A stretch of 64,000 bases of DNA from an uncultured Pseudodesulfovibrio sp. (GTDB lineage Bacteria > Desulfobacterota > Desulfovibrionia > Desulfovibrionales > Desulfovibrionaceae). Numbering within the stretch: the stretch's first letter is position 1; each line of letters opens with the position of its first letter. The DNA lies in NCBI RefSeq assembly GCF_963664965.1, contig NZ_OY761823.1, positions 2,118,001-2,182,000 of the forward strand, in the 5' to 3' direction. This document shows positions 1 to 64,000 of this stretch, in pieces. A program made the translations under genes and the position numbers. Below the pieces are notes generated by a model. It was given only the letters and a program-made list of their open reading frames with translations, did not search any database and was not told the DNA's origin.

Positions 1-1985
1 TGATCGAGGCGGTGGAGATTCCCTTGGTCATGGAAAGGGAGATATTTAAAGAAAGCGAGCTGCTTGGCAATGTCCGGCTGGCGGTTCGCAGCAGTGCGGT
101 GGGAGAGGATTCCGAACATGCGAGTTTCGCGGGACAGTTTCGGTCCGAGCTGGGCGTGAAGGCTGATGACTTGCTGGAGGCTTACAGAAAAATCGTGGCG
201 AGTCTCTATTCGACAACGGCCATGGCCTACCGGTTGAATCACGGGTTGCGTGAGGACGACATGGTCATGTGTGTCGGTTGCCTTGCGGTTGTCGATGCCG
301 TGGCCGGAGGCGTTCTCTATACCCGGCCTCCCATTGGAGAGGATGATGGGCGCTTGGTCATCAATGCGGTTCCGGGACTTCCCTGTTCAGTGGTGAACGG
401 AAGTTCCTCTGTGGATATATGGGTGATTGATCGGGATTCGATGGACATCTGCGATATGGAAGTCGCGGAAAAGGAGCTGCGTTATGTGCAGACTTCCAGC
501 GGAAGGGTGCGCCGGGAAAGACTCTATGGCGACATGCGTTTTGAGCCTTCCGTTTCAGATAAGGTGGCAAAAAAGCTCGCAAAGATAGCGTTGCGTATTG
601 AAGAACATTTCAAGCGTCCGCAGGACATTGAATGGGCGTTGGACCGCGACGGGCGGATTTTCATTCTCCAATGCCGTCCGTTGTCCGTCTGCGGTGTGAA
701 CACTTCCAAGGTTACTGAAAGCAGGGAAGACAAGGCGTTTACCATTCTGTCTTCCGGTGTCCCGGCAAGCCCCGGCGTTGCAGCCGGATATGTGTTTTTT
801 GTCCAGACGGATGACGATATGGCCCGGTTCCCGGATGGCGGTGTTTTGCTGGCCCGTAACGCGCGTCCGCAGCTCGCGGCTTTGTTGCCGAGGGCCGCAG
901 CTGTTATCACGGAATTCGGCAGCTCGGTCGGGCATCTGGCGAATGTGGCGAGAGAGTTCGGCGTGCCTGCTCTTATCGGGGCGTCTGAGGCTGTGGAACG
1001 GCTATCCGGTGTGAGTGTCGTGACAGTCAACGGCGATACCGGAACCGTGTATCTCGGCCGCAGGAAGGAATTGCTCAAGCAGGTGAAGGAGCGTCAGTCC
1101 GATTTTGGCGAGAGTGATGTCAAATCTGCGCTGAATCAGGTGCTCCAGCACATAACGCCGCTTTCGTTGACCGATCCGAATTCACCGGATTTCAAGCCGG
1201 AAAGTTGTGCGTCGCTGCATGATATCACAAGATATTGCCACGAAAAGGCTGTTGCCGAGATGTTCATGCACGGCAGGCGGCCTGTTGCCAATGCGAGGCG
1301 GCTGGTCGGTGATCTGCCCATGCGGTACTGGCTGGTGGATATCGGCGGCGGGACCGTGAATTCCGGAGACGGCAAGTACATCGGTCTTGAATATATCCGT
1401 TCCAATGCGATGAAGGCGCTGTGGAAGGGCATGACCGCCATCCCGTGGGAAGGGCCTCCGCCGGTCAATGCGGGCGGTCTGGCTTCCATCATCTCCCAGG
1501 CCGCGAGCAATCCCGCGCTGGTTCCGGGCGTGGCCAACGACATGGGGGAGCGCAGCTATTTCATCGTGGGGACGAACTATTGTAATCTTCAGTCCCGTTT
1601 CGGATTTCATTTTTGCACGGTCGAAGGCTTTGCCGGGGAAGATCCTGACAGAAATTATGCCTTGTTTCAGTTCAAGGGCGGGGGAGCGGACCCTGTTCGC
1701 CGCCAGAACCGTTCGCATCTTGTGGGCGAAGCGCTGGAGCGGCATGGATTCATCGTCACAATCCGTAATGATGCACTGTTCGCCCGGATGGAAGGGGTGT
1801 CAGGGGAAGCCGTGGAGCGAGCCCTTGCCGTGGTCGGCTACATGCTGATCCATACCCGCCAGATCGACATGGTCATGTCGGACCGGTCTGCGGTTCGCCA
1901 TTATCAGGAGAAGTTTGATAGGGATATCGAATACATCCTGTCGCATCTGTCTCTGGAAAATCTTGATCGGGGGCAGGTGTCATGA
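1..1985 (+). CDS. PEP/pyruvate-binding, phosphohistidine-domain protein (5' partial)
   Basis: The frame is open to the window edge (the first in-window start-like codon, GTG at 12, is internal), so the N-terminus is missing. The visible part begins inside an ATP-grasp PEP/pyruvate-binding domain as in PEP synthase: AVRSSAVGEDSEHASFAGQF near visible residues 24-43 and DIEWALDRDGRIFILQCRPL near 203-222. A phosphohistidine swivel-like domain follows near 285-325 (TEFGSSVGHLANVAREFGVP), keeping a His. The last ~300 residues do not resemble the PEP-binding TIM barrel of PpsA or PpdK and I do not recognise them, so this is not an ordinary PEP synthase. Its stop overlaps the start of the next kinase gene (ATGA), so the two are translationally coupled. 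A signalling or phosphotransfer role is inference. Confidence 0.75.
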   Translation, partial: IEAVEIPLVMEREIFKESELLGNVRLAVRSSAVGEDSEHASFAGQFRSELGVKADDLLEAYRKIVASLYSTTAMAYRLNHGLREDDMVMCVGCLAVVDAVAGGVLYTRPPIGEDDGRLVINAVPGLPCSVVNGSSSVDIWVIDRDSMDICDMEVAEKELRYVQTSSGRVRRERLYGDMRFEPSVSDKVAKKLAKIALRIEEHFKRPQDIEWALDRDGRIFILQCRPLSVCGVNTSKVTESREDKAFTILSSGVPASPGVAAGYVFFVQTDDDMARFPDGGVLLARNARPQLAALLPRAAAVITEFGSSVGHLANVAREFGVPALIGASEAVERLSGVSVVTVNGDTGTVYLGRRKELLKQVKERQSDFGESDVKSALNQVLQHITPLSLTDPNSPDFKPESCASLHDITRYCHEKAVAEMFMHGRRPVANARRLVGDLPMRYWLVDIGGGTVNSGDGKYIGLEYIRSNAMKALWKGMTAIPWEGPPPVNAGGLASIISQAASNPALVPGVANDMGERSYFIVGTNYCNLQSRFGFHFCTVEGFAGEDPDRNYALFQFKGGGADPVRRQNRSHLVGEALERHGFIVTIRNDALFARMEGVSGEAVERALAVVGYMLIHTRQIDMVMSDRSAVRHYQEKFDRDIEYILSHLSLENLDRGQVS

Positions 1986-3658
1986 CAGCCGGTTCCTACA
2001 CAAAGCTCAGGTGGAATCTCATTCTGATTACGCTCAGTCTGTCCGTGGTTCCTCTTTTTACGCTGGGATATGTGATTCATCAGCAGTTCAGCGAGTCCTA
2101 TGAGGAGAAGCTGACAAGCAATCTCCGGCTCGTGGTGGATAACAAGCGTGACGCCATCGACATGTTTCTGAATGAGCGGGTGGTGCAGCTTCAGATGCTT
2201 GCGGACATGCATTCGTTTTCGGAGATGACTGACCAGTCGTATCTGGAGTCGCTTTTCGACACGATAAACCAGTCCTCTCACTCTTTCATCGACATTGGTG
2301 TCATCGGTCACGATGGACAACATGAAGCCTACAGCGGTCCCTTTGACCTCAAGGATGTCAACTATGAGGGGGAGGCCTGGTTTCATCAGGTCATGCTCAA
2401 GGGGCTGTACATCAGTGATGTTTTTCTCGGATTTCGCAATTTCCCGCACTTCATCATCGCCGTCAAACGCCGGGAAGCAGGCAGGACGTGGATACTTCGG
2501 GCGACCATCGATTCCGAAGTCTTTACCTCGCTTGTGCGGAACGTGCGTACCGGAAAGTTGGGCGACGCCTACCTTATCAATCGGAATTCGGAGCTTCAGA
2601 CTCCTTCGCGTTTTGGCGGCAAGGTGTTGTCCAAAGCCGATCTTCCTCGTCTGCAAGGTGATGGGGAAGTCGAGATCATTCACTGGGATGAGAACGGTGC
2701 GCCTCTCGTGGCCGGGGTGACGACCTTGGCACATACGGACTGGCGGCTCGTGGTTATCGAGAATCCCGAGGAGGAATTGTCTCCGTTCGTGCGGACCCAG
2801 TCCCTTGTGTATTCGCTGCTCGCCGTCTGTGCGTTGATGATTTTCGGAGGAGCGTATTTCTCCGTCACGTCTGTGGTTCGCAGGCTTCGGGTCGCGGACA
2901 GGGAAAGGGCGGCGCTGGATGCCGCGGTCATGCAGTCGAGCAAAATGGCCTCGCTGGGCAAGATGGCGGCGGGGGTCGCCCATGAAATCAACAATCCGCT
3001 GTCCATCATTCGGGAAAGTGCCGGGTGGATACGGGACATCATCAATGATGGTGAATTGGACGGCTATGAGGGCGTTGACGATTTGCAGGAAGCGACCGGC
3101 GACATCGAGCGCCATGTGGAGCGGGCGCGAACCGTGACGCACCGGATGCTCGGATTTGCACGGCGCATGGAACCGGTGAACGAGGATGTTGACCTCAACC
3201 TGTTGGCACAGCAAACGGTCTCCTTTCTGGAGAATGAAATCCATCACCGCAATATCGAGATCGAATGCCGGTTCGATCAGGATTTGCCACTCATAACAAC
3301 GGATTCGAATCAGGTGCAGCAGGTCATTCTCAATCTGTTGGAAAACGCCATTGATGCGATCGGTGAAAATGGCCTCATCACGCTGACCTCCCGTTCCGAA
3401 GGGGACTTCGTCTCCATGGACATTCAGGACAGTGGAGACGGTATTCCGCCGAACCTTCTGTCCCGTGTTTTTGATCCGTTCTTTACCACCAAGTCCACTG
3501 GTGAAGGGACAGGGCTTGGGCTTTCAATCGTTTACAGCACCCTCAGCAAGCTCGGGGGAAAGATCGACGTACGGAGCGAATTGGGAGTCGGGACCATGTT
3601 CACGATATCACTGCCGCTTTCCGGTTCGCATTTTCTTGTCGCACAGGAGGAGTCATGA
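1982..3658 (+). CDS. membrane sensor histidine kinase with periplasmic Cache-like domain
   Basis: A 558-residue sensor kinase. A membrane helix near residues 13-32 and a second near 268-292 enclose a ~235-residue periplasmic region of dCache size and style. The cytoplasmic part has a HisKA H-box ([10 protein letters not shown], His334), an N-box ([14 protein letters not shown]) and G-boxes ([19 protein letters not shown]). No clear HAMP domain is seen. Its start overlaps the upstream stop (ATGA) and its own stop overlaps the start of the receiver gene at 3655, so it forms a coupled two-component pair. The H-box HEINNPL class is common in Desulfovibrio kinases. The ligand is unknown. Well supported as a kinase by complete catalytic motifs. 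Confidence 0.93.
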
Positions 3659-4053
3659 ATCAGATAAAGGTACTTGTCGTTGATGATGAACCGGATTTCC
3701 TGAAGCTCATCAAGCGGAGATTGGGGAAGCGGAATATTGACGTGCATGTCGCTGAAAGTGGTCATCAGGCTCTTGATTTTCTCTCCGAATCCACGGCTGA
3801 CGTCGTTGTTCTCGATGTGAAGATGCCCGGTATGAGCGGCATTGAGACGCTGAAGGAAGTACGGAGGCGGCATAACGAAATCGAGGTCATCATGCTCACG
3901 GGGCATGGTTCCATGCAGTCAGGCATCGAAGGGATCAGCCACGGGGCCTATGATTACATGCTCAAGCCGTTTTCCATTGATGATCTGCTTGAGAGAATAC
4001 GGGCGGCCTATGAACACGGTCGCCTGAAGCTTCGGGACGGGAGTTCGGCATGA
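3655..4053 (+). CDS. single-domain response regulator
   Basis: A 132-residue protein that is almost entirely a CheY-like receiver domain. The acidic pocket is DDE near residues 11-13, the phospho-acceptor is Asp54 in VVLDVKMPGM, the conserved Thr is in IMLTGHG and the conserved Lys is in YMLKPF. There is no output domain, so it probably passes phosphate on or acts by protein contact. Overlaps of 4 bp at both ends (ATGA) join it to the kinase before it and the kinase after it, which suggests one phosphorelay made from this gene cluster. Confidence 0.93.
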   Translation: MNQIKVLVVDDEPDFLKLIKRRLGKRNIDVHVAESGHQALDFLSESTADVVVLDVKMPGMSGIETLKEVRRRHNEIEVIMLTGHGSMQSGIEGISHGAYDYMLKPFSIDDLLERIRAAYEHGRLKLRDGSSA

Positions 4054-4955
4054 ATCTGTCCCGTGCCAGACGAATGGCCCGGATCGGACAGTATGCGTGC
4101 CCCGTATCGTTCCTTCTGGTGCTGATCGCCACATGGAAGTCGCCGCCTGTCGGCGGGCTGATCGCCGTCGTTGTCACGTCAGGGGTGTGCATGACGCATC
4201 GGGCTTTTTCAAGATGGCTTGAAGATGCTGACGAGGAGCGTTCCGAACTGGGGGAGCAGCTTGTCCAGACGCAGAAGATTCTGGCTTTGGGCGAAATCTC
4301 CACCGGCATCGCGCACGAGATCAACAATCCCCTGAACGTCATTATGCAGGAAGCCGAGTTGATGCGTATGAACCTGCTGAACGATCCCGGACCGGTTGAG
4401 GTGAATGAAATCCGGGAGAGTCTGGATGTCATCTACAATCAGGTGGAGCGGTGCTCCGACATCACCCACAAACTGCTCGATTTTGCCCGTAACAGGCATC
4501 CCGTGTCCCAGCGTGCCGATATCAATCGGCTAGTCGAGGACATGCTGGCGCTTGTCGAGCGTGAGGCGAGTCCGAGAAATATTCTTATTTCCAAGGAATT
4601 GAACGATGTGATGCCAATGGTGCAGACAGACCCGCCGCTGTTGCGACAGGTTTTTCTCAATCTCCTGATCAATGCGGTTCAGGCGGTTGAGGACGGGGGC
4701 ACCATTGTCGTCTCTACCTATTGTGACGGTGGAATGGCGTGTGCCGAGGTCCGTGACGACGGGCCGGGGATCGCCTCTTCTGATCTGGAACGGGTATTCA
4801 ATCCGTTTTTTACAACCAAGCCTCCGGGAAAGGGAACAGGACTCGGGCTGTCTGTCAGCCTGCGAATTGTCAACGAACTGGGGGGAGACATCAAATTGAA
4901 ATCCGAACCGGGGAATGGTGCGGCGTTTACCGTCCGTATTCCTTTAAACAATTGA
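4050..4955 (+). CDS. small membrane-anchored histidine kinase
   Basis: A 301-residue kinase. Two closely spaced hydrophobic segments lie near residues 12-28 and 31-46 with hardly any external loop, so it is membrane anchored but has no obvious periplasmic sensor. The HisKA H-box is [10 protein letters not shown] with His89; the ATP-binding domain has NLLINAVQAVEDGG, DDGPGI and GKGTGLGLSVS. It overlaps the preceding receiver gene by 4 bp and is followed after 9 bp by a second receiver gene. It could be fed by the receiver at 3655 or sense the membrane state; the sequence does not decide. Confidence 0.92.
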   Translation: MNLSRARRMARIGQYACPVSFLLVLIATWKSPPVGGLIAVVVTSGVCMTHRAFSRWLEDADEERSELGEQLVQTQKILALGEISTGIAHEINNPLNVIMQEAELMRMNLLNDPGPVEVNEIRESLDVIYNQVERCSDITHKLLDFARNRHPVSQRADINRLVEDMLALVEREASPRNILISKELNDVMPMVQTDPPLLRQVFLNLLINAVQAVEDGGTIVVSTYCDGGMACAEVRDDGPGIASSDLERVFNPFFTTKPPGKGTGLGLSVSLRIVNELGGDIKLKSEPGNGAAFTVRIPLNN

Positions 4956-4964
4956 GAGGTCGTT

Positions 4965-5393
4965 ATGGAAATCAAGGCACGGATACTGGTCGTTGATGAC
5001 GAGGAGCGTTTCCGGAAGTCCCTGATTCGCATTCTTGGTGAGAACGGGCACGAAGTCGAAGGAGCCGCAGACGGGCTTGAGGCGGTCAACAAGCTGGCTG
5101 TCGGTGAATACGACGTGGTCCTGCTTGATATGAAAATGCCCGGTCTGTCCGGCGAGGAGACATACAACGAAATCCGGTTGCAGGGATTTGACGTTGAAAC
5201 GATCTGCCTAACGGGACACGTCTCCATTGATGACGCCATGCAGCTTTTGCAGCGGGGTGCGTTTGATTATCTGCTCAAGCCGGCTTCGGTCCCGGATATT
5301 CTTGAGTCCGTGAGACGCGCCATGGAGAAGAAGCTGTTGCGTAATGGGGAAATGGGAATGGAACAACTGCTGAAAAGTTCGGCAATTGACTAA
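4965..5393 (+). CDS. single-domain response regulator
   Basis: A 142-residue receiver-only protein. The acidic pair is in VVDDEERFR, the phospho-acceptor Asp55 is in VLLDMKMPGLSGEE, Thr is in CLTGH and Lys is in YLLKPAS. It starts 9 bp after the kinase gene, with GAGAGG in the gap as ribosome-binding site. It resembles the receiver at 3655 in size and motifs, so the locus holds two kinase/receiver pairs in series. After phosphorylation it presumably acts by protein interaction because no DNA-binding domain is present. Confidence 0.92.
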   Translation: MEIKARILVVDDEERFRKSLIRILGENGHEVEGAADGLEAVNKLAVGEYDVVLLDMKMPGLSGEETYNEIRLQGFDVETICLTGHVSIDDAMQLLQRGAFDYLLKPASVPDILESVRRAMEKKLLRNGEMGMEQLLKSSAID

Positions 5394-5428
5394 CTGAATA
5401 CGATTAATTCGCTTTACAGATAAGGAGA

Positions 5429-7081
5429 ATGGCTTTGGAATCGACATTTTCGCGTGCGTTTGCACGTAACTTTCTCGGCAATACCCCGCAGTGGTACAAA
5501 GTGACCATACTGGCGTTCCTGTTCATCAATCCGATCCTCGTACTGACTGTCGGCCCGTTCGTCGCCGGGTGGGTCTTGATCGCGGAGTTCATTTTCACCC
5601 TCGCCATGGCCTTGAAGTGTTATCCGCTCGCGGCCGGAGGGCTTCTGGCTATTGAAGCGGTTTTTCTCGGCCTGACGCGTGCAGAGAGTGTCTATGAAGA
5701 GGCCTTGGCAAATTTCGAGGTCATTCTCCTTCTGATTTTCATGGTCGCGGGAATCTACTTCATGAAAGACCTTCTGCGATTTACTTTCACCAGAATATTG
5801 GTGAGAATTCGTTCCAAGATCCTCATTTCCCTTCTTTTCTGTTTTGCCGGAGCGTTTCTCTCAGCCTTTCTGGATGCACTGACCGTAACGGCGGTCATCA
5901 TTGCCGTGGCGTATGGTTTTTATGATGTCTATCATCGCTTTGCTTCCGGCAGGGATTCGCATTGCACGCATGATCTCTGTAACGATCAACTGGTCAAGGA
6001 AACAGGACGGCGGGAGTTGTTCGAGTTCAGGAAATTCTTGCGAAATTTGATGATGCACGGTGCCGTGGGCACGGCTCTCGGTGGTGTCTGCACATTGGTC
6101 GGCGAGCCGCAGAACCTGCTGATCGGTGCGGAAATGGGATGGCATTTCAGTACGTTCTTCCTGAAGGTCGCGCCGGTATCCATGCCTGTTTTTGTCGTCG
6201 GAATGTTGACCTGCGTTACTGTCGAGAAGTTCAAACTGTTTAATTACGGCGCGGAGCTTCCCGGTAACATTCGTTCACATCTGCTTGAGACCGCCACGGC
6301 GCATGATGCCGGGTTGGGGAAATGCGCCAGAGGCAAGCTCATAATGCAGGGGTTGTGCGGCGTGTGGCTTGTTGTGGCTCTTGCCTTTCATCTTGCTGCG
6401 GTGGGCATTGTCGGTCTTTCGGTCATCGTGCTGCTGGCGGCGTTCAATGGCGTGACCGAAGAGCATCAGCTCGGCAAGGCCTTTGAAGAGGCGCTGCCGT
6501 TTACGGCGCTGCTGGTCGTCTTTTTCGCCATTGTCGCAGTTATCCATGACCAGCATCTTTTCAAGCCGGTCATTGATTTCGTCCTGAACCTGAAAGGGCA
6601 GACGCAACTTGCGGCCTACTATGCCGCCAACGGTCTGCTTTCCATGATTTCCGATAACGTTTTCGTGGCGACTGTGTATATCTCCGAGACAAAAATGCAT
6701 TTCATTCAGATGCTTCATGCTGTTCCGAACATCGGAATGACGGGTGAGCAGCTTATGGACATGCTGACTGATCCGGCTCGCCACAGAGCCGACGTGCTTG
6801 CCACGCTTCCTTCCGAGGCAGCTCGTCAGGTCGGGATGATAATGAGCAACTTTGACAAGCTGGCGGTGGCCATCAATACGGGAACGAACATTCCCAGTGT
6901 TGCGACTCCGAACGGACAGGCCGCGTTTTTGTTCCTGTTGACGTCGACTTTGGCGCCGGTCATCAGACTGTCATATGGCCGAATGGTCGTTCTGGCATTG
7001 CCGTACACAGTTACGATGTCGGTGACGGGTTTGATTGCCACTTGGTATCTGGACGATATCGTCCGCCTTGTTTGCGGATAG
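5429..7081 (+). CDS. nhaB: Na+/H+ antiporter NhaB
   Basis: A 550-residue multi-pass inner-membrane protein matching NhaB of enterobacteria (about 513 residues) from its first residues: [52 protein letters not shown] and [17 protein letters not shown]. NhaB exchanges cytoplasmic Na+ for external H+. The start is uncertain: AAGGAGA lies directly against the ATG at 5429, and the in-frame TTG at 5435 has better spacing. It sits between two-component genes, which may control it. Together with the Na+-type N-ATPase at 24-30 kb it indicates an organism that manages a sodium gradient. Confidence 0.95.
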
Positions 7082-7101
7082 AGGCTGCGGTTTATGGGAT
7101 T

Positions 7102-7117
7102 TGAGCCAGCTTGCTGG
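7102..7117. repeat. short inverted repeat between nhaB and the next kinase
   Basis: AGCCAGCTTGCTGGCT, a 6-7 bp stem with a very small loop, sits in the 52-bp gap after nhaB. There is no T-run, so it is more likely an mRNA stabilising or processing hairpin than a terminator. Confidence 0.4.
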
Positions 7118-7133
7118 CTACTGGAGATAAATC

Positions 7134-8657
7134 ATGAGTGATTTTTCTTACGATAACCTGGGTATTTGTTACTGGAATGGTTCCATGGGACCTTTGAATA
7201 TCGGTGTCGTTGGCGCGGGGCCGGGATTCAAGGTCCTTCTGGACATCATCTATGGAGAGGCCTTTCGGGAATTCCTGCCGGAAATGAAGTTGATTGCCTT
7301 GAGTCAGGTTGAGGACGAGGGTGATTTTAAAGGAGCTGTTTCGGTTCCGATATACTCCTCGTTCGAGGCGATGTTCGCACATCACCCGGAAATTAATCTG
7401 GTTGTCGAGATGACCGGAAGTCTTCAGACGCTGATGCAGATCAGGCGGTCTCTGGATGCCACTGTCTCCCTCATGGACCATCGGGAGGTCGTCTTTTTCT
7501 GCGGCCTTCACGATATGGCTCTGGTCAAGGGAAATTACATGAATCATCTGGTTCATCAGCGGACACTGATTCAGTCCATCATTGATGAGATCAGGGAGGA
7601 TATCTTCCTGCTCGACAAACGAGGTGTGCTTGTTGATTTGAACCGGACCGTATGGCAGCGGGCGGGTGTTTCCAGAAAGGAATTCATAGGAAAGCCCTGC
7701 TGGCATGCCGCACGTTTGAGGGATGGGTCGGTTTTCTGCAACAGGCTCGATCCTGCCTGTCCGTTCTTCAAGACGTTGCAGAGCGGCGCAAAGGAAGAGA
7801 CGCTCGTTACCCGTGTGAACGGTGACGGTCTGTTGCAGTATTATCGGTTGTATTCCTATCCCATTTTCGACATACGCGGAAACATGTCGCATGTGATGGT
7901 CATGCACCGGGACATTACGGCCCGGACCCATCGTGAGAAGTTTCAGCAGAAGCGCGACAAGTTCGCTGTCATCGGCGAAATGTCGACGTATCTGGCTCAT
8001 GAAATCCGAAATCCGTTGCTGGCAGTCGGAGGGTTTGCCAATTCTCTCATGAAATCCTCGGATTTGAAGGAAAGGGACAGGGAGAAAGTGCAGATTATCG
8101 TTGAGGAAACCAAACGTCTGGACCGGATGCTTTCCAATATGCTTCGTTTTGCCCGTCCGTCACGGACAGCGCAGGGCGCGGTTGATATCTGTGCCATTTG
8201 CAGGGATGTGGCCGAGTTGATGGCTATCGGATACGGGAAACGGGGGTACTACATAAAGGTCAACGTTTCCACGGTTCTTCCCATGGTCATGGGCGAAGCG
8301 GATGCATTGAAGCAGTGTGTGGTGAATCTGGTCAAGAATGCCATAGAGGCCATGCCTGAAGGTGGCGAAATCAAGCTTGATCTTGCTCTTTCCAAGAGCG
8401 GAGACGTGACGGTGAAGGTCATTGATACCGGAGTCGGCATGAATGAGCATGAGCAGGACAAGGCTTTCAATCCGTTCTTTTCGACAAAGGAAGACGGGAG
8501 TGGGCTTGGCTTGGCAATGATAAAGAAGATTGTTGAGGAATATGGGGGGACTGTCGTGCTGACCAGCAAGGTCGGAGAAGGCACGACTGTCGTGTTGCGG
8601 TTACCCCCGGCCCTTGATGTTGAAGGAAACAAGAACACTGATGATTCTGTTCAATGA
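7134..8657 (+). CDS. soluble histidine kinase: Rossmann-like domain, Cys-rich PAS, kinase core
   Basis: A 507-residue kinase without membrane helices. Residues ~18-130 begin LNIGVVGAGPGFK, a GxGxxx nucleotide-binding start, and continue as an NAD(P)-dehydrogenase-like alpha/beta fold. A PAS domain at ~145-265 contains spaced cysteines (GKPCWHAARL, CNRLDPACPFF). The kinase core has the H-box LAHEIRNPLLAVGG (His289), the N-box NLVKNAIEAMPEGG and GSGLGLAMIKK. An NAD(H)- or redox-sensing role is inference from these domains. Its start has GGAGATAAATC before the ATG. A strong terminator follows at 8679. No receiver gene is adjacent. Confidence 0.88.
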   Translation: MSDFSYDNLGICYWNGSMGPLNIGVVGAGPGFKVLLDIIYGEAFREFLPEMKLIALSQVEDEGDFKGAVSVPIYSSFEAMFAHHPEINLVVEMTGSLQTLMQIRRSLDATVSLMDHREVVFFCGLHDMALVKGNYMNHLVHQRTLIQSIIDEIREDIFLLDKRGVLVDLNRTVWQRAGVSRKEFIGKPCWHAARLRDGSVFCNRLDPACPFFKTLQSGAKEETLVTRVNGDGLLQYYRLYSYPIFDIRGNMSHVMVMHRDITARTHREKFQQKRDKFAVIGEMSTYLAHEIRNPLLAVGGFANSLMKSSDLKERDREKVQIIVEETKRLDRMLSNMLRFARPSRTAQGAVDICAICRDVAELMAIGYGKRGYYIKVNVSTVLPMVMGEADALKQCVVNLVKNAIEAMPEGGEIKLDLALSKSGDVTVKVIDTGVGMNEHEQDKAFNPFFSTKEDGSGLGLAMIKKIVEEYGGTVVLTSKVGEGTTVVLRLPPALDVEGNKNTDDSVQ

Positions 8658-8678
8658 TTCGACTTGTGAAGCAAAGTG

Positions 8679-8717
8679 AGAGGCCTCGCATTTTTCGATG
8701 TGAGGCCTCTTGTTTTT
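8679..8717 (+). terminator. rho-independent terminator after the 7134 kinase gene
   Basis: Perfect 13-bp arms (AGAGGCCTCGCAT and ATGTGAGGCCTCT) with a 6-nt loop, followed by TTGTTTTTC. It closes the left-hand signalling run. Confidence 0.9.
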
Positions 8718-8757
8718 CGGGGTCTGCGTAACCCCGGGACTGAGGGGAGGGGTAAGC

Positions 8758-9375
8758 TTATTTGGGGGTTGCGTGCGCGGTCACTTGAGGGGCCGGGAAC
8801 GGAGGACCTTCATGTTCCGGTGCTCCCTGTGCCAGCTCGCGTCGTACTTCTTCCAGGTCGATGATGCGCGGGGGAACCAGTGAAAAACCGGAAGCGTCGC
8901 ACCAGTCGTGGTGGTTGGCGAACTGGTTGTCATAGCGAACCTCGTCAAGAATGAAATATCCCTGTTCACCCATGATTCGGTCCCACTGGTGGACCATGAA
9001 TTCGAATTTGGTCGGATCGAATTCTTCTATGTTTTCCCACTTCCATGAGAAATTGCATATTTCGTTGTCGAATCCGAGTACGCAGAGGTATTTCGCCTTG
9101 CTGTCCAGATACATTCTTCGACGAATCTGCAAGGGATCGGCGGTGATGAGTCGGTGGTCGAGTTCGATGGGTTCCCCATTCAGCGAAACCTGAATGTTGC
9201 AGTTGTCGTCGATACGCATTCCCCATGTGGCGGTTTTGCCCTTGCGCCACCAGTTGAGCGGCGTCATGGAATACACTTCCGATCCATGTTCATTGATTGT
9301 TCGGGCGGTCTTTTCCGAAATCGGATGTAAGGCGAGGTCACAGGAATAACCTTGGGCTGTAAAGATGAGTTCCAT
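8758..9375 (-). CDS. hypothetical protein, 205 aa
   Basis: I do not recognise this protein. I place the start at the ATG at 9375 because AAGGAGACTCATA lies directly upstream; longer readings extend into non-coding-looking sequence. It is soluble, with no signal peptide, and is rich in Trp, Tyr and acidic residues in the middle. There are repeated aromatic motifs (LNWWRKGK, FSWKWENIEEFD, MVHQWDRIM) and a Pro-rich tail. It stands alone between a convergent terminator and a divergent chemoreceptor. Codon use looks like that of the neighbours, so it is probably a genuine lineage-specific gene. Confidence 0.7.
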   Translation of the reverse strand: MELIFTAQGYSCDLALHPISEKTARTINEHGSEVYSMTPLNWWRKGKTATWGMRIDDNCNIQVSLNGEPIELDHRLITADPLQIRRRMYLDSKAKYLCVLGFDNEICNFSWKWENIEEFDPTKFEFMVHQWDRIMGEQGYFILDEVRYDNQFANHHDWCDASGFSLVPPRIIDLEEVRRELAQGAPEHEGPPFPAPQVTAHATPK

Positions 9376-9869
9376 TATGAGTCTCCTTGTTGTTGGATTT
9401 CTTGCAAACACGAGGAGAATTTTGCATAGACCGTGCCCGTTCATCCTTTTTGCGATATTCTGTGTCTCATTTATTTGTATTTGCAGGTGAATATTTTGCC
9501 CTGCTCCCTTTCTGAATCTGGAATTGCTCAATCTGAATATGTTGCATGATAGCGGCAAGGCATTGCAAAGACTGAATACGCGTACCTTGAGCTGCCATTT
9601 ACCTTCAAAATGTTTTTCATTCTCTTTCTTTTGGCTTCTGTTTTTGATCTCGCAATGCTTTGGCAAAGTGTTTTGCCAGATAAATAGTGTGTTTTTTTAG
9701 TTGGTTCTGAGATTCAAACCATTGTGTCTTATTTGGTATGTCCGTTGCTATAGCTCCCGGATAAGTCGTTTGAAACAGATTCATGATGCAGCCGAAAATC
9801 GGTTGTTGCTGTGAGAAAACTGAATCTGTCTGCCGAGGTTTGGCAGGATTTAAACCGGGAGAAAATGGA
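9376..9869. other. intergenic promoter region between divergent genes
   Basis: 494 bp without a convincing gene. It must carry the promoters of the hypothetical gene at 8758 (minus) and the chemoreceptor (plus). The only clear structure is the palindrome at 9661-9678. The chemoreceptor frame extends upstream to an ATG at 9783, but that one lacks a ribosome-binding site. Confidence 0.6.
9661..9678. promoter_or_regulatory. palindromic operator candidate upstream of chemoreceptor
   Basis: TGGCAAAGTGTTTTGCCA: two perfect 7-bp arms (TGGCAAA/TTTGCCA) around a 4-bp spacer. There is no T-run, so a terminator is unlikely. The spacing (GG-N11-GC) does not fit a sigma-54 element, so a repressor or activator site is the simpler reading. 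Confidence 0.45.
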
Positions 9870-11576
9870 ATGCTCAAGAACATGAAAATAAGCGCCAAGT
9901 TGTACCTTGGGTTCGGGCTGTTGACCTGTCTGGTTATCGCACTGGGAGGAGCTGGAGGATTTACCCTGCATAGGGTTGTTGAGCGTGTCGGGTGCGTTGA
10001 AGACGCGCATCTCATGTCGACGCGGTTGCTTGAAAGCAGGCGTCAGGAGAAAAATTTCATTATTCGGGGTGACGACCTCTATGTTGAAAGAGTGACAAAG
10101 GCTGTCGCTCAAATCGTTGATTTGTCGAATGGCGTGAAGAAACGTTTTTCGAATACTGTTGATGTTTCGGCTGTGGACGGAATCCGGGCTGCGACGGAAT
10201 CCTACGGGGACGCGTTTACCGCATTGGTTGCGTTGATGCGGCAGCAAAAGGCTATGGTCGAAACGGTCGGTGCAGATGCAGAAGAGCTTGAGAGTCTGGC
10301 CGTCAAGGTAAAGGCGACGGACAAGCAGCTTGTCGCATCAGCGCGAAAAGCCATTGCCTTGTGCGATGCCTTTACCAAGGAACAGAAGACCGTGATGGAT
10401 GCCGAGGTCCGCAGTGCCTACTGGACCATAGGGGGTGCGGTTGGAGTGGCCGTATTGTGCGGCCTGATTGCGGTTTGCACGATTCCCGGGACAATCAGCC
10501 GGTCCATGCAGGCCGGTGTGCAGTTCGCCGGGGCCATGTCGGGTGGTGATTTTTCCAGGGAGCTGGACGTTGAACGAAAGGATGAAATCGGGGCTTTGGC
10601 CCTTGCCTTGAATACGATGACTGTCCGGCTGCGGGAGGTTGTGACAGAGGTGAAAGAGGCAGCCGAAAATACGGCTTCCGGCAGCACTGAGCTGTCCACT
10701 ACTTCCGATCTGTTGTCGCAGGGAGCGACGGAGCAGGCCGCCAGTGTCGAGGAGGTCGCGGCAAGCATGGAGCAAATGACGGCTGGCATCAACAGTAATG
10801 CCGAGAATGCACAGGCCACGGAGAAGCTGGCGCGTGTGGCTGTGGATAACGCGAGAAAGGGTGGAGAAGCCGTGTCTCAGACTGTACTCGCCATGAGGAA
10901 TATAGCTGAAAAGACTTTAATTATTGAAGATATTGCGCGTCAGACGAATCTGCTTGCACTGAACGCCGCCATTGAAGCCGCTCGTGCCGGAGAACACGGA
11001 AGGGGATTTGCCGTGGTTGCGGCTGAAGTGAGAAAGCTGGCTGAGCACAGCAGGCTTGCTGCCGGTGAGATCAGCGAAATATCGGCCTCAAGTGTCGATA
11101 TTGCCGACGAGGCTGGGGAATTGCTGGCTCTCATTGTTCCCGATGTCGAGCAGACGGCTCAGCATGTCGAGGAGATCGCTGCGGCATGTAGTGAACAGAA
11201 CGTCGGTGCCGACCAGATCAGTGCCGCCTTGCGGCAGTTGGATAATGTCGTGCAGCAGAACGCCTCGGCCTCCGAAGAGATGGCTGCGACTTCTCAGGAA
11301 TTGGCGGTGCAGGCCGAACGGCTGCAATCCTCAATGGCGTTTTTCCATATGGGAGTGGAAGAGGAAGTGGAGACCATTCCTCAACAGTCAGCCTCTGCCG
11401 GTATGTGGCAGCCTTTCAATGGGAATGGGAGGGGCACGGTTGTTGTTCACCCTCAGGTGCAACGTGCTGAAATCATGCCGTCATATTGTTCTCCGCTACC
11501 ATTTGATGAAGGGAACGAAGGTGTCGGGCGTGTCGTGACTGACCGGTTTGATCCCTCCGTTCGCGAAGAGTGGTGA
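9870..11576 (+). CDS. methyl-accepting chemotaxis protein
   Basis: Start chosen at the ATG at 9870, preceded by GGGAGAAAATGGA, giving 568 residues. TM1 is near residues 14-36 and TM2 near 185-206, enclosing a mainly helical ~150-residue periplasmic ligand domain. A HAMP segment follows, then a long coiled-coil signalling domain with the invariant hairpin [20 protein letters not shown] and [16 protein letters not shown]. The protein couples an external signal to CheA/CheW. It ends in a ~60-residue tail after the signalling coil without the CheR-docking pentapeptide NWETF. It overlaps no neighbour and is followed after 7 bp by a hybrid kinase. Confidence 0.93.
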
Positions 11577-11583
11577 GGTGGGC

Positions 11584-13926
11584 ATGACGAAAATGAACAT
11601 GGTTCAAGGTGGAAACAGGATTCGGACGGAAGTGCTGGCGGCAGGATGCAGTCAGCCTCTGTTTCGAATGGTGATGGAGGTTCTTGATGAATTCAGTGTC
11701 AAGGTACACCGGGTGGATGCAGACGAGGCTGTGGATTTGAACGGGTTCTCCTCCGAAACGGTTCTTATTGTAGGTGATATGTTCTCGGAAGCGGCTTCCA
11801 TTGAGTTTGTTCAACACGTTCTTGAACAGGGACTGCGGGCGACGGTCGTTGCCGTATGTCATCGGGGAAATTCTTCTCATGCCGTGGGATTGGAGCGGAT
11901 CGGCGTCTACAACATCATGGAAGACGGGCCGATGATGAAAACGAAGCTGGCGACTGTCATGCGCCGTGTCTTCTGGATGATTGACAATGAAAGAAGACTG
12001 GAATCCGTGACGCGGGCGGTCGAGGGAGCGGAAAGGAATTATAAAAAGCTGTTCAACAAGTCCCCTGTCGGTGTCTTTCTTTCTGATTCATCGGGGCGGC
12101 CTCATTCCGTGAATATCGAAATGGCTCGTCTTCTCGGTGCCTCCTCTCCAGCTGAGGTTTTGCAGGAGTATGCGAACTTTGGGGATCAGCTGTATGTCGT
12201 TCCCGGACGAAGGAGGGAGTTGGTCAAAGCCCTGTCCAGAAAAGGGCAGATTTTCAATTTTGAATTCGAGGCTCGGCATCTGCGCCTCGGGCGGACGTGG
12301 TTTGCCATGAATGCGAGCATTCGGGAGCGGTTGCCGGACGGTTCTTTTCTTATCGACGGCTTTGTTCGGGATATTTCTGAACGTAAAAGGGCTGAAGCGG
12401 CAATACGGTATTCCGAGCGAAAATACAGGCATCTTTTCGATCATGCCGGTGAAGGAATCATGTTGATTGACTCCGATCTGCTGATTGCCGATGTCAATTT
12501 GGCTGCGGTGCAGTTGTTCGGCGTCGGTTCATCCGACGACCTGACTGGTCGAAGTTTCGTTGATTTTCTGTCCCCGGAAGATACATCCCGTTTTCGTGTT
12601 GCGGATGCCGATTCCGGAATAGGTGAGGTGGAACGGCGTGAAATGCGCCTGCTCAGAGCCGACGGTATGGAAATATATGTAGCCGCAACCTTTCGGTATA
12701 ATTCCGATGACAGGTTTTTTCAGGTTATCCTCAGCGATATTACCACCCGGCGAAATCTTGAGAAGACATTGCGTGCCGCAAGGGATTGTGCAGAGTCCGC
12801 AAGCCGGTCCAAATCGGATTTTCTCGCCAATATGAGCCATGAGATCAGGACTCCCCTGAACGGGATCATGGGGATGCTGCAATTGCTGTGGGAAACCCCG
12901 CTCAATGAGGAACAGGCTGACTATGTCGATTCCGCGTTGATGTCATGCGCGAGGCTGACTTCGCTGCTCGGGGATATTATGGATATATCGAAGATCGAGG
13001 CCGGACGAGTTGATCTTGCTCATGAGCCTCTTGATTTGGGTTCCATTCTGGATTCTGTTCGTCATTTGTTCGGTATTGCGGCGCGGCAGGCCGGAATACG
13101 TCTCAAAGTCAGGTGCGAATCACCGTTTCAGGGTGCTTTCGTGGGGGACAGCGTCAAAATACAGCAGATTCTGAATAATCTGGTGGGCAATGCCATCAAA
13201 TTTACTTCGGAAGGCACTGTCGATGTCGAGTTGGGGCTCCTTCGGCACCCGGAAAAGGGGAAGGTCAATTTGCTTATTTCAGTGAGTGACACCGGAATCG
13301 GCATGTGTCCGGCCATGTTTGACCATGTTTTCAAGCCGTTTACGCAGGTTGATAGCAGTTTTACCCGGAAATATCAGGGCGCGGGCCTTGGTCTTTCCAT
13401 TGTCAAAAACCTTGTGCAGCTCATGGGGGGAGCGTTGCAGATCGAGAGTCTGCCGGGGGAAGGTACGTCTGTTCACTGCTGCCTGACCTTGGAGAGAAAA
13501 GAGCCGGCTGTTTTGATGCCTTCCCTTTCTGTCGGAAACGATGACCAGCACAAAAAAGGACGCCGTGTCTTGGTTGTCGAGGATGATTACGTCAATAGGA
13601 CGTTTCTTGTCCGCGTTCTGGAAAAACAGAAGTATCGTGTGCGGGCCGTGGACAATGGTGAATCCGCCTTGAACGAGCTTCGTACCCGTGCGTATGACGC
13701 CGTGCTGATGGATGTTCACATGCCAGTGATGGGGGGCGTTGAAGCGGCAAAGGCGATACGTGCCGGGAAGGCCGGACCGCAGGTTCGGAATATTCCCATA
13801 GTCGCGGTCACCGCCTGTGCCGTGAAAGGAGAACGGGAACGGTTCATCGAAGCCGGGATGAATGATTATCTGCCGAAGCCGGTTGATATGGATTCGCTTT
13901 ACAAGGTGCTTGAGTGCGTGGGGTAG
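11584..13926 (+). CDS. hybrid histidine kinase with two PAS domains and C-terminal receiver
   Basis: I use the ATG at 11584 (GAGGTGGGC upstream; 780 residues) rather than a TTG inside the chemoreceptor gene. An N-terminal ~130-residue region resembles a degenerate receiver. It is followed by two PAS domains (YKKLFNKSPVGVFLSD and YRHLFDHAGEGIMLID), HisKA (NMSHEIRTPLNGIMGML, His419), the ATPase domain (NNLVGNAIKFTSEGT, GAGLGLSIVKNL) and a C-terminal receiver with Asp710 in VLMDVHMPVMGG. No transmembrane helix is seen. Its position just after a chemoreceptor suggests a shared promoter. The receiver ends in YLPKPVDMDSL, the usual Lys motif. Confidence 0.92.
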   Translation: MTKMNMVQGGNRIRTEVLAAGCSQPLFRMVMEVLDEFSVKVHRVDADEAVDLNGFSSETVLIVGDMFSEAASIEFVQHVLEQGLRATVVAVCHRGNSSHAVGLERIGVYNIMEDGPMMKTKLATVMRRVFWMIDNERRLESVTRAVEGAERNYKKLFNKSPVGVFLSDSSGRPHSVNIEMARLLGASSPAEVLQEYANFGDQLYVVPGRRRELVKALSRKGQIFNFEFEARHLRLGRTWFAMNASIRERLPDGSFLIDGFVRDISERKRAEAAIRYSERKYRHLFDHAGEGIMLIDSDLLIADVNLAAVQLFGVGSSDDLTGRSFVDFLSPEDTSRFRVADADSGIGEVERREMRLLRADGMEIYVAATFRYNSDDRFFQVILSDITTRRNLEKTLRAARDCAESASRSKSDFLANMSHEIRTPLNGIMGMLQLLWETPLNEEQADYVDSALMSCARLTSLLGDIMDISKIEAGRVDLAHEPLDLGSILDSVRHLFGIAARQAGIRLKVRCESPFQGAFVGDSVKIQQILNNLVGNAIKFTSEGTVDVELGLLRHPEKGKVNLLISVSDTGIGMCPAMFDHVFKPFTQVDSSFTRKYQGAGLGLSIVKNLVQLMGGALQIESLPGEGTSVHCCLTLERKEPAVLMPSLSVGNDDQHKKGRRVLVVEDDYVNRTFLVRVLEKQKYRVRAVDNGESALNELRTRAYDAVLMDVHMPVMGGVEAAKAIRAGKAGPQVRNIPIVAVTACAVKGERERFIEAGMNDYLPKPVDMDSLYKVLECVG

Positions 13927-13938
13927 TATGAAATTGCA

Positions 13939-13968
13939 GCGCCCCTTGCCGGAGATGACAAGGGGCGC
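13939..13968. terminator. GC-rich hairpin between convergent genes
   Basis: GCGCCCCTTG and CAAGGGGCGC form a 10-bp stem with a 10-nt loop between the hybrid kinase (plus) and the selenoprotein gene (minus). Neither strand has a proper U-run, so termination would be weak or factor dependent. Confidence 0.5.
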
Positions 13969-14001
13969 ATGAGAGGAGGTTTTATAAGAAGGATATGCTG
14001 G

Positions 14002-14295
14002 TTATGCTGTTACCGCAGTCAGCTTTACTTCCTTGTTTTCATTGAACGACAGGTCGAAGGCCTTGCCGTGTTTACTTAAAAAGTCTTCTTCCGCAATGAA
14101 TGGAACTCCGCCCACTTCGATTTGAGCGTCTTCATCCTCATCCGGTTCGTCTATGCCCAGACCGAGCACGATTTTGGCGTGTCAACCGCCGCCGACACTG
14201 TATTCGCGCAGGCGGATACAGCTTTCCTCATCTTCATCTTCCAGCATTGCCCGGAGCTTTTCCAGCATTTCTTCCGGGACAGTTACGGTAAACAT
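14002..14295 (-). CDS. HesB/IscA-like selenoprotein (TGA codon 38 = Sec)
   Basis: Reading from the ATG at 14295 (GGAGAATTGA upstream) gives MFTVTVPEEMLEKLRAMLED, then ...CIRLREYSVGGG, then an in-frame TGA at 14184-14182 (codon 38), then HAKIVLGLGIDEPDEDE... to TAA at 14002: 97 residues. The TGA replaces the conserved Cys of the HesB/IscA Fe-S assembly fold, as known for the HesB-like selenoprotein family (TIGR01911). Right after the TGA the RNA can form GUGCUC/GGGCAU with a GGUCU loop starting 18 nt downstream, fitting a bacterial SECIS. It is the last gene of the GRE operon, so a role in Fe-S handling for the radical-SAM activase is plausible. Gene callers would split it or call it a pseudogene. 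Confidence 0.88.
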
Positions 14296-14384
14296 ATTCA
14301 ATTCTCCGTTTTGTTTCTAGTTAGGCCATGGCAGGTTTCAGTCCGTACCCGGCACCTTCCCCAAGACAATGGTCAATATATGCT

Positions 14385-14951
14385 TTAAAATTGCCGCTCG
14401 GAATTGGCTGTATGCGTCTGTGCATTTCTCTTCGGCAATTCCGTGCTGCAATTCAGTTTCAAGGGCAATTCCTGCTCCTGCTCGGTGTCTTCCTGTATGG
14501 AAGCGGGGTCGAGAAGCAGGTGAGCGCAGATGTTTGCCGCTGATTCCACATAGTCGAGGCATATTCCTTTCGACTCGGAGTTCGGATCACGATCCTTGCT
14601 CAGGATTCGGCAGCAGATACTTCCGTGACGGGCAGAAAAGCGGTCATGCAATTCCTTGGATGCCTTGCGTACCTGTTCATCTTCCACGGGCAGAGGGCCT
14701 TTGCCGAGGATCAGGCTTTGAGCCATGACCGCTCCGGCAAGCGCGCCGCAGACACACCCTGCGTCTCCGATGCCGCCGCAGAATCCCTTGGACAGCGCCA
14801 CGGCCATTTCTTCAGACAAGCCGCCGTCGAATTCCCGGTTGATGACTGTGAGCACCGCTTCGGAACAACACATTGAGCCGTTGCCATACAGCTCTCTGGC
14901 GTCTCGGCCGATTTTTCCGATGAGTTCTTCGGCGTTCTGGAGGGATTCCAT
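14385..14951 (-). CDS. C_GCAxxG_C_C family redox protein
   Basis: A 188-residue protein of the C_GCAxxG_C_C family (TIGR01909; usually ~140 residues), a probable thiol or metal redox protein of unknown function. The conserved cysteines are visible: GSMCCSEAVL near residue 28, GFCGGIGDAGCVCGALAGA near 58-76, SICCRIL near 112 and CLDYVESAANICAHLL near 132-147. The family core ends around residue 150. The last ~40 residues are low-complexity and acidic and do not look like the family; a slippery heptamer and another open frame lie at the stop (see findings). The start has AAGGA six bases before the ATG. It lies between the activase and the selenoprotein gene in the GRE operon. Confidence 0.85.
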   Translation of the reverse strand: MESLQNAEELIGKIGRDARELYGNGSMCCSEAVLTVINREFDGGLSEEMAVALSKGFCGGIGDAGCVCGALAGAVMAQSLILGKGPLPVEDEQVRKASKELHDRFSARHGSICCRILSKDRDPNSESKGICLDYVESAANICAHLLLDPASIQEDTEQEQELPLKLNCSTELPKRNAQTHTANSERQF

Positions 14952-14970
14952 GGTGTGTCCTTTTCTGTTT

Positions 14971-15864
14971 CTAGACGATCACGGTCTTGAGGCCGTGGTC
15001 GGTAAAACGCTGCTTGACGACTTCCAGCTGTTCCGGCGTGTATTCACCGGACATGCGGTATTCCCAACCAAGTGCCGCGTACTTGCTGCGGCCAAAGGCG
15101 TGGCACGGCATGACTTCGATTTCGTCCCGCCCGAATTCTTTGAAAAAGGCAGCCATGGCCGCGATGTTTTCGTCGGAATCGTTCATGTCCGGCATCAGCG
15201 GCATGCGGATGTGCACTTCCTTGCCTGAGGCGAGGGCGGCGCGCATGTTCCGCAGGATGATGGTGTTATCCACACCGGTCAGCTTCTTGTGCTGTTCCGG
15301 GTCCATGTGCTTGCAGTCAAACAGGAACAGGTCGGCCAGCTCGATGGTCTTGTCGAACCGTTCCTCCGGACAGTAACCGCAGGTGTCCACAGTGACATGG
15401 AAGCCTTCGTCTCGAGCGGCCTGAGCCATATCCAGAAAAAATTGTCCGCCTGAGGTGGGTTCGCCACCGCCGAAGGTTACGCCTCCGCCGGAGTTTTCAT
15501 AAAACAGTGCATCCTTACGCACGATTTTCATGACTTCCTCGACGGTCATTTCCTTGCCGGACATTTCGCGTGCTTTGCTCGGACAGACGTCCGCGCATTT
15601 GCCGCAGTCGGTACATTTTTCGATGTCCCAGACAGACTTCCCATTTTGGATGGTCACTGCGTCGTTGGGGCAGACCTCTGTACAGCCACCGCAGCCGGTG
15701 CACAGGTTTTCGAAATACATCATCTGCGGGGTGGTTTTTTGCGATTCCGGATTGCTGCACCACAGACATTTCAGCGGACAGCCTTTCAGAAATACCGTGG
15801 TGCGTAGACCGGGGCCGTCATGTACGGACATGCGCTGTATGTTGTAAATATTTCCCTGACTCAT
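14971..15864 (-). CDS. glycyl-radical enzyme activating protein (radical SAM)
   Basis: A 297-residue radical-SAM activase. The start at 15864 has GCGGAGACTACG upstream. N-terminal MSVHDGPGLRTTVFLKGCPL leads into the CX3CX2C cluster motif CPLKCLWC, then two ferredoxin-type clusters (CTGCGGCTEVCPNDAV and CTDCGKCADVCP) as in activases of the non-PFL GREs. A glycine-rich SAM motif GGGVTFGGGEPT follows. Using SAM and electrons it abstracts hydrogen from the catalytic Gly of the partner, here the GRE encoded immediately upstream. A 13-bp stem-loop in the 119-bp gap probably lowers activase expression relative to the enzyme. Confidence 0.95.
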   Translation of the reverse strand: MSQGNIYNIQRMSVHDGPGLRTTVFLKGCPLKCLWCSNPESQKTTPQMMYFENLCTGCGGCTEVCPNDAVTIQNGKSVWDIEKCTDCGKCADVCPSKAREMSGKEMTVEEVMKIVRKDALFYENSGGGVTFGGGEPTSGGQFFLDMAQAARDEGFHVTVDTCGYCPEERFDKTIELADLFLFDCKHMDPEQHKKLTGVDNTIILRNMRAALASGKEVHIRMPLMPDMNDSDENIAAMAAFFKEFGRDEIEVMPCHAFGRSKYAALGWEYRMSGEYTPEQLEVVKQRFTDHGLKTVIV

Positions 15865-15932
15865 CGTAGTCTCCGCAAGTTGTTGTTTGCTTCTCACAGA
15901 GGGCTGGGGTGTCCTTTGTGGGGAGGGGAGGC

Positions 15933-15965
15933 GCGGGGCGGATTCCTGCAGAGAATCCGCCCCGC
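15933..15965. repeat. strong stem-loop between GRE and activase genes
   Basis: GCGGGGCGGATTC and GAATCCGCCCCGC form a perfect 13-bp stem with a 7-nt loop in the mRNA of both strands. There is no long U-run after it on the minus strand, so it is best read as an mRNA end-protecting or partial-termination element setting the GRE:activase ratio. Confidence 0.7.
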
Positions 15966-15983
15966 TGCTATATGGCTATGCCG

Positions 15984-18434
15984 TTAGGCTGCGTACTCGG
16001 TGCGTTTGATGATCTCGTTCTGCACACCGCAGTCGAGACGGGTGAAGTAGGCACTGAAGCCTGCCACGCGCACGACCAGATCCGGGTAGTTCTCCGGGTG
16101 GGCCTTGGCGTCCTTCAGGGTCTCGGAGCTGACGCAGTTGAACTGGATGTGGGAGCCGCCGAAGTCGCAGTAGCTCTTGATCAGGGAGATCAGGGTGCGT
16201 GCGCCGGTCGGGCCTTCGATTACCTGCGGGTTGACCTTCACGTTGAAGTGGTTGGCGCCGTAACGAACGGTGTCGATGGCTTCCGCGCCGGACTTGATGA
16301 GGGCGGTGATGCCTTCGGTGTCGGTTCCGGGCATTGCGGAAACGGAACCGTCGGTGAGTGCCACGCCTGCCTTGCGGCCGTTGGGCAGTGCGCCCATCAT
16401 GGAGCCGAAGTAGTTGTGGTAGGACAGGGAATAGGCGTCCAGCGGGGTGCGCTGGCCGAAGCAGTCCGGACCCTGTGCGTGGTGGATGGAGTCCACATCG
16501 CGGTAGAAACGCTGCACGAAGGCCTGGATTTCGGGCTCGTCATTGCCGTGCTTGGGAGCCTTGTAGCACATCTCACGGATTTCCTCGTAGCCTTCGAAGT
16601 TTGCCTTGATGGCTTCCAGCAACTGCTCCATGGTGAGCTGCTTGGTGTCGAAGACCAGGTGCTTGATGGCGAGCAGAGAGTTGGCGGCGTCGATACCGGC
16701 GGTCATGATGGGATTGACCTGCGGGTAGCGGGTGCCGCCTGCTTCTTCGCACATGCCCTTTTCAATGCAGCCGTCGTACATGGCGGAGCGGAAGACGCTC
16801 GGTACGACCTGAAGGCGGGCCATCTGGCTGAGGTCGGAGTGGGCACGGGAGATCTTGAACAGGTTATCGAGCTGCTTCTTGGTTGCTTCGTAAAGCTCTT
16901 CAAAGGTCTCGAAGGTGGTCGGATCGCCGGATTCCACGCCGACTTTCTTCTTGGTGACCGGGCACTTGCCGTCGTTGAGCACGAGCTCGACGACCTTGGC
17001 GAGGCAGGGCTGGTCTTCCTGAGTGATGAAGCTGCCCTTGCCGCAGACGCCGGTGGACACGCAGCCGTAGTTGCCGCAGTTGCGGGCGTCTTCAAGGGTG
17101 ATGCCGTCGGGGTACTGAGCAAAGCGGGCAAGCGTGCGCTGGACAACGACGTTGTTGTTGAGGATCTGGGGCTGGCCGGAACCGCCGCGGATGCACTCGA
17201 CAACTTTCTGCATGTAGGATTCCTTCAGCTTCGGATGGTAGAGCAGGGTCAGGGTGGGCTGAATGCTCTTCATCTGAATCTGGGTTTCCAGCATCAGTTC
17301 TTCCAGCTCGGTGGAAGCGTCTTCGCCATTGGCATCCACACCGCCGATGGTCATGGACTGGCCGGTGTGGCCGGACAGGGTCAGGGCGTAGGAGTTGCCC
17401 TGGTATTCACCGAGTTCAAGGTGCCTGATCCACTGGAATTTGAGCAGGGTCAGAACCTGTTCGCGGGTCAGGTTGCCTTCGTCGATGTCCTTCTTGAAGA
17501 AGGGGTACATGTACTGGCCGTAGCGACCCGGGGAGACAGCGCAGGCCATCTGCTCGGTGGCGACGCAGAGATGCAGGAACCAGAAGGACTGGATGGCTTC
17601 ACGGAAGTTGCGGGCCGGATGCTCGGGCACGCGGCGGCAGATTTCAGCGATTTCCAGCAGCTCGGCCTTGGCTTTCGGATCGGATTCTTCGGCGGCAGTC
17701 TGTTCGGCCAGATCGGCGTAGCGATGGGAATGGGCGATGACTGCGTCGAAGGTGATCAGCATGGAGCGGTACAGGTCGATTCTGTCCCTGTCGGCCAGCG
17801 TGGTGGGGCATTCTGCAAGACGTTTCTTGACGTCTTCGATGAGGTGGCGCAGACCCTTGTTCAGAACGAGACCGTAATCGGCGATACCGGAACCGGAGGC
17901 AACGGACACGTTCTCGTAATACATGCCGGCCTTGGCGTACTGCTTCGCGTTGACGCCGTATTTTTCCTTGTACATCTTGTTGTTCTGGTCGACGCAGGTG
18001 CGGCCTTTCCAGAGCTTGTAGGTCTTTTCAAGGAGTTCCTGCGTTTCGGCGGGGATTTTCATCTCGCCGAGAGAGGCCATTTTGGCCATCTGCATTTCTT
18101 CCTTGATCCAGGAAACGTTCCATTCGGGGTAGGCGTAAACGCCTGCGCGGACGCCGGTCAGGGTGCCGACGATGGGGTTGCCATCAAGGAAAATCTTTTT
18201 CTTGGTCAGCACGCGTTCAAAAAGCTTGGCGCGGATGTAGACAACAGGCTCGCCCTGATGCTTTTGGTAAACATCATTCATGAACTCCAGACGTTCGGGG
18301 TCCATGATCTGGGGGGCGGCCATGAGGAAATCCTTGTTTTCCTTGACCCGAGCTTCAGCGGTATCCCAGTTGATGCCGTAGCCCTTGGGGGCGGCATTCA
18401 TTTTTTCTTCATTGACCGTAGGATTAGTCGTCAT
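15984..18434 (-). CDS. glycyl radical enzyme with non-canonical active-site motif, substrate unknown
   Basis: An 816-residue GRE (PFL-like domain plus glycine-radical domain). The radical site is RVAGFSAYF with Gly792. The thiyl Cys is Cys458 in NYGCVSTGVCGKG. The position two after the Cys is Ser460, whereas choline lyase, glycerol/propanediol dehydratase, isethionate lyase, hydroxyproline dehydratase and arylacetate decarboxylases have Glu there. Pyruvate formate-lyase has CCVSP, but the double Cys is absent here. GSGQPQILNNN and LSGHTGQSMTIGGV are general GRE features. AGGAG precedes the ATG and a sigma-54 element lies 84-99 bp upstream. The operon continues with activase, C_GCAxxG protein and HesB-like selenoprotein. 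I cannot name the substrate. Confidence 0.93.
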   Translation of the reverse strand: MTTNPTVNEEKMNAAPKGYGINWDTAEARVKENKDFLMAAPQIMDPERLEFMNDVYQKHQGEPVVYIRAKLFERVLTKKKIFLDGNPIVGTLTGVRAGVYAYPEWNVSWIKEEMQMAKMASLGEMKIPAETQELLEKTYKLWKGRTCVDQNNKMYKEKYGVNAKQYAKAGMYYENVSVASGSGIADYGLVLNKGLRHLIEDVKKRLAECPTTLADRDRIDLYRSMLITFDAVIAHSHRYADLAEQTAAEESDPKAKAELLEIAEICRRVPEHPARNFREAIQSFWFLHLCVATEQMACAVSPGRYGQYMYPFFKKDIDEGNLTREQVLTLLKFQWIRHLELGEYQGNSYALTLSGHTGQSMTIGGVDANGEDASTELEELMLETQIQMKSIQPTLTLLYHPKLKESYMQKVVECIRGGSGQPQILNNNVVVQRTLARFAQYPDGITLEDARNCGNYGCVSTGVCGKGSFITQEDQPCLAKVVELVLNDGKCPVTKKKVGVESGDPTTFETFEELYEATKKQLDNLFKISRAHSDLSQMARLQVVPSVFRSAMYDGCIEKGMCEEAGGTRYPQVNPIMTAGIDAANSLLAIKHLVFDTKQLTMEQLLEAIKANFEGYEEIREMCYKAPKHGNDEPEIQAFVQRFYRDVDSIHHAQGPDCFGQRTPLDAYSLSYHNYFGSMMGALPNGRKAGVALTDGSVSAMPGTDTEGITALIKSGAEAIDTVRYGANHFNVKVNPQVIEGPTGARTLISLIKSYCDFGGSHIQFNCVSSETLKDAKAHPENYPDLVVRVAGFSAYFTRLDCGVQNEIIKRTEYAA

Positions 18435-18788
18435 TTTTATCTCCTGACTTCTTTTGAGAATTATCTTTGGAGTCGATTGAAAGGTTTGAGTTTTGTTCGC
18501 TTGTTCTTTTTGTCACTAGCACAGGGTGTGCCAGAGTGGTTTGTGAAGCAAAACAATGATGTAACTAGTTGTAATGATGAAGATTTATTCTTGGTGGTGC
18601 GGGTTTTGTGAGCCGTGAAAAATTATTTTTTTCGAAAAAATTTTTTCTTTTTCTAAAATTTTCTTTCGAATTGTGCATTGAGTTTTGGCTGCTTTTAAAG
18701 TAAAAGTCCGCCTGTATTCAAATTATCGAGGTTGTGAAATTTGTATTTTAGCAAAGAAAAGTTTTTTGATATCAGCCGGAAGGAAGTA
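18435..18788. other. divergent control region of GRE operon and its activator
   Basis: 354 bp holding the sigma-54 element at 18518-18533. Beyond it, about 40-70 bp upstream of the -24 box, lie a direct repeat of AATGATG (about 20 bp apart) around AACTAGTT, a possible activator site, and a very A/T-rich tract at 18615-18670. The regulator frame extends to a TTG at 18741, but the ATG at 18789 has the better ribosome-binding site. Confidence 0.55.
18518..18533 (-). promoter_or_regulatory. sigma-54 promoter of the GRE operon
   Basis: On the minus strand TGGCACACCCTGTGCT: an exact -24 box TGGCAC, the -12 GC and the required GG-N10-GC spacing. It points at the GRE start at 18434 and lies opposite a gene for a sigma-54 activator. 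Confidence 0.8.
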
Positions 18789-20246
18789 ATGACTCCGGCC
18801 ATGACCGCTATCTGGGATGATATGGGTATCGGCGTCGCCGTGGTCGATGCCGACGGTATCTGCGAGTACATGAATCCGATTCAGCGCCGCGCTGACGGTT
18901 TCAGCCGTATAATGGTGGAAGGGCAGCATATCACCAAGCTCTACGTGCCGCATGAACTGGCGTGTATTCCCACCATCGAATGTCTGCGTAAAGGCAAGCC
19001 CATCCTGAAGAAATCCTACTTTTACAAGACCACGAACCATTATCTCGCCAGTACGGTCACGGATTTTTTCCCACTGTATGACCGTGGAAAAAAGGATGGC
19101 GTCATAGCATTCACCATCTGGACCGGCTCGGCTCCGCTGGTAGACCGCAAGTCCCGTTCGAAAAAGACTGTTTCTTCCCGTACTCCTGCTCACGACTGTT
19201 ACTCCTTTTCCGATCTGGTCGGTAAGGATGCGAGTTTGCGGGAGGTGCTCGATGATGCGAAGACGGCTGCCAAATCTTCTTCACCTGTCATGATCTGGGG
19301 AGAGAGCGGTACCGGAAAGGAAGTGTTCGCGCAGGCCATTCATGCTGAAAGTGATCGGCGGGACCAGCCTTTTATCGCCGAGAACTGCGCCGCAATTCCC
19401 GAGAATCTCCTGGAAGCCATTCTTTTCGGCACGTCAAAGGGCGCGTATACGGATGCTTCCGACAAGCCCGGACTTTTTGAAGAGGCCAACGGCGGCACAT
19501 TGCTTCTGGATGAACTCAATTCCATGCCGTTGGGGTTACAGGCCAAGCTTTTGCGCGTGCTTCAGGAAAAACGGGTGCGCCGTCTCGGATCACGCACGGA
19601 AATTCCCGTGGACGTACGTGTCATCAGTATTTTGAACGAAGCGCCTCTCGATGCCGTAGGGCAGGGCATTCTTCGCAGTGACCTGTTTTACCGGCTGGCC
19701 GTGGTGGGCATTGCCGTGCCGCCCCTGCGTCACCGCAAGGAAGACATTCCGCTGCTGGCGCGTACCTTTATTGATCGCTCCGAGCAGAATCAGTCGACCA
19801 GTCCGATCGGCATTGATGACGATATCCTGGACATGTTTCTCAACTATGATTGGCCCGGAAATGTCCGTGAGCTGTTGCATGTCATTGAAGGAAGCCTCGC
19901 CCTGCTTGGCGGGCGGCCTTCAATCGAGTTGGCCTGTCTGCCTCGTCATTTCCGTGAAGCCTGCACGGGTGGTGGAGGAAGTACACCGCTCTTCCCGGCA
20001 CCGACGGCTCCGGTTCAGGAAAAGCGGGAGAATCATTCCGGTGGACATTCCTATTTTGATTATCAGACAGTCACGCGGAGCAGCGTGATTCCCCTTAAGG
20101 GGTGCGTTCAGGAATATGAGGCGCAGTGCATTCGTAACGTGCTGCGGGTCACTGGCGGCAATGTGGCCAAGGCTGCCCGTATTTTGCAGATTACCGGAGC
20201 CGGGTTGCGGTACAAGATCAAACAGCTTGATATTGAAGACGAGTAA
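18789..20246 (+). CDS. PAS-domain sigma-54-dependent transcriptional activator
   Basis: About 485 residues from the ATG at 18789 (GGAAGGAAGTA upstream); a TTG at 18741 would add 16. An N-terminal PAS domain (GIGVAVVDADGICEYMNPI) is followed by a sigma-54 AAA+ domain with Walker A GESGTGKE, the sigma-54 contact loop GAYTDA (usual form GAFTGA), Walker B GGTLLLDELN and R-finger region, then a Fis-type HTH at the end (VTGGNVAKAARILQITGAGL). The GTSKGAYTDASDKPGLFEEA style resembles RocR-type activators of amino-acid catabolism. It is divergent from the GRE operon and close to three sigma-54 elements, so it is the likely activator of all three units. Confidence 0.93.
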   Translation: MTPAMTAIWDDMGIGVAVVDADGICEYMNPIQRRADGFSRIMVEGQHITKLYVPHELACIPTIECLRKGKPILKKSYFYKTTNHYLASTVTDFFPLYDRGKKDGVIAFTIWTGSAPLVDRKSRSKKTVSSRTPAHDCYSFSDLVGKDASLREVLDDAKTAAKSSSPVMIWGESGTGKEVFAQAIHAESDRRDQPFIAENCAAIPENLLEAILFGTSKGAYTDASDKPGLFEEANGGTLLLDELNSMPLGLQAKLLRVLQEKRVRRLGSRTEIPVDVRVISILNEAPLDAVGQGILRSDLFYRLAVVGIAVPPLRHRKEDIPLLARTFIDRSEQNQSTSPIGIDDDILDMFLNYDWPGNVRELLHVIEGSLALLGGRPSIELACLPRHFREACTGGGGSTPLFPAPTAPVQEKRENHSGGHSYFDYQTVTRSSVIPLKGCVQEYEAQCIRNVLRVTGGNVAKAARILQITGAGLRYKIKQLDIEDE

Positions 20247-20303
20247 AAGTCGGAGAGGAAGATACTTGTTTTTAACAGGTTCTGATTTTCAGAAGAACAA
20301 AGC

Positions 20304-20337
20304 CGGCGTGCAGTTAAACTGCACGCCGTTTTGTTTT
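20304..20337 (+). terminator. rho-independent terminator between convergent genes
   Basis: CGGCGTGCAGTT AAACTGCACGCCG forms a near-perfect 11-bp hairpin followed by TTTTGTTTT. It ends the activator transcript. Confidence 0.92.
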
Positions 20338-20356
20338 GTCGATTGAAGGGGATGGA

Positions 20357-21091
20357 TTATAGCAGGGAGCGGCCCAGACAGACGGCACCTGCCAGCACGA
20401 TGACACCCATGAGCACTTTCCTGAACGTGTCGAGGTTGATGTGCTTTACAACGGGAAACGCGCACAGTGTGCCTATTATGGTCGCCGGTATGCCGTACAT
20501 GGCATATTCGAGCACTGCCGGAGTGTATAATCCCGCTCCTGCCTGAAGACCGCAGGTTATCGTGCTTCTGATCACGAAGAATACACCGAGCGTTCCCAGA
20601 AAGGCTCTCGGGTTCCAACCGACATACAGCCCGTATGCGCCGACAGGGGGACCGTCGAAGGATATGGCGGTTCCCAGAAGTCCTGCGCCGAATCCCGCTG
20701 CTCCGCCATAGGTCCATGACTCGCTGTGCGTTTCTTCGACGCGGAATGTGTGTTGCCAGTATACGTAATAGAGCAGCAAGGCTCCAACCGCCCCTTGCAG
20801 TATTGATCCGGATACGAATTGAAGGATGAACAGGCCGATGATGGAACCGGGCAGGGAGCCGACAATCATGGGCCACATCGCGGATACGCGGCAATGGCGG
20901 AAGTGCATGCAGGCGATGCAGCCGTCCATGATGAGGTTCAGGAGGCAACTGAGCGGGATGAGTTCATGCATGGGAATGAACATGGCCGCGAACGGCACCG
21001 CAACCAGTGCGCCGCCGATGCCGCTGACGCCGGAGACAAAACCGCCGACAAGCCAAGAGCAGAAAACGATGAGTGACATGGTATCAGGCAT
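20357..21091 (-). CDS. TauE/SafE-family membrane transporter
   Basis: A 244-residue protein with about seven to eight hydrophobic helices. It shows the two-repeat pattern of the TauE/SafE (DUF81) family: FVSGVSGIGGALVAVPF at the first repeat and GLLGTAISFDGPPVGAYGL at the second. Members export sulfite, sulfoacetate or other organic anions; the substrate cannot be read from sequence. It starts 24 bp after DUF4125, with GAAAGG upstream of the ATG, and shares that gene's sigma-54 promoter. In a GRE regulon it would export a product or import a substrate. Confidence 0.88.
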   Translation of the reverse strand: MPDTMSLIVFCSWLVGGFVSGVSGIGGALVAVPFAAMFIPMHELIPLSCLLNLIMDGCIACMHFRHCRVSAMWPMIVGSLPGSIIGLFILQFVSGSILQGAVGALLLYYVYWQHTFRVEETHSESWTYGGAAGFGAGLLGTAISFDGPPVGAYGLYVGWNPRAFLGTLGVFFVIRSTITCGLQAGAGLYTPAVLEYAMYGIPATIIGTLCAFPVVKHINLDTFRKVLMGVIVLAGAVCLGRSLL

Positions 21092-21115
21092 TGAAAGACC
21101 TTTCGCGCTTGGCGG

Positions 21116-21667
21116 CTAGGCCGTCAGGCCTGCTTCACATTCTTTCAGTGATCCGTAACCCAGCTTTTTCATAAGTAGTTCATATCGTTCCCGAACCAGA
21201 TTGTGATGCTTTTGTTGAGCGGCCATTATGTCATTATAATAGGCATCCATGGTGGCAGCGGAATAGGTCTGGAGTTCGCAGCCGAGATAGAGGCAGAAGC
21301 CTTCGTGTCCTTCCGGCTGGACGGTACGCGGAAACTGGGTTGCCACTTCCTTGCGCCATTCGCTTTCAGCGTTGACGATTTCCTCGAGTTGAAGGGTGTC
21401 GCGGAGAGGGGGGATCAACCTTTCCATGAGGGCGTATTTTTCGGTCATGAAATTGCGGCCTTCCGTTTCCGCCTGTTTCAGGTCGTCCAAATAGGATTCG
21501 AGAAAGGAGTCGGAAAGTACGCCGTGGGTCATTTCCCGCATGATGCGGAATGACTCTGGGCGTTCCTGGCAAGGCGAAGTGCCGCCCCGGTTGTTCACTG
21601 CCAGAAACATGTTCAGTTCACGGTCTATGATCTCTTGAATGAGATTTTTGCGATATTTTTCGGTCAT
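21116..21667 (-). CDS. DUF4125 family protein
   Basis: A 183-residue soluble protein recognised as DUF4125 from LIQEIIDRELNMFLAVNNRG, then ...CQERPESFRIMREM, LESYLDDLKQAETEGRN and MTEKYALMERL. The function is unknown. A CLYLGCELQTYSAATMD segment carries two Cys. The start at 21667 has GAGGATAAT just upstream; a longer reading to 21715 lacks a ribosome-binding site. It is the first gene behind a sigma-54 element and is followed by the TauE-type transporter, so it belongs to the GRE regulon. It may be an accessory enzyme of the pathway, but that is only inference. Confidence 0.85.
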   Translation of the reverse strand: MTEKYRKNLIQEIIDRELNMFLAVNNRGGTSPCQERPESFRIMREMTHGVLSDSFLESYLDDLKQAETEGRNFMTEKYALMERLIPPLRDTLQLEEIVNAESEWRKEVATQFPRTVQPEGHEGFCLYLGCELQTYSAATMDAYYNDIMAAQQKHHNLVRERYELLMKKLGYGSLKECEAGLTA

Positions 21668-22036
21668 ATTATCCTCTGTGGTGATTTTCGTGGAGTTGTG
21701 AGCGCAGGAATGCATTCAGTCAAATGAAAAAAGTAACTTGCGGGCGGTGTGCAAAGCCGGTGCCGGATTTGCCTTTGCTCCCGATTTAGTGGGGTTTTGT
21801 TGCTTTTGTATTCTAAGTTGTTGAATTGTTTGCTTTGTTAACGCGAGTTTCTATTTTTGTATTTTTTTACTATGTAGGTCTGCCTGAATCCGGTGGGGTA
21901 AAAAAAATACGGAAAAAGAAAAATTTCTTAACATAAAGAAAGAATTTTTATCGCCCTGTGTGTGGTGGGTATAGGTGTGATCTATTTTTATCAATCTTTT
22001 TAGGTAATTGTGTCGATGGTGAAGAATTTCACTTGT
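21668..22036. other. intergenic control region between divergent sigma-54 units
   Basis: Apart from the -24/-12 elements listed separately, this A/T-rich stretch holds an imperfect inverted repeat near 21918-21950 (AAAAATTTCTT and AAGAAAGAATTTTT) that could be an activator site. I see no gene. Confidence 0.45.
21750..21765 (-). promoter_or_regulatory. sigma-54 promoter of DUF4125-tauE
   Basis: On the minus strand CGGCACCGGCTTTGCA: the -24 GGCAC and -12 TTGCA boxes with GG-N10-GC spacing, about 83 bp upstream of the DUF4125 start. Confidence 0.8.
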
Positions 22037-22052
22037 TGGCACCCTAATTGCT
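22037..22052 (+). promoter_or_regulatory. sigma-54 promoter of the APC permease gene
   Basis: TGGCACCCTAATTGCT, a full match to the consensus TGGCAC-N5-TTGCW. It faces the permease gene at 22335 and would give a leader of about 270 nt. Confidence 0.88.
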
Positions 22053-22334
22053 TTTGAGTGTGCAACAACTCGCGAGGTTGTGTGTAACAGAAGTGATTGA
22101 AAGGTACAGAGGACTTGTTCGCCCCTCAGAGGTCTGGGAGCGCTGCGTACCGCATGAGCGGTTTTTTGGAGGAGTCGGCGCTTCTCATCTCGATGTACAA
22201 TAAGGATTACGCCACACGGCAGTGGAGGTTGGAGACATACGGTCCGGTCGGTTTGCCGGATGTGTCTGCATGGGCCTGCCCTGAAAAAGCAGGGGGGGAT
22301 CTGCCGCGAACCCATTACATAGAAGAGATATTCG
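22053..22334 (+). promoter_or_regulatory. long structured 5' leader of the permease gene
   Basis: A 280-nt leader with three foldable parts. Domain 1: GUACA (22104-22108) with UGUAC (22194-22198), GAG/CUC next to it, and inside it GGGAGCGC (22136-22143) with GCGCUUCUC (22178-22186). Domain 2: AGACA (22233-22237) with UGUCU (22263-22267) and UCCGG with CCGGA. Domain 3: CCCUG/CAGGG around an A-rich loop (22279-22294). It matches no riboswitch class I know. A frame of 88 codons crosses it but overlaps the permease start and looks non-coding. Confidence 0.45.
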
Positions 22335-23846
22335 ATGTCACAAGAAAAGTTGGAATTAAATAAATCGCTTTCGCCGTCACAGGTGTGGGCACTGGCACTC
22401 GGGTCCATTGTCGGCTGGGGCTGCTTCGTGCTGCCCGGAGATATGTTTCTGCCTCAAGCCGGTGTGCTTGGGACGCTGATCGGTTTCAGCGTTGGTGCAT
22501 TTCTCATTTGTTTCGTGGCTGTCTGTTACAGCTACATGATCAAATACGCTCCCGTTGCCGGAGGAGCATTCGCTTATGCTTACGTGGGATATGGGCCTAC
22601 GGCAGCATTTGTCTGCGGCTGGGCGCTTGTCCTCGGTTATGTTGCCATCATCGGTATTGATGTTGCCGCACTTGCCTTGATTTTCCGTTTCCTTTTCCCC
22701 GGCGTTTTCGAATTCGGCTCGCTTTATTCGATTGCCGGATGGGAAGTCTACACCGGTGAAGTTCTGCTCATGACCGGAGCAACGCTCCTGTTCGGATTCA
22801 TGAATTACCGGGGAACCAGTTTCGCAGGAAAGTTCCAGGTGGTTCTCACCTTCCTGCTTACCGTAGGCATCGTATCCCTGTTCGTGGGTTCCTCGTCGTT
22901 GGAAACTGCCCAGATGCCCAACCTGTTCCCGCTTTTCGCTGAGCATCGCTCCGCATTTTCGTGTGTTCTCATCATTTTTGCCATCTCTCCCTTCCTGTTC
23001 GCAGGATTTGATACCGTGCCGCAGGCGGCTGAAGAGTTTACCTTTGAACCGTCTCGCGCACGCAACATCATGATCATCGCCATCCTGTGCGGTGTCGTTC
23101 TCTATTCCTTGGTGACTCTGGCTGTCGGTATCGCCATTCCGTATCCCGAGATGCTGGCAAAGATGGACGCCATGCGGGCTGCCGGCGGTACTGCATGGGC
23201 TACCGGTGAAGTCGCTGCAATGGCATTCGGCAAGCTGGGTGCCGTCATTCTCGCCTGTGCCGTCATGGGCGCAGTCTGCACCGGCATCAACGGTTTTTAC
23301 ATCGCTACCTCCCGCCTGCTGCTCAGCATGGCCCGCGGCCGCATCCTGCCCGCATGGTTCGGTGACATCCATCCCAAATACCGTTCGCCCTACAAGGCAA
23401 TCCTGTTCACCATCGCCATCGTGCTGCTGACTCCCTTTGCCGGACGTTCCGTTATCGTCTGGATCGTGGACATGAGCTCCGTTGGAACCGGTATCGGCTA
23501 TCTCTTCTCCTGTCTTGCTGCACGTCGAGTCCTGCTCGGCAGCCCTGACGTGGAAGACAAGGCCATGCGTCTGTTCTGCTGCATCATGGGTACGCTCGCA
23601 TCCGTGATGTGCATCGTGCTGCTGCTTATCCCTGGTTCCCCCGCCTATATCAGCGAGGCTTCCCGTTGGTGCATGGTCGCTTGGGTCGGCATGGGTGTTT
23701 TCTTCTACTTCTCCAACAAGAGTGAGTGGGCAAAGCTTCCTGAAGCCGAACTGCGTGCCAGCATCCTGGGCCGCGCTGATATTCCTGTGTTCTTCAAGAG
23801 CAAGGAACCGCAGGGACAGGTTCAGCCGCAAGGTGCAGGTGACTAA
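22335..23846 (+). CDS. APC-superfamily amino acid/amine permease
   Basis: A 503-residue inner-membrane protein with about 12 helices. The APC signature of helix 1 is SPSQVWALALGSIVGWGCFVL (substrate-binding GSIVGWG), followed by PVAGGAFAYAYVGYG and, in helix 6, FAGFDTVPQAAEEF. It imports an amino acid, amine or related compound by H+ or Na+ symport or exchange. It has its own sigma-54 promoter and a long leader, and the same control signature as the GRE operon, so it is the best clue that the GRE substrate is an amino acid or amine. The start has AGAAGAGA upstream. Confidence 0.9.
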   Translation: MSQEKLELNKSLSPSQVWALALGSIVGWGCFVLPGDMFLPQAGVLGTLIGFSVGAFLICFVAVCYSYMIKYAPVAGGAFAYAYVGYGPTAAFVCGWALVLGYVAIIGIDVAALALIFRFLFPGVFEFGSLYSIAGWEVYTGEVLLMTGATLLFGFMNYRGTSFAGKFQVVLTFLLTVGIVSLFVGSSSLETAQMPNLFPLFAEHRSAFSCVLIIFAISPFLFAGFDTVPQAAEEFTFEPSRARNIMIIAILCGVVLYSLVTLAVGIAIPYPEMLAKMDAMRAAGGTAWATGEVAAMAFGKLGAVILACAVMGAVCTGINGFYIATSRLLLSMARGRILPAWFGDIHPKYRSPYKAILFTIAIVLLTPFAGRSVIVWIVDMSSVGTGIGYLFSCLAARRVLLGSPDVEDKAMRLFCCIMGTLASVMCIVLLLIPGSPAYISEASRWCMVAWVGMGVFFYFSNKSEWAKLPEAELRASILGRADIPVFFKSKEPQGQVQPQGAGD

Positions 23847-23892
23847 AAATACATAATATCCCGGCAGAGCCTTGCTGTGCCGGATACGTTCT

Positions 23893-23931
23893 TTCCCTCT
23901 CGCCTGATCCGCAGGCGGGAGGGAATTTTTT
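23893..23931 (+). terminator. rho-independent terminator after the permease
   Basis: TTCCCTCTCGCCTG and CAGGCGGGAGGGAA form a 14-bp stem (one G-T pair), followed by TTTTTT. It separates the permease from the convergent N-ATPase operon, whose end at 23947 it may also serve. Confidence 0.9.
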
Positions 23932-23946
23932 ATGGAATGGAGCGGG

Positions 23947-24813
23947 TTAGACCAATGCCTCGAACCCTGCCATGACGTCCAGCAGTTCTTCGGTGATCGA
24001 GTTCTGACGTGTCTGGCGGAAGTTTGCCTGAAGCTCTTCGCGCATGTCCTCGATGTTCTTTTCGGCAGCGTGCATGGCGGCGAGGCGGGCGATGTTTTCA
24101 GCGGCCATTGAGCGGGCAATGGCTCCATAGAGCATGATGAAAAGGTGCTGCCTGAAGAGTTCCGAAAACATGGTGTCACCGGGGATGAATACTTGAGGAA
24201 TGCAGCGACCGGGCCACTTGTCCGCGCCCAGCCGTTCGCCCCACGTTTTATCCAGAGGCAGGATGCGGTTGTTGATCGGTGAGTATCCTTCATGTTCGTG
24301 TTGGCCGTTGTAAACGACATGGAATCGTTCCACTCCCTGCCGTTTCCACTGCGCCATGCGACCCACCAGATCGTTGACTATCGGGGCCACGCCGCCAAGA
24401 GTCCCGGGCATGGAGAAATGCAGCTTCGGTTCCTTGCCGGAGTCTTCCAGCATGGCGCGTATGCGGTCGCCTGCCGACCAGAATGAGACTTCAAGGCCTT
24501 TATCCTCCAGCTGCTCACCGGCTTTCAATCCGGCCTGCACAGCCAGTTCATTGAATTGACCGCACATGCCCTGATCCGACCCAACTGTCAGGAGGACCGC
24601 TTTGCTTTCCTTGCCCGTGGGGAGCATGACTCCGCCGGACCGGAACAGAACGCTCCATCCGTGCTCCACCACCTCTGCGTATTGCACCAATGACTGTGCC
24701 GCGCGGTCAAAGTGGCGAATGTTCACCGCAGCCAGACTTTTCATGGTCTTGACCACCGAGAGCAGGTCCGTCGTGGTCTTGATGCGTTTTTGCAGGGCGT
24801 CGAGCGTCTGCAT
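23947..24813 (-). CDS. atpG: N-ATPase gamma subunit
   Basis: A 288-residue gamma-type subunit, the central rotor shaft. The N-terminal helix MQTLDALQKRIKTTTDLLSV and the C-terminal helix ANFRQTRQNSITEELLDVMAGF match the antiparallel coiled coil of F1 gamma; the RQNSITEEL region is the usual conserved end. It is more divergent than housekeeping gamma, as is typical of N-ATPases. It is the last gene of the atpDCQRBEFAG operon, 2 bp after atpA. Confidence 0.9.
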   Translation of the reverse strand: MQTLDALQKRIKTTTDLLSVVKTMKSLAAVNIRHFDRAAQSLVQYAEVVEHGWSVLFRSGGVMLPTGKESKAVLLTVGSDQGMCGQFNELAVQAGLKAGEQLEDKGLEVSFWSAGDRIRAMLEDSGKEPKLHFSMPGTLGGVAPIVNDLVGRMAQWKRQGVERFHVVYNGQHEHEGYSPINNRILPLDKTWGERLGADKWPGRCIPQVFIPGDTMFSELFRQHLFIMLYGAIARSMAAENIARLAAMHAAEKNIEDMREELQANFRQTRQNSITEELLDVMAGFEALV

Positions 24814-24815
24814 AG

Positions 24816-26330
24816 CTACTCCATTGTTTCCAGAATGCTCTTGATGTCGTGAACGAGGTCTTCCCAGACCGGATCATTCGGTGACGTCCGGGCCAGAGAG
24901 TCAAGATTGCCCCTGTTTTCAGTGAGTTGATTCAACATCTCCTCTTCCGCGTCGAGCACGTTTTTCGCATCTATCGGATCGAACAGTCCTTTGGTCACTG
25001 CCAGCAGGACGGCTGTCTGCTGTCCGGCCGTCAAAGGCGAGAAGCGCTTCTGCTTGAGGATTTCGCGCACCCTGCGTCCGTGCTCCAGTTTGCCGCGAGT
25101 CTCCGCGTCCATGCGGGTTCCGAACCGTGCGAATGCCTCCAGTTCCTGAAACTGGGAGTAGGTCAGCCGCAGGTCTCCCGCGACTTTGCCGTAGGCCGGA
25201 AGCTGTGCCCGTCCTCCCACGCGGGAGACAGACAGTCCGACGTCCACCGCGGGCAGTATGCCTTTTTGAAAGAGGTCTGGGTTCAGGTATATCTGGCCGT
25301 CCGTGATGGAAATGAGATTGGTCGGAATGTAGGCCGAGAGGTTCTGGGCCTCGGTCTCGATGATGGGCAGTGCCGTGAGCGTGCCGCCGTCGTATTCCGA
25401 TTTCAGGCGTGTGCTGCGTTCCAGAAGGCGTGAGTGAATGTAGAAGATGTCACCGGGGAACGCCTCGCGTCCGGGAGGACGGCGCAGGAGCAGCGAGAGT
25501 TGGCGATAGGCCTGTGCGTGCTGGGTCAGGTCGTCGTAAACAACCAGCACGTCCTTGCCCTGATGCATGAAGTATTCACCCATGGCGGTGGCGGCATACG
25601 GCGCAATGAATTGCAGTCCGGGCGGCTCGTCCCCTTCAGCGACCATCACCAGTGAATAGTCCATGGCTCCCCGTCGTTTCAATTCGGAGAGGGCGCGTGC
25701 AACGCTGGAAGACCGCTGGCCGATGGCGCAATAGATACATATGACATCGGCGTCCTTCTGGTTGCATATCGTGTCCATCGCAATGGCGGTCTTGCCAGTC
25801 TGCCTGTCCCCGAGAATGAGTTCGCGCTGGCCTCTTCCGATGGGGATCAGGGCGTCGATGACCTTGATGCCGGTCTGGAGCGGAGTATCCACGGGCGCAC
25901 GGTGCAGGATCGGGGAGGCTTCCCGCTCCACGGGCAGGCGCTCGTCGCAGTTGATGGGCCCGTTGCCGTCAAGCGGGGTGCCCAGTGGATTGACCACGCG
26001 CCCGATAAGCTCGTTGCCGACCGGGACATCAAGTACGCGTCCTGTGCGCGTGACTTCATCCCCGGCCGCGAGCGTTTCGCCGGGACCGAACAGGGCGATG
26101 CCGACACTGTCGGGAAGGAGGTCGATGGCCATACCCGGTATGCCGGAACCGAGCAGCAGCAGTTCTTCGGCGTTGACCGCTCCCATCCCTTCGGCCTGAA
26201 CCACGCCCTGGGTCACGGAAAGGATGCGTCCGATCTCTTCAGGCTGTACCTGTGGAGCGAGATTGGCTGTTCCCCGTTCCACGCTGTCCACAGCCTGATC
26301 CAGTGTTTTTTCCAGAAAGCCTTTCGTCAT
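24816..26330 (-). CDS. atpA: N-ATPase alpha subunit
   Basis: A 504-residue alpha subunit. Walker A is [11 protein letters not shown] and the nucleotide-binding ring motifs ([40 protein letters not shown]) are intact. It forms the non-catalytic sites of the F1-like head. The start at 26330 overlaps atpF by 4 bp, so the two are coupled. Relative to housekeeping alpha the extreme N-terminus is different, as in other N-ATPase operons where the peripheral stalk is also different. Confidence 0.95.
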
Positions 26331-27070
26331 GGCGTACCTGTCTTTATCTCAGCCAGTTCCGAGAAGATCGCGATCTCCACATCATCCAGATAAGACGCGA
26401 GGTTCCATTCCCATTTGTTGTCGCCCATGATGACGACGATGCCGAAGCCGATGGATTCGTCCTGTGATGCGGTGATTTGTCCACAATCGGGAAAACGCTC
26501 GTGGATGGACGCTTCCAGCCGTGCCCAAGTTGGTTCGGAAAGAGGAAATCCCGTGTGGATAGCCACCTCGCCGGACGGTTTACTGGAATCGCTTTTGTCC
26601 AGTTGGGAGATGAAGCTGTCGAGCACCCGTGCTTCAAGTTCGTCTCCTGCCAGATCGCGAAGGACCTTTTCCGAGAGCCGCACGATCTGTTTGCCGATGC
26701 GAATCCGTAGATGCTCGGCAATGGTCGCCTGTTCCCGTTCAAGCGCTTCCGTCCATGCCTTGCTTCTTTCATATACTTCGGTCTTTGCTTCATCGAGCCA
26801 ATGTTCCCGGCGTTCATCCGCTGTCTTCCGGGCTTCGGCCAGCATGGACTCGCTTTCGCGCTCCAGAGCTTCACGCATCTTCGAAAGCTCGTCGGTCTGG
26901 CGATTCGCTTTTTCGCGGGCTTCACGAGCGCTATCCAGTTCGTCGGCCAACCGCTCCCGTCGTTCCTGCATGGCCGTAATGATCGGGCCGTACAGGAAGC
27001 GTTTGAGCAGCCATGCCAGAATCAGGAAATTGACCGCCTGCGCTGCAACCGTGAACCAGTCGATGAGCAT
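26327..27070 (-). CDS. atpF: N-ATPase b-type stalk subunit, long form
   Basis: A 247-residue stalk subunit. One N-terminal membrane helix ([21 protein letters not shown]) leads into a long charged coiled coil (about residues 30-130). A further ~110 residues go well beyond a normal b subunit (~160). N-ATPase operons lack atpH, and none is present here, so the C-terminal part probably replaces delta in contacting the head; that is family knowledge plus inference. It is 3 bp downstream of atpE. Confidence 0.9.
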
Positions 27071-27073
27071 GGG

Positions 27074-27352
27074 CTAGTTTCCCGCCTTTTCAAGGAAGTA
27101 GTTCCAGAACGGGTTGGCGAAAAGCAGGATCATCGCCAGCACGAAACTGTAGATGGCCGTTGATTCGACCATGGCCATGCCTACGAACATGAACTTGACG
27201 ATGGTGTTGGTTTCATCCGGCTGCTGGGCAATGGAGGAAAGACCTCGTGAAAGCGCCATGCCTTCACCGATGGCAGGGCCGATGGCTCCGAGTCCCATGC
27301 AGATTCCGGCACCGATGACCGAGCCGATAGCGACGAGTGCGAGTGTATCCAT
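27074..27352 (-). CDS. atpE: N-ATPase c subunit, Na+-type
   Basis: A 92-residue hairpin of two membrane helices forming the rotor ring. The ion site in helix 2 is Glu63-Ser64-Thr65 with Tyr68 (MVESTAIYSF), the Na+ signature (Glu-Ser-Thr...Tyr). In helix 1 the usual Gln is Glu30 (GPAIGEGMA), the double-carboxylate form known from N-ATPases. So the ring most likely carries Na+. The start has AAGGAGATTATC upstream. Confidence 0.95.
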   Translation of the reverse strand: MDTLALVAIGSVIGAGICMGLGAIGPAIGEGMALSRGLSSIAQQPDETNTIVKFMFVGMAMVESTAIYSFVLAMILLFANPFWNYFLEKAGN

Positions 27353-27363
27353 GATAATCTCCT

Positions 27364-28044
27364 TCAGTTTGCTGTTTTCGTATGTGCTTCAAGACCTGCG
27401 GCGATAAAAACCGCTGCCAGAATGGTGAAGATGTATGCCTGCACCACCCCGATCAGGAGGCCGAGGAGCTGCATTATCACCGGAAAAAAGAGCGGGGCCA
27501 GTATCATGAGGATGCCGCCCATCATGGTCCCGCTCATGATGTTGCCGAACAGCCGTACCGACAGGGCGAATGTCCGCGTGACTTCGCCAAGCACGTTGAA
27601 CGGCAGCATGAACGGTGTTGGTTGCAGGTAGCCTTTCAGGTAGTTTGCCAGCCCGTGTTCACGGATGCCGTAAAAGGGTACGGCCAGAAAAACGATGAGT
27701 GCCAAGGCCGTTGTCGTGGAAAGCGATCCTGTCGGGGGCTGGTATCCCGGCACTACGGACAGCAGGTTGGACACGAGAATGAAGATGAATAGGGTGCCCA
27801 GCAGCGGCAGGAATCGTTCGGGTTCTTGCTTGGTGGCGTCACGGATTTGGCCAAGCAGACCGTCTACCAGAATCTCAAGCAGGTTCTGGCGTTGGGGCAT
27901 GTCCGGCTGACTGGTCAGCCTCCGTGTCACGGACCATGAAAATCCGGTTATGAGCGCCATCGTGGCCCATGTGAATACGAGGGTCGCATTCAGGTTGGCG
28001 ATACCCCAGCGGGCATAGATGATGCTGTCAGGCGTGATTTCCAT
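27364..28044 (-). CDS. atpB: N-ATPase a subunit
   Basis: A 226-residue membrane subunit. The start is the ATG at 28044 (GGGGTGACC upstream), 2 bp from the atpR stop; longer readings run into atpR. The helices include the conserved stator segment around ALSVRLFGNIMSGTMMG, which carries the essential Arg that faces the c-ring carboxylate, and LLGLLIGVVQAYIFTILAAVFI near the end. With atpE it forms the ion channel. Confidence 0.93.
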   Translation of the reverse strand: MEITPDSIIYARWGIANLNATLVFTWATMALITGFSWSVTRRLTSQPDMPQRQNLLEILVDGLLGQIRDATKQEPERFLPLLGTLFIFILVSNLLSVVPGYQPPTGSLSTTTALALIVFLAVPFYGIREHGLANYLKGYLQPTPFMLPFNVLGEVTRTFALSVRLFGNIMSGTMMGGILMILAPLFFPVIMQLLGLLIGVVQAYIFTILAAVFIAAGLEAHTKTAN

Positions 28045-28046
28045 GG

Positions 28047-28310
28047 TCACCCCTTCATGCCGCTCAGTTTCGGTACCAGAATCATACGAATGAGATAGAA
28101 TCCCGTGCAGGCTGCCATGACGGCCACCGGCCCGACTTTGAGCGCCAGCCACATGCCGGTCAGCGTCAACCCGTAGCGGACCAGCAGGCCGCCGTAGAAC
28201 CATTGCATGGGGCGTGCGACGTGGGGCATGATGGTCAGCGAAAGCCATAGGCCGCCGAAATGAATGAGGGCCAACAGTCCGCCCCAGACGAATCCCGCGC
28301 TAATTGTCAT
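28047..28310 (-). CDS. atpR: N-ATPase-specific membrane protein AtpR
   Basis: An 87-residue protein with three predicted membrane helices (FVWGGLLALIHFGGLWLSLT, FYGGLLVRYGLTLTGMWLAL and PVAVMAACTGFYLIRMILV). Size, helices and position between atpQ and atpB match AtpR, the N-ATPase accessory protein whose polar and basic helix residues are proposed to help assemble the c ring. The start at 28310 overlaps atpQ by 11 bp. Confidence 0.88.
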   Translation of the reverse strand: MTISAGFVWGGLLALIHFGGLWLSLTIMPHVARPMQWFYGGLLVRYGLTLTGMWLALKVGPVAVMAACTGFYLIRMILVPKLSGMKG

Positions 28311-28625
28311 CAGACTGTTCACGTTCCCGCTCCTCAAGGATTCTTTTTTTCTGCCGTCCGAGCCAGAGCCATGCGTTTGTGCAGCCAAGCCCCAATCCAC
28401 CGACGAGAAGCATCAGCGTCCATGAACGGGGCGAAGGCCATGTCAGGTCGATCCATACGCCGAGCATGATGCCCAGCAGTGTCGGGATTGCCACGGACCA
28501 ACCTACCACGCCGAAGAGGCCCAGACCATACCATGCGCCTATCTCCGGTTCCTGTTTGGCCCGGAGTTTGCGTCTTTCCTTGCTTCCCACCTCTCTGGGG
28601 AATCTGTTTCTTTCTTTTTCCGTCA

Positions 28626-28626
<1 letters not shown>
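28300..28626 (-). CDS. atpQ: N-ATPase-specific membrane protein AtpQ
   Basis: A 108-residue protein: a basic N-terminus of ~30 residues, two membrane helices (YGLGLFGVVGWSVAIPTLLGIMLG and SWTLMLLVGGLGLGCTNAWLWL) and a charged C-terminal tail. It corresponds to AtpQ of N-ATPase operons (AtpZ/TIGR02230-like), of the Mg2+/Ca2+ channel-like AtpZ class. It overlaps both neighbours slightly, so translation of the whole block is coupled. Confidence 0.88.
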
Positions 28627-30406
<1,780 letters not shown>

Positions 30407-31384
30407 TTAGAAACAGACCCAGAGTGCCGCCCCGTGCAATTCCTTGAACACGGCCTGAGCCACGGAACCGATGAACAGTTTGTTCCAGAAACCTCGGTCC
30501 GTGCCTGCGCTGCCGATGGCGACAGCCGCATATCCGCCGGTGTCGTATTCCTGTTCGATGAGGCGCGCCGGATTGGAACCGCGCTGGATCCTTCTGACAA
30601 TGCGGTCATCCGGCATCCCTGCATTATGGAGTACTTCGATGGTGTGGTCGATTACGGCTTCGGCATCCATGGGGTCGCATTTTGCCGGATCATGGACATG
30701 GAAGACCGTTACCGTGTGTCCCGGTTCCCGCGCCAGAATGAATCCCGTATGGTCCGCCATCCTCTCCGACGGGTCGGAGCCGTCCACGCAGAGCAGAACA
30801 TTTTTTCTGTCCCGTTCCGGCAACCTGCATATCCAGAGAGGGAAACTGATGGCGTCTGCCAGTCCTTCCAGCATTTCCCTGCACACGGACTGGTCCATGA
30901 CCTCCGCCAGCCCCATTTGTGCTCTGCGGCCCAGCACAACGGCGTCGAAGCGTCCTTCCCTGGCCTCGCGGATGATGTCGTGAGCCTTGCTCATCTGTGG
31001 CTGAAGAATCTTGTCTTCGATTTTTTCGGGGACGAATCCTGCGGCAATGAGTTTGCGTTTTGCCGTATCGACGACAACGCGCCCCTTCTTGTCGAGTGTC
31101 GCGGTCTGGGTTTCCAGAACGTCGAGGCTTTCATAGCTCGTTTCTTCGGCCCACACCGCAGCCTGGGCTGGCGGGATGTGCATGAGGGTCAGGTAAATGT
31201 CTTCTTTTGCCGTGAAGAAGTTCGAGACGAAATCAAGTCCCGCTCCGGCTTTGGAGTGTTTGGAGAGAGCGAGTAGCAGATGGCGGTCCAGTGGGGCTTT
31301 GCTGCTTTCCGTCTCCTGACGGGAAGGGGAGAGCCCTTCAGTCATGACATAGCCTGAAATGGAATCGGAAGTATCTGAGCTCAT
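30407..31384 (-). CDS. tandem universal stress protein
   Basis: A 325-residue protein with an N-terminal ~35-residue extension and two UspA-like domains (about 35-185 and 190-325). The second has the ATP-binding pattern G-x2-G-x9-GS (GSAGTDRGFWNKLFIGSVAQ) and begins KNVLLCVDGSDPSE. The first has GRRAQMGLAEVMDQSV, a less complete version. GGGAGATTCATT precedes the ATG. It is the first gene of the N-ATPase transcription unit. Whether it senses energy state for the ATPase is inference. Confidence 0.88.
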   Translation of the reverse strand: MSSDTSDSISGYVMTEGLSPSRQETESSKAPLDRHLLLALSKHSKAGAGLDFVSNFFTAKEDIYLTLMHIPPAQAAVWAEETSYESLDVLETQTATLDKKGRVVVDTAKRKLIAAGFVPEKIEDKILQPQMSKAHDIIREAREGRFDAVVLGRRAQMGLAEVMDQSVCREMLEGLADAISFPLWICRLPERDRKNVLLCVDGSDPSERMADHTGFILAREPGHTVTVFHVHDPAKCDPMDAEAVIDHTIEVLHNAGMPDDRIVRRIQRGSNPARLIEQEYDTGGYAAVAIGSAGTDRGFWNKLFIGSVAQAVFKELHGAALWVCF

Positions 31385-31557
31385 AATGAATCTCCCTACT
31401 TTTTAAATAACAGATGTCGGGAATTACTCAATAGGATTTTCATTTCAAATTCAGAGAAGTGAAATGAGGAGCAACAAATGGATAATGCAGGTTTTTTCGA
31501 GGAAAATAATACCCTTTGCTTCTGGGGCAGGTAGTATTGATTAATAAGGAGAAAATC

Positions 31558-32511
31558 ATGAATGAAGATCTCAGGGACCTTGTTCATTATTATCTTCCGA
31601 AGTTTCCGATTCAGCGTCTGGGACGATTGGTCACTGACACGACCGATTTTACGTCCATTGATTACGGTGATGTCATCCGTTTGGGAGACAGGCACTATAT
31701 GGTGCTGCGTGATGAAGCTGAACGGCGGTTCGGGCTTGAGGATTTCAAGTTCTGGGTGAAGCGGTGCAAGTGCCTTGAAACGGGCGAGTCAGCCATTTTG
31801 AAGCTGGTCTTTCACGAAGAGTTCACACAGCAGATCGGCCCCATGTCGTTTCGGAGTTTTCGGAGCGAAGCCAAGGAAGCCCGCATTCTCGATCTCGTGA
31901 AGGACGATCCTCGTTTCATGCATGGTTTTTCCCTGTACGACGAAGCGGAAAATCTGGTCCGGGTCCTTGAAGTCATCCGGGGCAAGCGGCTGGACGTGGT
32001 CATCGACAACCTGCCGGGTGATCATCTTGAATACTTTGAAACGCGGCTGCGGGACATGCTTGAGCTGTTCATTGTCGCGTGCGAGGCGATCGGTTTTCTG
32101 CATGCCAATGGAGAGAGGCATGGCGATGTCAGGCGTGACCACATCTGGGTTGAAACCAAAACAGGCTCGGTGCGCTGGATCGATTTCGATTATGCCTATG
32201 AAGCGCATGCCAACCCGTTTGCCCTTGATCTTTTCGGACTGGGCAACGCGCTGCTCTTCGTGGTTGGCAAGCAGATTTACACCCCGCCGCTTTTTCAGGA
32301 CATGGAAGGTGCGGATTCCATCGCTCCCGGTGACTTTTCAGTGGTTATCAGAAATCGTCTGGTGAATCTGCGGCGTCTATTCCCATATGTCCCCAAGAAC
32401 CTGAACAACGTACTTATGCATTTTTCCGCAGGAGCCGAGGTCTATTACGACTCGGTGGACGAATTCCTGGATGATCTCCGCCCATGCCTTGAGTATCTGC
32501 CCAAGGCGTGA
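31558..32511 (+). CDS. protein-kinase-like protein (paralogue 1)
   Basis: 317 residues from the ATG at 31558 (TAAGGAGAAAATC upstream). Kinase-fold marks: a candidate ATP-binding Lys in SAILKLVFHEEF, the catalytic-loop form HANGERHGDVRRDHIWV (HGD-x4-H in place of HRD-x4-N) and a metal-binding Asp in IDFDYAYEAHANPFALDLFG in place of DFG. A glycine-rich loop is not clear. About half its residues match the protein at 33133, so the two are paralogues. It is followed by a single-domain universal stress protein. A Ser/Thr kinase or small-molecule phosphotransferase are both possible. Confidence 0.8.
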   Translation: MNEDLRDLVHYYLPKFPIQRLGRLVTDTTDFTSIDYGDVIRLGDRHYMVLRDEAERRFGLEDFKFWVKRCKCLETGESAILKLVFHEEFTQQIGPMSFRSFRSEAKEARILDLVKDDPRFMHGFSLYDEAENLVRVLEVIRGKRLDVVIDNLPGDHLEYFETRLRDMLELFIVACEAIGFLHANGERHGDVRRDHIWVETKTGSVRWIDFDYAYEAHANPFALDLFGLGNALLFVVGKQIYTPPLFQDMEGADSIAPGDFSVVIRNRLVNLRRLFPYVPKNLNNVLMHFSAGAEVYYDSVDEFLDDLRPCLEYLPKA

Positions 32512-32575
32512 ACAAGGCCTTGAGTTGAGGGCGGCTTTGGCGAATGGCTGTTCAATTTGCGAAAGGAGGAAGGGT

Positions 32576-33067
32576 ATGAACTTCAAGAAAATATTGCTGG
32601 CTGTGGATGCGAGTGAGAATGCCATGCGTGCCGTGGAATATGTCGGTGCCATCGTCGGGGGCGGTTCCGGTTTTGAAGTGCAGTTGCTGTGCATTGAACG
32701 GTTGCCCCATCGTGACCTTTTTCCGGATGAAGAAGAGTGGAAGACTGCCTGCGAAATGACACGTTCCGAAATGAAGGCGTTTTTTGACAAAACCCGTAGC
32801 CGGTTGGTTGAACTGGATGTTTCCGATTCGGTGATTTCCGAACAATACGTGTCGAGCTGTTTTTCCCCGTTCCAGAATGGTGTGCGCCAGTGCAGTCGAG
32901 GCACCAGTATCGCCCTTGAAATCATGGACGCTCTCAAGGCGGGCGGTTTCGGTACCGTCGTCATCGGGCGGCGCGGCGTGTCCAAGGCCGAGGAGTTCCT
33001 GTTCGGATCGGTATCGAACAAGATTATCCATTCCGCCAAGGACTGCACTGTGTGGGTGGTTTCATAG
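32576..33067 (+). CDS. single-domain universal stress protein
   Basis: 163 residues from the ATG at 32576 (GAAAGGAGGAAGGGT). It begins FKKILLAVDASENAMRAVEY and ends with the ATP-binding motif VVIGRRGVSKAEEFLFGSVS followed by NKIIHSAKDCTVWVVS (G-x2-G-x9-GS). It probably dimerises and binds ATP. It lies between two paralogous kinase-like genes on the same strand, which suggests that it is a partner or substrate of these proteins. Confidence 0.93.
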   Translation: MNFKKILLAVDASENAMRAVEYVGAIVGGGSGFEVQLLCIERLPHRDLFPDEEEWKTACEMTRSEMKAFFDKTRSRLVELDVSDSVISEQYVSSCFSPFQNGVRQCSRGTSIALEIMDALKAGGFGTVVIGRRGVSKAEEFLFGSVSNKIIHSAKDCTVWVVS

Positions 33068-33132
33068 ACCTTCCTTGTGTCGGGTATTTTGGACGGGAGT
33101 GGTGAAAACAGCGCAGAAGGAGATGGGCGGCC

Positions 33133-34083
33133 ATGAATACCGTGCGCGAATTGGTCGAACAGTTTCAGCCCGGATTGCGGTTGCATGATTATGGACGAAT
33201 TTACATGGATACGTCCGAGTTCATGTCCATAGATTCCGGAGACGTTATTGCTGTTGGCGGGAAGCATTATCTGGTCTACCGGGATGCTGTTGAGCAGGGA
33301 TTGGCATACAAGGACGTAAAATACTGGGTGAAGAAATGCATGGAGCTTGAGAGCGGCGAGACCAAGCTGCTCAAGCTGGTTTTTCACGAAAGTTTCTATC
33401 TGGAATATGGTTGCGTGAAGATAAAGTGTTACAGGAGTCCGCAGAAAGAGGCGCGTATGCTGGACCTCGTTCGCGGCGACACCCGTTTCATGCAGGGGCG
33501 CTCTGTCAAGGATGAGGCGGGCAACAGAATCCGCATCATTGATTTCATTCAGGGAAAGCGTATCGACAATGTAGTCGCCGGGATCAAGGCGGATCATGAA
33601 ACGTATTTTCATGAGCACTATCCGGATATCCTCGGGAAATTCATCGGAGCCTGCGAGGCCGTCGCCTTTTTACATGAACAGGGCGAACGTCATGGCGACA
33701 TCAATTTCGATCACCTTATGAAGGAATATTCCACCGGCGCATACCGCTGGATTGATTTTGATTATGCCTATGAAGCGCACGCCAATCCATTTGGTCTCGA
33801 CCTCTTCGGGCTGGGACGGATTTTGGCCTGCATAACAGGCAAGTGGCTGTATACCCGGCATACCCTGCACGATCTGCATGTGGATATCGGCCCTTCCGAT
33901 CTGACATCCGGCGATTTTTCGTGCGTCTACAAGAATGAAATCATGAATCTGAAGAAGCTGTTCCCGTATATTCCGACCAAGCTTAACAACATTCTGCTTC
34001 ACTTCGCAGAAAGTGCGAACATCACCTACGACACGGTCGGTAGTTTCATTGAGAGTCTGGAGGAGTATCGTCTGGTGAATTGA
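33133..34083 (+). CDS. protein-kinase-like protein (paralogue 2)
   Basis: A 316-residue paralogue of the protein at 31558: the same start (TVRELVEQF...RLHDYGRIYMDT), the Lys motif TKLLKLVFHESF, the catalytic loop HEQGERHGDINFDHLM and the metal site IDFDYAYEAHANPFGLDLFG. The invariant HGD and DFD are kept, so catalysis is possible. The ribosome-binding site AAGGAGATGG lies ~8 bases upstream. The conserved EAHANPFxLDLFGLG block after DFD is shared by the pair and could be a family marker. Confidence 0.8.
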   Translation: MNTVRELVEQFQPGLRLHDYGRIYMDTSEFMSIDSGDVIAVGGKHYLVYRDAVEQGLAYKDVKYWVKKCMELESGETKLLKLVFHESFYLEYGCVKIKCYRSPQKEARMLDLVRGDTRFMQGRSVKDEAGNRIRIIDFIQGKRIDNVVAGIKADHETYFHEHYPDILGKFIGACEAVAFLHEQGERHGDINFDHLMKEYSTGAYRWIDFDYAYEAHANPFGLDLFGLGRILACITGKWLYTRHTLHDLHVDIGPSDLTSGDFSCVYKNEIMNLKKLFPYIPTKLNNILLHFAESANITYDTVGSFIESLEEYRLVN

Positions 34084-34147
34084 GTCAGGATATGCAGAAG
34101 GTTTTTGACGAATTGTTCCCCCGTCTTTTCTGAAGAACTCTATTCAT

Positions 34148-35761
34148 ATGGAAATAATAATGCAGACATGCGAAGATCATTGCTACGTTTGCGGTATGAG
34201 TAAAATTCTGTGTCCCATGGCATATGGGCGTATCATTTACTTTCTATTCGCTGCTTTTGCGCTGAGTGCATTTGTGTCGGGAATGCCACTGGATGCCCGT
34301 GCCGAAAGGTTGACGTTTGAGATGCTTGCTCCGCCTTATAGACAGGCTGAAGCAGAAGAGATTGCACGTCAACTGGAAGAGATCGGCATTCGGGTGCATG
34401 TGCAGATTCTTCACAAGTCCGAACTGAGGCGAACGGTCAAGGACGGATACAGGGATGCGTACCTGACAGATTGGGGGAGTGCATTCTTTTCCCCGTTCGA
34501 TCTTGCCATTCCCAAACTGTCGAGCAGTGGGCGCGGCAACTGTTCGTTCTATGCCAACAAACGGGTCGATATACTCATGAAGGAGGCCTCGATATCGGCC
34601 AATCCTACAGTACGATCCATGCTGTATCGTCGGGTGCAGGAAATAGTGTGGAGACAGGCCCCATGGGTGTTCGGTTTTACTCTTCCTCGCTTTGACGCAG
34701 TCCGGAAAAGGGTTGCCGGATATACGCCGTCAATGGATGGCTCCCTTGATCTGTACCGGGTTGATTCAGGCAACGGCGGTGTCCTCGTGGTGGGGTTGAA
34801 TCTGGACAAGGTGCAGGGCTTCGACCCCGGCAATCATCGAAGCAGGGGGACGGAGGCTGTTCTGCGCTGCATCTTCGAAGGACTCGTCGGCAGATCGGCA
34901 GAAGGTAAAGTCGTTCCTCTTCTTGCCAAGTCCTGGCGTCTTATCGGCGACAGGACCTATGAGTTTTCCCTGAGAAAAAATGTTGTTTTTCATGACGGCA
35001 CTCCCTGTACCGCCAAGGATGTGGAATTCACTTTTCAGAGGATTCTTAATCCGTTCGGGATTTCCGGGAAGCAAAGTCCAAGAAGTAATCTGCTGGGGCC
35101 ACTGTCTACCATTGTCGTCGTTGACGATTATACGGTTCGTCTGATTTTGAAAAAACCGTTTCCCGTGTTTTTGCAGTCACTGGTGCACTTTCAGATCGTA
35201 CCCAAGGCGTATGTGCAAAAGAAAGGGGCTGCCGGTTTATCCCGGAAGCCGGTAGGGACCGGACCGTTTCAGATGGTTCATGAGGTTCCGGGTGAACAGG
35301 TGACCTTGAAGCCTTTCGCTGATTATTGGGACGGCGAGGCAGTGCCCCAACGAGTTGTCCTCAACCTGTTCCCTCATCCTGAGGAACGCATGGAAGCCCT
35401 TGCTTCCGGCAAGGCGGATATAATCCAGGCCATACCGCTGGCGCAGGCAAAAGAAGCCGAGGCGCTGGGTGAGTATGCGCTCATGTCCGTAGAGGGTACT
35501 CGTTCCTGCCAGATTGAACTGAACAATAAGAAAGATCCTTTTGACGACATCCGCGTGAGGAAAGCTTTGAATTTCGCCATAGACTGGAACAGGGTGTTTA
35601 GCCGTGTCTACGGTGGGTATGGTGAACGGCTGGCAACATGCTTTTTGCCAAGCGGTTTCGGTTTTGATTACGAGCTTCAGCCGTATCCTTATGATCCCGA
35701 ACTAGCGCGCAGTTTGTTGTTCAGTGCCGGTTACGACGTCGAGAGCGGAGATAGTCAATGA
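34148..35761 (+). CDS. apparently circularly permuted family-5 solute-binding protein
   Basis: 537 residues with a signal-peptide-like helix (GRIIYFLFAAFALSAFVSG, cleavage near LDARAE). The order of parts is unusual. Residues ~55-200 match the C-terminal lobe of DppA/OppA-type binding proteins (ARQLEEIGIRVHVQI, NKRVDILMKEA, APWVFGF, KRVAGYTP). Residues ~205-530 match the N-terminal and middle lobes (LNLDKVQGFDP, YEFSLRKNVVFHDGTP, KPVGTGPFQ, RVRKALNFAIDW) and stop at YPYDPELARSLLFSAGYD, where a normal protein would enter the C-terminal lobe. The stop overlaps the start of the sensor kinase (ATGA). The start is uncertain: neither ATG 34148 nor the in-frame ATG 34199 has a clear ribosome-binding site. 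Confidence 0.82.
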   Translation: MEIIMQTCEDHCYVCGMSKILCPMAYGRIIYFLFAAFALSAFVSGMPLDARAERLTFEMLAPPYRQAEAEEIARQLEEIGIRVHVQILHKSELRRTVKDGYRDAYLTDWGSAFFSPFDLAIPKLSSSGRGNCSFYANKRVDILMKEASISANPTVRSMLYRRVQEIVWRQAPWVFGFTLPRFDAVRKRVAGYTPSMDGSLDLYRVDSGNGGVLVVGLNLDKVQGFDPGNHRSRGTEAVLRCIFEGLVGRSAEGKVVPLLAKSWRLIGDRTYEFSLRKNVVFHDGTPCTAKDVEFTFQRILNPFGISGKQSPRSNLLGPLSTIVVVDDYTVRLILKKPFPVFLQSLVHFQIVPKAYVQKKGAAGLSRKPVGTGPFQMVHEVPGEQVTLKPFADYWDGEAVPQRVVLNLFPHPEERMEALASGKADIIQAIPLAQAKEAEALGEYALMSVEGTRSCQIELNNKKDPFDDIRVRKALNFAIDWNRVFSRVYGGYGERLATCFLPSGFGFDYELQPYPYDPELARSLLFSAGYDVESGDSQ

Positions 35762-38700
35762 GTACGAACTGTTACGTAAGACGATGCAAGGCGTTGTGTC
35801 TGGTATTGTGCCTTTTGCCCTTGCTGCTCCTTGGCGCAAGGGCGGAGGGGAGTGAGCGTCCTCAGAAGATTGTTGTCGCGGCTGGAAATGACAGTGCGCC
35901 GTTTTACTTTTTGAACAAGGAGGGGGAGCCTGAGGGGTGGATGGTCGACCTTTGGAAAGTATGGTCTGAAAAAACAGGGATAGATGTCGAATTCCGATTG
36001 GATAGTTTCGGCAATTCTCTCGATCTGGTGCGAAAGGGCGAAGCCGATGCCCACGCAGGTTGTTTTTACAGTAAGGAACGGGATGCTTTCATGGACTATG
36101 TCCTCCCGTTGACTGATGTTCAGACACATTTCTTTTACAGCATGAAGATTCAAGGTCTGAAATCGCTCCAGAATCTTCGTGGATTCAACATAGGCATCAT
36201 CAAGGGCGACTATGCCATGGAGGTTCTTGAACGGGAATTGCCGGGTGCATCGATTTCCGTTTTTGACAACAATAAAGAACTGTTTGAAGCCGTGGAAAAT
36301 GGTGATGTTAAGGTCTTTGTGAAAGACACCCTGATCGCCTTGAAGACCCTCAGCGATCGAGGGTTGATGGATGAGTATTCCTATATACCGGAACAGCCGT
36401 TGTATTCGAAACCATTTCTGGCGACAGTCCGCGAGGGACAAGAGGGGCTGGCTGAGATCGTTTTGGATGGGATGAAGCAGATTTCGCAGCAGGAGAAGAT
36501 GGAGATCGAAGCGAAATGGTCCGGCAAGGTTTTGGCCGGTGTCAGTGATAAACTGGTCATCAGTTGCATGAATGATTATCCGCCATTTACTACACTGACC
36601 AAATATGGTGAACCGGCTGGACTTCTCGTGGACCTGTGGAGGCTTTGGGCAGAACGAACCGGCACGGATATCGAGTTCCGTTTCGGATATTGGTATGAGA
36701 CTCTTGACGATATCGCCCATGGTCGGGCGGACATTCATTCCGGGCTTAACAAGAATTTTGAACGTGAAGTCTGGATGGATTTTACAGAGCCGATATTTCT
36801 TACGGACACATCATTGTTTTATCTCGCCGGTCAGCAACCCGTGACGCTTGAAAATTTGAAGGGAAAGAAGGTCGGTACCCTGAAAGGGGCTGTTACGGAA
36901 GCATGGCTTAGAGAAAATGCTCCATCAATTCAAACGGTTCCTTTTGTCGGGAATGAGCAGATGGCTGAGTCACTTTTGAAAGGGGATGTTGCCGCGGTAT
37001 TGATTGAAGGAGTTAATTTTACTGAAGTTCTTTTACAGCACGGGTGGGCTGGAAAGGTTGATCGCGTAAAAAAGGTGTTGAGTTTTCAGAATCTCTACGC
37101 CGGGACGATCGCAGGCAGGCGAGGCCTGATCAACAAGATCAATCAAGGTTTTCAAGCTATTTCACGTTCGGAAATTCAGGAGTTGGAACGGCGCTGGGTG
37201 CCTGAACCGACTCTTCGGCATTTTGCCAATCAGCCGAGGCCATTGGATTTGACCCGGCGTGAAATGATCTGGTTGAAGGATCATCCGCAGATGCGGCTTG
37301 GGGTGGATTCCGAATGGCCTCCGTTTGAGTTCATTTCTCCACAGGGGCTTTATGAGGGGATTGTTTCCGAATATATTTCCAGACTCGGAGAAAAGCTTGG
37401 TGTCGAGATTCTTCCCGTTTCCGAAAAGAATTGGGATGACATGGTCGAAAAGGTGAGCTCCCAAGACGTTGACATGGTGGCCGGTCCGAATTCAGCAGAT
37501 GATGTTGCCGCCTACCTGCATTACTCAAAGCCATATCTTTCTTTCCCTTTGAGTATTCTGGTAAGGGACGACTCTTCCGTGTTGAATTTGCGAGACCTCA
37601 AGGGGAAGAAGGTCGGGGTAGTCAGGGGATACGACATAGAGAATTCTCTTAATCAGGATACCCCCGGCATTGATATCGTATTAGTCGATAACACCGAGGA
37701 AGCACTTTGGGACCTTGTCGAGGGTAAGCTTGATGCGTTGGTGTCCAGCACCGTGTCGTATCGCTATCTGACCAGTAAACATGGAATATCCAATGTCAGG
37801 GTCGCTGTGGCCACGCCGTACTCCTTCAACCTTTCCATGGGGGTTCGCCGGGATTGGCCCGAATTGGTGGGGATACTCGACAAGGCGCTTGGTACGATAA
37901 CCGATTCAGAGCGTGACGCTATCGTCAATCATTGGCTCAATATCCATATCGAGCGGTTTATTGACTGGAGCATGGTTTGGAAAGTTGCTTTTGGTATCTT
38001 TTCAGTAGCAGCACTGATTCTCGGGATAATCATCCATGCAAACCGGAAGCTCGCGGCAGAGATCGTTGTTCGTAAACGAACTCAAGCGGCTTTGGCCGAA
38101 AGCCGGGAACGGTTGGAGAAGCAGAACCATGAGCTTATTGAGGCAGCGGAGTTGAGGGAGGATGTGGAGCGTGTTTCCCGCCACGATCTGAAGAATCCGC
38201 TTACCAACATCCTGAGTGTGCCGCAGTTGCTGATGATGTCGGATAATATTGAAGAGTATCAAAAGGAAATGCTGAAGAGAGTGGAAGCGTCCGGTTATGC
38301 CATGCTCCAGATGATCAACAATTCTCTTGATATATTCAAGATGGAGCGGGGAGCCTACAAGTTCAACCCCATAGATGTGGATATTGCCGCGGTTGTCCGC
38401 AAGGTCCTATTGGATCAGGAGTCAGTGTCGAATTCCAAGGAACTGTCAATGTCGTTGCTTTTGGAAGGCGTTCCAATGGACGAACATGAAACAGTCATGA
38501 TTCAGGGAGAGGAGCTTCTCTGTTATTCGATGCTGTCAAATCTGGTCCGCAATGCGTTTGAGGCCTCTCCCGAAGGGGAAGCCGTCACTGTCGAGTTGCA
38601 CCGGGAAGACGGCGTTGCGTTGGCTATTCACAATATGGGTGCTGTTCCTGAAGGGATTCGTGACTATTTTTTTGAAAAGTATGCAACGTCCGGCAAGGCG

Positions 38701-38820
38701 CGGGGAACAGGGCTTGGAACCTATTCCGCGAAACTCATTGCCGAGGTGCATGGCGGAACCATGGGATTCATTACATCCGAGGAGCACGGAACAACCGTGA
38801 CAGTAAAGTTCCCTGCGTGA
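35758..38820 (+). CDS. histidine kinase with three periplasmic SBP_bac_3 domains
   Basis: 1020 residues: a signal peptide or first helix (CLVLCLLPLLLLGARAE), then three tandem family-3 binding domains starting near residues 37 (QKIVVAAGNDSAPFYFL), 262 (KLVISCMNDYPPFTTL) and 507 (QMRLGVDSEWPPFEFI). A membrane helix follows near 737-760, a short coiled coil, HisKA with RHDLKNPLTNIL (His809) and an ATPase domain (SNLVRNAFEASPEGE, GKARGTGLGTYSAK). It is translationally coupled to the permuted binding protein, probably its partner in sensing. No receiver domain is fused; a receiver gene lies convergent 2 bp away. Ligands are unknown; family-3 domains often bind amino acids. Confidence 0.92.
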   Translation: MSTNCYVRRCKALCLVLCLLPLLLLGARAEGSERPQKIVVAAGNDSAPFYFLNKEGEPEGWMVDLWKVWSEKTGIDVEFRLDSFGNSLDLVRKGEADAHAGCFYSKERDAFMDYVLPLTDVQTHFFYSMKIQGLKSLQNLRGFNIGIIKGDYAMEVLERELPGASISVFDNNKELFEAVENGDVKVFVKDTLIALKTLSDRGLMDEYSYIPEQPLYSKPFLATVREGQEGLAEIVLDGMKQISQQEKMEIEAKWSGKVLAGVSDKLVISCMNDYPPFTTLTKYGEPAGLLVDLWRLWAERTGTDIEFRFGYWYETLDDIAHGRADIHSGLNKNFEREVWMDFTEPIFLTDTSLFYLAGQQPVTLENLKGKKVGTLKGAVTEAWLRENAPSIQTVPFVGNEQMAESLLKGDVAAVLIEGVNFTEVLLQHGWAGKVDRVKKVLSFQNLYAGTIAGRRGLINKINQGFQAISRSEIQELERRWVPEPTLRHFANQPRPLDLTRREMIWLKDHPQMRLGVDSEWPPFEFISPQGLYEGIVSEYISRLGEKLGVEILPVSEKNWDDMVEKVSSQDVDMVAGPNSADDVAAYLHYSKPYLSFPLSILVRDDSSVLNLRDLKGKKVGVVRGYDIENSLNQDTPGIDIVLVDNTEEALWDLVEGKLDALVSSTVSYRYLTSKHGISNVRVAVATPYSFNLSMGVRRDWPELVGILDKALGTITDSERDAIVNHWLNIHIERFIDWSMVWKVAFGIFSVAALILGIIIHANRKLAAEIVVRKRTQAALAESRERLEKQNHELIEAAELREDVERVSRHDLKNPLTNILSVPQLLMMSDNIEEYQKEMLKRVEASGYAMLQMINNSLDIFKMERGAYKFNPIDVDIAAVVRKVLLDQESVSNSKELSMSLLLEGVPMDEHETVMIQGEELLCYSMLSNLVRNAFEASPEGEAVTVELHREDGVALAIHNMGAVPEGIRDYFFEKYATSGKARGTGLGTYSAKLIAEVHGGTMGFITSEEHGTTVTVKFPA

Positions 38821-38821
38821 G

Positions 38822-39223
38822 CTACAGGATTTTTTCTCCCAGAATGATTTCAAGTTTTTTAATGAGCGTGTCGGGAGTGAAAGGCTTTACGACATAGTTG
38901 GTGGCCCCATGCTGAACGGCGGCGATAACATCGTCCTTGGTGCAATGAGCGGTCAGCATGAGCACCGGGATATCTTCGTGCTCACCGGGACCATCGGAAC
39001 CTTTGATGGCATCCAGAAATTCCAACCCGTTCATGACAGGCATGTCCCAGTCGAGAATGATGCAGTCAACGGTTTCGTTGTAGAACTTCTTTTTCGCAAT
39101 CTTGCCGTCCTCGGCAAAGATGAAGTTGTGGAATTTGACGGACCGAAGAATGTCGGCGACGATCTGCCGGACTGCCTGATTGTCATCCACGATAAGAAAT
39201 TTCATGTCGAGGTTGATGCTCAT
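38822..39223 (-). CDS. CheY-like response regulator
   Basis: A 133-residue receiver-only protein: acidic pocket IVDDNQ (Asp13, Asp14), phospho-acceptor Asp58 in IILDWDMPVMNGLEF, Thr in LMLTAHC and Lys in YVVKPFTP. Its 3' end lies 2 bp from the 3' end of the triple-domain kinase on the other strand, so it may be the partner although it is transcribed separately. The features are closest to chemotaxis CheY. Confidence 0.9.
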   Translation of the reverse strand: MSINLDMKFLIVDDNQAVRQIVADILRSVKFHNFIFAEDGKIAKKKFYNETVDCIILDWDMPVMNGLEFLDAIKGSDGPGEHEDIPVLMLTAHCTKDDVIAAVQHGATNYVVKPFTPDTLIKKLEIILGEKIL

Positions 39224-39387
39224 TGCGGTGTTCCTTGTTTGAGAGGTGGCAGGTAATACACGTTATATGGAGTATATCATTTTTCATTAAATGATCCAGT
39301 TAAAACAAGGCGGGCGCTGTGTGAATGAGAGCAAACATGTTTCCTGTGAGATGTGACTTGATGTCGGAAACAGCGTGATGCAATGAA

Positions 39388-39426
39388 AAGGAGTTACGGC
39401 ATGATTCCGTAACTCCTTGTTTTTTG
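39388..39426. terminator. hairpin terminator downstream of hydF
   Basis: AAGGAGTTACGG and CCGTAACTCCTT, a perfect 12-bp stem with a 7-nt loop. The better T-run (TGTTTTTTG) is on the plus strand and a shorter one (TTTTC) is on the minus strand, where the hydF operon ends. Confidence 0.75.
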
Positions 39427-39488
39427 AGTCGAGACAAGGGGGTGTGTTTTTGTCTTGCCCTTGTCGTGTGTGCGTGAGGTGAAGCGAG

Positions 39489-40694
39489 CTAATCGAGCTT
39501 GAAAGGTTTCAGCACCCTGTCCAGCACTCCCTGAAGTTTGGATATGGCGACGCCGTAGTTGGTGACGGGCACGCCCCGGCGGTTGCATTCTTTGATGCGG
39601 CGCAGCATTTCCGTTCTGTTGATCATGCAGGCGCCACAGTGGATGGTGAGCTTGAACCGTTCCAGATTTTCAGGGAAATCGTGTCCTGAGTAGAACTCGA
39701 AGTTCAGGTCCTTGCCTGTGTATTGGGTCAGCCAGCGGGGAATCTTCACCCGCCCGATGTCGTCGGCAACCGAGTGGTGTGAACAGGCTTCGCCCATGAG
39801 AACGGTGTCGCCGTCTTCCAGACTGTCAATGGCCTTGGCCCCTTCCACCAGTTTTTCAAGATCGCCTTTGTATCGGGCGAAAAGTGTGGAGAAGGTGGTC
39901 AGCGGAATATCGTCGGGCACGTCTCCTGCCACGCTCATGACGACCTGCGAGTCGGTGATGACCAATGCCGGTTTGCGTTGCAGGTTGGCAAGTGCCTCGT
40001 CTATTTCGCGATCCTTGACTGTAATGCCGATGGCGTCGCAGTCGAGAATTTCGCGCAGTACCTGAACCTGCGGCAGGATTAGCCTGCCCTTGGGGGCTGC
40101 CAAATCGATGGGGACCACGCAGACCACCCAGTCGCCCTCGTTGATGAGGTCGCCCGCCAGCACCGGCTCGCGTTTCATTTCCGGGGGCGCGATGTCGATG
40201 ATGGTTTCTTTTACGGCGTCGACATCCAGTCCGGTCTTGGCCGAGGTCACGAGATGGCGCAGGTTGTTTTCCGCGCAATAGGCGATGTCTGCGGCAGCGG
40301 GTTCCTTCAGGTCGCTTTTGTTGAAGACGATGATAAACGGGATTTCCAGTTCCTGAATGTCTGCGATGATCTTTTTTTCATAGTCCGTGATGCCTTCCTC
40401 GGAGATCACGACCACGGCCACGTCCGAACGCCAGAGCACCTTGCGGGTCGCCTTGATTCGCAGCTCACCCAGTTCTCCCTCGTCGTCCAGTCCCGCCGTG
40501 TCGTAGAAGGTGACCGGACCGAGCGGCAGCAGTTCATAGTGCTTGGCAACGGGGTCGGTCGTGGTGCCGGGGTGGTCGGAGACAATGGCGATGTCCTGTC
40601 CCGTGATTGCGTTGATGAGCGACGACTTGCCTGCGTTGCGCCTTCCGGCCAGAGTGATGACGAGACGTACGCCGCGGGGAGCTTTGGTGGTCAT
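39489..40694 (-). CDS. hydF: [FeFe]-hydrogenase maturation GTPase HydF
   Basis: A 401-residue scaffold GTPase on which the 2Fe subcluster is completed before transfer to apo-hydrogenase. The G1 loop is GRRNAGKSSLINAI, the G3 loop is DTAGLDDEG and the G4 loop is NKSD. The Fe-S ligands are in the C-terminal half: GEACSHHSVADD and the HCGACMINR motif. It overlaps hydE by 4 bp and is last in the maturation operon. Confidence 0.96.
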   Translation of the reverse strand: MTTKAPRGVRLVITLAGRRNAGKSSLINAITGQDIAIVSDHPGTTTDPVAKHYELLPLGPVTFYDTAGLDDEGELGELRIKATRKVLWRSDVAVVVISEEGITDYEKKIIADIQELEIPFIIVFNKSDLKEPAAADIAYCAENNLRHLVTSAKTGLDVDAVKETIIDIAPPEMKREPVLAGDLINEGDWVVCVVPIDLAAPKGRLILPQVQVLREILDCDAIGITVKDREIDEALANLQRKPALVITDSQVVMSVAGDVPDDIPLTTFSTLFARYKGDLEKLVEGAKAIDSLEDGDTVLMGEACSHHSVADDIGRVKIPRWLTQYTGKDLNFEFYSGHDFPENLERFKLTIHCGACMINRTEMLRRIKECNRRGVPVTNYGVAISKLQGVLDRVLKPFKLD

Positions 40695-41692
40695 GAGTCT
40701 TTCCTCCTGGAGAATCCTTTGGATGATGACGGCTCGAGGCCGAGGGAAATAACGGTTTGCCGTGCTGCGGTCAGAGAGGCGGATGCCGTGGAGTGCGCCT
40801 GATTCTTTCCGGGATAGATCGTGTAGTCCGAGCGGTGCTCTTCCGGTGTCATGGAAGGCATGAGAACGTTGCAGCCGCGTTGCAGGGCTTCTCCCTGACT
40901 GGGCTGGTGCAGTGCGCTCAGGGCGGATGTCGCCGGAATGTTGGCTCCGGGGTTGAGCAGCCGGAGCAGTGCGGTCACCCGGTGGGACAGGGCGATGCTT
41001 CCGGCCTGCTCGGACGCCAGCGGTGTCTGCGGGTGGGGGATGAACGGTCCGGCTGCGAGCATGTGAAGTTTGAGGTCGGAAAGGTACAGGATGTCCTCAA
41101 GTGTCGTTTCCACGGTCATGTCGGGCAGCCCGATGATAATGCCGGAGCCGACTTCGTAGCCCATGTCCTTCAATGCTTCCACGCGTTGCAGGCGTTCGGA
41201 AAAGCTTTCGCCGAGCCGAAAGCGAGCATAGAGTTCCGGGTCGGTGGTTTCGAGTTTCACCAGACAGCGGTCTGCGCCGCATTTCCGCCAGTGGGCGTAT
41301 TCGGAGATGTCGCGGTCTCCCACCGACAGGGTGATGGCAATGTCGTGCCGGGAGCGGATGTCTTTGACCAGTTCGCCTATGAACTCCGTGGAATAATGAA
41401 AGTCATCCCCGGACTGAAGGACAATGGTGCCGATGTCGTTTGCCGCTGCAACGGCTGTTGCGTTCAGGATCGTTTCACGCGTCATCCGGTAGCGCGCGAT
41501 GTCCCGGTTCGGGGAACGCAGTCCGCAATACTGGCATCGTTTGTTGCAGTGATTGGAAAATTCGATGATGGCCCGGAGAAAGATTTCCTTGCCGAATTGC
41601 TGTTCCTTGGCTTCATCGGCACGGGCGAACAGTTCTGTATCGTTCCGGCCTTCGAGGTAGGCACGAACTTCTTCCTTGCTAAGAATGCTCAT
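40691..41692 (-). CDS. hydE: [FeFe]-hydrogenase maturation radical-SAM enzyme HydE
   Basis: A 333-residue radical-SAM enzyme that acts on the synthon made by HydG while building the 2Fe subcluster. The cluster motif is CNKRCQYCGLRSPN (CX3CX2C) and the TIM-barrel segments GTIVLQSGDD, RCLVKLETTDPELYARFR and GSGIIIGLPDMTVE are all in place. It overlaps hydF by 4 bp and the unknown gene upstream by 14 bp, so the operon is tightly coupled. Confidence 0.96.
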   Translation of the reverse strand: MSILSKEEVRAYLEGRNDTELFARADEAKEQQFGKEIFLRAIIEFSNHCNKRCQYCGLRSPNRDIARYRMTRETILNATAVAAANDIGTIVLQSGDDFHYSTEFIGELVKDIRSRHDIAITLSVGDRDISEYAHWRKCGADRCLVKLETTDPELYARFRLGESFSERLQRVEALKDMGYEVGSGIIIGLPDMTVETTLEDILYLSDLKLHMLAAGPFIPHPQTPLASEQAGSIALSHRVTALLRLLNPGANIPATSALSALHQPSQGEALQRGCNVLMPSMTPEEHRSDYTIYPGKNQAHSTASASLTAARQTVISLGLEPSSSKGFSRRKDS

Positions 41693-42254
41693 TGAGTTCT
41701 CCTGTCATGGCGTGATGACATTCGCAGATGAGCCGGTACGCCGCGACTTCCTGGTCAGAGGCGTTTCCCGGTCGATTGGTTTTCGCCCAGTCAAATAGCG
41801 TTTCCACGTCGGCTTTGATGATTCCCCAGAATCCGTTTGCAGCGTAATCCTCGCAGTGGGCGTACTGGCCGAAGATGATGGTATCGTCGATAATGATGAT
41901 CGGCATACAGGGAATGGTGTGCTGTGGGTAAACGTGCGTCTTTTCGGGATAGGCCTTTTTCAGTTCGTGCAGGAATTCATGGGATGCGTGAAGGGTTTTC
42001 GCATGCTCTTCTTTGGTCGCATCCAGACGAAGCGCGTGCATGAACGGTGCACTCCATGGCTGGGCATCTGTCAGGTCGATGATATCCAGCCGTTCGAAAT
42101 CGGGTTTGGCAAGAGCTGTCGTCAGTGCTTCCCTGTGCGGGGCCGAGTCAGCGAAAGGGCCGTATACCGCAGCGTGAAGGAGTATCCGCTTTCTGGCTGC
42201 GGCAAAGAGGGAGGGAAGATTCAGGGTAGCGATCCCGGCAACGAGGCGTGTCAC
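41679..42254 (-). CDS. unknown protein within the hydrogenase maturation operon
   Basis: 191 residues starting with a GTG at 42254 that overlaps the aspA stop (GTGA) and ending 14 bp inside hydE, so it is cotranscribed and translationally coupled. I do not recognise it. It is soluble and alpha/beta in style, with HAAVYGPFADSAPHREALTT, an acidic middle and IIIIDDTIIFGQYAHCEDYAANG. The Cys residues are Cys near 118, 132 and 176 plus a CECHHAM motif near the C-terminus, which could bind metal. Its place among hydF, hydE, aspA and hydG suggests a maturation or quality-control role. Confidence 0.75.
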   Translation of the reverse strand: MTRLVAGIATLNLPSLFAAARKRILLHAAVYGPFADSAPHREALTTALAKPDFERLDIIDLTDAQPWSAPFMHALRLDATKEEHAKTLHASHEFLHELKKAYPEKTHVYPQHTIPCMPIIIIDDTIIFGQYAHCEDYAANGFWGIIKADVETLFDWAKTNRPGNASDQEVAAYRLICECHHAMTGELNEHS

Positions 42255-43684
42255 AGCTTGACCTCGTCGAATTCGTCGGGCGTGAACCCGAGCTTGCACA
42301 GCCGTTTCGGTGACAGCAGGGCGTCGATGATTTCCGGTGATGCAATGCCCTGAAGGATGATTTCTTCACGGATGGTTCTGCCGGACGCCTTGGCCTTGGA
42401 CAAAAGGGCCTCGACTTTGCCGTAGCCCAGCACGGGAACCAGAACCGTTGCCAAGGCGTGGCTCTGCTCCACATGCGAAAGACAGCGTTCAGTGTTGGCT
42501 GTGATGCCGGGGACGCAGTCCTGTGCCAGCCCTTTTGTCACATTGACGAGAAGTATCAGTGATTCAAGGAGGGTGTGGGTGAGCAGCGGCATGAGGTGGT
42601 TGAGTTCCAGTTGGCCCATGCCCGCAGAGAGTGCGATGGTCTGGTCGTTGCCCATGACCTTGAGCGCAACCTGTGTCACCGCTTCCGGCATGACCGGATT
42701 GATCTTGCCCGCCATGATCGAGGAACCCGCCTGAAGCGGGGGCAGGGAGATTTCACCCAGGCCGGTTGCCGGACCGCTGGCGAGGAGCCGCAGGTCCGAG
42801 GATATTTTCATCAGGTTGGCCGCGTATGCCTTGAGCATGCCCGACACTTCGACGAAAGAGTCCATGTTCTGGGTGGCATCCACCAGATTTTCGGCGCGGG
42901 ATACCGGCAGGCCGCATAAGTGGCGTAGTGTCTCCGTCACCTTGAGGACGTAATCGCGAGGCGCCCCCAGACCTGTGCCGATGGCTGTCCCGCCGAGGTT
43001 GACCTTTTTGATGCGCTCGCGGCTCTTGAAGATACGCCATCTGTCGCGTGCGATGCTGTCTGCAAAGGCACCGAAGGTCATGCCCAGCGTCATGGGGACG
43101 GCGTCAGTGAGTTCCGTGCGGCCTACTTTGACGACGTCACGGAACGCGTTCTCCTTGGCCTGAAGCGCTTCCTGAAGGTCTGCGACCTGATTTTCCAATC
43201 CCACCAGCAGGGACAGTGACGCCACCTTGAGGGCGGTGGGGTACACGTCATTGGTGGACTGGTGCATGTTGACATGATGGATGGGGTGAACCCGGGCGTA
43301 TTCGCCCGGGTTTCCGCCCAAAAGTTCCTCGGCGCGGTTGGCGAGGACCTCGTTGACGTTCATGTTCGTCGAGGTCCCTGCTCCGCCCTGGAATGCGTCC
43401 ACGACGATATGGTCGGACAACTGGCCGTTTTCCATTTCCTTGCAGGCCGCAATGATGGCCTCACTTCGCTCCCGGTCGAGATGCCCGAGAGCCGCATTGG
43501 TCGCGGCGCAAGCCTGTTTCACCAGAGCAAGGGCCTTGATGAACGGTGCGTGAAGCCGGTATCCGGAAAACGGGAAGTTGCGGACGGCCCGCATGGTATG
43601 GATGCCGTAGTAGGCTCCTGCGGGGATGTCCAATTCGCCTAAAGCGTCATGCTCGCGGCGTAAGGTTTCGTCGTGGCTGTCCAT
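42251..43684 (-). CDS. aspA: aspartate ammonia-lyase
   Basis: A 477-residue member of the fumarase/aspartase superfamily. The signature GSSIMAGKINPVMPE holds the flexible catalytic loop; N-terminal HTMRAVRNFPFSG and AGTSTNMNVNEVLANRA with HQSTNDVYPTA are typical of aspartase rather than fumarase. It converts aspartate to fumarate and ammonium. It lies inside the hydrogenase maturation operon, between hydG and the unknown gene, overlapping the latter by 4 bp. Such linkage is known in other genomes and could supply ammonium for the bridging amine of the H-cluster. Confidence 0.93.
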   Translation of the reverse strand: MDSHDETLRREHDALGELDIPAGAYYGIHTMRAVRNFPFSGYRLHAPFIKALALVKQACAATNAALGHLDRERSEAIIAACKEMENGQLSDHIVVDAFQGGAGTSTNMNVNEVLANRAEELLGGNPGEYARVHPIHHVNMHQSTNDVYPTALKVASLSLLVGLENQVADLQEALQAKENAFRDVVKVGRTELTDAVPMTLGMTFGAFADSIARDRWRIFKSRERIKKVNLGGTAIGTGLGAPRDYVLKVTETLRHLCGLPVSRAENLVDATQNMDSFVEVSGMLKAYAANLMKISSDLRLLASGPATGLGEISLPPLQAGSSIMAGKINPVMPEAVTQVALKVMGNDQTIALSAGMGQLELNHLMPLLTHTLLESLILLVNVTKGLAQDCVPGITANTERCLSHVEQSHALATVLVPVLGYGKVEALLSKAKASGRTIREEIILQGIASPEIIDALLSPKRLCKLGFTPDEFDEVKL

Positions 43685-43693
43685 GGTCTGTTC

Positions 43694-45118
43694 CTAGATG
43701 TAGAGGTCGCGTTCTCCCGCTTCCATGCGCGCCAGTCGATCCATGAGAATCTTTTTGCGCTTGGGGTCGTCATACGCTTCGACTTCCTTGCGGATGAGTT
43801 CATTGCCCGCTTTCCTGGTCTCTTCGGAAGCGTAGTCTTCCAGATATTCCTTGAAGGTGAGCAAACCGTTGGGGAGGCAGAATTCCTGAATGAAGCCGGT
43901 CTTGGCCAGCTCCATGAAGTGCTCGCCCGTGCGTCCCATGCGGTAGCAGGCCGTGCACCATGAAGGGACGTAGCCGTGTTCGCCCGCGATGGAGTGAATG
44001 ATCTCGTCCAGACTGCGGTTGTCGCCGATACAGAACTGCTGCACGTCGGGACGGTCGTATTCCGGGTCGCTGTAGGCACCGGGGTAGGTGCGGGAACCCG
44101 CGGAAAGCTGGGACACGCCCACCTCGATGAGTTCGCGCCGGAATTCGGCGTTCTCGCGTGTGGTCAGGATGAGGCCTGTGTACGGTACGGCGATACGTAG
44201 TGCCGCGACGATCTTCTTGAATTCGTGGCCCGAGGTCGGATAGGGCGGATTGAAGGCGATTTCCGCACCCAGTGCCGGTTCCAGTCGGGGGAAGGAAATG
44301 GTGTGCGGACCGACACCGCAGTCCTTTTCCAACTGACGGCAGTGGTGCAGGAGCGCGAGCACGTCAAAGGTCGGCTCATACAGGCCGAACAGTACGCCCA
44401 TGCCGACATCGTCGATCCCTGCTTCCATGGCGCGGTGCATGGCGTGCAGTCGCCAGAGGAAATCGGTCTTGCGGCCGCCCGTGTGGAGCTTCTTGTAGGT
44501 CTCCTGATGATAGGTTTCCTGAAAACACTGGTAGGTCCCGATACCCACTTCGTGGATTTTGCGAAATCCTTCCACGTCCAGCGGAGCGCAGTTGATGTTG
44601 ACCCGGCGGATTTCACCGCTCTTTTCCGAGGTGACGGAATAAACGTCGCGCACGGTCTGGGCGATCCATTCGGCATCATGCTTGGGGTGTTCGCCGTAGA
44701 CCAGCAGGAGGCGTTTGTGCCCCTGATTTTCCAGTACCTCGACTTCCTTGTGGATTTCTTCGGCTGTCAGTGTCCGGCGGTCCAGCTCCCGGTTTTTCGC
44801 GTTGAAGCCGCAGTATTCGCACTGGTTGCCGCATTCATTGGTGATGTAGAGGGGCGCGAAAAGAACGAGGCGGTTGCCGTAGATGCCCTTCTTGATGGAC
44901 ATGGCGGTTTCGAAGATGGCTTCGTCCAGTTCCTTGTCCTTGTTTTTGAGCAGAACTGCGGTCTCATAGGGAGTGAGTCCGTTTCTTTCAAGGCCCTTGT
45001 CGAGTATCTCCCTGACCAGCGATTTGTCGGGATTCTCTGCCCGTGCGATTTCTTCGTTGATCAGTTGTTCGTCTATGAAGTTCGTCAGATTGTGTTGTGT
45101 CGTGTTGTTCGATTTCAT
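43694..45118 (-). CDS. hydG: [FeFe]-hydrogenase maturation radical-SAM tyrosine lyase HydG
   Basis: A 474-residue enzyme that cleaves tyrosine to p-cresol and makes the CO and CN ligands of the H-cluster on an Fe-Cys complex. The radical-SAM motif is CGNQCEYCGFNAKN and the second, C-terminal cluster is bound by CTACYRMGRTGEHFM with Cys in FIQEFC. Length and motifs match authentic HydG rather than ThiH. It is second in the operon, 12 bp after the TM1266-type gene. Confidence 0.97.
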   Translation of the reverse strand: MKSNNTTQHNLTNFIDEQLINEEIARAENPDKSLVREILDKGLERNGLTPYETAVLLKNKDKELDEAIFETAMSIKKGIYGNRLVLFAPLYITNECGNQCEYCGFNAKNRELDRRTLTAEEIHKEVEVLENQGHKRLLLVYGEHPKHDAEWIAQTVRDVYSVTSEKSGEIRRVNINCAPLDVEGFRKIHEVGIGTYQCFQETYHQETYKKLHTGGRKTDFLWRLHAMHRAMEAGIDDVGMGVLFGLYEPTFDVLALLHHCRQLEKDCGVGPHTISFPRLEPALGAEIAFNPPYPTSGHEFKKIVAALRIAVPYTGLILTTRENAEFRRELIEVGVSQLSAGSRTYPGAYSDPEYDRPDVQQFCIGDNRSLDEIIHSIAGEHGYVPSWCTACYRMGRTGEHFMELAKTGFIQEFCLPNGLLTFKEYLEDYASEETRKAGNELIRKEVEAYDDPKRKKILMDRLARMEAGERDLYI

Positions 45119-45130
45119 GTTCGTTCCTTG

Positions 45131-45385
45131 CTAAGCCAGAAGAGATTTGACCCGGACGTCGCTGAGCATGCCGAGTTTGCCGGTCAGTGCGCCAAGTTCG
45201 TCAGTGGAAGCTTCGATGATGAGGCCTATGACGTTGACGCCCTTTTCGCGAAAGGGAATGCCGATGCGTCCAACCACGATATCCGAGTTGGCGCCGATGA
45301 TTTTATTGACTTCCGGGGCTGATTTGCCCCTATCCTGAATGAAAATTCCGATGATTCCAAGCCGTTTGTCCATGCGTGTTCCCAT
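45131..45385 (-). CDS. TM1266-family iron-only hydrogenase system regulator
   Basis: An 84-residue ACT-like protein of the TM1266/TIGR03959 family, found next to HydEFG in many genomes and thought to regulate the system. It has the family start MGT followed by KRLGIIGIFIQDRGKSAPEV and the end GALTGKLGMLSDVRVKSLL. I use the ATG at 45385 (AAAGG upstream); the ATG at 45373 is possible. It is the first gene of the maturation operon and lies just after the leader terminator at 45414-45443, so it could be tied to the attenuation seen there. Confidence 0.88.
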   Translation of the reverse strand: MGTRMDKRLGIIGIFIQDRGKSAPEVNKIIGANSDIVVGRIGIPFREKGVNVIGLIIEASTDELGALTGKLGMLSDVRVKSLLA

Positions 45386-45413
45386 GTGCCTTTGATGATT
45401 GGTACAGAAAAGG

Positions 45414-45600
45414 AAAAAGCCCGGGGTTAGCACTCCCCGGGCTATCTACGATTGGGACAGGCAAAAGCCCGGACAACGGTTTTATCTGCAAGCAGACTGT
45501 CCTTGGCGGGCTTCCACCCTGGGGTTAGGTCGTTCCCTTCCCGCAGGTAGATGAACTCCGTTACGGAGGTGTTCTGGGAAGAATTGATAGAGGAAGTTCT
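45414..45600 (-). promoter_or_regulatory. putative attenuator/riboswitch leader of the hydrogenase maturation operon
   Basis: On the minus strand the leader can form: hairpin CUCCG/CGGAG (45568-45556); helix GCGGG (45544-45540) with CCCGC (45510-45506); helix GGACA (45502-45498) with UGUCC (45475-45471) around UCUGC/GCAGA; then a terminator AGCCCGGGG/CCCCGGGCU (45443-45435 with 45426-45418) followed by five U. CCGGGCU at 45472-45466 can instead pair with the 5' arm of the terminator as an antiterminator, and it partly overlaps the UGUCC strand, so the two states exclude each other. It matches no riboswitch class I know. Confidence 0.6.
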
Positions 45601-45631
45601 GCAAATAGGCAAGAGAAAAATGACACGAATT

Positions 45632-45657
45632 GTATACGTAATTGAAAAACGTAATAC
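45632..45657. promoter_or_regulatory. inverted repeat, operator candidate of the maturation operon
   Basis: On the minus strand GTATTACGT-N9-ACGTATAC, an imperfect inverted repeat just upstream of the leader, overlapping a possible -10 sequence (TATACAAT). It is a likely site for a regulator of the hyd genes. Confidence 0.5.
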
Positions 45658-45797
45658 AGTGCCTATAATGCACCGGAAACGGGGCAAATGCTTGGCTGCC
45701 CTCGGTGGCGTGAGGGGGGAAGAGAGGGGGGAGAACGAAGCGTTCGGCCCTTGGGGCAGAATAATCCTAGCCGCAGGTCGACGCTGTTTAATCGGTA

Positions 45798-46136
45798 TTA
45801 CAGAGCCAGTTCGATGCCCTTGGCCTTGAGCGCTTCCAGCTTCTTGCTGCGATCCACATAGTGGGTGTGCAGCAGGTGGTGGGACTCGTGTCCACAGGGG
45901 CCTTCGTGCAGGAAACCGTCCTTGTGGTCATAGATTTTCTTGACCATGGGGTTGTCCTGAGACTTCCTGAGTTTGTAGATTTTGGGATTGGCGTCGGCGT
46001 CATACACAGACTTCTGGCGCAGGGCCACAAATTCCATGGCAGCGGCGACGGCTTCCTTGGTCATGTTGAAACCGAGTACGGCGTATCCGGCCATGACACC
46101 ACAGGTCTTCAAGAATCCACGTCTGTTCAATTTCAT
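45798..46136 (-). CDS. hydB: periplasmic [FeFe] hydrogenase small subunit
   Basis: A 112-residue small subunit with a Tat signal: NRRGFLKTCGVMAGYAVLGF (twin Arg, RRGFLK), cleaved near AVAAA. The mature part wraps round the large subunit (NPMVKKIYDHKDGFLHEG, HHLLHTHYVD). The large subunit has no signal, so the complex is exported as a folded dimer through this subunit. It starts 14 bp after hydA. It is close to the Desulfovibrio vulgaris HydB type. Confidence 0.95.
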   Translation of the reverse strand: MKLNRRGFLKTCGVMAGYAVLGFNMTKEAVAAAMEFVALRQKSVYDADANPKIYKLRKSQDNPMVKKIYDHKDGFLHEGPCGHESHHLLHTHYVDRSKKLEALKAKGIELAL

Positions 46137-46150
46137 CTTTCAGTTCCTCC

Positions 46151-47407
46151 TTAAGCGGTGGGCTTGCGGGTTCTGAAGCGCTTGTTGATCTTGGCGACCG
46201 TGCTTCTGAACATGGATGCCTGAATCTCGGGATCAAGAGGCTGTCCGCCGCCGTTCACACAACCGCCGGGGCAGGTCATGATCTCGATGAAGTGGTACGG
46301 GGACTTGCCTGCGCGGACTTCTTCACACAGCTTGGCTGCGTTCTGGAGACCACTGGCCACTGCGACTTTCACGGTGCCGAAGCCGGGAACCTCGATGTCT
46401 GCGGTCTTGATGCCTTCATGGGCACGGACGACCTTGATCTCGGGGTTGCTCAGCTTGGAGCCGGACAGTTCCTCGTAAGCCAGACGCAGTGCTGCTTCCA
46501 TGACGCCGCCGCTGGTGCCGAAGATGGTGGCAGCACCGGTGGATTCGCCCAGAACCGGATCCGGATCTTCGTCAGGCAGGCCGTTGAACTCGATCCCGGC
46601 TTTCTTGATCATGTATGCCAACTCACGGGTGTTGATGGTGGCATCGATGTCGCGGAAACCGCTCTGGTTCATTTCGGGGCGCAGGCCTTCATACTTCTTG
46701 GCGATGCAAGGCATGATGGACACAGTGTAGATCTTCTTGGGCTCAACCTTGTTCTCTTTTGCGCCGTAAGTCTTGGACAGTGCGCCGAGCATGGCGACAG
46801 GAGACTTGCAGGTGGAGAGGTGAGGAGCCAGATCAGGGTAGAAGGTCTCGGCAAACTTGATCCAGCCGGGGCAGCAGGAAGTGAACTGCGGCAGCGGATG
46901 GTCGCCCTTGCCGCCAGCCTTGACGCGGTTCAGGAGTTCCGTGCCTTCTTCCATGATGGTGACGTCGGCAGCGAACTCGGTGTCCCAGATGTAGTCGAAG
47001 CCGAGCTTACGCAGGGCTGCGTGCATCTTGCCGCCGACATAGGTGCCGGTGGGGGCGCCGAAGCACTCACCCAGTCCGTAACGGACAGCGGGGGCGGGCA
47101 TGGAGACGACGAGGGTCTCGGGGTCTTTGAGTTTCTCAAAGAGTTCATCCACGTAGGACACGCCTTCGTAGATGGCACCTGCGGGACAGCTGGCCAGACA
47201 CTGGCCGCAGTTCACACAGGCGGCGGGGTCGACAACGCCGTGGATGTCGTCCTCGTTGATGGGCTGGATTGCCCCGGTAGGGCAAGCCGAATTGCATTCG
47301 CCGCAGCCTTCGCACTTGTCAGCGTCGACCTGGACAAAGAAAAGAGTGTCCGGATCAACGCCCTTGGGTGCGTTGCTTTGGTACATGATGCCTTCAATCT
47401 GTTGCAT
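46151..47407 (-). CDS. hydA: periplasmic [FeFe] hydrogenase large subunit
   Basis: A 418-residue catalytic subunit, group A periplasmic type. Two ferredoxin clusters (CEGCGECNSACPTGAI, CVNCGQCLASCPAGAI) lead to the H-cluster domain with TSCCPGWIKF, MPCIAKKYEG and the C-terminal MTCPGGCVNGGGQP. It takes up or makes H2 with cytochrome c3 in the periplasm; it has no export signal and leaves with the small subunit. The start at 47407 has AAGGAGGGAACA. Confidence 0.97.
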   Translation of the reverse strand: MQQIEGIMYQSNAPKGVDPDTLFFVQVDADKCEGCGECNSACPTGAIQPINEDDIHGVVDPAACVNCGQCLASCPAGAIYEGVSYVDELFEKLKDPETLVVSMPAPAVRYGLGECFGAPTGTYVGGKMHAALRKLGFDYIWDTEFAADVTIMEEGTELLNRVKAGGKGDHPLPQFTSCCPGWIKFAETFYPDLAPHLSTCKSPVAMLGALSKTYGAKENKVEPKKIYTVSIMPCIAKKYEGLRPEMNQSGFRDIDATINTRELAYMIKKAGIEFNGLPDEDPDPVLGESTGAATIFGTSGGVMEAALRLAYEELSGSKLSNPEIKVVRAHEGIKTADIEVPGFGTVKVAVASGLQNAAKLCEEVRAGKSPYHFIEIMTCPGGCVNGGGQPLDPEIQASMFRSTVAKINKRFRTRKPTA

Positions 47408-47999
47408 TGTTCCCTCCTTGCTGGGGTGGATTGAAGACGAGCCGGCCGGAATCGTTGCCGGTCGGCATGGTCATTGCCGTGTATTTTTTCGCTTTTGCGC
47501 GAAAAAACAAAATTAACACGATTCGAATAACAAATCGTAAAACGTGTTTAAGTGAGGGGATGCATAAAGACGGGGCGAAGTGCTCCGTTTTTTGTTCGAC
47601 CATATATATTGTATAAAAGAACCCACCGTGTGTATGTGCGGTGGGTATGGTGTCTATTCTGTCAAGACTCGCCCTTTGGCAACGACTCATCTGCGTGAGT
47701 TGCTGCAATTCCCCCTCAAACAGTCAAGAAAGAGTTGGTAAGGCAAACAGGCGATGTTGTCGAGCTTTTTCGGTGGTTTTCGTGCGAAAAAGCAGTAGGT
47801 GGATGGCTGTAGTACGCGGTTTTTATGGTAAAACGTGAATTTTTTCACGCATTACCATTTGAAAAATAAGGAGGTATTGGGGTTCCTATTAGTGAAAAGC
47901 GTTTTTGTCCATGGGGCCGTGTTCCTTCCATTCTTTTGGCTTATAATGTATTCGTCGGCGATTACTGAACATGAGAGCTTCATCCTCAGGAGGATATCG
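47408..47999. other. divergent control region of the two hydrogenase operons
   Basis: 592 bp, A/T rich, with no gene that I accept. It holds three clear inverted repeats: TTTTTTCGC/GCGAAAAAA (47484-47507), a nested dyad at 47513-47551, and CGTGAA/TTCACG (47834-47849). An AT-rich TATATATTGTATAAAAG near 47604-47621 could be promoter. The flavoprotein frame opens earlier but the good start is at 48000. Confidence 0.55.
47513..47551. promoter_or_regulatory. nested dyad, operator candidate upstream of hydA
   Basis: Outer arms TTAACACG and CGTGTTTAA, inner arms ACGATT and AATCGT. The long symmetric structure 106 bp upstream of hydA is likely a transcription-factor site; it does not match the HcpR consensus TTGTGA-N6-TCACAA. 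Confidence 0.5.
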
Positions 48000-50003
48000 A
48001 TGGCACGAGTCATTTACGGTGTATGGGGCGGAACGGTTACCGACAACCGAGGAAAGAACCTTTTTGAAATTGAAGAAAACCCTGAATTTGCTGAATTTGA
48101 TTCATTCAATCAGGGTAACCCTATCACCACTTTTGTAGGTGATCGCGGGTTCTTCGTTTTTTCACCGGATGCGAGCCTACTAGATGCCCTATGGCTGTAT
48201 ATGGATAAAGCTGCCGAAGAATCCTGTGGCAAGTGCACACCTTGCCGCATGGGGACGGGGCTGATTCGCGACAGACTGGCTGCCCTGCGTGACGGAAGTG
48301 GCGAATTCGGTGATGCCGATGCCGTGCTTGACGAAATCGAGATGCTTGCCAGCCATGTCCATGAGACGTCTTTGTGCGGTCTCGGTCAGACATGTACCCG
48401 CGCCTTGCTGGCCGCCTTGAGCCATTTTCGCGATCAGTTCGTACAGGACAGGCACCAATTCCCGGTCAAGCATTCCATGACCTATGTGACATCCCCGTGC
48501 ATTGAGGCGTGTCCTGCGAAAATCAATGTGCCGCGGTATATCGACTACATCAAGGACGGCAAGCCTTCCCATTCTCTGGGGGTCATTCTTCAGAAATATC
48601 CCATGGCCGCCACATGCGGCAGGGTCTGTGTCCGTTTTTGCGAGATGGCGTGTCAGCGTTCCATGGTGGACGAGCCTGTGGGTATCAAGACCCTCAAGCG
48701 GTATGTGGCTGACCATGAGCAGGGGCTTCACCGTGAACTTTTCTCCAAGGATCTGATTCCCGAACGGTATTCTGACGATCTCAAGGTCGCTGTCGTGGGA
48801 GCAGGGCCTGCCGGGATCTGCTGTGCTTATCACCTGCTGCTCAAGGGATATCCGGTCGATGTTTTCGAGGCCAAGGGAGAGGCTGGCGGCATGGCGTCCA
48901 GCGGAATCCCGAGCTACAGGCTGCCCAAGGACGTGCTCAAGTCCGAGACGGATATCATTGAGCGCCTTGGCGGTCGTTTCTTCTTCAATCAGAAGCTCGG
49001 AAACGATTTTGATGTGGATGAGCTTTTCGAGCGCGGCTACAAATCGGTCTTTCTGGCGCTGGGCTGTGTTCAGGGCCGTTTGATGCAAGTTGAAGGCGAA
49101 GATGTTTCCCTCAGCGGATATGAACCCGGCATCGAATTTCTTCTTCGCGTTCATGAGCATGTGGAAAGAGGCAAGCCCATGGATATCAGCGGTGATGTCG
49201 TTGTGGTCGGCGGAGGAAACGTGGCAATGGATTGCGCCCGCTCCGCCCTGCGTATGGGAGCGGATTCCGTGCATCTGGTGTATCGCCGGACCGAGGAAGA
49301 CATGCCTGCGGATCACGAGGAGATCGAAGCCGCCGCAAAAGAGGGTGTTGTTTTTCATTTCCTGACCAATCCGACGAAAATTCTGTCCGAAGATGGAAAA
49401 GTGACGGGCGTGGAGCTTGTTGCAATGCGTCAGACCGAGCCGGACGATGAAGGGCGGCGCGGCGTGGAACCCAAATCCGGCTCCGGCTATTTCCTTGCTG
49501 CCACGACAGTGGTGCCGGCCATCGGTCAGCGGGTTGCCGAGGACTGCCTCACGACGGACGACGGCGTGTCCATTGACAAGTGGGGGTGTATCGACGCTGA
49601 CAGCACCACCCTTGCCACTTCCCGTTCCGGGGTTTTCGCTGGCGGTGACTGTAAGCTCGGCCCCTCGACTTTGATCCATGCCATGGCGCATGGCCTCAAG
49701 GCGGCCCGGTCCATTGACGACTATTTGCAGTTGGGCAGAGTCCGCTTTTTCCCCAGAAGTCGTATGCGTGAGATCATCAATAAATACAAAGTCATGAACG
49801 AAGAATGGCTTGAGACTCCCGTGAAGCACCTTTATCGCGTTCCCATTCAGGAAATGGACCCGGAAACGCGCAAGAATCTGTTTAACGAAGTGGAGCAGAC
49901 CATCACCCCCGAGGAAGCGTATCACGAAGCAGGACGGTGTCTGCGCTGCTATCGTATTTACGCCTTGGTCACTGAATACCCCATTCCCGAAGGTTGCGCC
50001 TAG
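48000..50003 (+). CDS. NuoF-type 4Fe-4S / GltD-like FAD-NAD(P) oxidoreductase
   Basis: 667 residues from the ATG at 48000 (AGGAGGATATCG). Residues ~60-150 are the C-terminal 4Fe-4S domain of NuoF (ESCGKCTPCRMGTGLI, SLCGLGQTC) without the FMN/NADH part of NuoF. Then comes a GltD-like flavoprotein: cysteines CIEACPAKINVPRYI and CGRVCVRFCEMACQ, the FAD fold VAVVGAGPAG, the NAD(P) fold VVVVGGGNVAMDCARSA and the FAD end GVFAGGD. It ends 23 bp before a multicluster [FeFe] hydrogenase gene, so it is the electron-exchange subunit of that enzyme, perhaps NADPH-linked and possibly bifurcating. Confidence 0.92.
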   Translation: MARVIYGVWGGTVTDNRGKNLFEIEENPEFAEFDSFNQGNPITTFVGDRGFFVFSPDASLLDALWLYMDKAAEESCGKCTPCRMGTGLIRDRLAALRDGSGEFGDADAVLDEIEMLASHVHETSLCGLGQTCTRALLAALSHFRDQFVQDRHQFPVKHSMTYVTSPCIEACPAKINVPRYIDYIKDGKPSHSLGVILQKYPMAATCGRVCVRFCEMACQRSMVDEPVGIKTLKRYVADHEQGLHRELFSKDLIPERYSDDLKVAVVGAGPAGICCAYHLLLKGYPVDVFEAKGEAGGMASSGIPSYRLPKDVLKSETDIIERLGGRFFFNQKLGNDFDVDELFERGYKSVFLALGCVQGRLMQVEGEDVSLSGYEPGIEFLLRVHEHVERGKPMDISGDVVVVGGGNVAMDCARSALRMGADSVHLVYRRTEEDMPADHEEIEAAAKEGVVFHFLTNPTKILSEDGKVTGVELVAMRQTEPDDEGRRGVEPKSGSGYFLAATTVVPAIGQRVAEDCLTTDDGVSIDKWGCIDADSTTLATSRSGVFAGGDCKLGPSTLIHAMAHGLKAARSIDDYLQLGRVRFFPRSRMREIINKYKVMNEEWLETPVKHLYRVPIQEMDPETRKNLFNEVEQTITPEEAYHEAGRCLRCYRIYALVTEYPIPEGCA

Positions 50004-50025
50004 CGCCAGCAAAAGCGAGTCGATC

Positions 50026-51879
50026 ATGCATGCATATATCAATGGTAAAGAAATCTCTTTTGAAGCGAACGAAACCATCCTCGAGGTGGCCCGTCGAAAC
50101 GGACACTATATTCCTACCTTGTGTGAACTGGCGGATATAGACCACACCCCCGGCACCTGTCGTGTGTGTCTTGTCGAAATCCGTTGTGAAGGCCAAGAGG
50201 AAACGCGTATAACCACGGCCTGCAACACCCCGATTCTGGAAGGCATGGAGGTGTTCACCCGCACCCGTCAGGTGCGTGAAAAGCAGCGTCTTCAGGTCGA
50301 ACTGCTTCTGGCGGATCACGATCAGGAATGCGCGACCTGCATCCGGCACGGCAGTTGCGAGTTGCAGGATGTGGCCCAGTTCGTGGGTTTGCAGAATTCT
50401 CGTTATTTCAAACCGCAAAATGCCAAGCGCGAGGTGGACAGCACCGCTCCCGGCCTCGTGCGGGACCTCGGCAAGTGCATCCGCTGTTACCGTTGCGTCA
50501 AGATCTGCCGTGACGGTCAGGGGGTTGATGCGCTGGTCATAACCGGCCGGGGACCGAATGCGGGCGTCGGTGTGCGTCAGGGACTGACCCAGGGTTCCAG
50601 CGAGTGTGTGAGTTGCGGGCAGTGTGTGCTCGTCTGTCCGACCGGGGCGCTGGGGGAAAAGGACGAAACCGAAACCGTGGTCGATTATCTCTACGACCCG
50701 GATGTGGTCACTGTCTTTCAATTCGCTCCGGCCATCCGTGTCGGCTTTGGCGAGGAGTTCGGCCTGCCGCCGGGAACCAATGTCGAGGGACAGATCATCT
50801 CCGCCCTCAGGGCCATTGGTGCTGATATCGTTCTCGATACCAATTTCGCCGCAGACATCGTCATCATGGAAGAGGGGTCTGAACTGCTCAAAGCCTACGG
50901 AGAAGGAAAGCGGCAGCTTTTCACCTCCTGCTGTCCGGCGTGGATCAATTTTGCCGAGAAGCATTATCCCGACATCCTGCCGCATCTGTCGTCCACACGT
51001 TCTCCCCAGCAGTGTTTCGGCTCCATAGCCAAGACATATCTGCCGGAGAAGATGGGGCTCGACGCCTCCAAGGTCCGTGTCGTCTCCATCATGCCGTGCA
51101 TTGCCAAGAAGGACGAAGCAGGGCGACGTATGTTCAGCAAGGATGGTGTGCGTGACGTGGATGTCGTCCTGACCATCCGGGAGTTTGCCCGTCTGCTCAG
51201 GCGCGAGGGGATTGATCTCAAGACGCTGGAGCCGTCCACCTTTGATAATCCGTACATGGGCGGATATTCCGGTGCGGGAGCCATTTTCGCAACCACGGGC
51301 GGCGTCATGGAAGCTGCCGTGCGGACCATGTATCACGCAGTCAACGGAACAGAGCTGGAAGGCATAGAGGTCTCGGCACTGCGAGGATTCGAGGGCGTAC
51401 GGTCAGCCGTGGTGGACCTCGGGGGAGACATCGGTGAAGTCAAACTCGCCATGTGCCACGGCCTCAAAGGTGTGCGTACCGTGGTTGAAGACGTGCTCGC
51501 GGGGCGGTCGGATTTCGATTTCATCGAAGTGATGGCCTGCCCCGGCGGCTGCGTGGACGGCGGCGGTACCCTGCGTTCAAAGCGGGCATACCTTCCCTTT
51601 GCCCTCAAGCGCCGCGATACGCTGTACGAGATCGACACCAACGCCGAGTACCGCCAATCCCATAACAATCCCATGGTGCAGCAGCTCTACCGCGATTTTC
51701 TGGAGCGTCCCATGTCGGAAAAGTCGCATGATCTGCTCCACACGCACTACGTCGCACGACAGCAGAAAATGAAGCAGACCATCCGTGACATCTGGAAGGA
51801 CATCACCATGTCCACTCTCGTTCACAGCGAATTCGACAACCTCGACGAAGCAGCTTCCTGCAAGTCTGATAAGCTGTAA
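50026..51879 (+). CDS. soluble NAD(P)-linked [FeFe] hydrogenase catalytic subunit with fused small subunit
   Basis: 617 residues, HndD-like. A 2Fe-2S domain with CELADIDHTPGTCRVCLVEI, a His-Cys3 cluster (DHDQECATCIRHGSCELQ), two 4Fe-4S (CIRCYRCVKICRD, CVSCGQCVLVCPTGAL), the H-cluster (TSCCPAWINF, MPCIAKKDEAG, MACPGGCVDGGG) and, at the end, a small-subunit-like segment (NNPMVQQLYRDFLERP, SHDLLHTHYVARQQ) fused in one chain. It has no signal peptide and is cytoplasmic. With the flavoprotein upstream it would exchange electrons between H2 and NAD(P). A ~35-residue extra tail follows. Confidence 0.95.
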   Translation: MHAYINGKEISFEANETILEVARRNGHYIPTLCELADIDHTPGTCRVCLVEIRCEGQEETRITTACNTPILEGMEVFTRTRQVREKQRLQVELLLADHDQECATCIRHGSCELQDVAQFVGLQNSRYFKPQNAKREVDSTAPGLVRDLGKCIRCYRCVKICRDGQGVDALVITGRGPNAGVGVRQGLTQGSSECVSCGQCVLVCPTGALGEKDETETVVDYLYDPDVVTVFQFAPAIRVGFGEEFGLPPGTNVEGQIISALRAIGADIVLDTNFAADIVIMEEGSELLKAYGEGKRQLFTSCCPAWINFAEKHYPDILPHLSSTRSPQQCFGSIAKTYLPEKMGLDASKVRVVSIMPCIAKKDEAGRRMFSKDGVRDVDVVLTIREFARLLRREGIDLKTLEPSTFDNPYMGGYSGAGAIFATTGGVMEAAVRTMYHAVNGTELEGIEVSALRGFEGVRSAVVDLGGDIGEVKLAMCHGLKGVRTVVEDVLAGRSDFDFIEVMACPGGCVDGGGTLRSKRAYLPFALKRRDTLYEIDTNAEYRQSHNNPMVQQLYRDFLERPMSEKSHDLLHTHYVARQQKMKQTIRDIWKDITMSTLVHSEFDNLDEAASCKSDKL

Positions 51880-51938
51880 AAGGATGTTCCCTGCGCTTGG
51901 TCTTTCTTGAAGGGGACTGTGATCATAAGTTGAAAACC

Positions 51939-51975
51939 AAAAGGGTTTACGGAGATCTTCCGTAAGCCCTTTTTG
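51939..51975. terminator. bidirectional terminator between hydrogenase and choline operons
   Basis: GGGTTTACGGA and TCCGTAAGCCC, an 11-bp stem with one G-T pair, flanked by AAAA before and TTTTTG after. It serves both converging operons. Confidence 0.9.
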
Positions 51976-52070
51976 TTTGGTCGGGCTGAGGGAGATTGAT
52001 TTTTCATGAACACACAAAAAAGGGAGCCGTGCATGCACAGCTCCCTTGGATGTTTCGATAGGCAAAGAGG

Positions 52071-53024
52071 CTAGACGTTGGAGTCCAGATACGCTTTGAA
52101 GGCGGCTGCACCCGGTTTGCCGTCGACAGTGGTTACGCCGTCGAGCCATTTTTCGTACATGGAGGGATTGGCCTTGAGCCATTTGAGACCGGCCTTGTCC
52201 AGCTTGAGGTTCTTGTTGTTGTGAACTTCGGTCATGATCTGGTTCATCATGGAGACGGGGAAGAGCATGTTCTTGAACAGCTTGGCAACGTTGGGATTGT
52301 CCTTTTCCAGCCCTTTGCGGGTATTGGTCCAGACGGTGGCTGTGCCGTCGTTGCCGCCGAAGGTCGCGTCGGTGCTGCCGGTGAGGTAGGTCATGTCGAT
52401 GCGTTCGTTCATGCTGTGCGGTGCCCAGCCGAGGAAGACGATCCATTTGTCGTTTTTGGCGTATGCCTGAACCTCGGAGAGCATGGCTACTTCACTGGAG
52501 GCGATCAGCTTGAACTTGCCAAGCCCGAACATGTTTTTGTCGATCATGTCCTGTATGATCATGTTGCCGTCGTTGCCCGGTTCAATGCCGTAGATTTTCC
52601 AGTCGAGCTTGTCGCCGAATTTGGCGATATCGCTGAAATCCTTGAGTCCGGCCTTGGCGCAGTAGGAAGGCACTGCCAGAGTGTATTTTGCACCGGGCAT
52701 GTTGGCCACGTATTTGATGACCGTTCCCTTGTCGAAAAACTTGTTGGCGATGTTGGCCATGGACGGCATCCAGTTGCCAAAGAAGACATCGGCATCGCCT
52801 GTGGACAGGGCGGAATAGGTGATGGGTACGGAAAAGACCTTGTTTTCCGCCTTGTAGCCGAGGCTTTCCAGAACGGAAACCGCGATTTCGGATTTGATGG
52901 TTACGCCGGTCCAGGACACACTGGCGATAGTGATCTTGTCGGTGGCGTGTGCTGTGATGCTGGAGCAGAAAAGGGTTGCGATGATGAAAAAGGCGACAGT
53001 AATGCGCCGAAGGCCGGAAGACAT
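52071..53024 (-). CDS. choline/betaine ABC-type substrate-binding protein
   Basis: 317 residues from the ATG at 53024 (GTAGGAGGTTTA). A signal peptide (RRITVAFFIIATLFCSSITAHA) precedes an OpuAC-type binding fold: DKITIASVSWTGVTIKSEIA, DVFFGNWMPSM, KWIVFLGWAPHSMN. It is closest to ChoX, the choline-binding protein. It is the last gene of the operon with betA and betB; no permease or ATPase gene accompanies it here, so it probably works with a transporter coded elsewhere. Choline is inferred from the operon. Confidence 0.87.
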   Translation of the reverse strand: MSSGLRRITVAFFIIATLFCSSITAHATDKITIASVSWTGVTIKSEIAVSVLESLGYKAENKVFSVPITYSALSTGDADVFFGNWMPSMANIANKFFDKGTVIKYVANMPGAKYTLAVPSYCAKAGLKDFSDIAKFGDKLDWKIYGIEPGNDGNMIIQDMIDKNMFGLGKFKLIASSEVAMLSEVQAYAKNDKWIVFLGWAPHSMNERIDMTYLTGSTDATFGGNDGTATVWTNTRKGLEKDNPNVAKLFKNMLFPVSMMNQIMTEVHNNKNLKLDKAGLKWLKANPSMYEKWLDGVTTVDGKPGAAAFKAYLDSNV

Positions 53025-53105
53025 TAAACCTCCTACGTTGAATTCAAAGAAGCGGCATGACAATTCGCCAGACCGCTATCTTGTGCGCGAGATGCGCTTA
53101 TTTGC

Positions 53106-54581
53106 TTACACGCCGAACCAGTTGAAAGCCTCGGTGGCGTGGTTGCGATATATGTGTTTGACCTCGGTGTATTCTTCGAGGCCGATCTTCCCGAGTTCCC
53201 GTCCCAGACCGGACTGCTTGTAGCCGCCCCATGGGGCCTGAACGAAATAGACGTTGAAGTCATTGGCCCAGACCGTGCCGAAGCGAAGCGCCTTGGATAC
53301 GCGTTCGATGCGGTCCGGGTCCCGCGTCCAGAAACCGGCGGACAGACCGTAAATGGTGTCGTTTGCCCGTTTGATGACTTCTTCTTCCGTGCTGAACCGT
53401 TCAATCGTGATGACCGGACCAAAGACTTCCTCCTGCACGATACGCATGTCATTTTTGCATTCCGTGAACAGGGTGGGCATGTAGAAATAGCCGTTTTGCA
53501 GGGACGGATCATCGGGGCGCTTGCCGCCCAGCACGAGCTTGGCTCCCTCGTCCTTGGCTATTTCGACATATTTTTCGACCTTGCTCAGATGCTCGGCTGA
53601 GATGAGTGGGCCCATCTGGGTCTTCTCGTCAAAGCCGTTGCCGACGATAATTTTCTCCATTCGCTGTTGCAGGGCTTCCACGAAACGATCATGGATACCG
53701 TCCTGCACCATGATGCGTGCCCCGGCGGAACATATCTGACCGGCGTGGAAGAAGACGCCGTTGAGGGCGTAATCCACGGCGAGGTCGAAGTCGGCGTCGT
53801 CAAAGATGATGTTGGGATTTTTGCCGCCCAGTTCCAGAGCGACTTTCTTCACGTTGTCCGCAGCGGCGCGCATGATTGTTTTGCCCGTGGCGATGCCGCC
53901 AGTGAAGGAAATGAGGTCCACGTCATCGCTTTCGGCCAACTCTGCACCCACTTCTGGGCCGGGGCCGAGGACCGTGTTGACGACTCCGGACGGGAAGCCC
54001 GTTTCTTCGGCCAGTTCCGTGACCTTGAGGGTGGTCAGCGGTGTGATTTCGCTTGGTTTTATGACAATGGTGCACCCGGCAGCCAATGCCGGGGCCATTT
54101 TCCATGAGGCTTGGAGCAGCGGGTAGTTCCAAGGTGAAATCTGTCCGCATACGCCTACGGGTTCCCGAACTATCGTGCTGGTTGAATTCGGATTGGGCGA
54201 AGCAATGACTTCGCCACCGTCTTTGTCGGCCAGTCCTGCAAAGTAACGGAAGATGCCGGCGATATCGTTCATGTCCCAGCGGCTTTCCTCCACAGTCTTG
54301 CCGGTGTCCAGACTTTCGAGGCGGGCGAGTTCTTCATTGTCTCGTTCAATGAGGTCTGCAAGCCTGAATAGGAGTCTTGCCCGTTCCGAAGCAGGAGTCT
54401 GCGGCCAGCCCCCGTGGTCAAAGGCGTGTCGTGCCGCTTTGATGGCTGCCTTGGTGTCGGTGCGGTTTCCTTCGGCGACAGTGGCAATGGCCGAAGCATC
54501 GAATGGGTTGAGTATTATGCGTTCCTTGCCGGATTGCGATTCGACCCATTGTCCGTTGATATAGAGTTTACCTGTGATCAT
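53106..54581 (-). CDS. betB: betaine aldehyde dehydrogenase
   Basis: A 491-residue NAD(P)-dependent aldehyde dehydrogenase. The catalytic Cys284 is in HAGQICSAG and the general-base Glu is in KVALELGGKNPN; the coenzyme fold GFPSGVVNTVLGPG and GYKQSGLGRE are present. It oxidises betaine aldehyde to glycine betaine after betA. It begins 15 bp downstream of betA. Related aldehyde dehydrogenases are similar, but the operon decides the call. Confidence 0.93.
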   Translation of the reverse strand: MITGKLYINGQWVESQSGKERIILNPFDASAIATVAEGNRTDTKAAIKAARHAFDHGGWPQTPASERARLLFRLADLIERDNEELARLESLDTGKTVEESRWDMNDIAGIFRYFAGLADKDGGEVIASPNPNSTSTIVREPVGVCGQISPWNYPLLQASWKMAPALAAGCTIVIKPSEITPLTTLKVTELAEETGFPSGVVNTVLGPGPEVGAELAESDDVDLISFTGGIATGKTIMRAAADNVKKVALELGGKNPNIIFDDADFDLAVDYALNGVFFHAGQICSAGARIMVQDGIHDRFVEALQQRMEKIIVGNGFDEKTQMGPLISAEHLSKVEKYVEIAKDEGAKLVLGGKRPDDPSLQNGYFYMPTLFTECKNDMRIVQEEVFGPVITIERFSTEEEVIKRANDTIYGLSAGFWTRDPDRIERVSKALRFGTVWANDFNVYFVQAPWGGYKQSGLGRELGKIGLEEYTEVKHIYRNHATEAFNWFGV

Positions 54582-54596
54582 GATTTTACCGCCAGG

Positions 54597-56234
54597 TTAT
54601 TTTTCGTGCTTGTAGAAGGGGGCTTTTTCAGGTGCCAGCGGCGTATTGCCGAGGATGGTGTCCGCGGCTTTTTCCGCGATCATCATGACCGGGGCGTAAA
54701 TGTTGCCGTTGGTTACGTAAGGCATGACAGAGGCGTCGACCACGCGCAGGCCTTCCACGCCGTGGACGCGAAGTTCGGAATCGGTGACCGCCATGTCGTG
54801 CGTGCCCATGGCGCAGGTGCAGCTCGGGTGGTAGGCGGATTCGCCTTCGCGAGCCACGAAGTCGAGGATTTCCTCGTCGGTCTGGGCCTGTGCGCCCGGA
54901 GCCAATTCCTTGCCCCGGTATTCATCAAATGCGGGCTGGGTCATGATCTCACGCGTCTTGCGGATGGCCTCGACCCACTCGCGTTTTTCCTGCTCGGTGG
55001 AAAGGTAGTTGAACAGGATGCCGGGATGCTGCGCCGGATCGTTGGATTTGATTTTTACATGGCCGCGAACATCGGTGTTCATGGGGCCGACGTGGACTTG
55101 ATAGCCGTGGCCTTCGTTAGGTGCCGAGCCGTCGTAGCGGATGGCGATGGGCAGGAAATGGTACTGGATGTTGGGATACTCCACCTGATCGTTGCCGCGA
55201 ATGAATCCACCGGCCTCAAAGTGGTTTGTGGCGGCCTCGCCCTTGCCCGCGAACAGCCATTTCAGGCCGATCCATGGCTGGTTGTACCATTTGAGTGCAG
55301 GGTACATGGAGACCGGTTTCTTGCAGGCATACTGGACATAGAGTTCAAGGTGATCCTGAAGGTTCTCACCCACACCGGGGAGGTCCTGCACCACGTCGAT
55401 TCCGAGAGCGGAAAGTTCGTTGGCGTTGCCTACGCCGGAAAGCTGGAGCAACTGCGGAGAGTTGATGGCACCGCCGCAGGAGATGATTTCGCCGCCGTAT
55501 GCCTTGAATACCTTTTTGCCGCGGGTGTATTCGACGCCGACGGCGCGTTTGCCCTCAAACAGGATGCGCGTGGTCATTGCCAGACATTTGATGGTCAGGT
55601 TGCGGCGGTTCTTTGCTGGGTGAACGTAAGCACGGGCCGCGTTCCAGCGACGTCCGCGATAGGTGTTGCGATCAAATTTGCCGAATCCTTCCTGTTGATA
55701 GCCGTTAACGTCCTTGGTCACAGGATAGCCGGCTTCCTGCACAGCCCTGAAGAAGGCGTCGAAGAGCGGATTGTCGTTGTCTGGTTCGGTCAGGTAGAGA
55801 GGACCGACCGCTCCCTGATACTCGTCGGCACCGGCGGTGCGGCATTCGAATCGTTTGAAATAGGGCAGGCAGTGGGCATAGGACCAGTTTTCGAGTCCGT
55901 CTTCCCTGGACCATTTTTCGTAATCCATGGCGTTGCCGCGGATGTAGATCATGCCGTTGATGCAACTGGAGCCGCCGAGCACCTTGCCGCGCGGCTGGTA
56001 GATGCGGCGGTTATTCATGTGGGGTTCGGGATCGGACTCATACCACCAGTTGTAGGTCTTGCCTGCCAGCGGATAGGTCAGGGCGGCTGGCATGTGAATA
56101 CGGAAATCGAACTTGAAATCCGGGAGGCCTGCTTCCAGAACAAGGACTTTGTTGTTCGGATTGGCGCTCAGGCGGTTGGCAAGGACGGAACCTGCGGAAC
56201 CGCCGCCGACAATTATGTAATCGTATTGTTTCAT
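54597..56234 (-). CDS. betA: choline dehydrogenase
   Basis: A 545-residue GMC-family flavoprotein. The FAD fold is [19 protein letters not shown] at the N-terminus, then [18 protein letters not shown] (GMC signature 1) and [15 protein letters not shown] (signature 2); C-terminal HPSCTCAMG and the active-site region [12 protein letters not shown] follow. It oxidises choline to betaine aldehyde, passing electrons to the membrane. It lies 21 bp after the regulator gene and 15 bp before betB. Confidence 0.94.
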
Positions 56235-56255
56235 GATCGGTATTCTCTCTTGTGG

Positions 56256-57038
56256 CTAGTGGTTGTCTTCTTGAAGGAATTCTGCATCGGGCTCGTTGGT
56301 AGGCGCCGCCTTTTCGTCGACGCACTTGCGTAGCAGCACGTAGTGGTGGCCGATAAACGCCAGAGCGCGCATGAGTTCGCCGTCTGCGATGGCCTTGGCG
56401 GTGTCGCTCCAGTTGGCAGCGGCTCTTTCCCGGTACGTCGGATTCTCGTAAAGGGCGTAATCATGTGAACTGAAACCCATCTGAAGGGCATGCATCACCC
56501 ATTCGAAAAGGGGGTTGCGGGCCATGCGGACCAGCATGATGTTCAACTGGCGGTCCAGTTCGCTGGTAGCGAGGAAGTCCGGTTCGTCTTCACGAAGCAT
56601 GGACTTCAGTCGAAGAGACTCTCTGAGCAATTCTTCCTTTTCGGATTTTTCTCCATGAGCGATGGCCAATTGTGCGATGGTCCGGTCCAGAGACTCGCGG
56701 AATTCAATCAGTCTTTCGGGGTTCACGGGGTGTTGCTTGAGAAATAGAGCCAATGATTCGGAAACGTTACTTACGTCCATCTGTCGGACATAAGCTCCGC
56801 CCTTGGACCCCTTTTTGACTTCCAGAAGGCCCTTTTGTTTCAAAATCTTGATGGCTTCCCGGACGACACCGCGCCCTGTTCCGAACTGGGATTGCATTTC
56901 CCGTTCGCTTGGCAGTCGTTCTCCCGGAGACAGGCGGCCGTCAACGATGGCGGCTTCAATTTGCAGAGCGATTTCTTCGCTGGCTCGTCCTGCCTGCACG
57001 GGAAGGAAAAGGGGGGAAATAGTGTTAGATGCGGTCAA
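56256..57038 (-). CDS. FadR-type GntR regulator of the betaine operon
   Basis: A 260-residue protein starting at a TTG at 57038 (TTAGG upstream). An N-terminal winged helix (EEIALQIEAAIVDGRLSPGE, LPSEREMQSQFGTGRGVVRE, AIKILKQKGLLEVKKGSKGG) is joined to an all-helical FCD effector domain with LDRQLNIMLVRMARNPLFEW. It is the first gene of the operon with betA, betB and the binding protein, in place of the TetR-type BetI. Its start lies directly beside an operator, so autoregulation is likely. The effector is probably choline or betaine aldehyde, by inference. Confidence 0.93.
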   Translation of the reverse strand: MTASNTISPLFLPVQAGRASEEIALQIEAAIVDGRLSPGERLPSEREMQSQFGTGRGVVREAIKILKQKGLLEVKKGSKGGAYVRQMDVSNVSESLALFLKQHPVNPERLIEFRESLDRTIAQLAIAHGEKSEKEELLRESLRLKSMLREDEPDFLATSELDRQLNIMLVRMARNPLFEWVMHALQMGFSSHDYALYENPTYRERAAANWSDTAKAIADGELMRALAFIGHHYVLLRKCVDEKAAPTNEPDAEFLQEDNH

Positions 57039-57049
57039 TGGTACTACCT
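57039..57049. promoter_or_regulatory. GntR/FadR operator half 1
   Basis: TGGTACTACCT, matching the FadR-family pattern TGGTnnnACCA except for its last base. It touches the start codon of the regulator gene, fitting autorepression. Confidence 0.7.
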
Positions 57050-57101
57050 AATATTGGTTTTTTGCCTGGTTTTGAGTGAAAAATGATGTTTACATGATGT
57101 T

Positions 57102-57112
57102 TGGTCGTACCA
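57102..57112. promoter_or_regulatory. GntR/FadR operator half 2
   Basis: TGGTCGTACCA, a perfect FadR-family palindrome, 63 bp from the first site (six helical turns), allowing co-binding or looping across the promoter. Confidence 0.8.
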
Positions 57113-57235
57113 TTCTAGGCGTGTTTTCTGAAAATAGTCAAGTGGCTGCTAAGTGTTTAGAATAATATATCTTTAGCGATGTGGAATATGTTGTGGAGGG
57201 CGTTCGGTGGTGAGGGGTTTTTTAGTGAGGATAAA

Positions 57236-57270
57236 GAAAAAGGCCTTACAGTCAATTGATGTAAGGCCTT
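57236..57270 (-). terminator. rho-independent terminator after ablB
   Basis: AAGGCCTTACA and TGTAAGGCCTT, an 11-bp perfect stem with a 9-nt loop, followed on the minus strand by TTTTTC. It ends the ABC-ablAB transcript before the betaine promoter. Confidence 0.92.
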
Positions 57271-57329
57271 GATTTATAGTTTAATAGTGTCATGGGCAGT
57301 TGCGTTGCTCAGTGTAATATTTCTGGAAA

Positions 57330-58181
57330 TTATACTGGTGCCCCTTTGGACCTGATGTGTTTGTGCCAGATGTTCATGCTTTCCAACTTGCCTGCGATCT
57401 GTGTGTTGTTGTGAAGGGTCCCGCCGAAAGCGTAGCCAGCACGGGAGAACACGATGTTCATGCCGAAGCTTTCCGCCCGGGCTATTGTGTATGCCGTATC
57501 AATAGGGAGGGCTTCCGCTGCTTGATCCATGGTTGCGAGCAACTTTCCAGCCGCCCCCTGCCCTCGGTATTCCGGAAGTGTGGCGAAGTCGGTCATCTCC
57601 GCACATTGCCAATCCATGTCCATTTCCATGGAGGCTGCGGCCACCAGCTTGTTGTCGGAAAAGATTCCGAAAAAGGCGGTGTCTGCGAGCATGGATTTGC
57701 TGAGGAAGGAGGGATCGTGCAACGGGAATGGGTAGGTTTCAAACACCGTGGCATAAAGCTCTGCCAGTTCGTCCACATTACCCAGTCGTAAGCGGACAAC
57801 CTCGTTCTTGTCGGTTTGCTTCTCCGTAATTTCAGATTTTTGATCTGCTTGGTCGAGAACCGCAGACATGCGTTTAATATTAGTGGGAATGGCACGTCTT
57901 TGGTCCAGATACTTACTCATGAAGTATCCAGCACTTTCTCCCTTGTGCATGAATGGCACACGCGCTTCATCAACGAATCCTAACGCGGCAAAATGTGATG
58001 TGGCGTTGGCCGGGACCTTGGCAAAGAGCTTGGTGTAGCCCTTCTGGCGAGCTAGTTCATACATCTCGTGTACGATTTCGGGCAGGTCATCTTGATCAAG
58101 CTTCATGAGGTAAACCCGATTGTTGGAAGGTCCGTGTTGCACCAAGGATTTGCCTAGATGGGTGATCTCATCAGGCTGCAT
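57330..58181 (-). CDS. ablB: beta-lysine N6-acetyltransferase
   Basis: 283 residues from the ATG at 58181 (GAAAGGAGAGACG), overlapping ablA by 11 bp. Two parts: an N-terminal domain with [20 protein letters not shown] and [17 protein letters not shown], and a C-terminal GNAT fold with acetyl-CoA motif [15 protein letters not shown]. It acetylates beta-lysine at N6, giving the compatible solute N-epsilon-acetyl-beta-lysine. The pairing with ablA is the usual hallmark of this pathway. Confidence 0.93.
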
Positions 58182-59484
58182 CGTCTCTCCTTTCAATACG
58201 GTCGTTGTCCTCCGGCGTAAGACTTGTTGTATCATCCCAATCTGACAAGAGTTTTTCAATACCGATTGCCTTTTCTTCTGCATCTTCCTCTTTGAGTTGG
58301 AGATTGCAGGTTGAGCATTCACGATCGCAGTAATTGGGTTCATATGAAGTTGGTTCATTGTATGTGGTGATGACACCTTCATAGTTTCTGAGCACAACTT
58401 TGTTGGGACCCCATGAGACAATGTAGTTGGGCATGACCGGGATTTTACCGCCACCGCCGGGAGCGTCTACCACGTATGTTGGCACGGAAAATCCGCTTGT
58501 GTGTCCACGGAGGCTTTCGATGATTTCGATCCCCTTGCCTATGGGAGTTCGGAAGTGGGTCAAGCCTTCAGACATGTCACACTGGTACAGGTAGTAAGGG
58601 CGCACTCTGTTCTTCACCAGTTTTTGGTTGAGTGTTTTGATGAGTCGTTGGCAGTCGTTGACGCCAGACAGAAGCACGCTTTGGTTGCCAAGGGGAATAC
58701 CTGCATTTGCCAGACGTTGCAGGGCTCGCCGGGATGAGGCCGTGAGTTCGCGTGGGTGGTTGAAGTGGGTGTTGATCCACAGCGGGTGATGCTTTTTCAG
58801 TATGTTCACCAGATCGTGGGTGATTCTGTAGGGAAGCACCACGGGCATTCTGGTCCCGATTCGGACTACTTCAACGTGCTCTATTTCTTCGATTTGGGTG
58901 AGGAGCCAGTCGAGCTTGTCGTCCGAAAGCATGAGAGGGTCGCCGCCGGAGAGCAAAACGTCACGGACCTGGGGAGTGTTGCGAATGTATTCGATTCCCT
59001 GTTCAAGGTCGGAGCGGGACGGTATGGACTCGACATCGCCGACTTTGCGTTTGCGGGTGCAGTGGCGGCAGTACATCGAACAGGTGTTGCTGACATGGAA
59101 CAGGACTCGGTCGGGGTAGCGGTGGGTGATTCCGGGGGCCGGACTGTCCTTGTCTTCATGCAGTGGGTCGGACATGTCGTAGCGGCCGATGTTCAGTTCC
59201 TCCGGCGCGGGGAAGGACTGAATGAAGACTGGGTCGTTTTTATAGTCATCGGGATCTATGAGAGAGAGGTAGTACGGTGTAACGGACATGGGGAATTTGT
59301 GTATGGTCCGTTCGAAAATCGCCTTCTTTTTTTCCGGGAAGGTGATTCCGAGCACTCGTTCAAAGTCGTCCACGGTCTTGATGGAGTGGCGTATGTGCCA
59401 TTTCCAGTCGGTCCAATCCGACTTTGACGCTGTCTCGCGCAGCGTTTCCGCGACTTCCTGTTGGTGTTCGGTGAATATTGGCAA
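58171..59484 (-). CDS. ablA: lysine 2,3-aminomutase
   Basis: A 437-residue PLP and radical-SAM enzyme converting L-lysine to L-beta-lysine. The TTG start at 59484 has AAGGAGACAGT. The cluster motif is [39 protein letters not shown] and the PLP region [21 protein letters not shown] are typical. A C-terminal CDRECSTC motif fits LAM zinc binding. It follows the ABC ATPase by 13 bp, so it shares the importer's transcript. Confidence 0.95.
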
Positions 59485-59497
59485 ACTGTCTCCTTGG

Positions 59498-60235
59498 TTA
59501 CAGTATCTGACTCAGGAATTCCCGAGTCCGGGCTTCGGCAGGCTCGTCGAAAATGGCTGCCGGAGTGTCCTTTTCCAGGATCACGCCCTCATCCATGAAA
59601 GCCACGGTGTCAGCGACTTCACGGGCAAAACCCATTTCGTGGGTTACGATCATCATTGTCATGCCGTCTTCGGCTAGGTCTTTCATGACAGACAGAACTT
59701 CCCCCACCAGTTCCGGGTCGAGGGCAGAGGTGGGTTCGTCAAAGAGCATGACATCAGGTTCCATGGCTAATGCACGGGCGATGGCGACACGTTGCTTCTG
59801 GCCACCGGAAAGCGTGTTTGGATACGCCTTTTCCTTGTCGCTCAGGCCGACCTTTTCGAGAAAGTGGCACCCGATTTTCCGGGCCTTTCCCTTGCTCATC
59901 TTTTTGACCTGTGTCGGCCCCTCGATGACGTTGCCCAGTACGGTCATGTGCGGGAAGAGGTTGAAATGCTGGAAGACCATTCCGACGCGTGCCCGGAGTG
60001 CATTGATGCGTTTTTCGTTATCCGTGACTTCCCAGCCGTTGATCTTGACTTCGCCTTCCTGAAAGGTTTCCAGATAGTTCACGCACCGAAGGAGGGTGGA
60101 TTTTCCCGAGCCGCTGGCTCCAATGACGCAGAGGACTTCCGACGGCAATACGTTCAGGTTGATGCCTTTCAGGACGTGGTTGTCTCCGAACCATTTGTTC
60201 AGGTTCGATATTTCGATGATGGCTTGTTCGTTCAT
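59498..60235 (-). CDS. polar amino acid ABC transporter ATP-binding protein
   Basis: 245 residues from the ATG at 60235. Walker [17 protein letters not shown]-loop FQHFNLFPH, signature [16 protein letters not shown], Walker [12 protein letters not shown] and the H-loop His (VTHEM) are all present: a GlnQ/HisP-type importer ATPase. One base separates it from the permease stop. The transported amino acid may be lysine, because the operon continues into ablA, but this is inferred from position only. Confidence 0.96.
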
Positions 60236-60236
60236 G

Positions 60237-60899
60237 TTATGCCTGTGCGCCGTCGACATCGAGACGGGATTCAATGTAGCGGAATGTTTTGCTGAAGATG
60301 GCCGTGTAGAACAGGTAGAACAGGGCGGCAATGAACAGCATTTCCATCATCATGTAGTTGGACGAAGCCAGTTGCTGGGATTTGAGCAGCAGTTCGTTGA
60401 TGGTGATGGTGCTAGCGAGCGACGAGTCCTTCAGGGCGATGATGAACTGGTTGCCCAGTGACGGGATGGCCCGTTTGAAAGCCTGCGGCAGGATGATGCG
60501 GACCATCGACCGTGTGTACGTCATGCCGAGGCTTCGGGCCGCCTCCATCTGTCCTTCGGAAATGGATACGATGGCACCGCGGAATATTTCTGCGATGTAT
60601 GCGCCGTTGTGGATGCCGAGCGCCAGCGTGGCCGAGGTCAGTGCGTCGAATCCGACGACGCTGCGAAGCCCGAAATAGATGAACAGCAGTTGAAGCAGGA
60701 GCGGTGTGCCCCTGATGATGTAAATGTATGCCCTTGCCGGAAGAGAGAAGAACGGGTTGCTTGAAATACGCAGGAAGGCCGTTCCCAGTCCCAGCCCCAG
60801 TCCCAGCAGGATGCCCAGAGTCGTGACCTTGATGGTCATCCAGGCCGCAGGCAAAAAGAAGGGCAGGTACTTCGCGAGTACTGTGAAATCGAAATACAT
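60237..60899 (-). CDS. polar amino acid ABC transporter permease
   Basis: A 220-residue HisM/GlnP-family permease with five or so helices. The ATPase-coupling EAA loop is [26 protein letters not shown] (shown in parts: [20 protein letters not shown]), and [16 protein letters not shown] is the family N-terminal motif. It lies 75 bp after the binding-protein gene, separated by a hairpin, and its stop is next to the ATPase start. Confidence 0.95.
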
Positions 60900-60924
60900 G
60901 GTGCGTTCCAGTGTTGAATTGAAT

Positions 60925-60958
60925 TGGCGCGGCGTCCCCCCACAGAACCGCCGCGCCA
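60925..60958. repeat. stem-loop between binding-protein and permease genes
   Basis: TGGCGCGGCG and CGCCGCGCCA, a 10-bp stem with a 14-nt loop and no U-run: typical of hairpins that stabilise the upstream binding-protein mRNA relative to the permease. Confidence 0.7.
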
Positions 60959-60974
60959 GGAGAGGATGAGTGCG

Positions 60975-61760
60975 TTATCGGACCGTGATGTCCGTTTTGA
61001 GCCATTTCCGGCTCAAGGAGGACAAGGTGCCGTCTTTGTGCATGGCTGCAAGTGCCTTGTTCACTTCCGTGAGCAGGGTGTCGTCGCCTTTGCGGAAGGC
61101 AACGGCGATGTCTTCGCCCCGCAGCGGCATGCCGAGCAGGGCTATGTCAAACTTTCCGCTGTTCATGGCATTTACGCCTACGACGCGGTCAGTGATAACG
61201 CCGTCAACAACACCGCTGTTCAATTCTGTCAGGGTATGGGTGTCGTCCTTGTACAGTTTCACGTCGCCTGCTCCGAGTTTTTCGGCGTCCTTGGCGAACG
61301 TAGTGCCGGTCACCACGCCGACGGTCTTGCCTTTGAGCTGTGCGGGGGCGGTGAACTGGGTTCCCTTTTTCACGACCAGCTGTGCTCCGGAATAGTAGTA
61401 CGGTGAGGAAAAATTTACGACTTCAAGACGCTGCTCGGTGACAGCCATGCTGCCGAGAATGCCGTCGTAGGCACCAGATCGCAGACCTTCGATAATGCCG
61501 CTCCATTCAGTGGTCACGGGCTTGAAGGAGACCTCGAGACGTTTGGCGACTTCATTGGCGACGTCCACGTCGAATCCGACCAACTCATTGTTGTCGTTGT
61601 AAAAATTGAAGGGAGGGTAGCCGCCGCTCATGGCGAAACTGATCTCCCCCGCCTCCTTGACTCTGGACAAAGAGTCTTTGTTTTCTTCTGAACATCCGGC
61701 AAGCATAAACGCAAAGAGCGTGACCGCGAAGGCGGCCAGCAAACGATGAATCCGTTTCAT
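60975..61760 (-). CDS. amino acid ABC transporter substrate-binding lipoprotein
   Basis: A 261-residue family-3 binding protein. The signal peptide ends in a lipobox (FMLAGCSEEN, Cys23 approximately). The fold has ISFAMSGGYPPFNFYNDNNE, LVGFDVDVANEVAKRL, GILGSMAVTEQR and GKTVGVVTGTTFAKDAEKL. It precedes the permease and ATPase. The ligand is not readable from sequence; lysine or a related basic amino acid is suggested by the ablAB genes at the end of the same operon. Confidence 0.95.
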   Translation of the reverse strand: MKRIHRLLAAFAVTLFAFMLAGCSEENKDSLSRVKEAGEISFAMSGGYPPFNFYNDNNELVGFDVDVANEVAKRLEVSFKPVTTEWSGIIEGLRSGAYDGILGSMAVTEQRLEVVNFSSPYYYSGAQLVVKKGTQFTAPAQLKGKTVGVVTGTTFAKDAEKLGAGDVKLYKDDTHTLTELNSGVVDGVITDRVVGVNAMNSGKFDIALLGMPLRGEDIAVAFRKGDDTLLTEVNKALAAMHKDGTLSSLSRKWLKTDITVR

Positions 61761-61768
61761 GATGGCTC

Positions 61769-61957
61769 CTATGGGATTTTGAGATAACAGTTCCTCGGCA
61801 TGATGATGAACTGCTCGTTGTTGAATGAGGAATCTGTGGGAAGAGTCTCATTGTGAAGTGCGAAAAAAAGCGCAAGGAAGAGTGTGGCCATAAGAGGAAC
61901 GGCAACAATCGCGATATCCGTTATGTCGAAATCGTGTCCTTTGATTGAAAAATGCAT
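61769..61957 (-). CDS. possible small membrane protein, 62 aa
   Basis: A short frame 8 bp before the binding-protein gene. One clear membrane helix (DIAIVAVPLMATLFLALFFAL) follows a short polar N-terminus with a hydrophilic tail. The ribosome-binding site is weak (CAAAGCA before the ATG). The helix and position favour a real gene, but I do not recognise it and it may be only the leader of the transport operon. Confidence 0.45.
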   Translation of the reverse strand: MHFSIKGHDFDITDIAIVAVPLMATLFLALFFALHNETLPTDSSFNNEQFIIMPRNCYLKIP

Positions 61958-62006
61958 TGCTTTGCGCGCACGGGGTTAGAAATTGCTTTCGTGTAAGTGA
62001 AGCAGC

Positions 62007-62065
62007 TTCGGGTATCCCCGACAAGGGGGTGTGGCGGGTAGATTTCGGGTATTCGGGTATACCCG
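62007..62065. promoter_or_regulatory. repeated palindrome upstream of the ABC-abl operon
   Basis: CGGGTATCCCCG (62009-62020, one mismatch from symmetry) and CGGGTATACCCG (62054-62065, perfect), with their centres 45 bp apart. The unit TTCGGGTAT occurs three times (62007, 62044, 62052). It ends next to the stop of the LuxR-type gene and upstream of the transport operon, so it is a good candidate for that regulator's site. Confidence 0.6.
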
Positions 62066-62066
62066 G

Positions 62067-63281
62067 TCAGGAGAGGGAAGGCTTCTGGCGCAGGTACGTG
62101 TAAAGCGAGGCCTTTCTTCCTCTCAGGCCGAGCTTCTTGCGAATGTTTTTTCTGTGGGTCTGGACAGTTTCAAAGGACATGCTCAGGAGCTCGGCGATTT
62201 CCTTGCCGCTTCGTCCCAGTTGTATAAGTTGGCAGACTTCCATTTCTCGTGGGGAGAGGCGGAGGAGTTCGGAATCAAATTCTCCGGATGAATCGTTTGC
62301 GAGGTCTACAAGTTGGTCTTCAATGATACTTTTATAGCCTTCACGTACTTCAGGAGTGTCGGAAGTCGTGATGCGTTCCAGAGCTGGAAGCATCTGCTTT
62401 TTGACTTGGCTGGTCAATTGCTCCCGCATTTCCTTGCGTTCTTCTTCCACAGATTTGAGAACTTGCTTCAGTGCGATTTCCTTTTCCTTCACTTCGGCCT
62501 TTTGGTCCAGAAGGTCTTCCTTGAGTTCCTCATGTTCTGTCAGGTCGTGAAGGATGAGTTGGTAGAGTGAGTAGTCGGTAAAGGTGATTTTGCGGAGGGT
62601 CGCTTCTGCGGGAAAGCCTTCACCATCCCCGTCAATGGCGACGACGTTTTTCGTCCATAATTCCTTGGCTTGGAGAGTGTGCATGGCATTGCGAAGGAGT
62701 GCGTGAAAACGCTTTCCCAGCAACCGTTTGAAGTTGTCCCCCGACAAGCCGTGCTCGGATTTTGAATGCTGTCTCTGAGCCATTTTGTTTGCGGCAATGA
62801 TGGTGCCTTCGTCATCAATGAGAAACGTTGCATCAAGGGCTGCGTCGAAAAAGGCGTTAAAGAGCGTGATGGAGTCTGACCAGGCAGTGATGTTATCCTC
62901 CAGTCGTTCTTCGTAACTTTCGTAGAGAGCCTCCATGGGGCGATTGTCGGTGGCTATGATGACAAAGCCGCCGTAGGGCGCGAGACTGGAAACCAGCGGA
63001 ATAATACGAAGCAGGAAGCTTCGTCCGTCACAGCAGGTGATTTCGTGAATCTGACGGGGAGGAAAGCGGCGGAGCGTGTCCTCAAGGGTTTTCGTTTCCA
63101 AGGCCAGTGCCTCCCAGAAAGATGTGTCCACTTTCGATGCGTCGGGAAGGTACTTGAGTCTGACGTTATTGGATTCCACCACCATGCCGTGATTGTCGGC
63201 AAAAAGAATGAGGTCATCCCAGGCTTCTACTACGTCCCCGGGATCGGTCAGTGCTGTCGTCAGTTCTGTCATATCGGCCAT
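62067..63281 (-). CDS. PAS-domain LuxR-family transcriptional regulator
   Basis: A 404-residue protein without membrane helices. PAS-like sensor domains lie around residues 10-115 and 130-255 (ALDATFLIDDEGTIIAANKM), then a coiled coil (~265-310), then a C-terminal LuxR/GerE HTH (LSPREMEVCQLIQLGRSGKE, IAELLSMSFETVQTHRKNIR, KKLGL). It resembles PAS-HTH regulators common in Desulfovibrio. It is transcribed toward the ABC-abl operon, and repeated palindromes lie right behind it. The start ATG at 63281 has a weak ribosome-binding site; 63272 is an alternative. Confidence 0.88.
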   Translation of the reverse strand: MADMTELTTALTDPGDVVEAWDDLILFADNHGMVVESNNVRLKYLPDASKVDTSFWEALALETKTLEDTLRRFPPRQIHEITCCDGRSFLLRIIPLVSSLAPYGGFVIIATDNRPMEALYESYEERLEDNITAWSDSITLFNAFFDAALDATFLIDDEGTIIAANKMAQRQHSKSEHGLSGDNFKRLLGKRFHALLRNAMHTLQAKELWTKNVVAIDGDGEGFPAEATLRKITFTDYSLYQLILHDLTEHEELKEDLLDQKAEVKEKEIALKQVLKSVEEERKEMREQLTSQVKKQMLPALERITTSDTPEVREGYKSIIEDQLVDLANDSSGEFDSELLRLSPREMEVCQLIQLGRSGKEIAELLSMSFETVQTHRKNIRKKLGLRGRKASLYTYLRQKPSLS

Positions 63282-63394
63282 GCGCTAGGCGTATCATGGT
63301 GAACGAACAATGAAAACCATGGGATTTTATATGAAACCAAAGCTGTAAATGATGTTTGGCGGGGAAGTGTCAACAAGAGGTCGGCAAAAACGAA

Positions 63395-63427
63395 AAAGGG
63401 TTTAGCGAAGTACTCGCTAAACCCTTT
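63395..63427 (-). terminator. rho-independent terminator after the glucan phosphorylase
   Basis: AAAGGGTTTAGCGA and TCGCTAAACCCTTT, a perfect 14-bp stem with a 5-nt loop, followed on the minus strand by TTTTTCGTTTTT. Confidence 0.92.
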
Positions 63428-63473
63428 AAACTGATTGAAATTGTACTCACCTTGTGTGCAGCTTCATATCATC

Positions 63474-64000
63474 TTAACTCCATCGGATGAGCCGGGTTTC
63501 GTACTTGTTGACCAATCCGCCATGCAACGGGATGACCCGTACGCCATAGCGAACAGGCCCCGAGGTGTTGGGTGAGTACTCTGTCCAGAACTCCAGCGTG
63601 TTGCCCTCGGAGTGCTTCAGCTTCATGGGGATACAGTCCACAACGGTTTGCTCGTCCGGGGTGGTGGCTACCAGTTCGGCGAGAACTTCTTCGTCCACAA
63701 GCTGCCCCTTGTCCACCTTGGCGGTGACGGTCAGCTTGCTGCCGAGCTTGAAGACGTCGCCATGGATGCCGTCCACCTGAACTTCCTTGATTGTGACTGT
63801 GGAGAAACGGCCCGGAATACGCTTGCGCCATTCTCCGATCTCGCGCGAAAGGGCATAGTCTTTCTTGGTTCGCTTGCCTGCAATATCAATGGCTGGGACG
63901 TACATGTCTTCGATGTACTCCTTGACCATGCGATGCGTTCCGTATTGCTTGAATGCTGTCTTCATGGATTCTTTCATTCGTTGAATCCAGGCGTGCGGAA
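63474..64000 (-). CDS. alpha-glucan phosphorylase, C-terminal part (5' partial)
   Basis: The frame stays open to the window edge, reading HAWIQRMKESMKTAFKQYGT and HRMVKEYIEDMYVPA, the typical end of the long TIGR02094-type alpha-glucan phosphorylases. Then follows a ~120-residue beta-rich tail (DGIHGDVFKLGSKLTVTAKV, EFWTEYSPNTSGPVRYGVRV). The in-window ATG at 63977 is internal, not the start. The enzyme releases glucose 1-phosphate from storage glucan. The catalytic and PLP region lies outside the window. Confidence 0.85.
   Translation of the reverse strand, partial: PHAWIQRMKESMKTAFKQYGTHRMVKEYIEDMYVPAIDIAGKRTKKDYALSREIGEWRKRIPGRFSTVTIKEVQVDGIHGDVFKLGSKLTVTAKVDKGQLVDEEVLAELVATTPDEQTVVDCIPMKLKHSEGNTLEFWTEYSPNTSGPVRYGVRVIPLHGGLVNKYETRLIRWS

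Follow-up and report, generated by a model that had tools for sequence, protein, structure and literature searches.

A conserved glycyl-radical enzyme module in Pseudodesulfovibrio lacks the CXE glutamate and probably breaks down an amino-acid-like compound

Organization of the locus

The window, a 64,000-nucleotide stretch of the genome of an uncultured Pseudodesulfovibrio sp., carries a glycyl-radical enzyme (GRE) together with its activase, a C_GCAxxG protein and a HesB/ErpA-like selenoprotein, a divergent sigma-54 activator, a DUF4125–TauE pair and an APC permease (Table 1). Profile searches and open reading frames found these genes where an earlier note on the same DNA had placed them, with intergenic gaps of 19–86 bp that are consistent with two operons. 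An alternative ATG start of the activase is possible at 15864.

Table 1. Genes and sequence elements of the GRE locus (window coordinates)
Feature	Position	Strand	Evidence
ErpA/HesB-like selenoprotein, Sec at residue 40	14002-14301	-	open with TGA=Sec; NF033940
C_GCAxxG_C_C putative redox protein, optional member	14385-14951	-	PF09719 99.7 bits
GRE activase, radical SAM with ferredoxin-like clusters	14971-15897	-	TIGR02494 382 bits, cut-off 174
Glycyl-radical enzyme (GRE)	15984-18434	-	PF02901 (PFL-like), PF01228 (Gly_radical); C458-V-S460 Cys loop, G792 glycyl loop, extra C298
-24/-12 element, GRE operon	18519-18533	-	pattern match; looser form 5' of GRE in 28/38
Sigma-54 activator, divergent	18741-20246	+	PF00158 204 bits; Fis-type HTH
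TauE/SafE-family transporter	20357-21091	-	PF01925 101.9 bits
DUF4125 protein, all-helical model, optional member	21116-21715	-	PF13526 180.7 bits; model pLDDT 91
-24/-12 element, DUF4125-TauE unit	21751-21765	-	pattern match; looser form 5' of DUF4125 in 14/20
-24/-12 element, APC permease	22037-22051	+	pattern match; looser form 5' of APC in 29/31
Hairpin-like element with GUUCGC, conserved, in 283-nt APC leader	22100-22135	+	structural evidence weak; one genome copy
APC-family amino acid permease	22335-23846	+	PF00324 106.7 bits, PF13520 97.4 bits

The -24/-12 elements that had been noticed at all three transcription units are borne out by the pattern YGGCACN5KTGC, which matches six times in the 64 kb window against 0.79 expected and reaches six in none of 100 shuffles. 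Of the six matches, three precede the three units, and the remainder fall elsewhere, including one within the APC gene. A looser form was counted within 500 bp upstream in the window and 37 loci of close relatives (group A; L102 and L103 duplicate others), and it is enriched before the GRE, DUF4125 and APC genes (Table 1) over the 5.6% of random stretches that contain it. TauE, mostly the second gene of its operon, has it in 1 of 30. The activator had been described as a PAS/sigma-54 protein. Its sigma-54 part scores 204 bits with PF00158, and the PAS assignment is weak (TIGR00229, 18.4 bits, below the 22.9 cut-off); the N-terminal part alone gave one sub-threshold PAS match and no PDB match. 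Homology did not disclose a ligand, the best full-length NCBIfam match being the proline-reductase activator PrdR at only 318 bits (cut-off 795).

The PDB matches of the APC permease are amino acid transporters. A riboswitch in its leader was considered and dropped, as no Rfam family reaches its gathering score within the window; the sub-threshold matches fall in an AT-rich stretch upstream of the APC promoter. The model of the leader hairpin (R1) shows two-sided change in one of seven pairs and has one match in the genome, and the hairpin is imperfect in the window itself. The DUF4125 model is confident, yet its best PDB match has an E-value of 1.5, and the fold did not point to a function.

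The frame of the HesB/ErpA-like protein is open only if TGA is read as selenocysteine, which places U40 in the context GGGUHAK. The protein scores 140 bits with NCBIfam ErpA_rel (NF033940, cut-off 65), and selA is present in the genome. Genes of the relatives came from a codon-usage caller, with rough starts and the selenoprotein cut at the TGA; the Gly-Gly-Sec-His context occurs in 32 of 36 group-A loci, and the protein usually has selenocysteine in the window's subclade. It stands beside the GRE in all 24 group-A and all 12 wider-clade loci with full flanks, and is the constant partner of the GRE clade. We found no paper in open-access text that links a HesB-like selenoprotein, or selenoprotein neighbourhoods, to GREs, and a literature search found none that pairs a GRE with Pseudodesulfovibrio.

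Active site and family of the GRE

The enzyme belongs to the GRE superfamily, with a PFL-like barrel domain (PF02901, 534.6 bits), the catalytic C458, a C-terminal G792 loop (RVxGxx; PF01228, 103.9 bits) and a cognate activase above its cut-off. A Gly_radical search found no second GRE in this genome. The earlier note had called its chemistry unknown; the enzyme fits no characterised family among those tested and is far under every NCBIfam equivalog cut-off. The highest score is that with trans-4-hydroxy-L-proline dehydratase HypD (NF043068, 494.8 bits; cut-off 1100), which is also its best single-domain PDB match and whose substrate is an amino acid; it is followed, about level, by the IAD model (493 bits; 1100), and then by HpsG (467.9; 1000), the choline TMA-lyase CutC (TIGR04394, 437.6; 1050) and HPAD (388; 1150).

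Glu436 and Asp278 of HypD align with Ser460 and Cys298, the CXE of CutC is replaced by CVS, and the positions of Arg189, Gln193 and Trp374 of IslA differ in the alignment. At the second position past the catalytic Cys, all 64 clade rows (61 of them distinct) have Ser, Gly, Ala or Thr, and the 53 other rows compared all have Glu; the hydroxyl-binding Glu is absent across the whole clade. Its loss is the loss of the residue on which published eliminase mechanisms rest; the eliminases described in PMC8473560 and PMC7077986 need it. C298, in turn, is invariant in the clade and maps to the strand bearing HypD's substrate-binding Asp. The earlier note mentions neither of these two features, nor the constancy of the HesB-like partner. 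In the tree, the clade is separate from the IAD and HPAD clades (100/100 each), and falls towards the arylacetate decarboxylases and away from HpsG, though weakly supported there (78/90). BSS stands apart on a long branch whose placement is unsure.

Conservation of the gene set

The proposal of one sigma-54 regulon around a GRE with transporter genes is upheld in close relatives, among which the refuting case named in the earlier note, homologues that regularly lack these neighbours, did not arise: GRE, activase, HesB-like protein, activator, TauE and APC occur together in all 24 full-flank group-A loci, the window included. Two of the neighbours expected to recur, DUF4125 (18/24) and the C_GCAxxG protein (10/24), are optional. 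The accessory genes are found beside other GREs in none of 55 control loci, and among the genes examined at the window locus there is, as had been remarked, neither a dehydrogenase nor a shell gene; in view of the missing shell gene we rejected a microcompartment pathway. The neighbourhood changes with distance: clade members of 42–68% identity have neither TauE nor APC, with other transporters in their place. A 68% relative (L105) adjoins a betaine-type BCCT transporter (416 bits, cut-off 650). The ABC binding protein of a sister subclade has the aliphatic sulfonate family SsuA_fam as its top match (72.5 bits, under the 163.5 cut-off), and SsuA as its sole PDB match (E 3.8e-4). An SsuA-like protein is encoded at L108, and a TRAP binding protein at L106.

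Two sister loci have sulfite reductase genes nearby: the GRE and dsrA of L112 are 0.6 kb apart, and in L113 dsrA lies 3.1 kb downstream of the GRE, with dsrB after it. dsrA is above cut-off in 14 of 16 selected genomes; as 40 of 279 Bacillota also have it, this co-occurrence is supportive only and was not taken as proof of a sulfite link. HpsG-branch GREs adjoin two group-A clusters (L132, L104), and a CutC-like GRE adjoins one (L143). More remote members have another setting: acyl-CoA dehydrogenase or enoyl-CoA hydratase genes stand beside the related, CXQ-bearing GREs of L169 (by Pfam) and beside a Bacillota member (L224, by the annotator's reading). The gene set belongs to sulfate-reducing bacteria, and the clade occurs in Pseudodesulfovibrio, the gut bacterium Desulfovibrio piger and other relatives. 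D. piger carries, besides its group-A locus (L034), two further GREs above the HpsG cut-off, one of which may be its published IslA.

Proposed function

The module probably breaks down an amino-acid-like compound by a route not yet described. Of the substrate hints given earlier, the amino acid one fits the APC permease, and the sulfonate one drawn from TauE is strengthened, still unproven. The likeliest reading, to which we give a probability of only about 0.38, is a sigma-54-switched import-and-cleave module acting on the C-S bond of a sulfonate that resembles an amino acid, for instance cysteate. The activator would turn on the three -24/-12 promoters and the APC permease would bring in the compound; the activase would install the radical at G792, from which it would pass to C458, and the GRE would cleave the substrate without the CXE glutamate. 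Given its loss, a hydroxyl group on the reacting carbon is improbable. The selenoprotein may assist as a redox, radical-rescue or acceptor partner, and TauE may export an anionic product. Cysteate would yield sulfite, pyruvate and ammonium, a route for which no dehydrogenase or shell would be needed; the sulfite would be respired through DsrAB, and TauE would serve as a relief valve.

We favour C-S cleavage on the core set (24/24 against 0/55 for accessory genes in controls), the constancy of TauE, the sub-threshold SsuA-like match, the dsr genes near L112 and L113 and in 14 of 16 genomes, the HpsG-branch GREs at L132 and L104, and the clade-wide Glu loss. The IslA/IseG and HpsG loci of sulfidogens are alike in combining GRE, activase and transporter in sulfite-respiring hosts, and at L193, the HpsG locus of a Pseudodesulfovibrio, a TauE-like gene is close by. 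Cysteate is on record for organosulfonate respiration by Desulfovibrio, as cited in the accessible part of PMC6278857. Against C-S cleavage we count the pocket, which by alignment has none of the IslA/HpsG Arg, Gln and Trp, the tree position, the acyl-CoA genes near L169 and L224, the CutC-like GRE beside L143, the SsuA match being sub-threshold, and the commonness of dsrA. IslA and HpsG keep both CXE and that pocket and occupy another branch, and the surroundings of the HpsG/IslA-type loci L191, L192 and L193 showed no HesB-like, DUF4125 or APC genes. According to PMC6453916, taurine does not support growth of D. piger, which lowers taurine as a group-A substrate and also counts against C-S cleavage, as does Taurinivorans muris, which may or may not carry a clade GRE and did not use cysteate despite a CuyA. 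Isethionate and sulfopropanediol are not favoured either, given the missing CXE and IslA/HpsG residues and the two further D. piger GREs above the HpsG cut-off.

What else could such an enzyme do? A radical decarboxylase, distantly related to those of indoleacetate and 4-hydroxyphenylacetate, might act on an APC-imported amino or other organic acid and release its product through TauE or EamA. The shared tree side, the near-equal IAD and HypD scores, the high scores of the CXQ relatives (532/486 bits with the IAD/HPAD models) and the acyl-CoA genes near distant members speak for it, and yet we hold it rather doubtful: HPAD/IAD-like rows retain Glu where readable (GCVE in L218 and L219), TauE in 24/24 and the dsrAB genes beside L112 and L113 would be left unexplained, and it is not obvious what electron donor or acceptor a sulfate reducer would gain by merely decarboxylating an amino acid. 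A small HPAD subunit was not recognised at the window locus. Less likely still is a classical C-N or C-O lyase of altered geometry on an amine or amino acid, of choline or hydroxyproline type, which the APC permease, the BCCT transporter beside L105 and the two HypD matches would suit; the glutamate that such eliminases need is absent in all clade rows, and Asp278 of HypD is a cysteine here.

PFL has two active-site cysteines, of which C458 and C298 would be reminiscent, and a CoA-dependent cleavage of that kind, or addition of the substrate to fumarate, can be imagined. BSS and MasD (CMSP) share the Ser at +2, at L190 a benzylsuccinate-synthase-type GRE has a DUF4125-like gene some 5 kb away, and PMC12583861 names DUF4125 in a limonene ring-cleavage operon. 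Such C-C chemistry is nevertheless the least probable of the alternatives: the +2 residue can also be G, T or A within the clade, the window has one large subunit and no recognised BSS-type extra subunit genes, BSS is distant in the tree on its unsurely placed long branch, and the Arg by which BSS and MASS bind fumarate, according to PMC12358834, is not seen in the window sequence 13–16 residues after the Cys (TQED).

Alongside C-S cleavage we tentatively consider, at somewhat longer odds, that the clade is a new mechanistic class of GRE. It would dispense with the CXE base, use the invariant C298 together with the thiyl cysteine, and have a dedicated ErpA-like selenoprotein for turnover or radical repair. 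Such a class may have radiated in sulfite-respiring bacteria with transporters swapped (APC, BCCT, TRAP, SsuA-like ABC), opening up several organosulfur compounds or amino acids.

GREs drive anaerobic steps in the gut, for example the release of trimethylamine and H2S. The clade matters in this setting, for it is present in D. piger, falls under no NCBIfam equivalog and no longer has the residue central to the published eliminase mechanisms. The conserved selenoprotein adjoining the GRE, if functional, would tie selenocysteine to glycyl-radical catalysis. If the substrate is indeed a sulfonate, the module would be an additional source of H2S; if it is not, the module would hold a new radical reaction.

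Organization and conservation of the locus

All the genes named in the earlier note were found in place in the window. The glycyl-radical enzyme (GRE) is followed on the minus strand by a radical-SAM activase, a C_GCAxxG protein and a small ErpA/HesB-like selenoprotein, with a sigma-54 activator divergent from this unit. Also on the minus strand, DUF4125 and TauE make up another unit; the APC permease stands as a single-gene unit, and genes within units are 19–86 bp apart. A Gly_radical search gave no further GRE in the genome. For the hybrid histidine kinase near the GRE operon, no close counterpart was found in other loci.

Features of the window and of related loci (L-numbers)
Feature	Location	Strand	Remark
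GRE	window 15984–18434	minus	first of its unit
Chemoreceptor and hybrid histidine kinase	window 9783–13926		downstream of GRE operon
DUF4125	window 21116–21715	minus	confident all-helical model
APC permease leader	window 22052–22334		283 nt, after the −12 box
Three tandem GREs	L169:1–19013		two CIQ, one CVQ
GRE, two or three HesB-like genes and TPR gene	L112:8688–14491		adjoin dsrAB
GRE, two or three HesB-like genes and TPR gene	L113:3063–11342		adjoin dsrAB
DUF4125-like gene	L190:420–1058		about 5 kb from the GRE below
Benzylsuccinate-synthase-type GRE	L190:6218–8812		

Of 348 genomes of the class, at least 170 contain a GRE match with an E-value of 1e-100 or lower. Among the matches listed, identities were 75–100% (36 rows) and 42–68%, followed by a gap down to 35%. 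The 36 rows of highest identity, window included and duplicates L102 and L103 removed, constitute group A, of which 24 loci have full flanks of about 8 kb on each side. The proposal that four neighbours recur with this GRE held for the APC permease and the HesB-like protein, each present in 24/24 full-flank loci together with the activase, activator and TauE, but only partly for DUF4125 (18/24) and C_GCAxxG (10/24). Over all 36 loci, contig ends counted, the numbers are activator 36, activase 35, HesB-like 35, TauE 31, APC 29, DUF4125 22 and C_GCAxxG 10. None of 55 control loci around other GREs from this collection scan, 33 of them fully flanked, contains a HesB-like, TauE, DUF4125, APC or C_GCAxxG gene, and two contain a sigma-54 activator; this control is only partly matched, since most of its loci come from other taxa (titles name Desulfovibrio or Mailhella in 8/55).

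The wider clade (42–68% identity) is represented by 28 loci, with the partial or low-identity matches G074, G079:C77, G338 and G076:C56 left out. The HesB-like gene is retained in 24 of them, including 12/12 with full flanks, and DUF4125 in eight, while TauE and APC occur in 0/28. Other transporters take their place: BCCT in L105, TRAP in L106 and elsewhere, SDF in L121, and in L108 and further loci an ABC system whose binding protein resembles SsuA. Across the phylum, 14/395 genomes match at E 1e-135 or better with identity down to 36%, and therefore sister lineages are counted among the 14. With a threshold of E 1e-130, ten of 398 Bacillota genomes have a match; a single one (G1220, 45%) lies inside the clade and 7 of the 10 others outside, three of 34–36% identity being left out of the tree placement.

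Active site and phylogeny of the GRE

Two residues after the catalytic cysteine (C458 in the window), the clade carries Ser (39), Gly (20), Ala (4) or Thr (1) in 64/64 rows (61 distinct), whereas the other aligned GREs have Glu in 53/53. Structure papers describe this CXE motif as a conserved feature of GRE eliminases and report that IslA and HypD lost activity when the Glu was changed to Gln (PMC8473560, PMC7077986). BSS and MasD have C-M-S-P at this site. A second set of 61 clade rows has C298, S354, G358, N674 and H729 without exception; among 21 outgroup rows these residues are rare. C298 aligns with HypD D278, which is reported to contact the substrate amine (PMC7077986); cysteine there occurs in only one of 53 outgroup rows of the first alignment and not in the CXQ sister rows.

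The CXE-less clade has tree support of 100/100 and is recovered in a quick tree of 90 rows, and the window GRE scores far under all equivalog cut-offs. HpsG, HypD and a CutC-like row fall on the opposite side of the tree. The CXQ rows of L169 are the sister of the clade; their neighbours are acyl-CoA dehydrogenases, enoyl-CoA hydratase, an amidohydrolase and a POR-type oxidoreductase, and these tandem GREs are an unstudied sister lineage and pathway.

The HesB-like selenoprotein and DUF4125

The HesB-like selenoprotein is a constant partner of the GRE clade. Its frame in the window is open only if TGA encodes selenocysteine (GGGUHAK); the product belongs to an NCBIfam ErpA-related family (140 bits against a cut-off of 65), SelA is encoded in the genome, and the RNA immediately 3′ of the TGA has a modestly stronger fold than shuffled sequences (z −1.9). 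Unlike A-type Fe-S carriers, which have a C-terminal Cys-Gly-Cys, it lacks this motif. A Gly-Gly-Sec-His site lies close to HesB-like matches in 32/36 group-A loci, the exceptions being L041, L100, L143 and L104, the last truncated by a contig end. TGA sites also occur in L117, L118, L165, L166 and L167, and several loci hold a Cys-type copy. The pattern gave 41 Sec and 25 Cys sites, chance matches included, and no site in many wider-clade loci.

The DUF4125 model had no good match in the PDB and looks like an unassigned fold; Cys49-Gln50, Arg60, Arg87-Asn88 and Trp120 are invariant in 21 sequences. The DUF4125-like gene near a benzylsuccinate-synthase-type GRE in L190 suggests a link of DUF4125 to more than one GRE pathway.

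Sigma-54 promoters

The motif YGGCACN5KTGC occurs six times in the 64 kb against 0.79 expected (six or more in 0/100 shuffles), and three occurrences stand upstream of the GRE, DUF4125-TauE and APC units, bearing out the −24/−12 elements noted earlier. Among the window and 37 group-A loci (two being duplicates of others), a looser pattern, found in 5.6% of random stretches, precedes GRE in 28/38, DUF4125 in 14/20 and APC in 29/31 cases, and TauE in only 1/30. Because of this enrichment and recurrence, a single sigma-54 regulon of the three units is well supported. The APC leader holds a hairpin-like element around GUUCGC (model R1), kept in 13 Pseudodesulfovibrio-type loci, with one copy found in the genome and no Rfam match at gathering score.

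Candidate reaction and sulfonate context

What, then, might the GRE cleave? We tentatively favour an aminosulfonate such as cysteate, at a probability of roughly 0.38. Such a substrate would explain the amino-acid permease together with TauE, whose family is named after sulfite export, as well as the loss of the hydroxyl-binding glutamate; cleavage of cysteate would yield pyruvate, ammonium and sulfite, which would explain the absent aldehyde pathway. Against it counts the missing IslA/HpsG pocket, as the positions of IslA Arg189/Gln193 and Trp374 hold other residues in the window GRE. The tree, which places arylacetate decarboxylases on the same side as the clade with weak support (78/90), likewise speaks against an aminosulfonate and leans to a decarboxylase, a somewhat unlikely alternative. 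The acyl-CoA neighbours of the distant members L169 and L224 also count against an aminosulfonate. C-N or C-O lyase activity is improbable, and C-C chemistry more improbable still.

As to the setting of a putative aminosulfonate lyase, the SsuA-like binding protein of a sister subclade is a sub-threshold match (72.5 bits against 163.5), with SsuA as its sole PDB hit. Two group-A clusters have HpsG-branch GREs next to them, and a third adjoins a CutC-like GRE. dsrA lies beside the GRE, divergently in L112 and on the same strand past HesB-like and TPR genes in L113, followed by genes read as dsrB and dsrD; the relative orientation differs between these two related Desulfovibrionaceae genomes, and the adjacency may be one shared event. 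dsrA scores above cut-off in 14/16 chosen genomes (exceptions: D. piger, whose match is split, and one genome that is incomplete), but also in 40/279 Bacillota. The literature cites cysteate as a donor of sulfite for respiration (PMC6278857).

No paper describing this GRE system was found in open-access full text; subscription journals lay outside this scope, and a description elsewhere is possible. A GRE island with transporters is an already known kind of system; what sets this one apart is the clade, its loss of CXE, its invariant second cysteine and its HesB-like selenoprotein partner.
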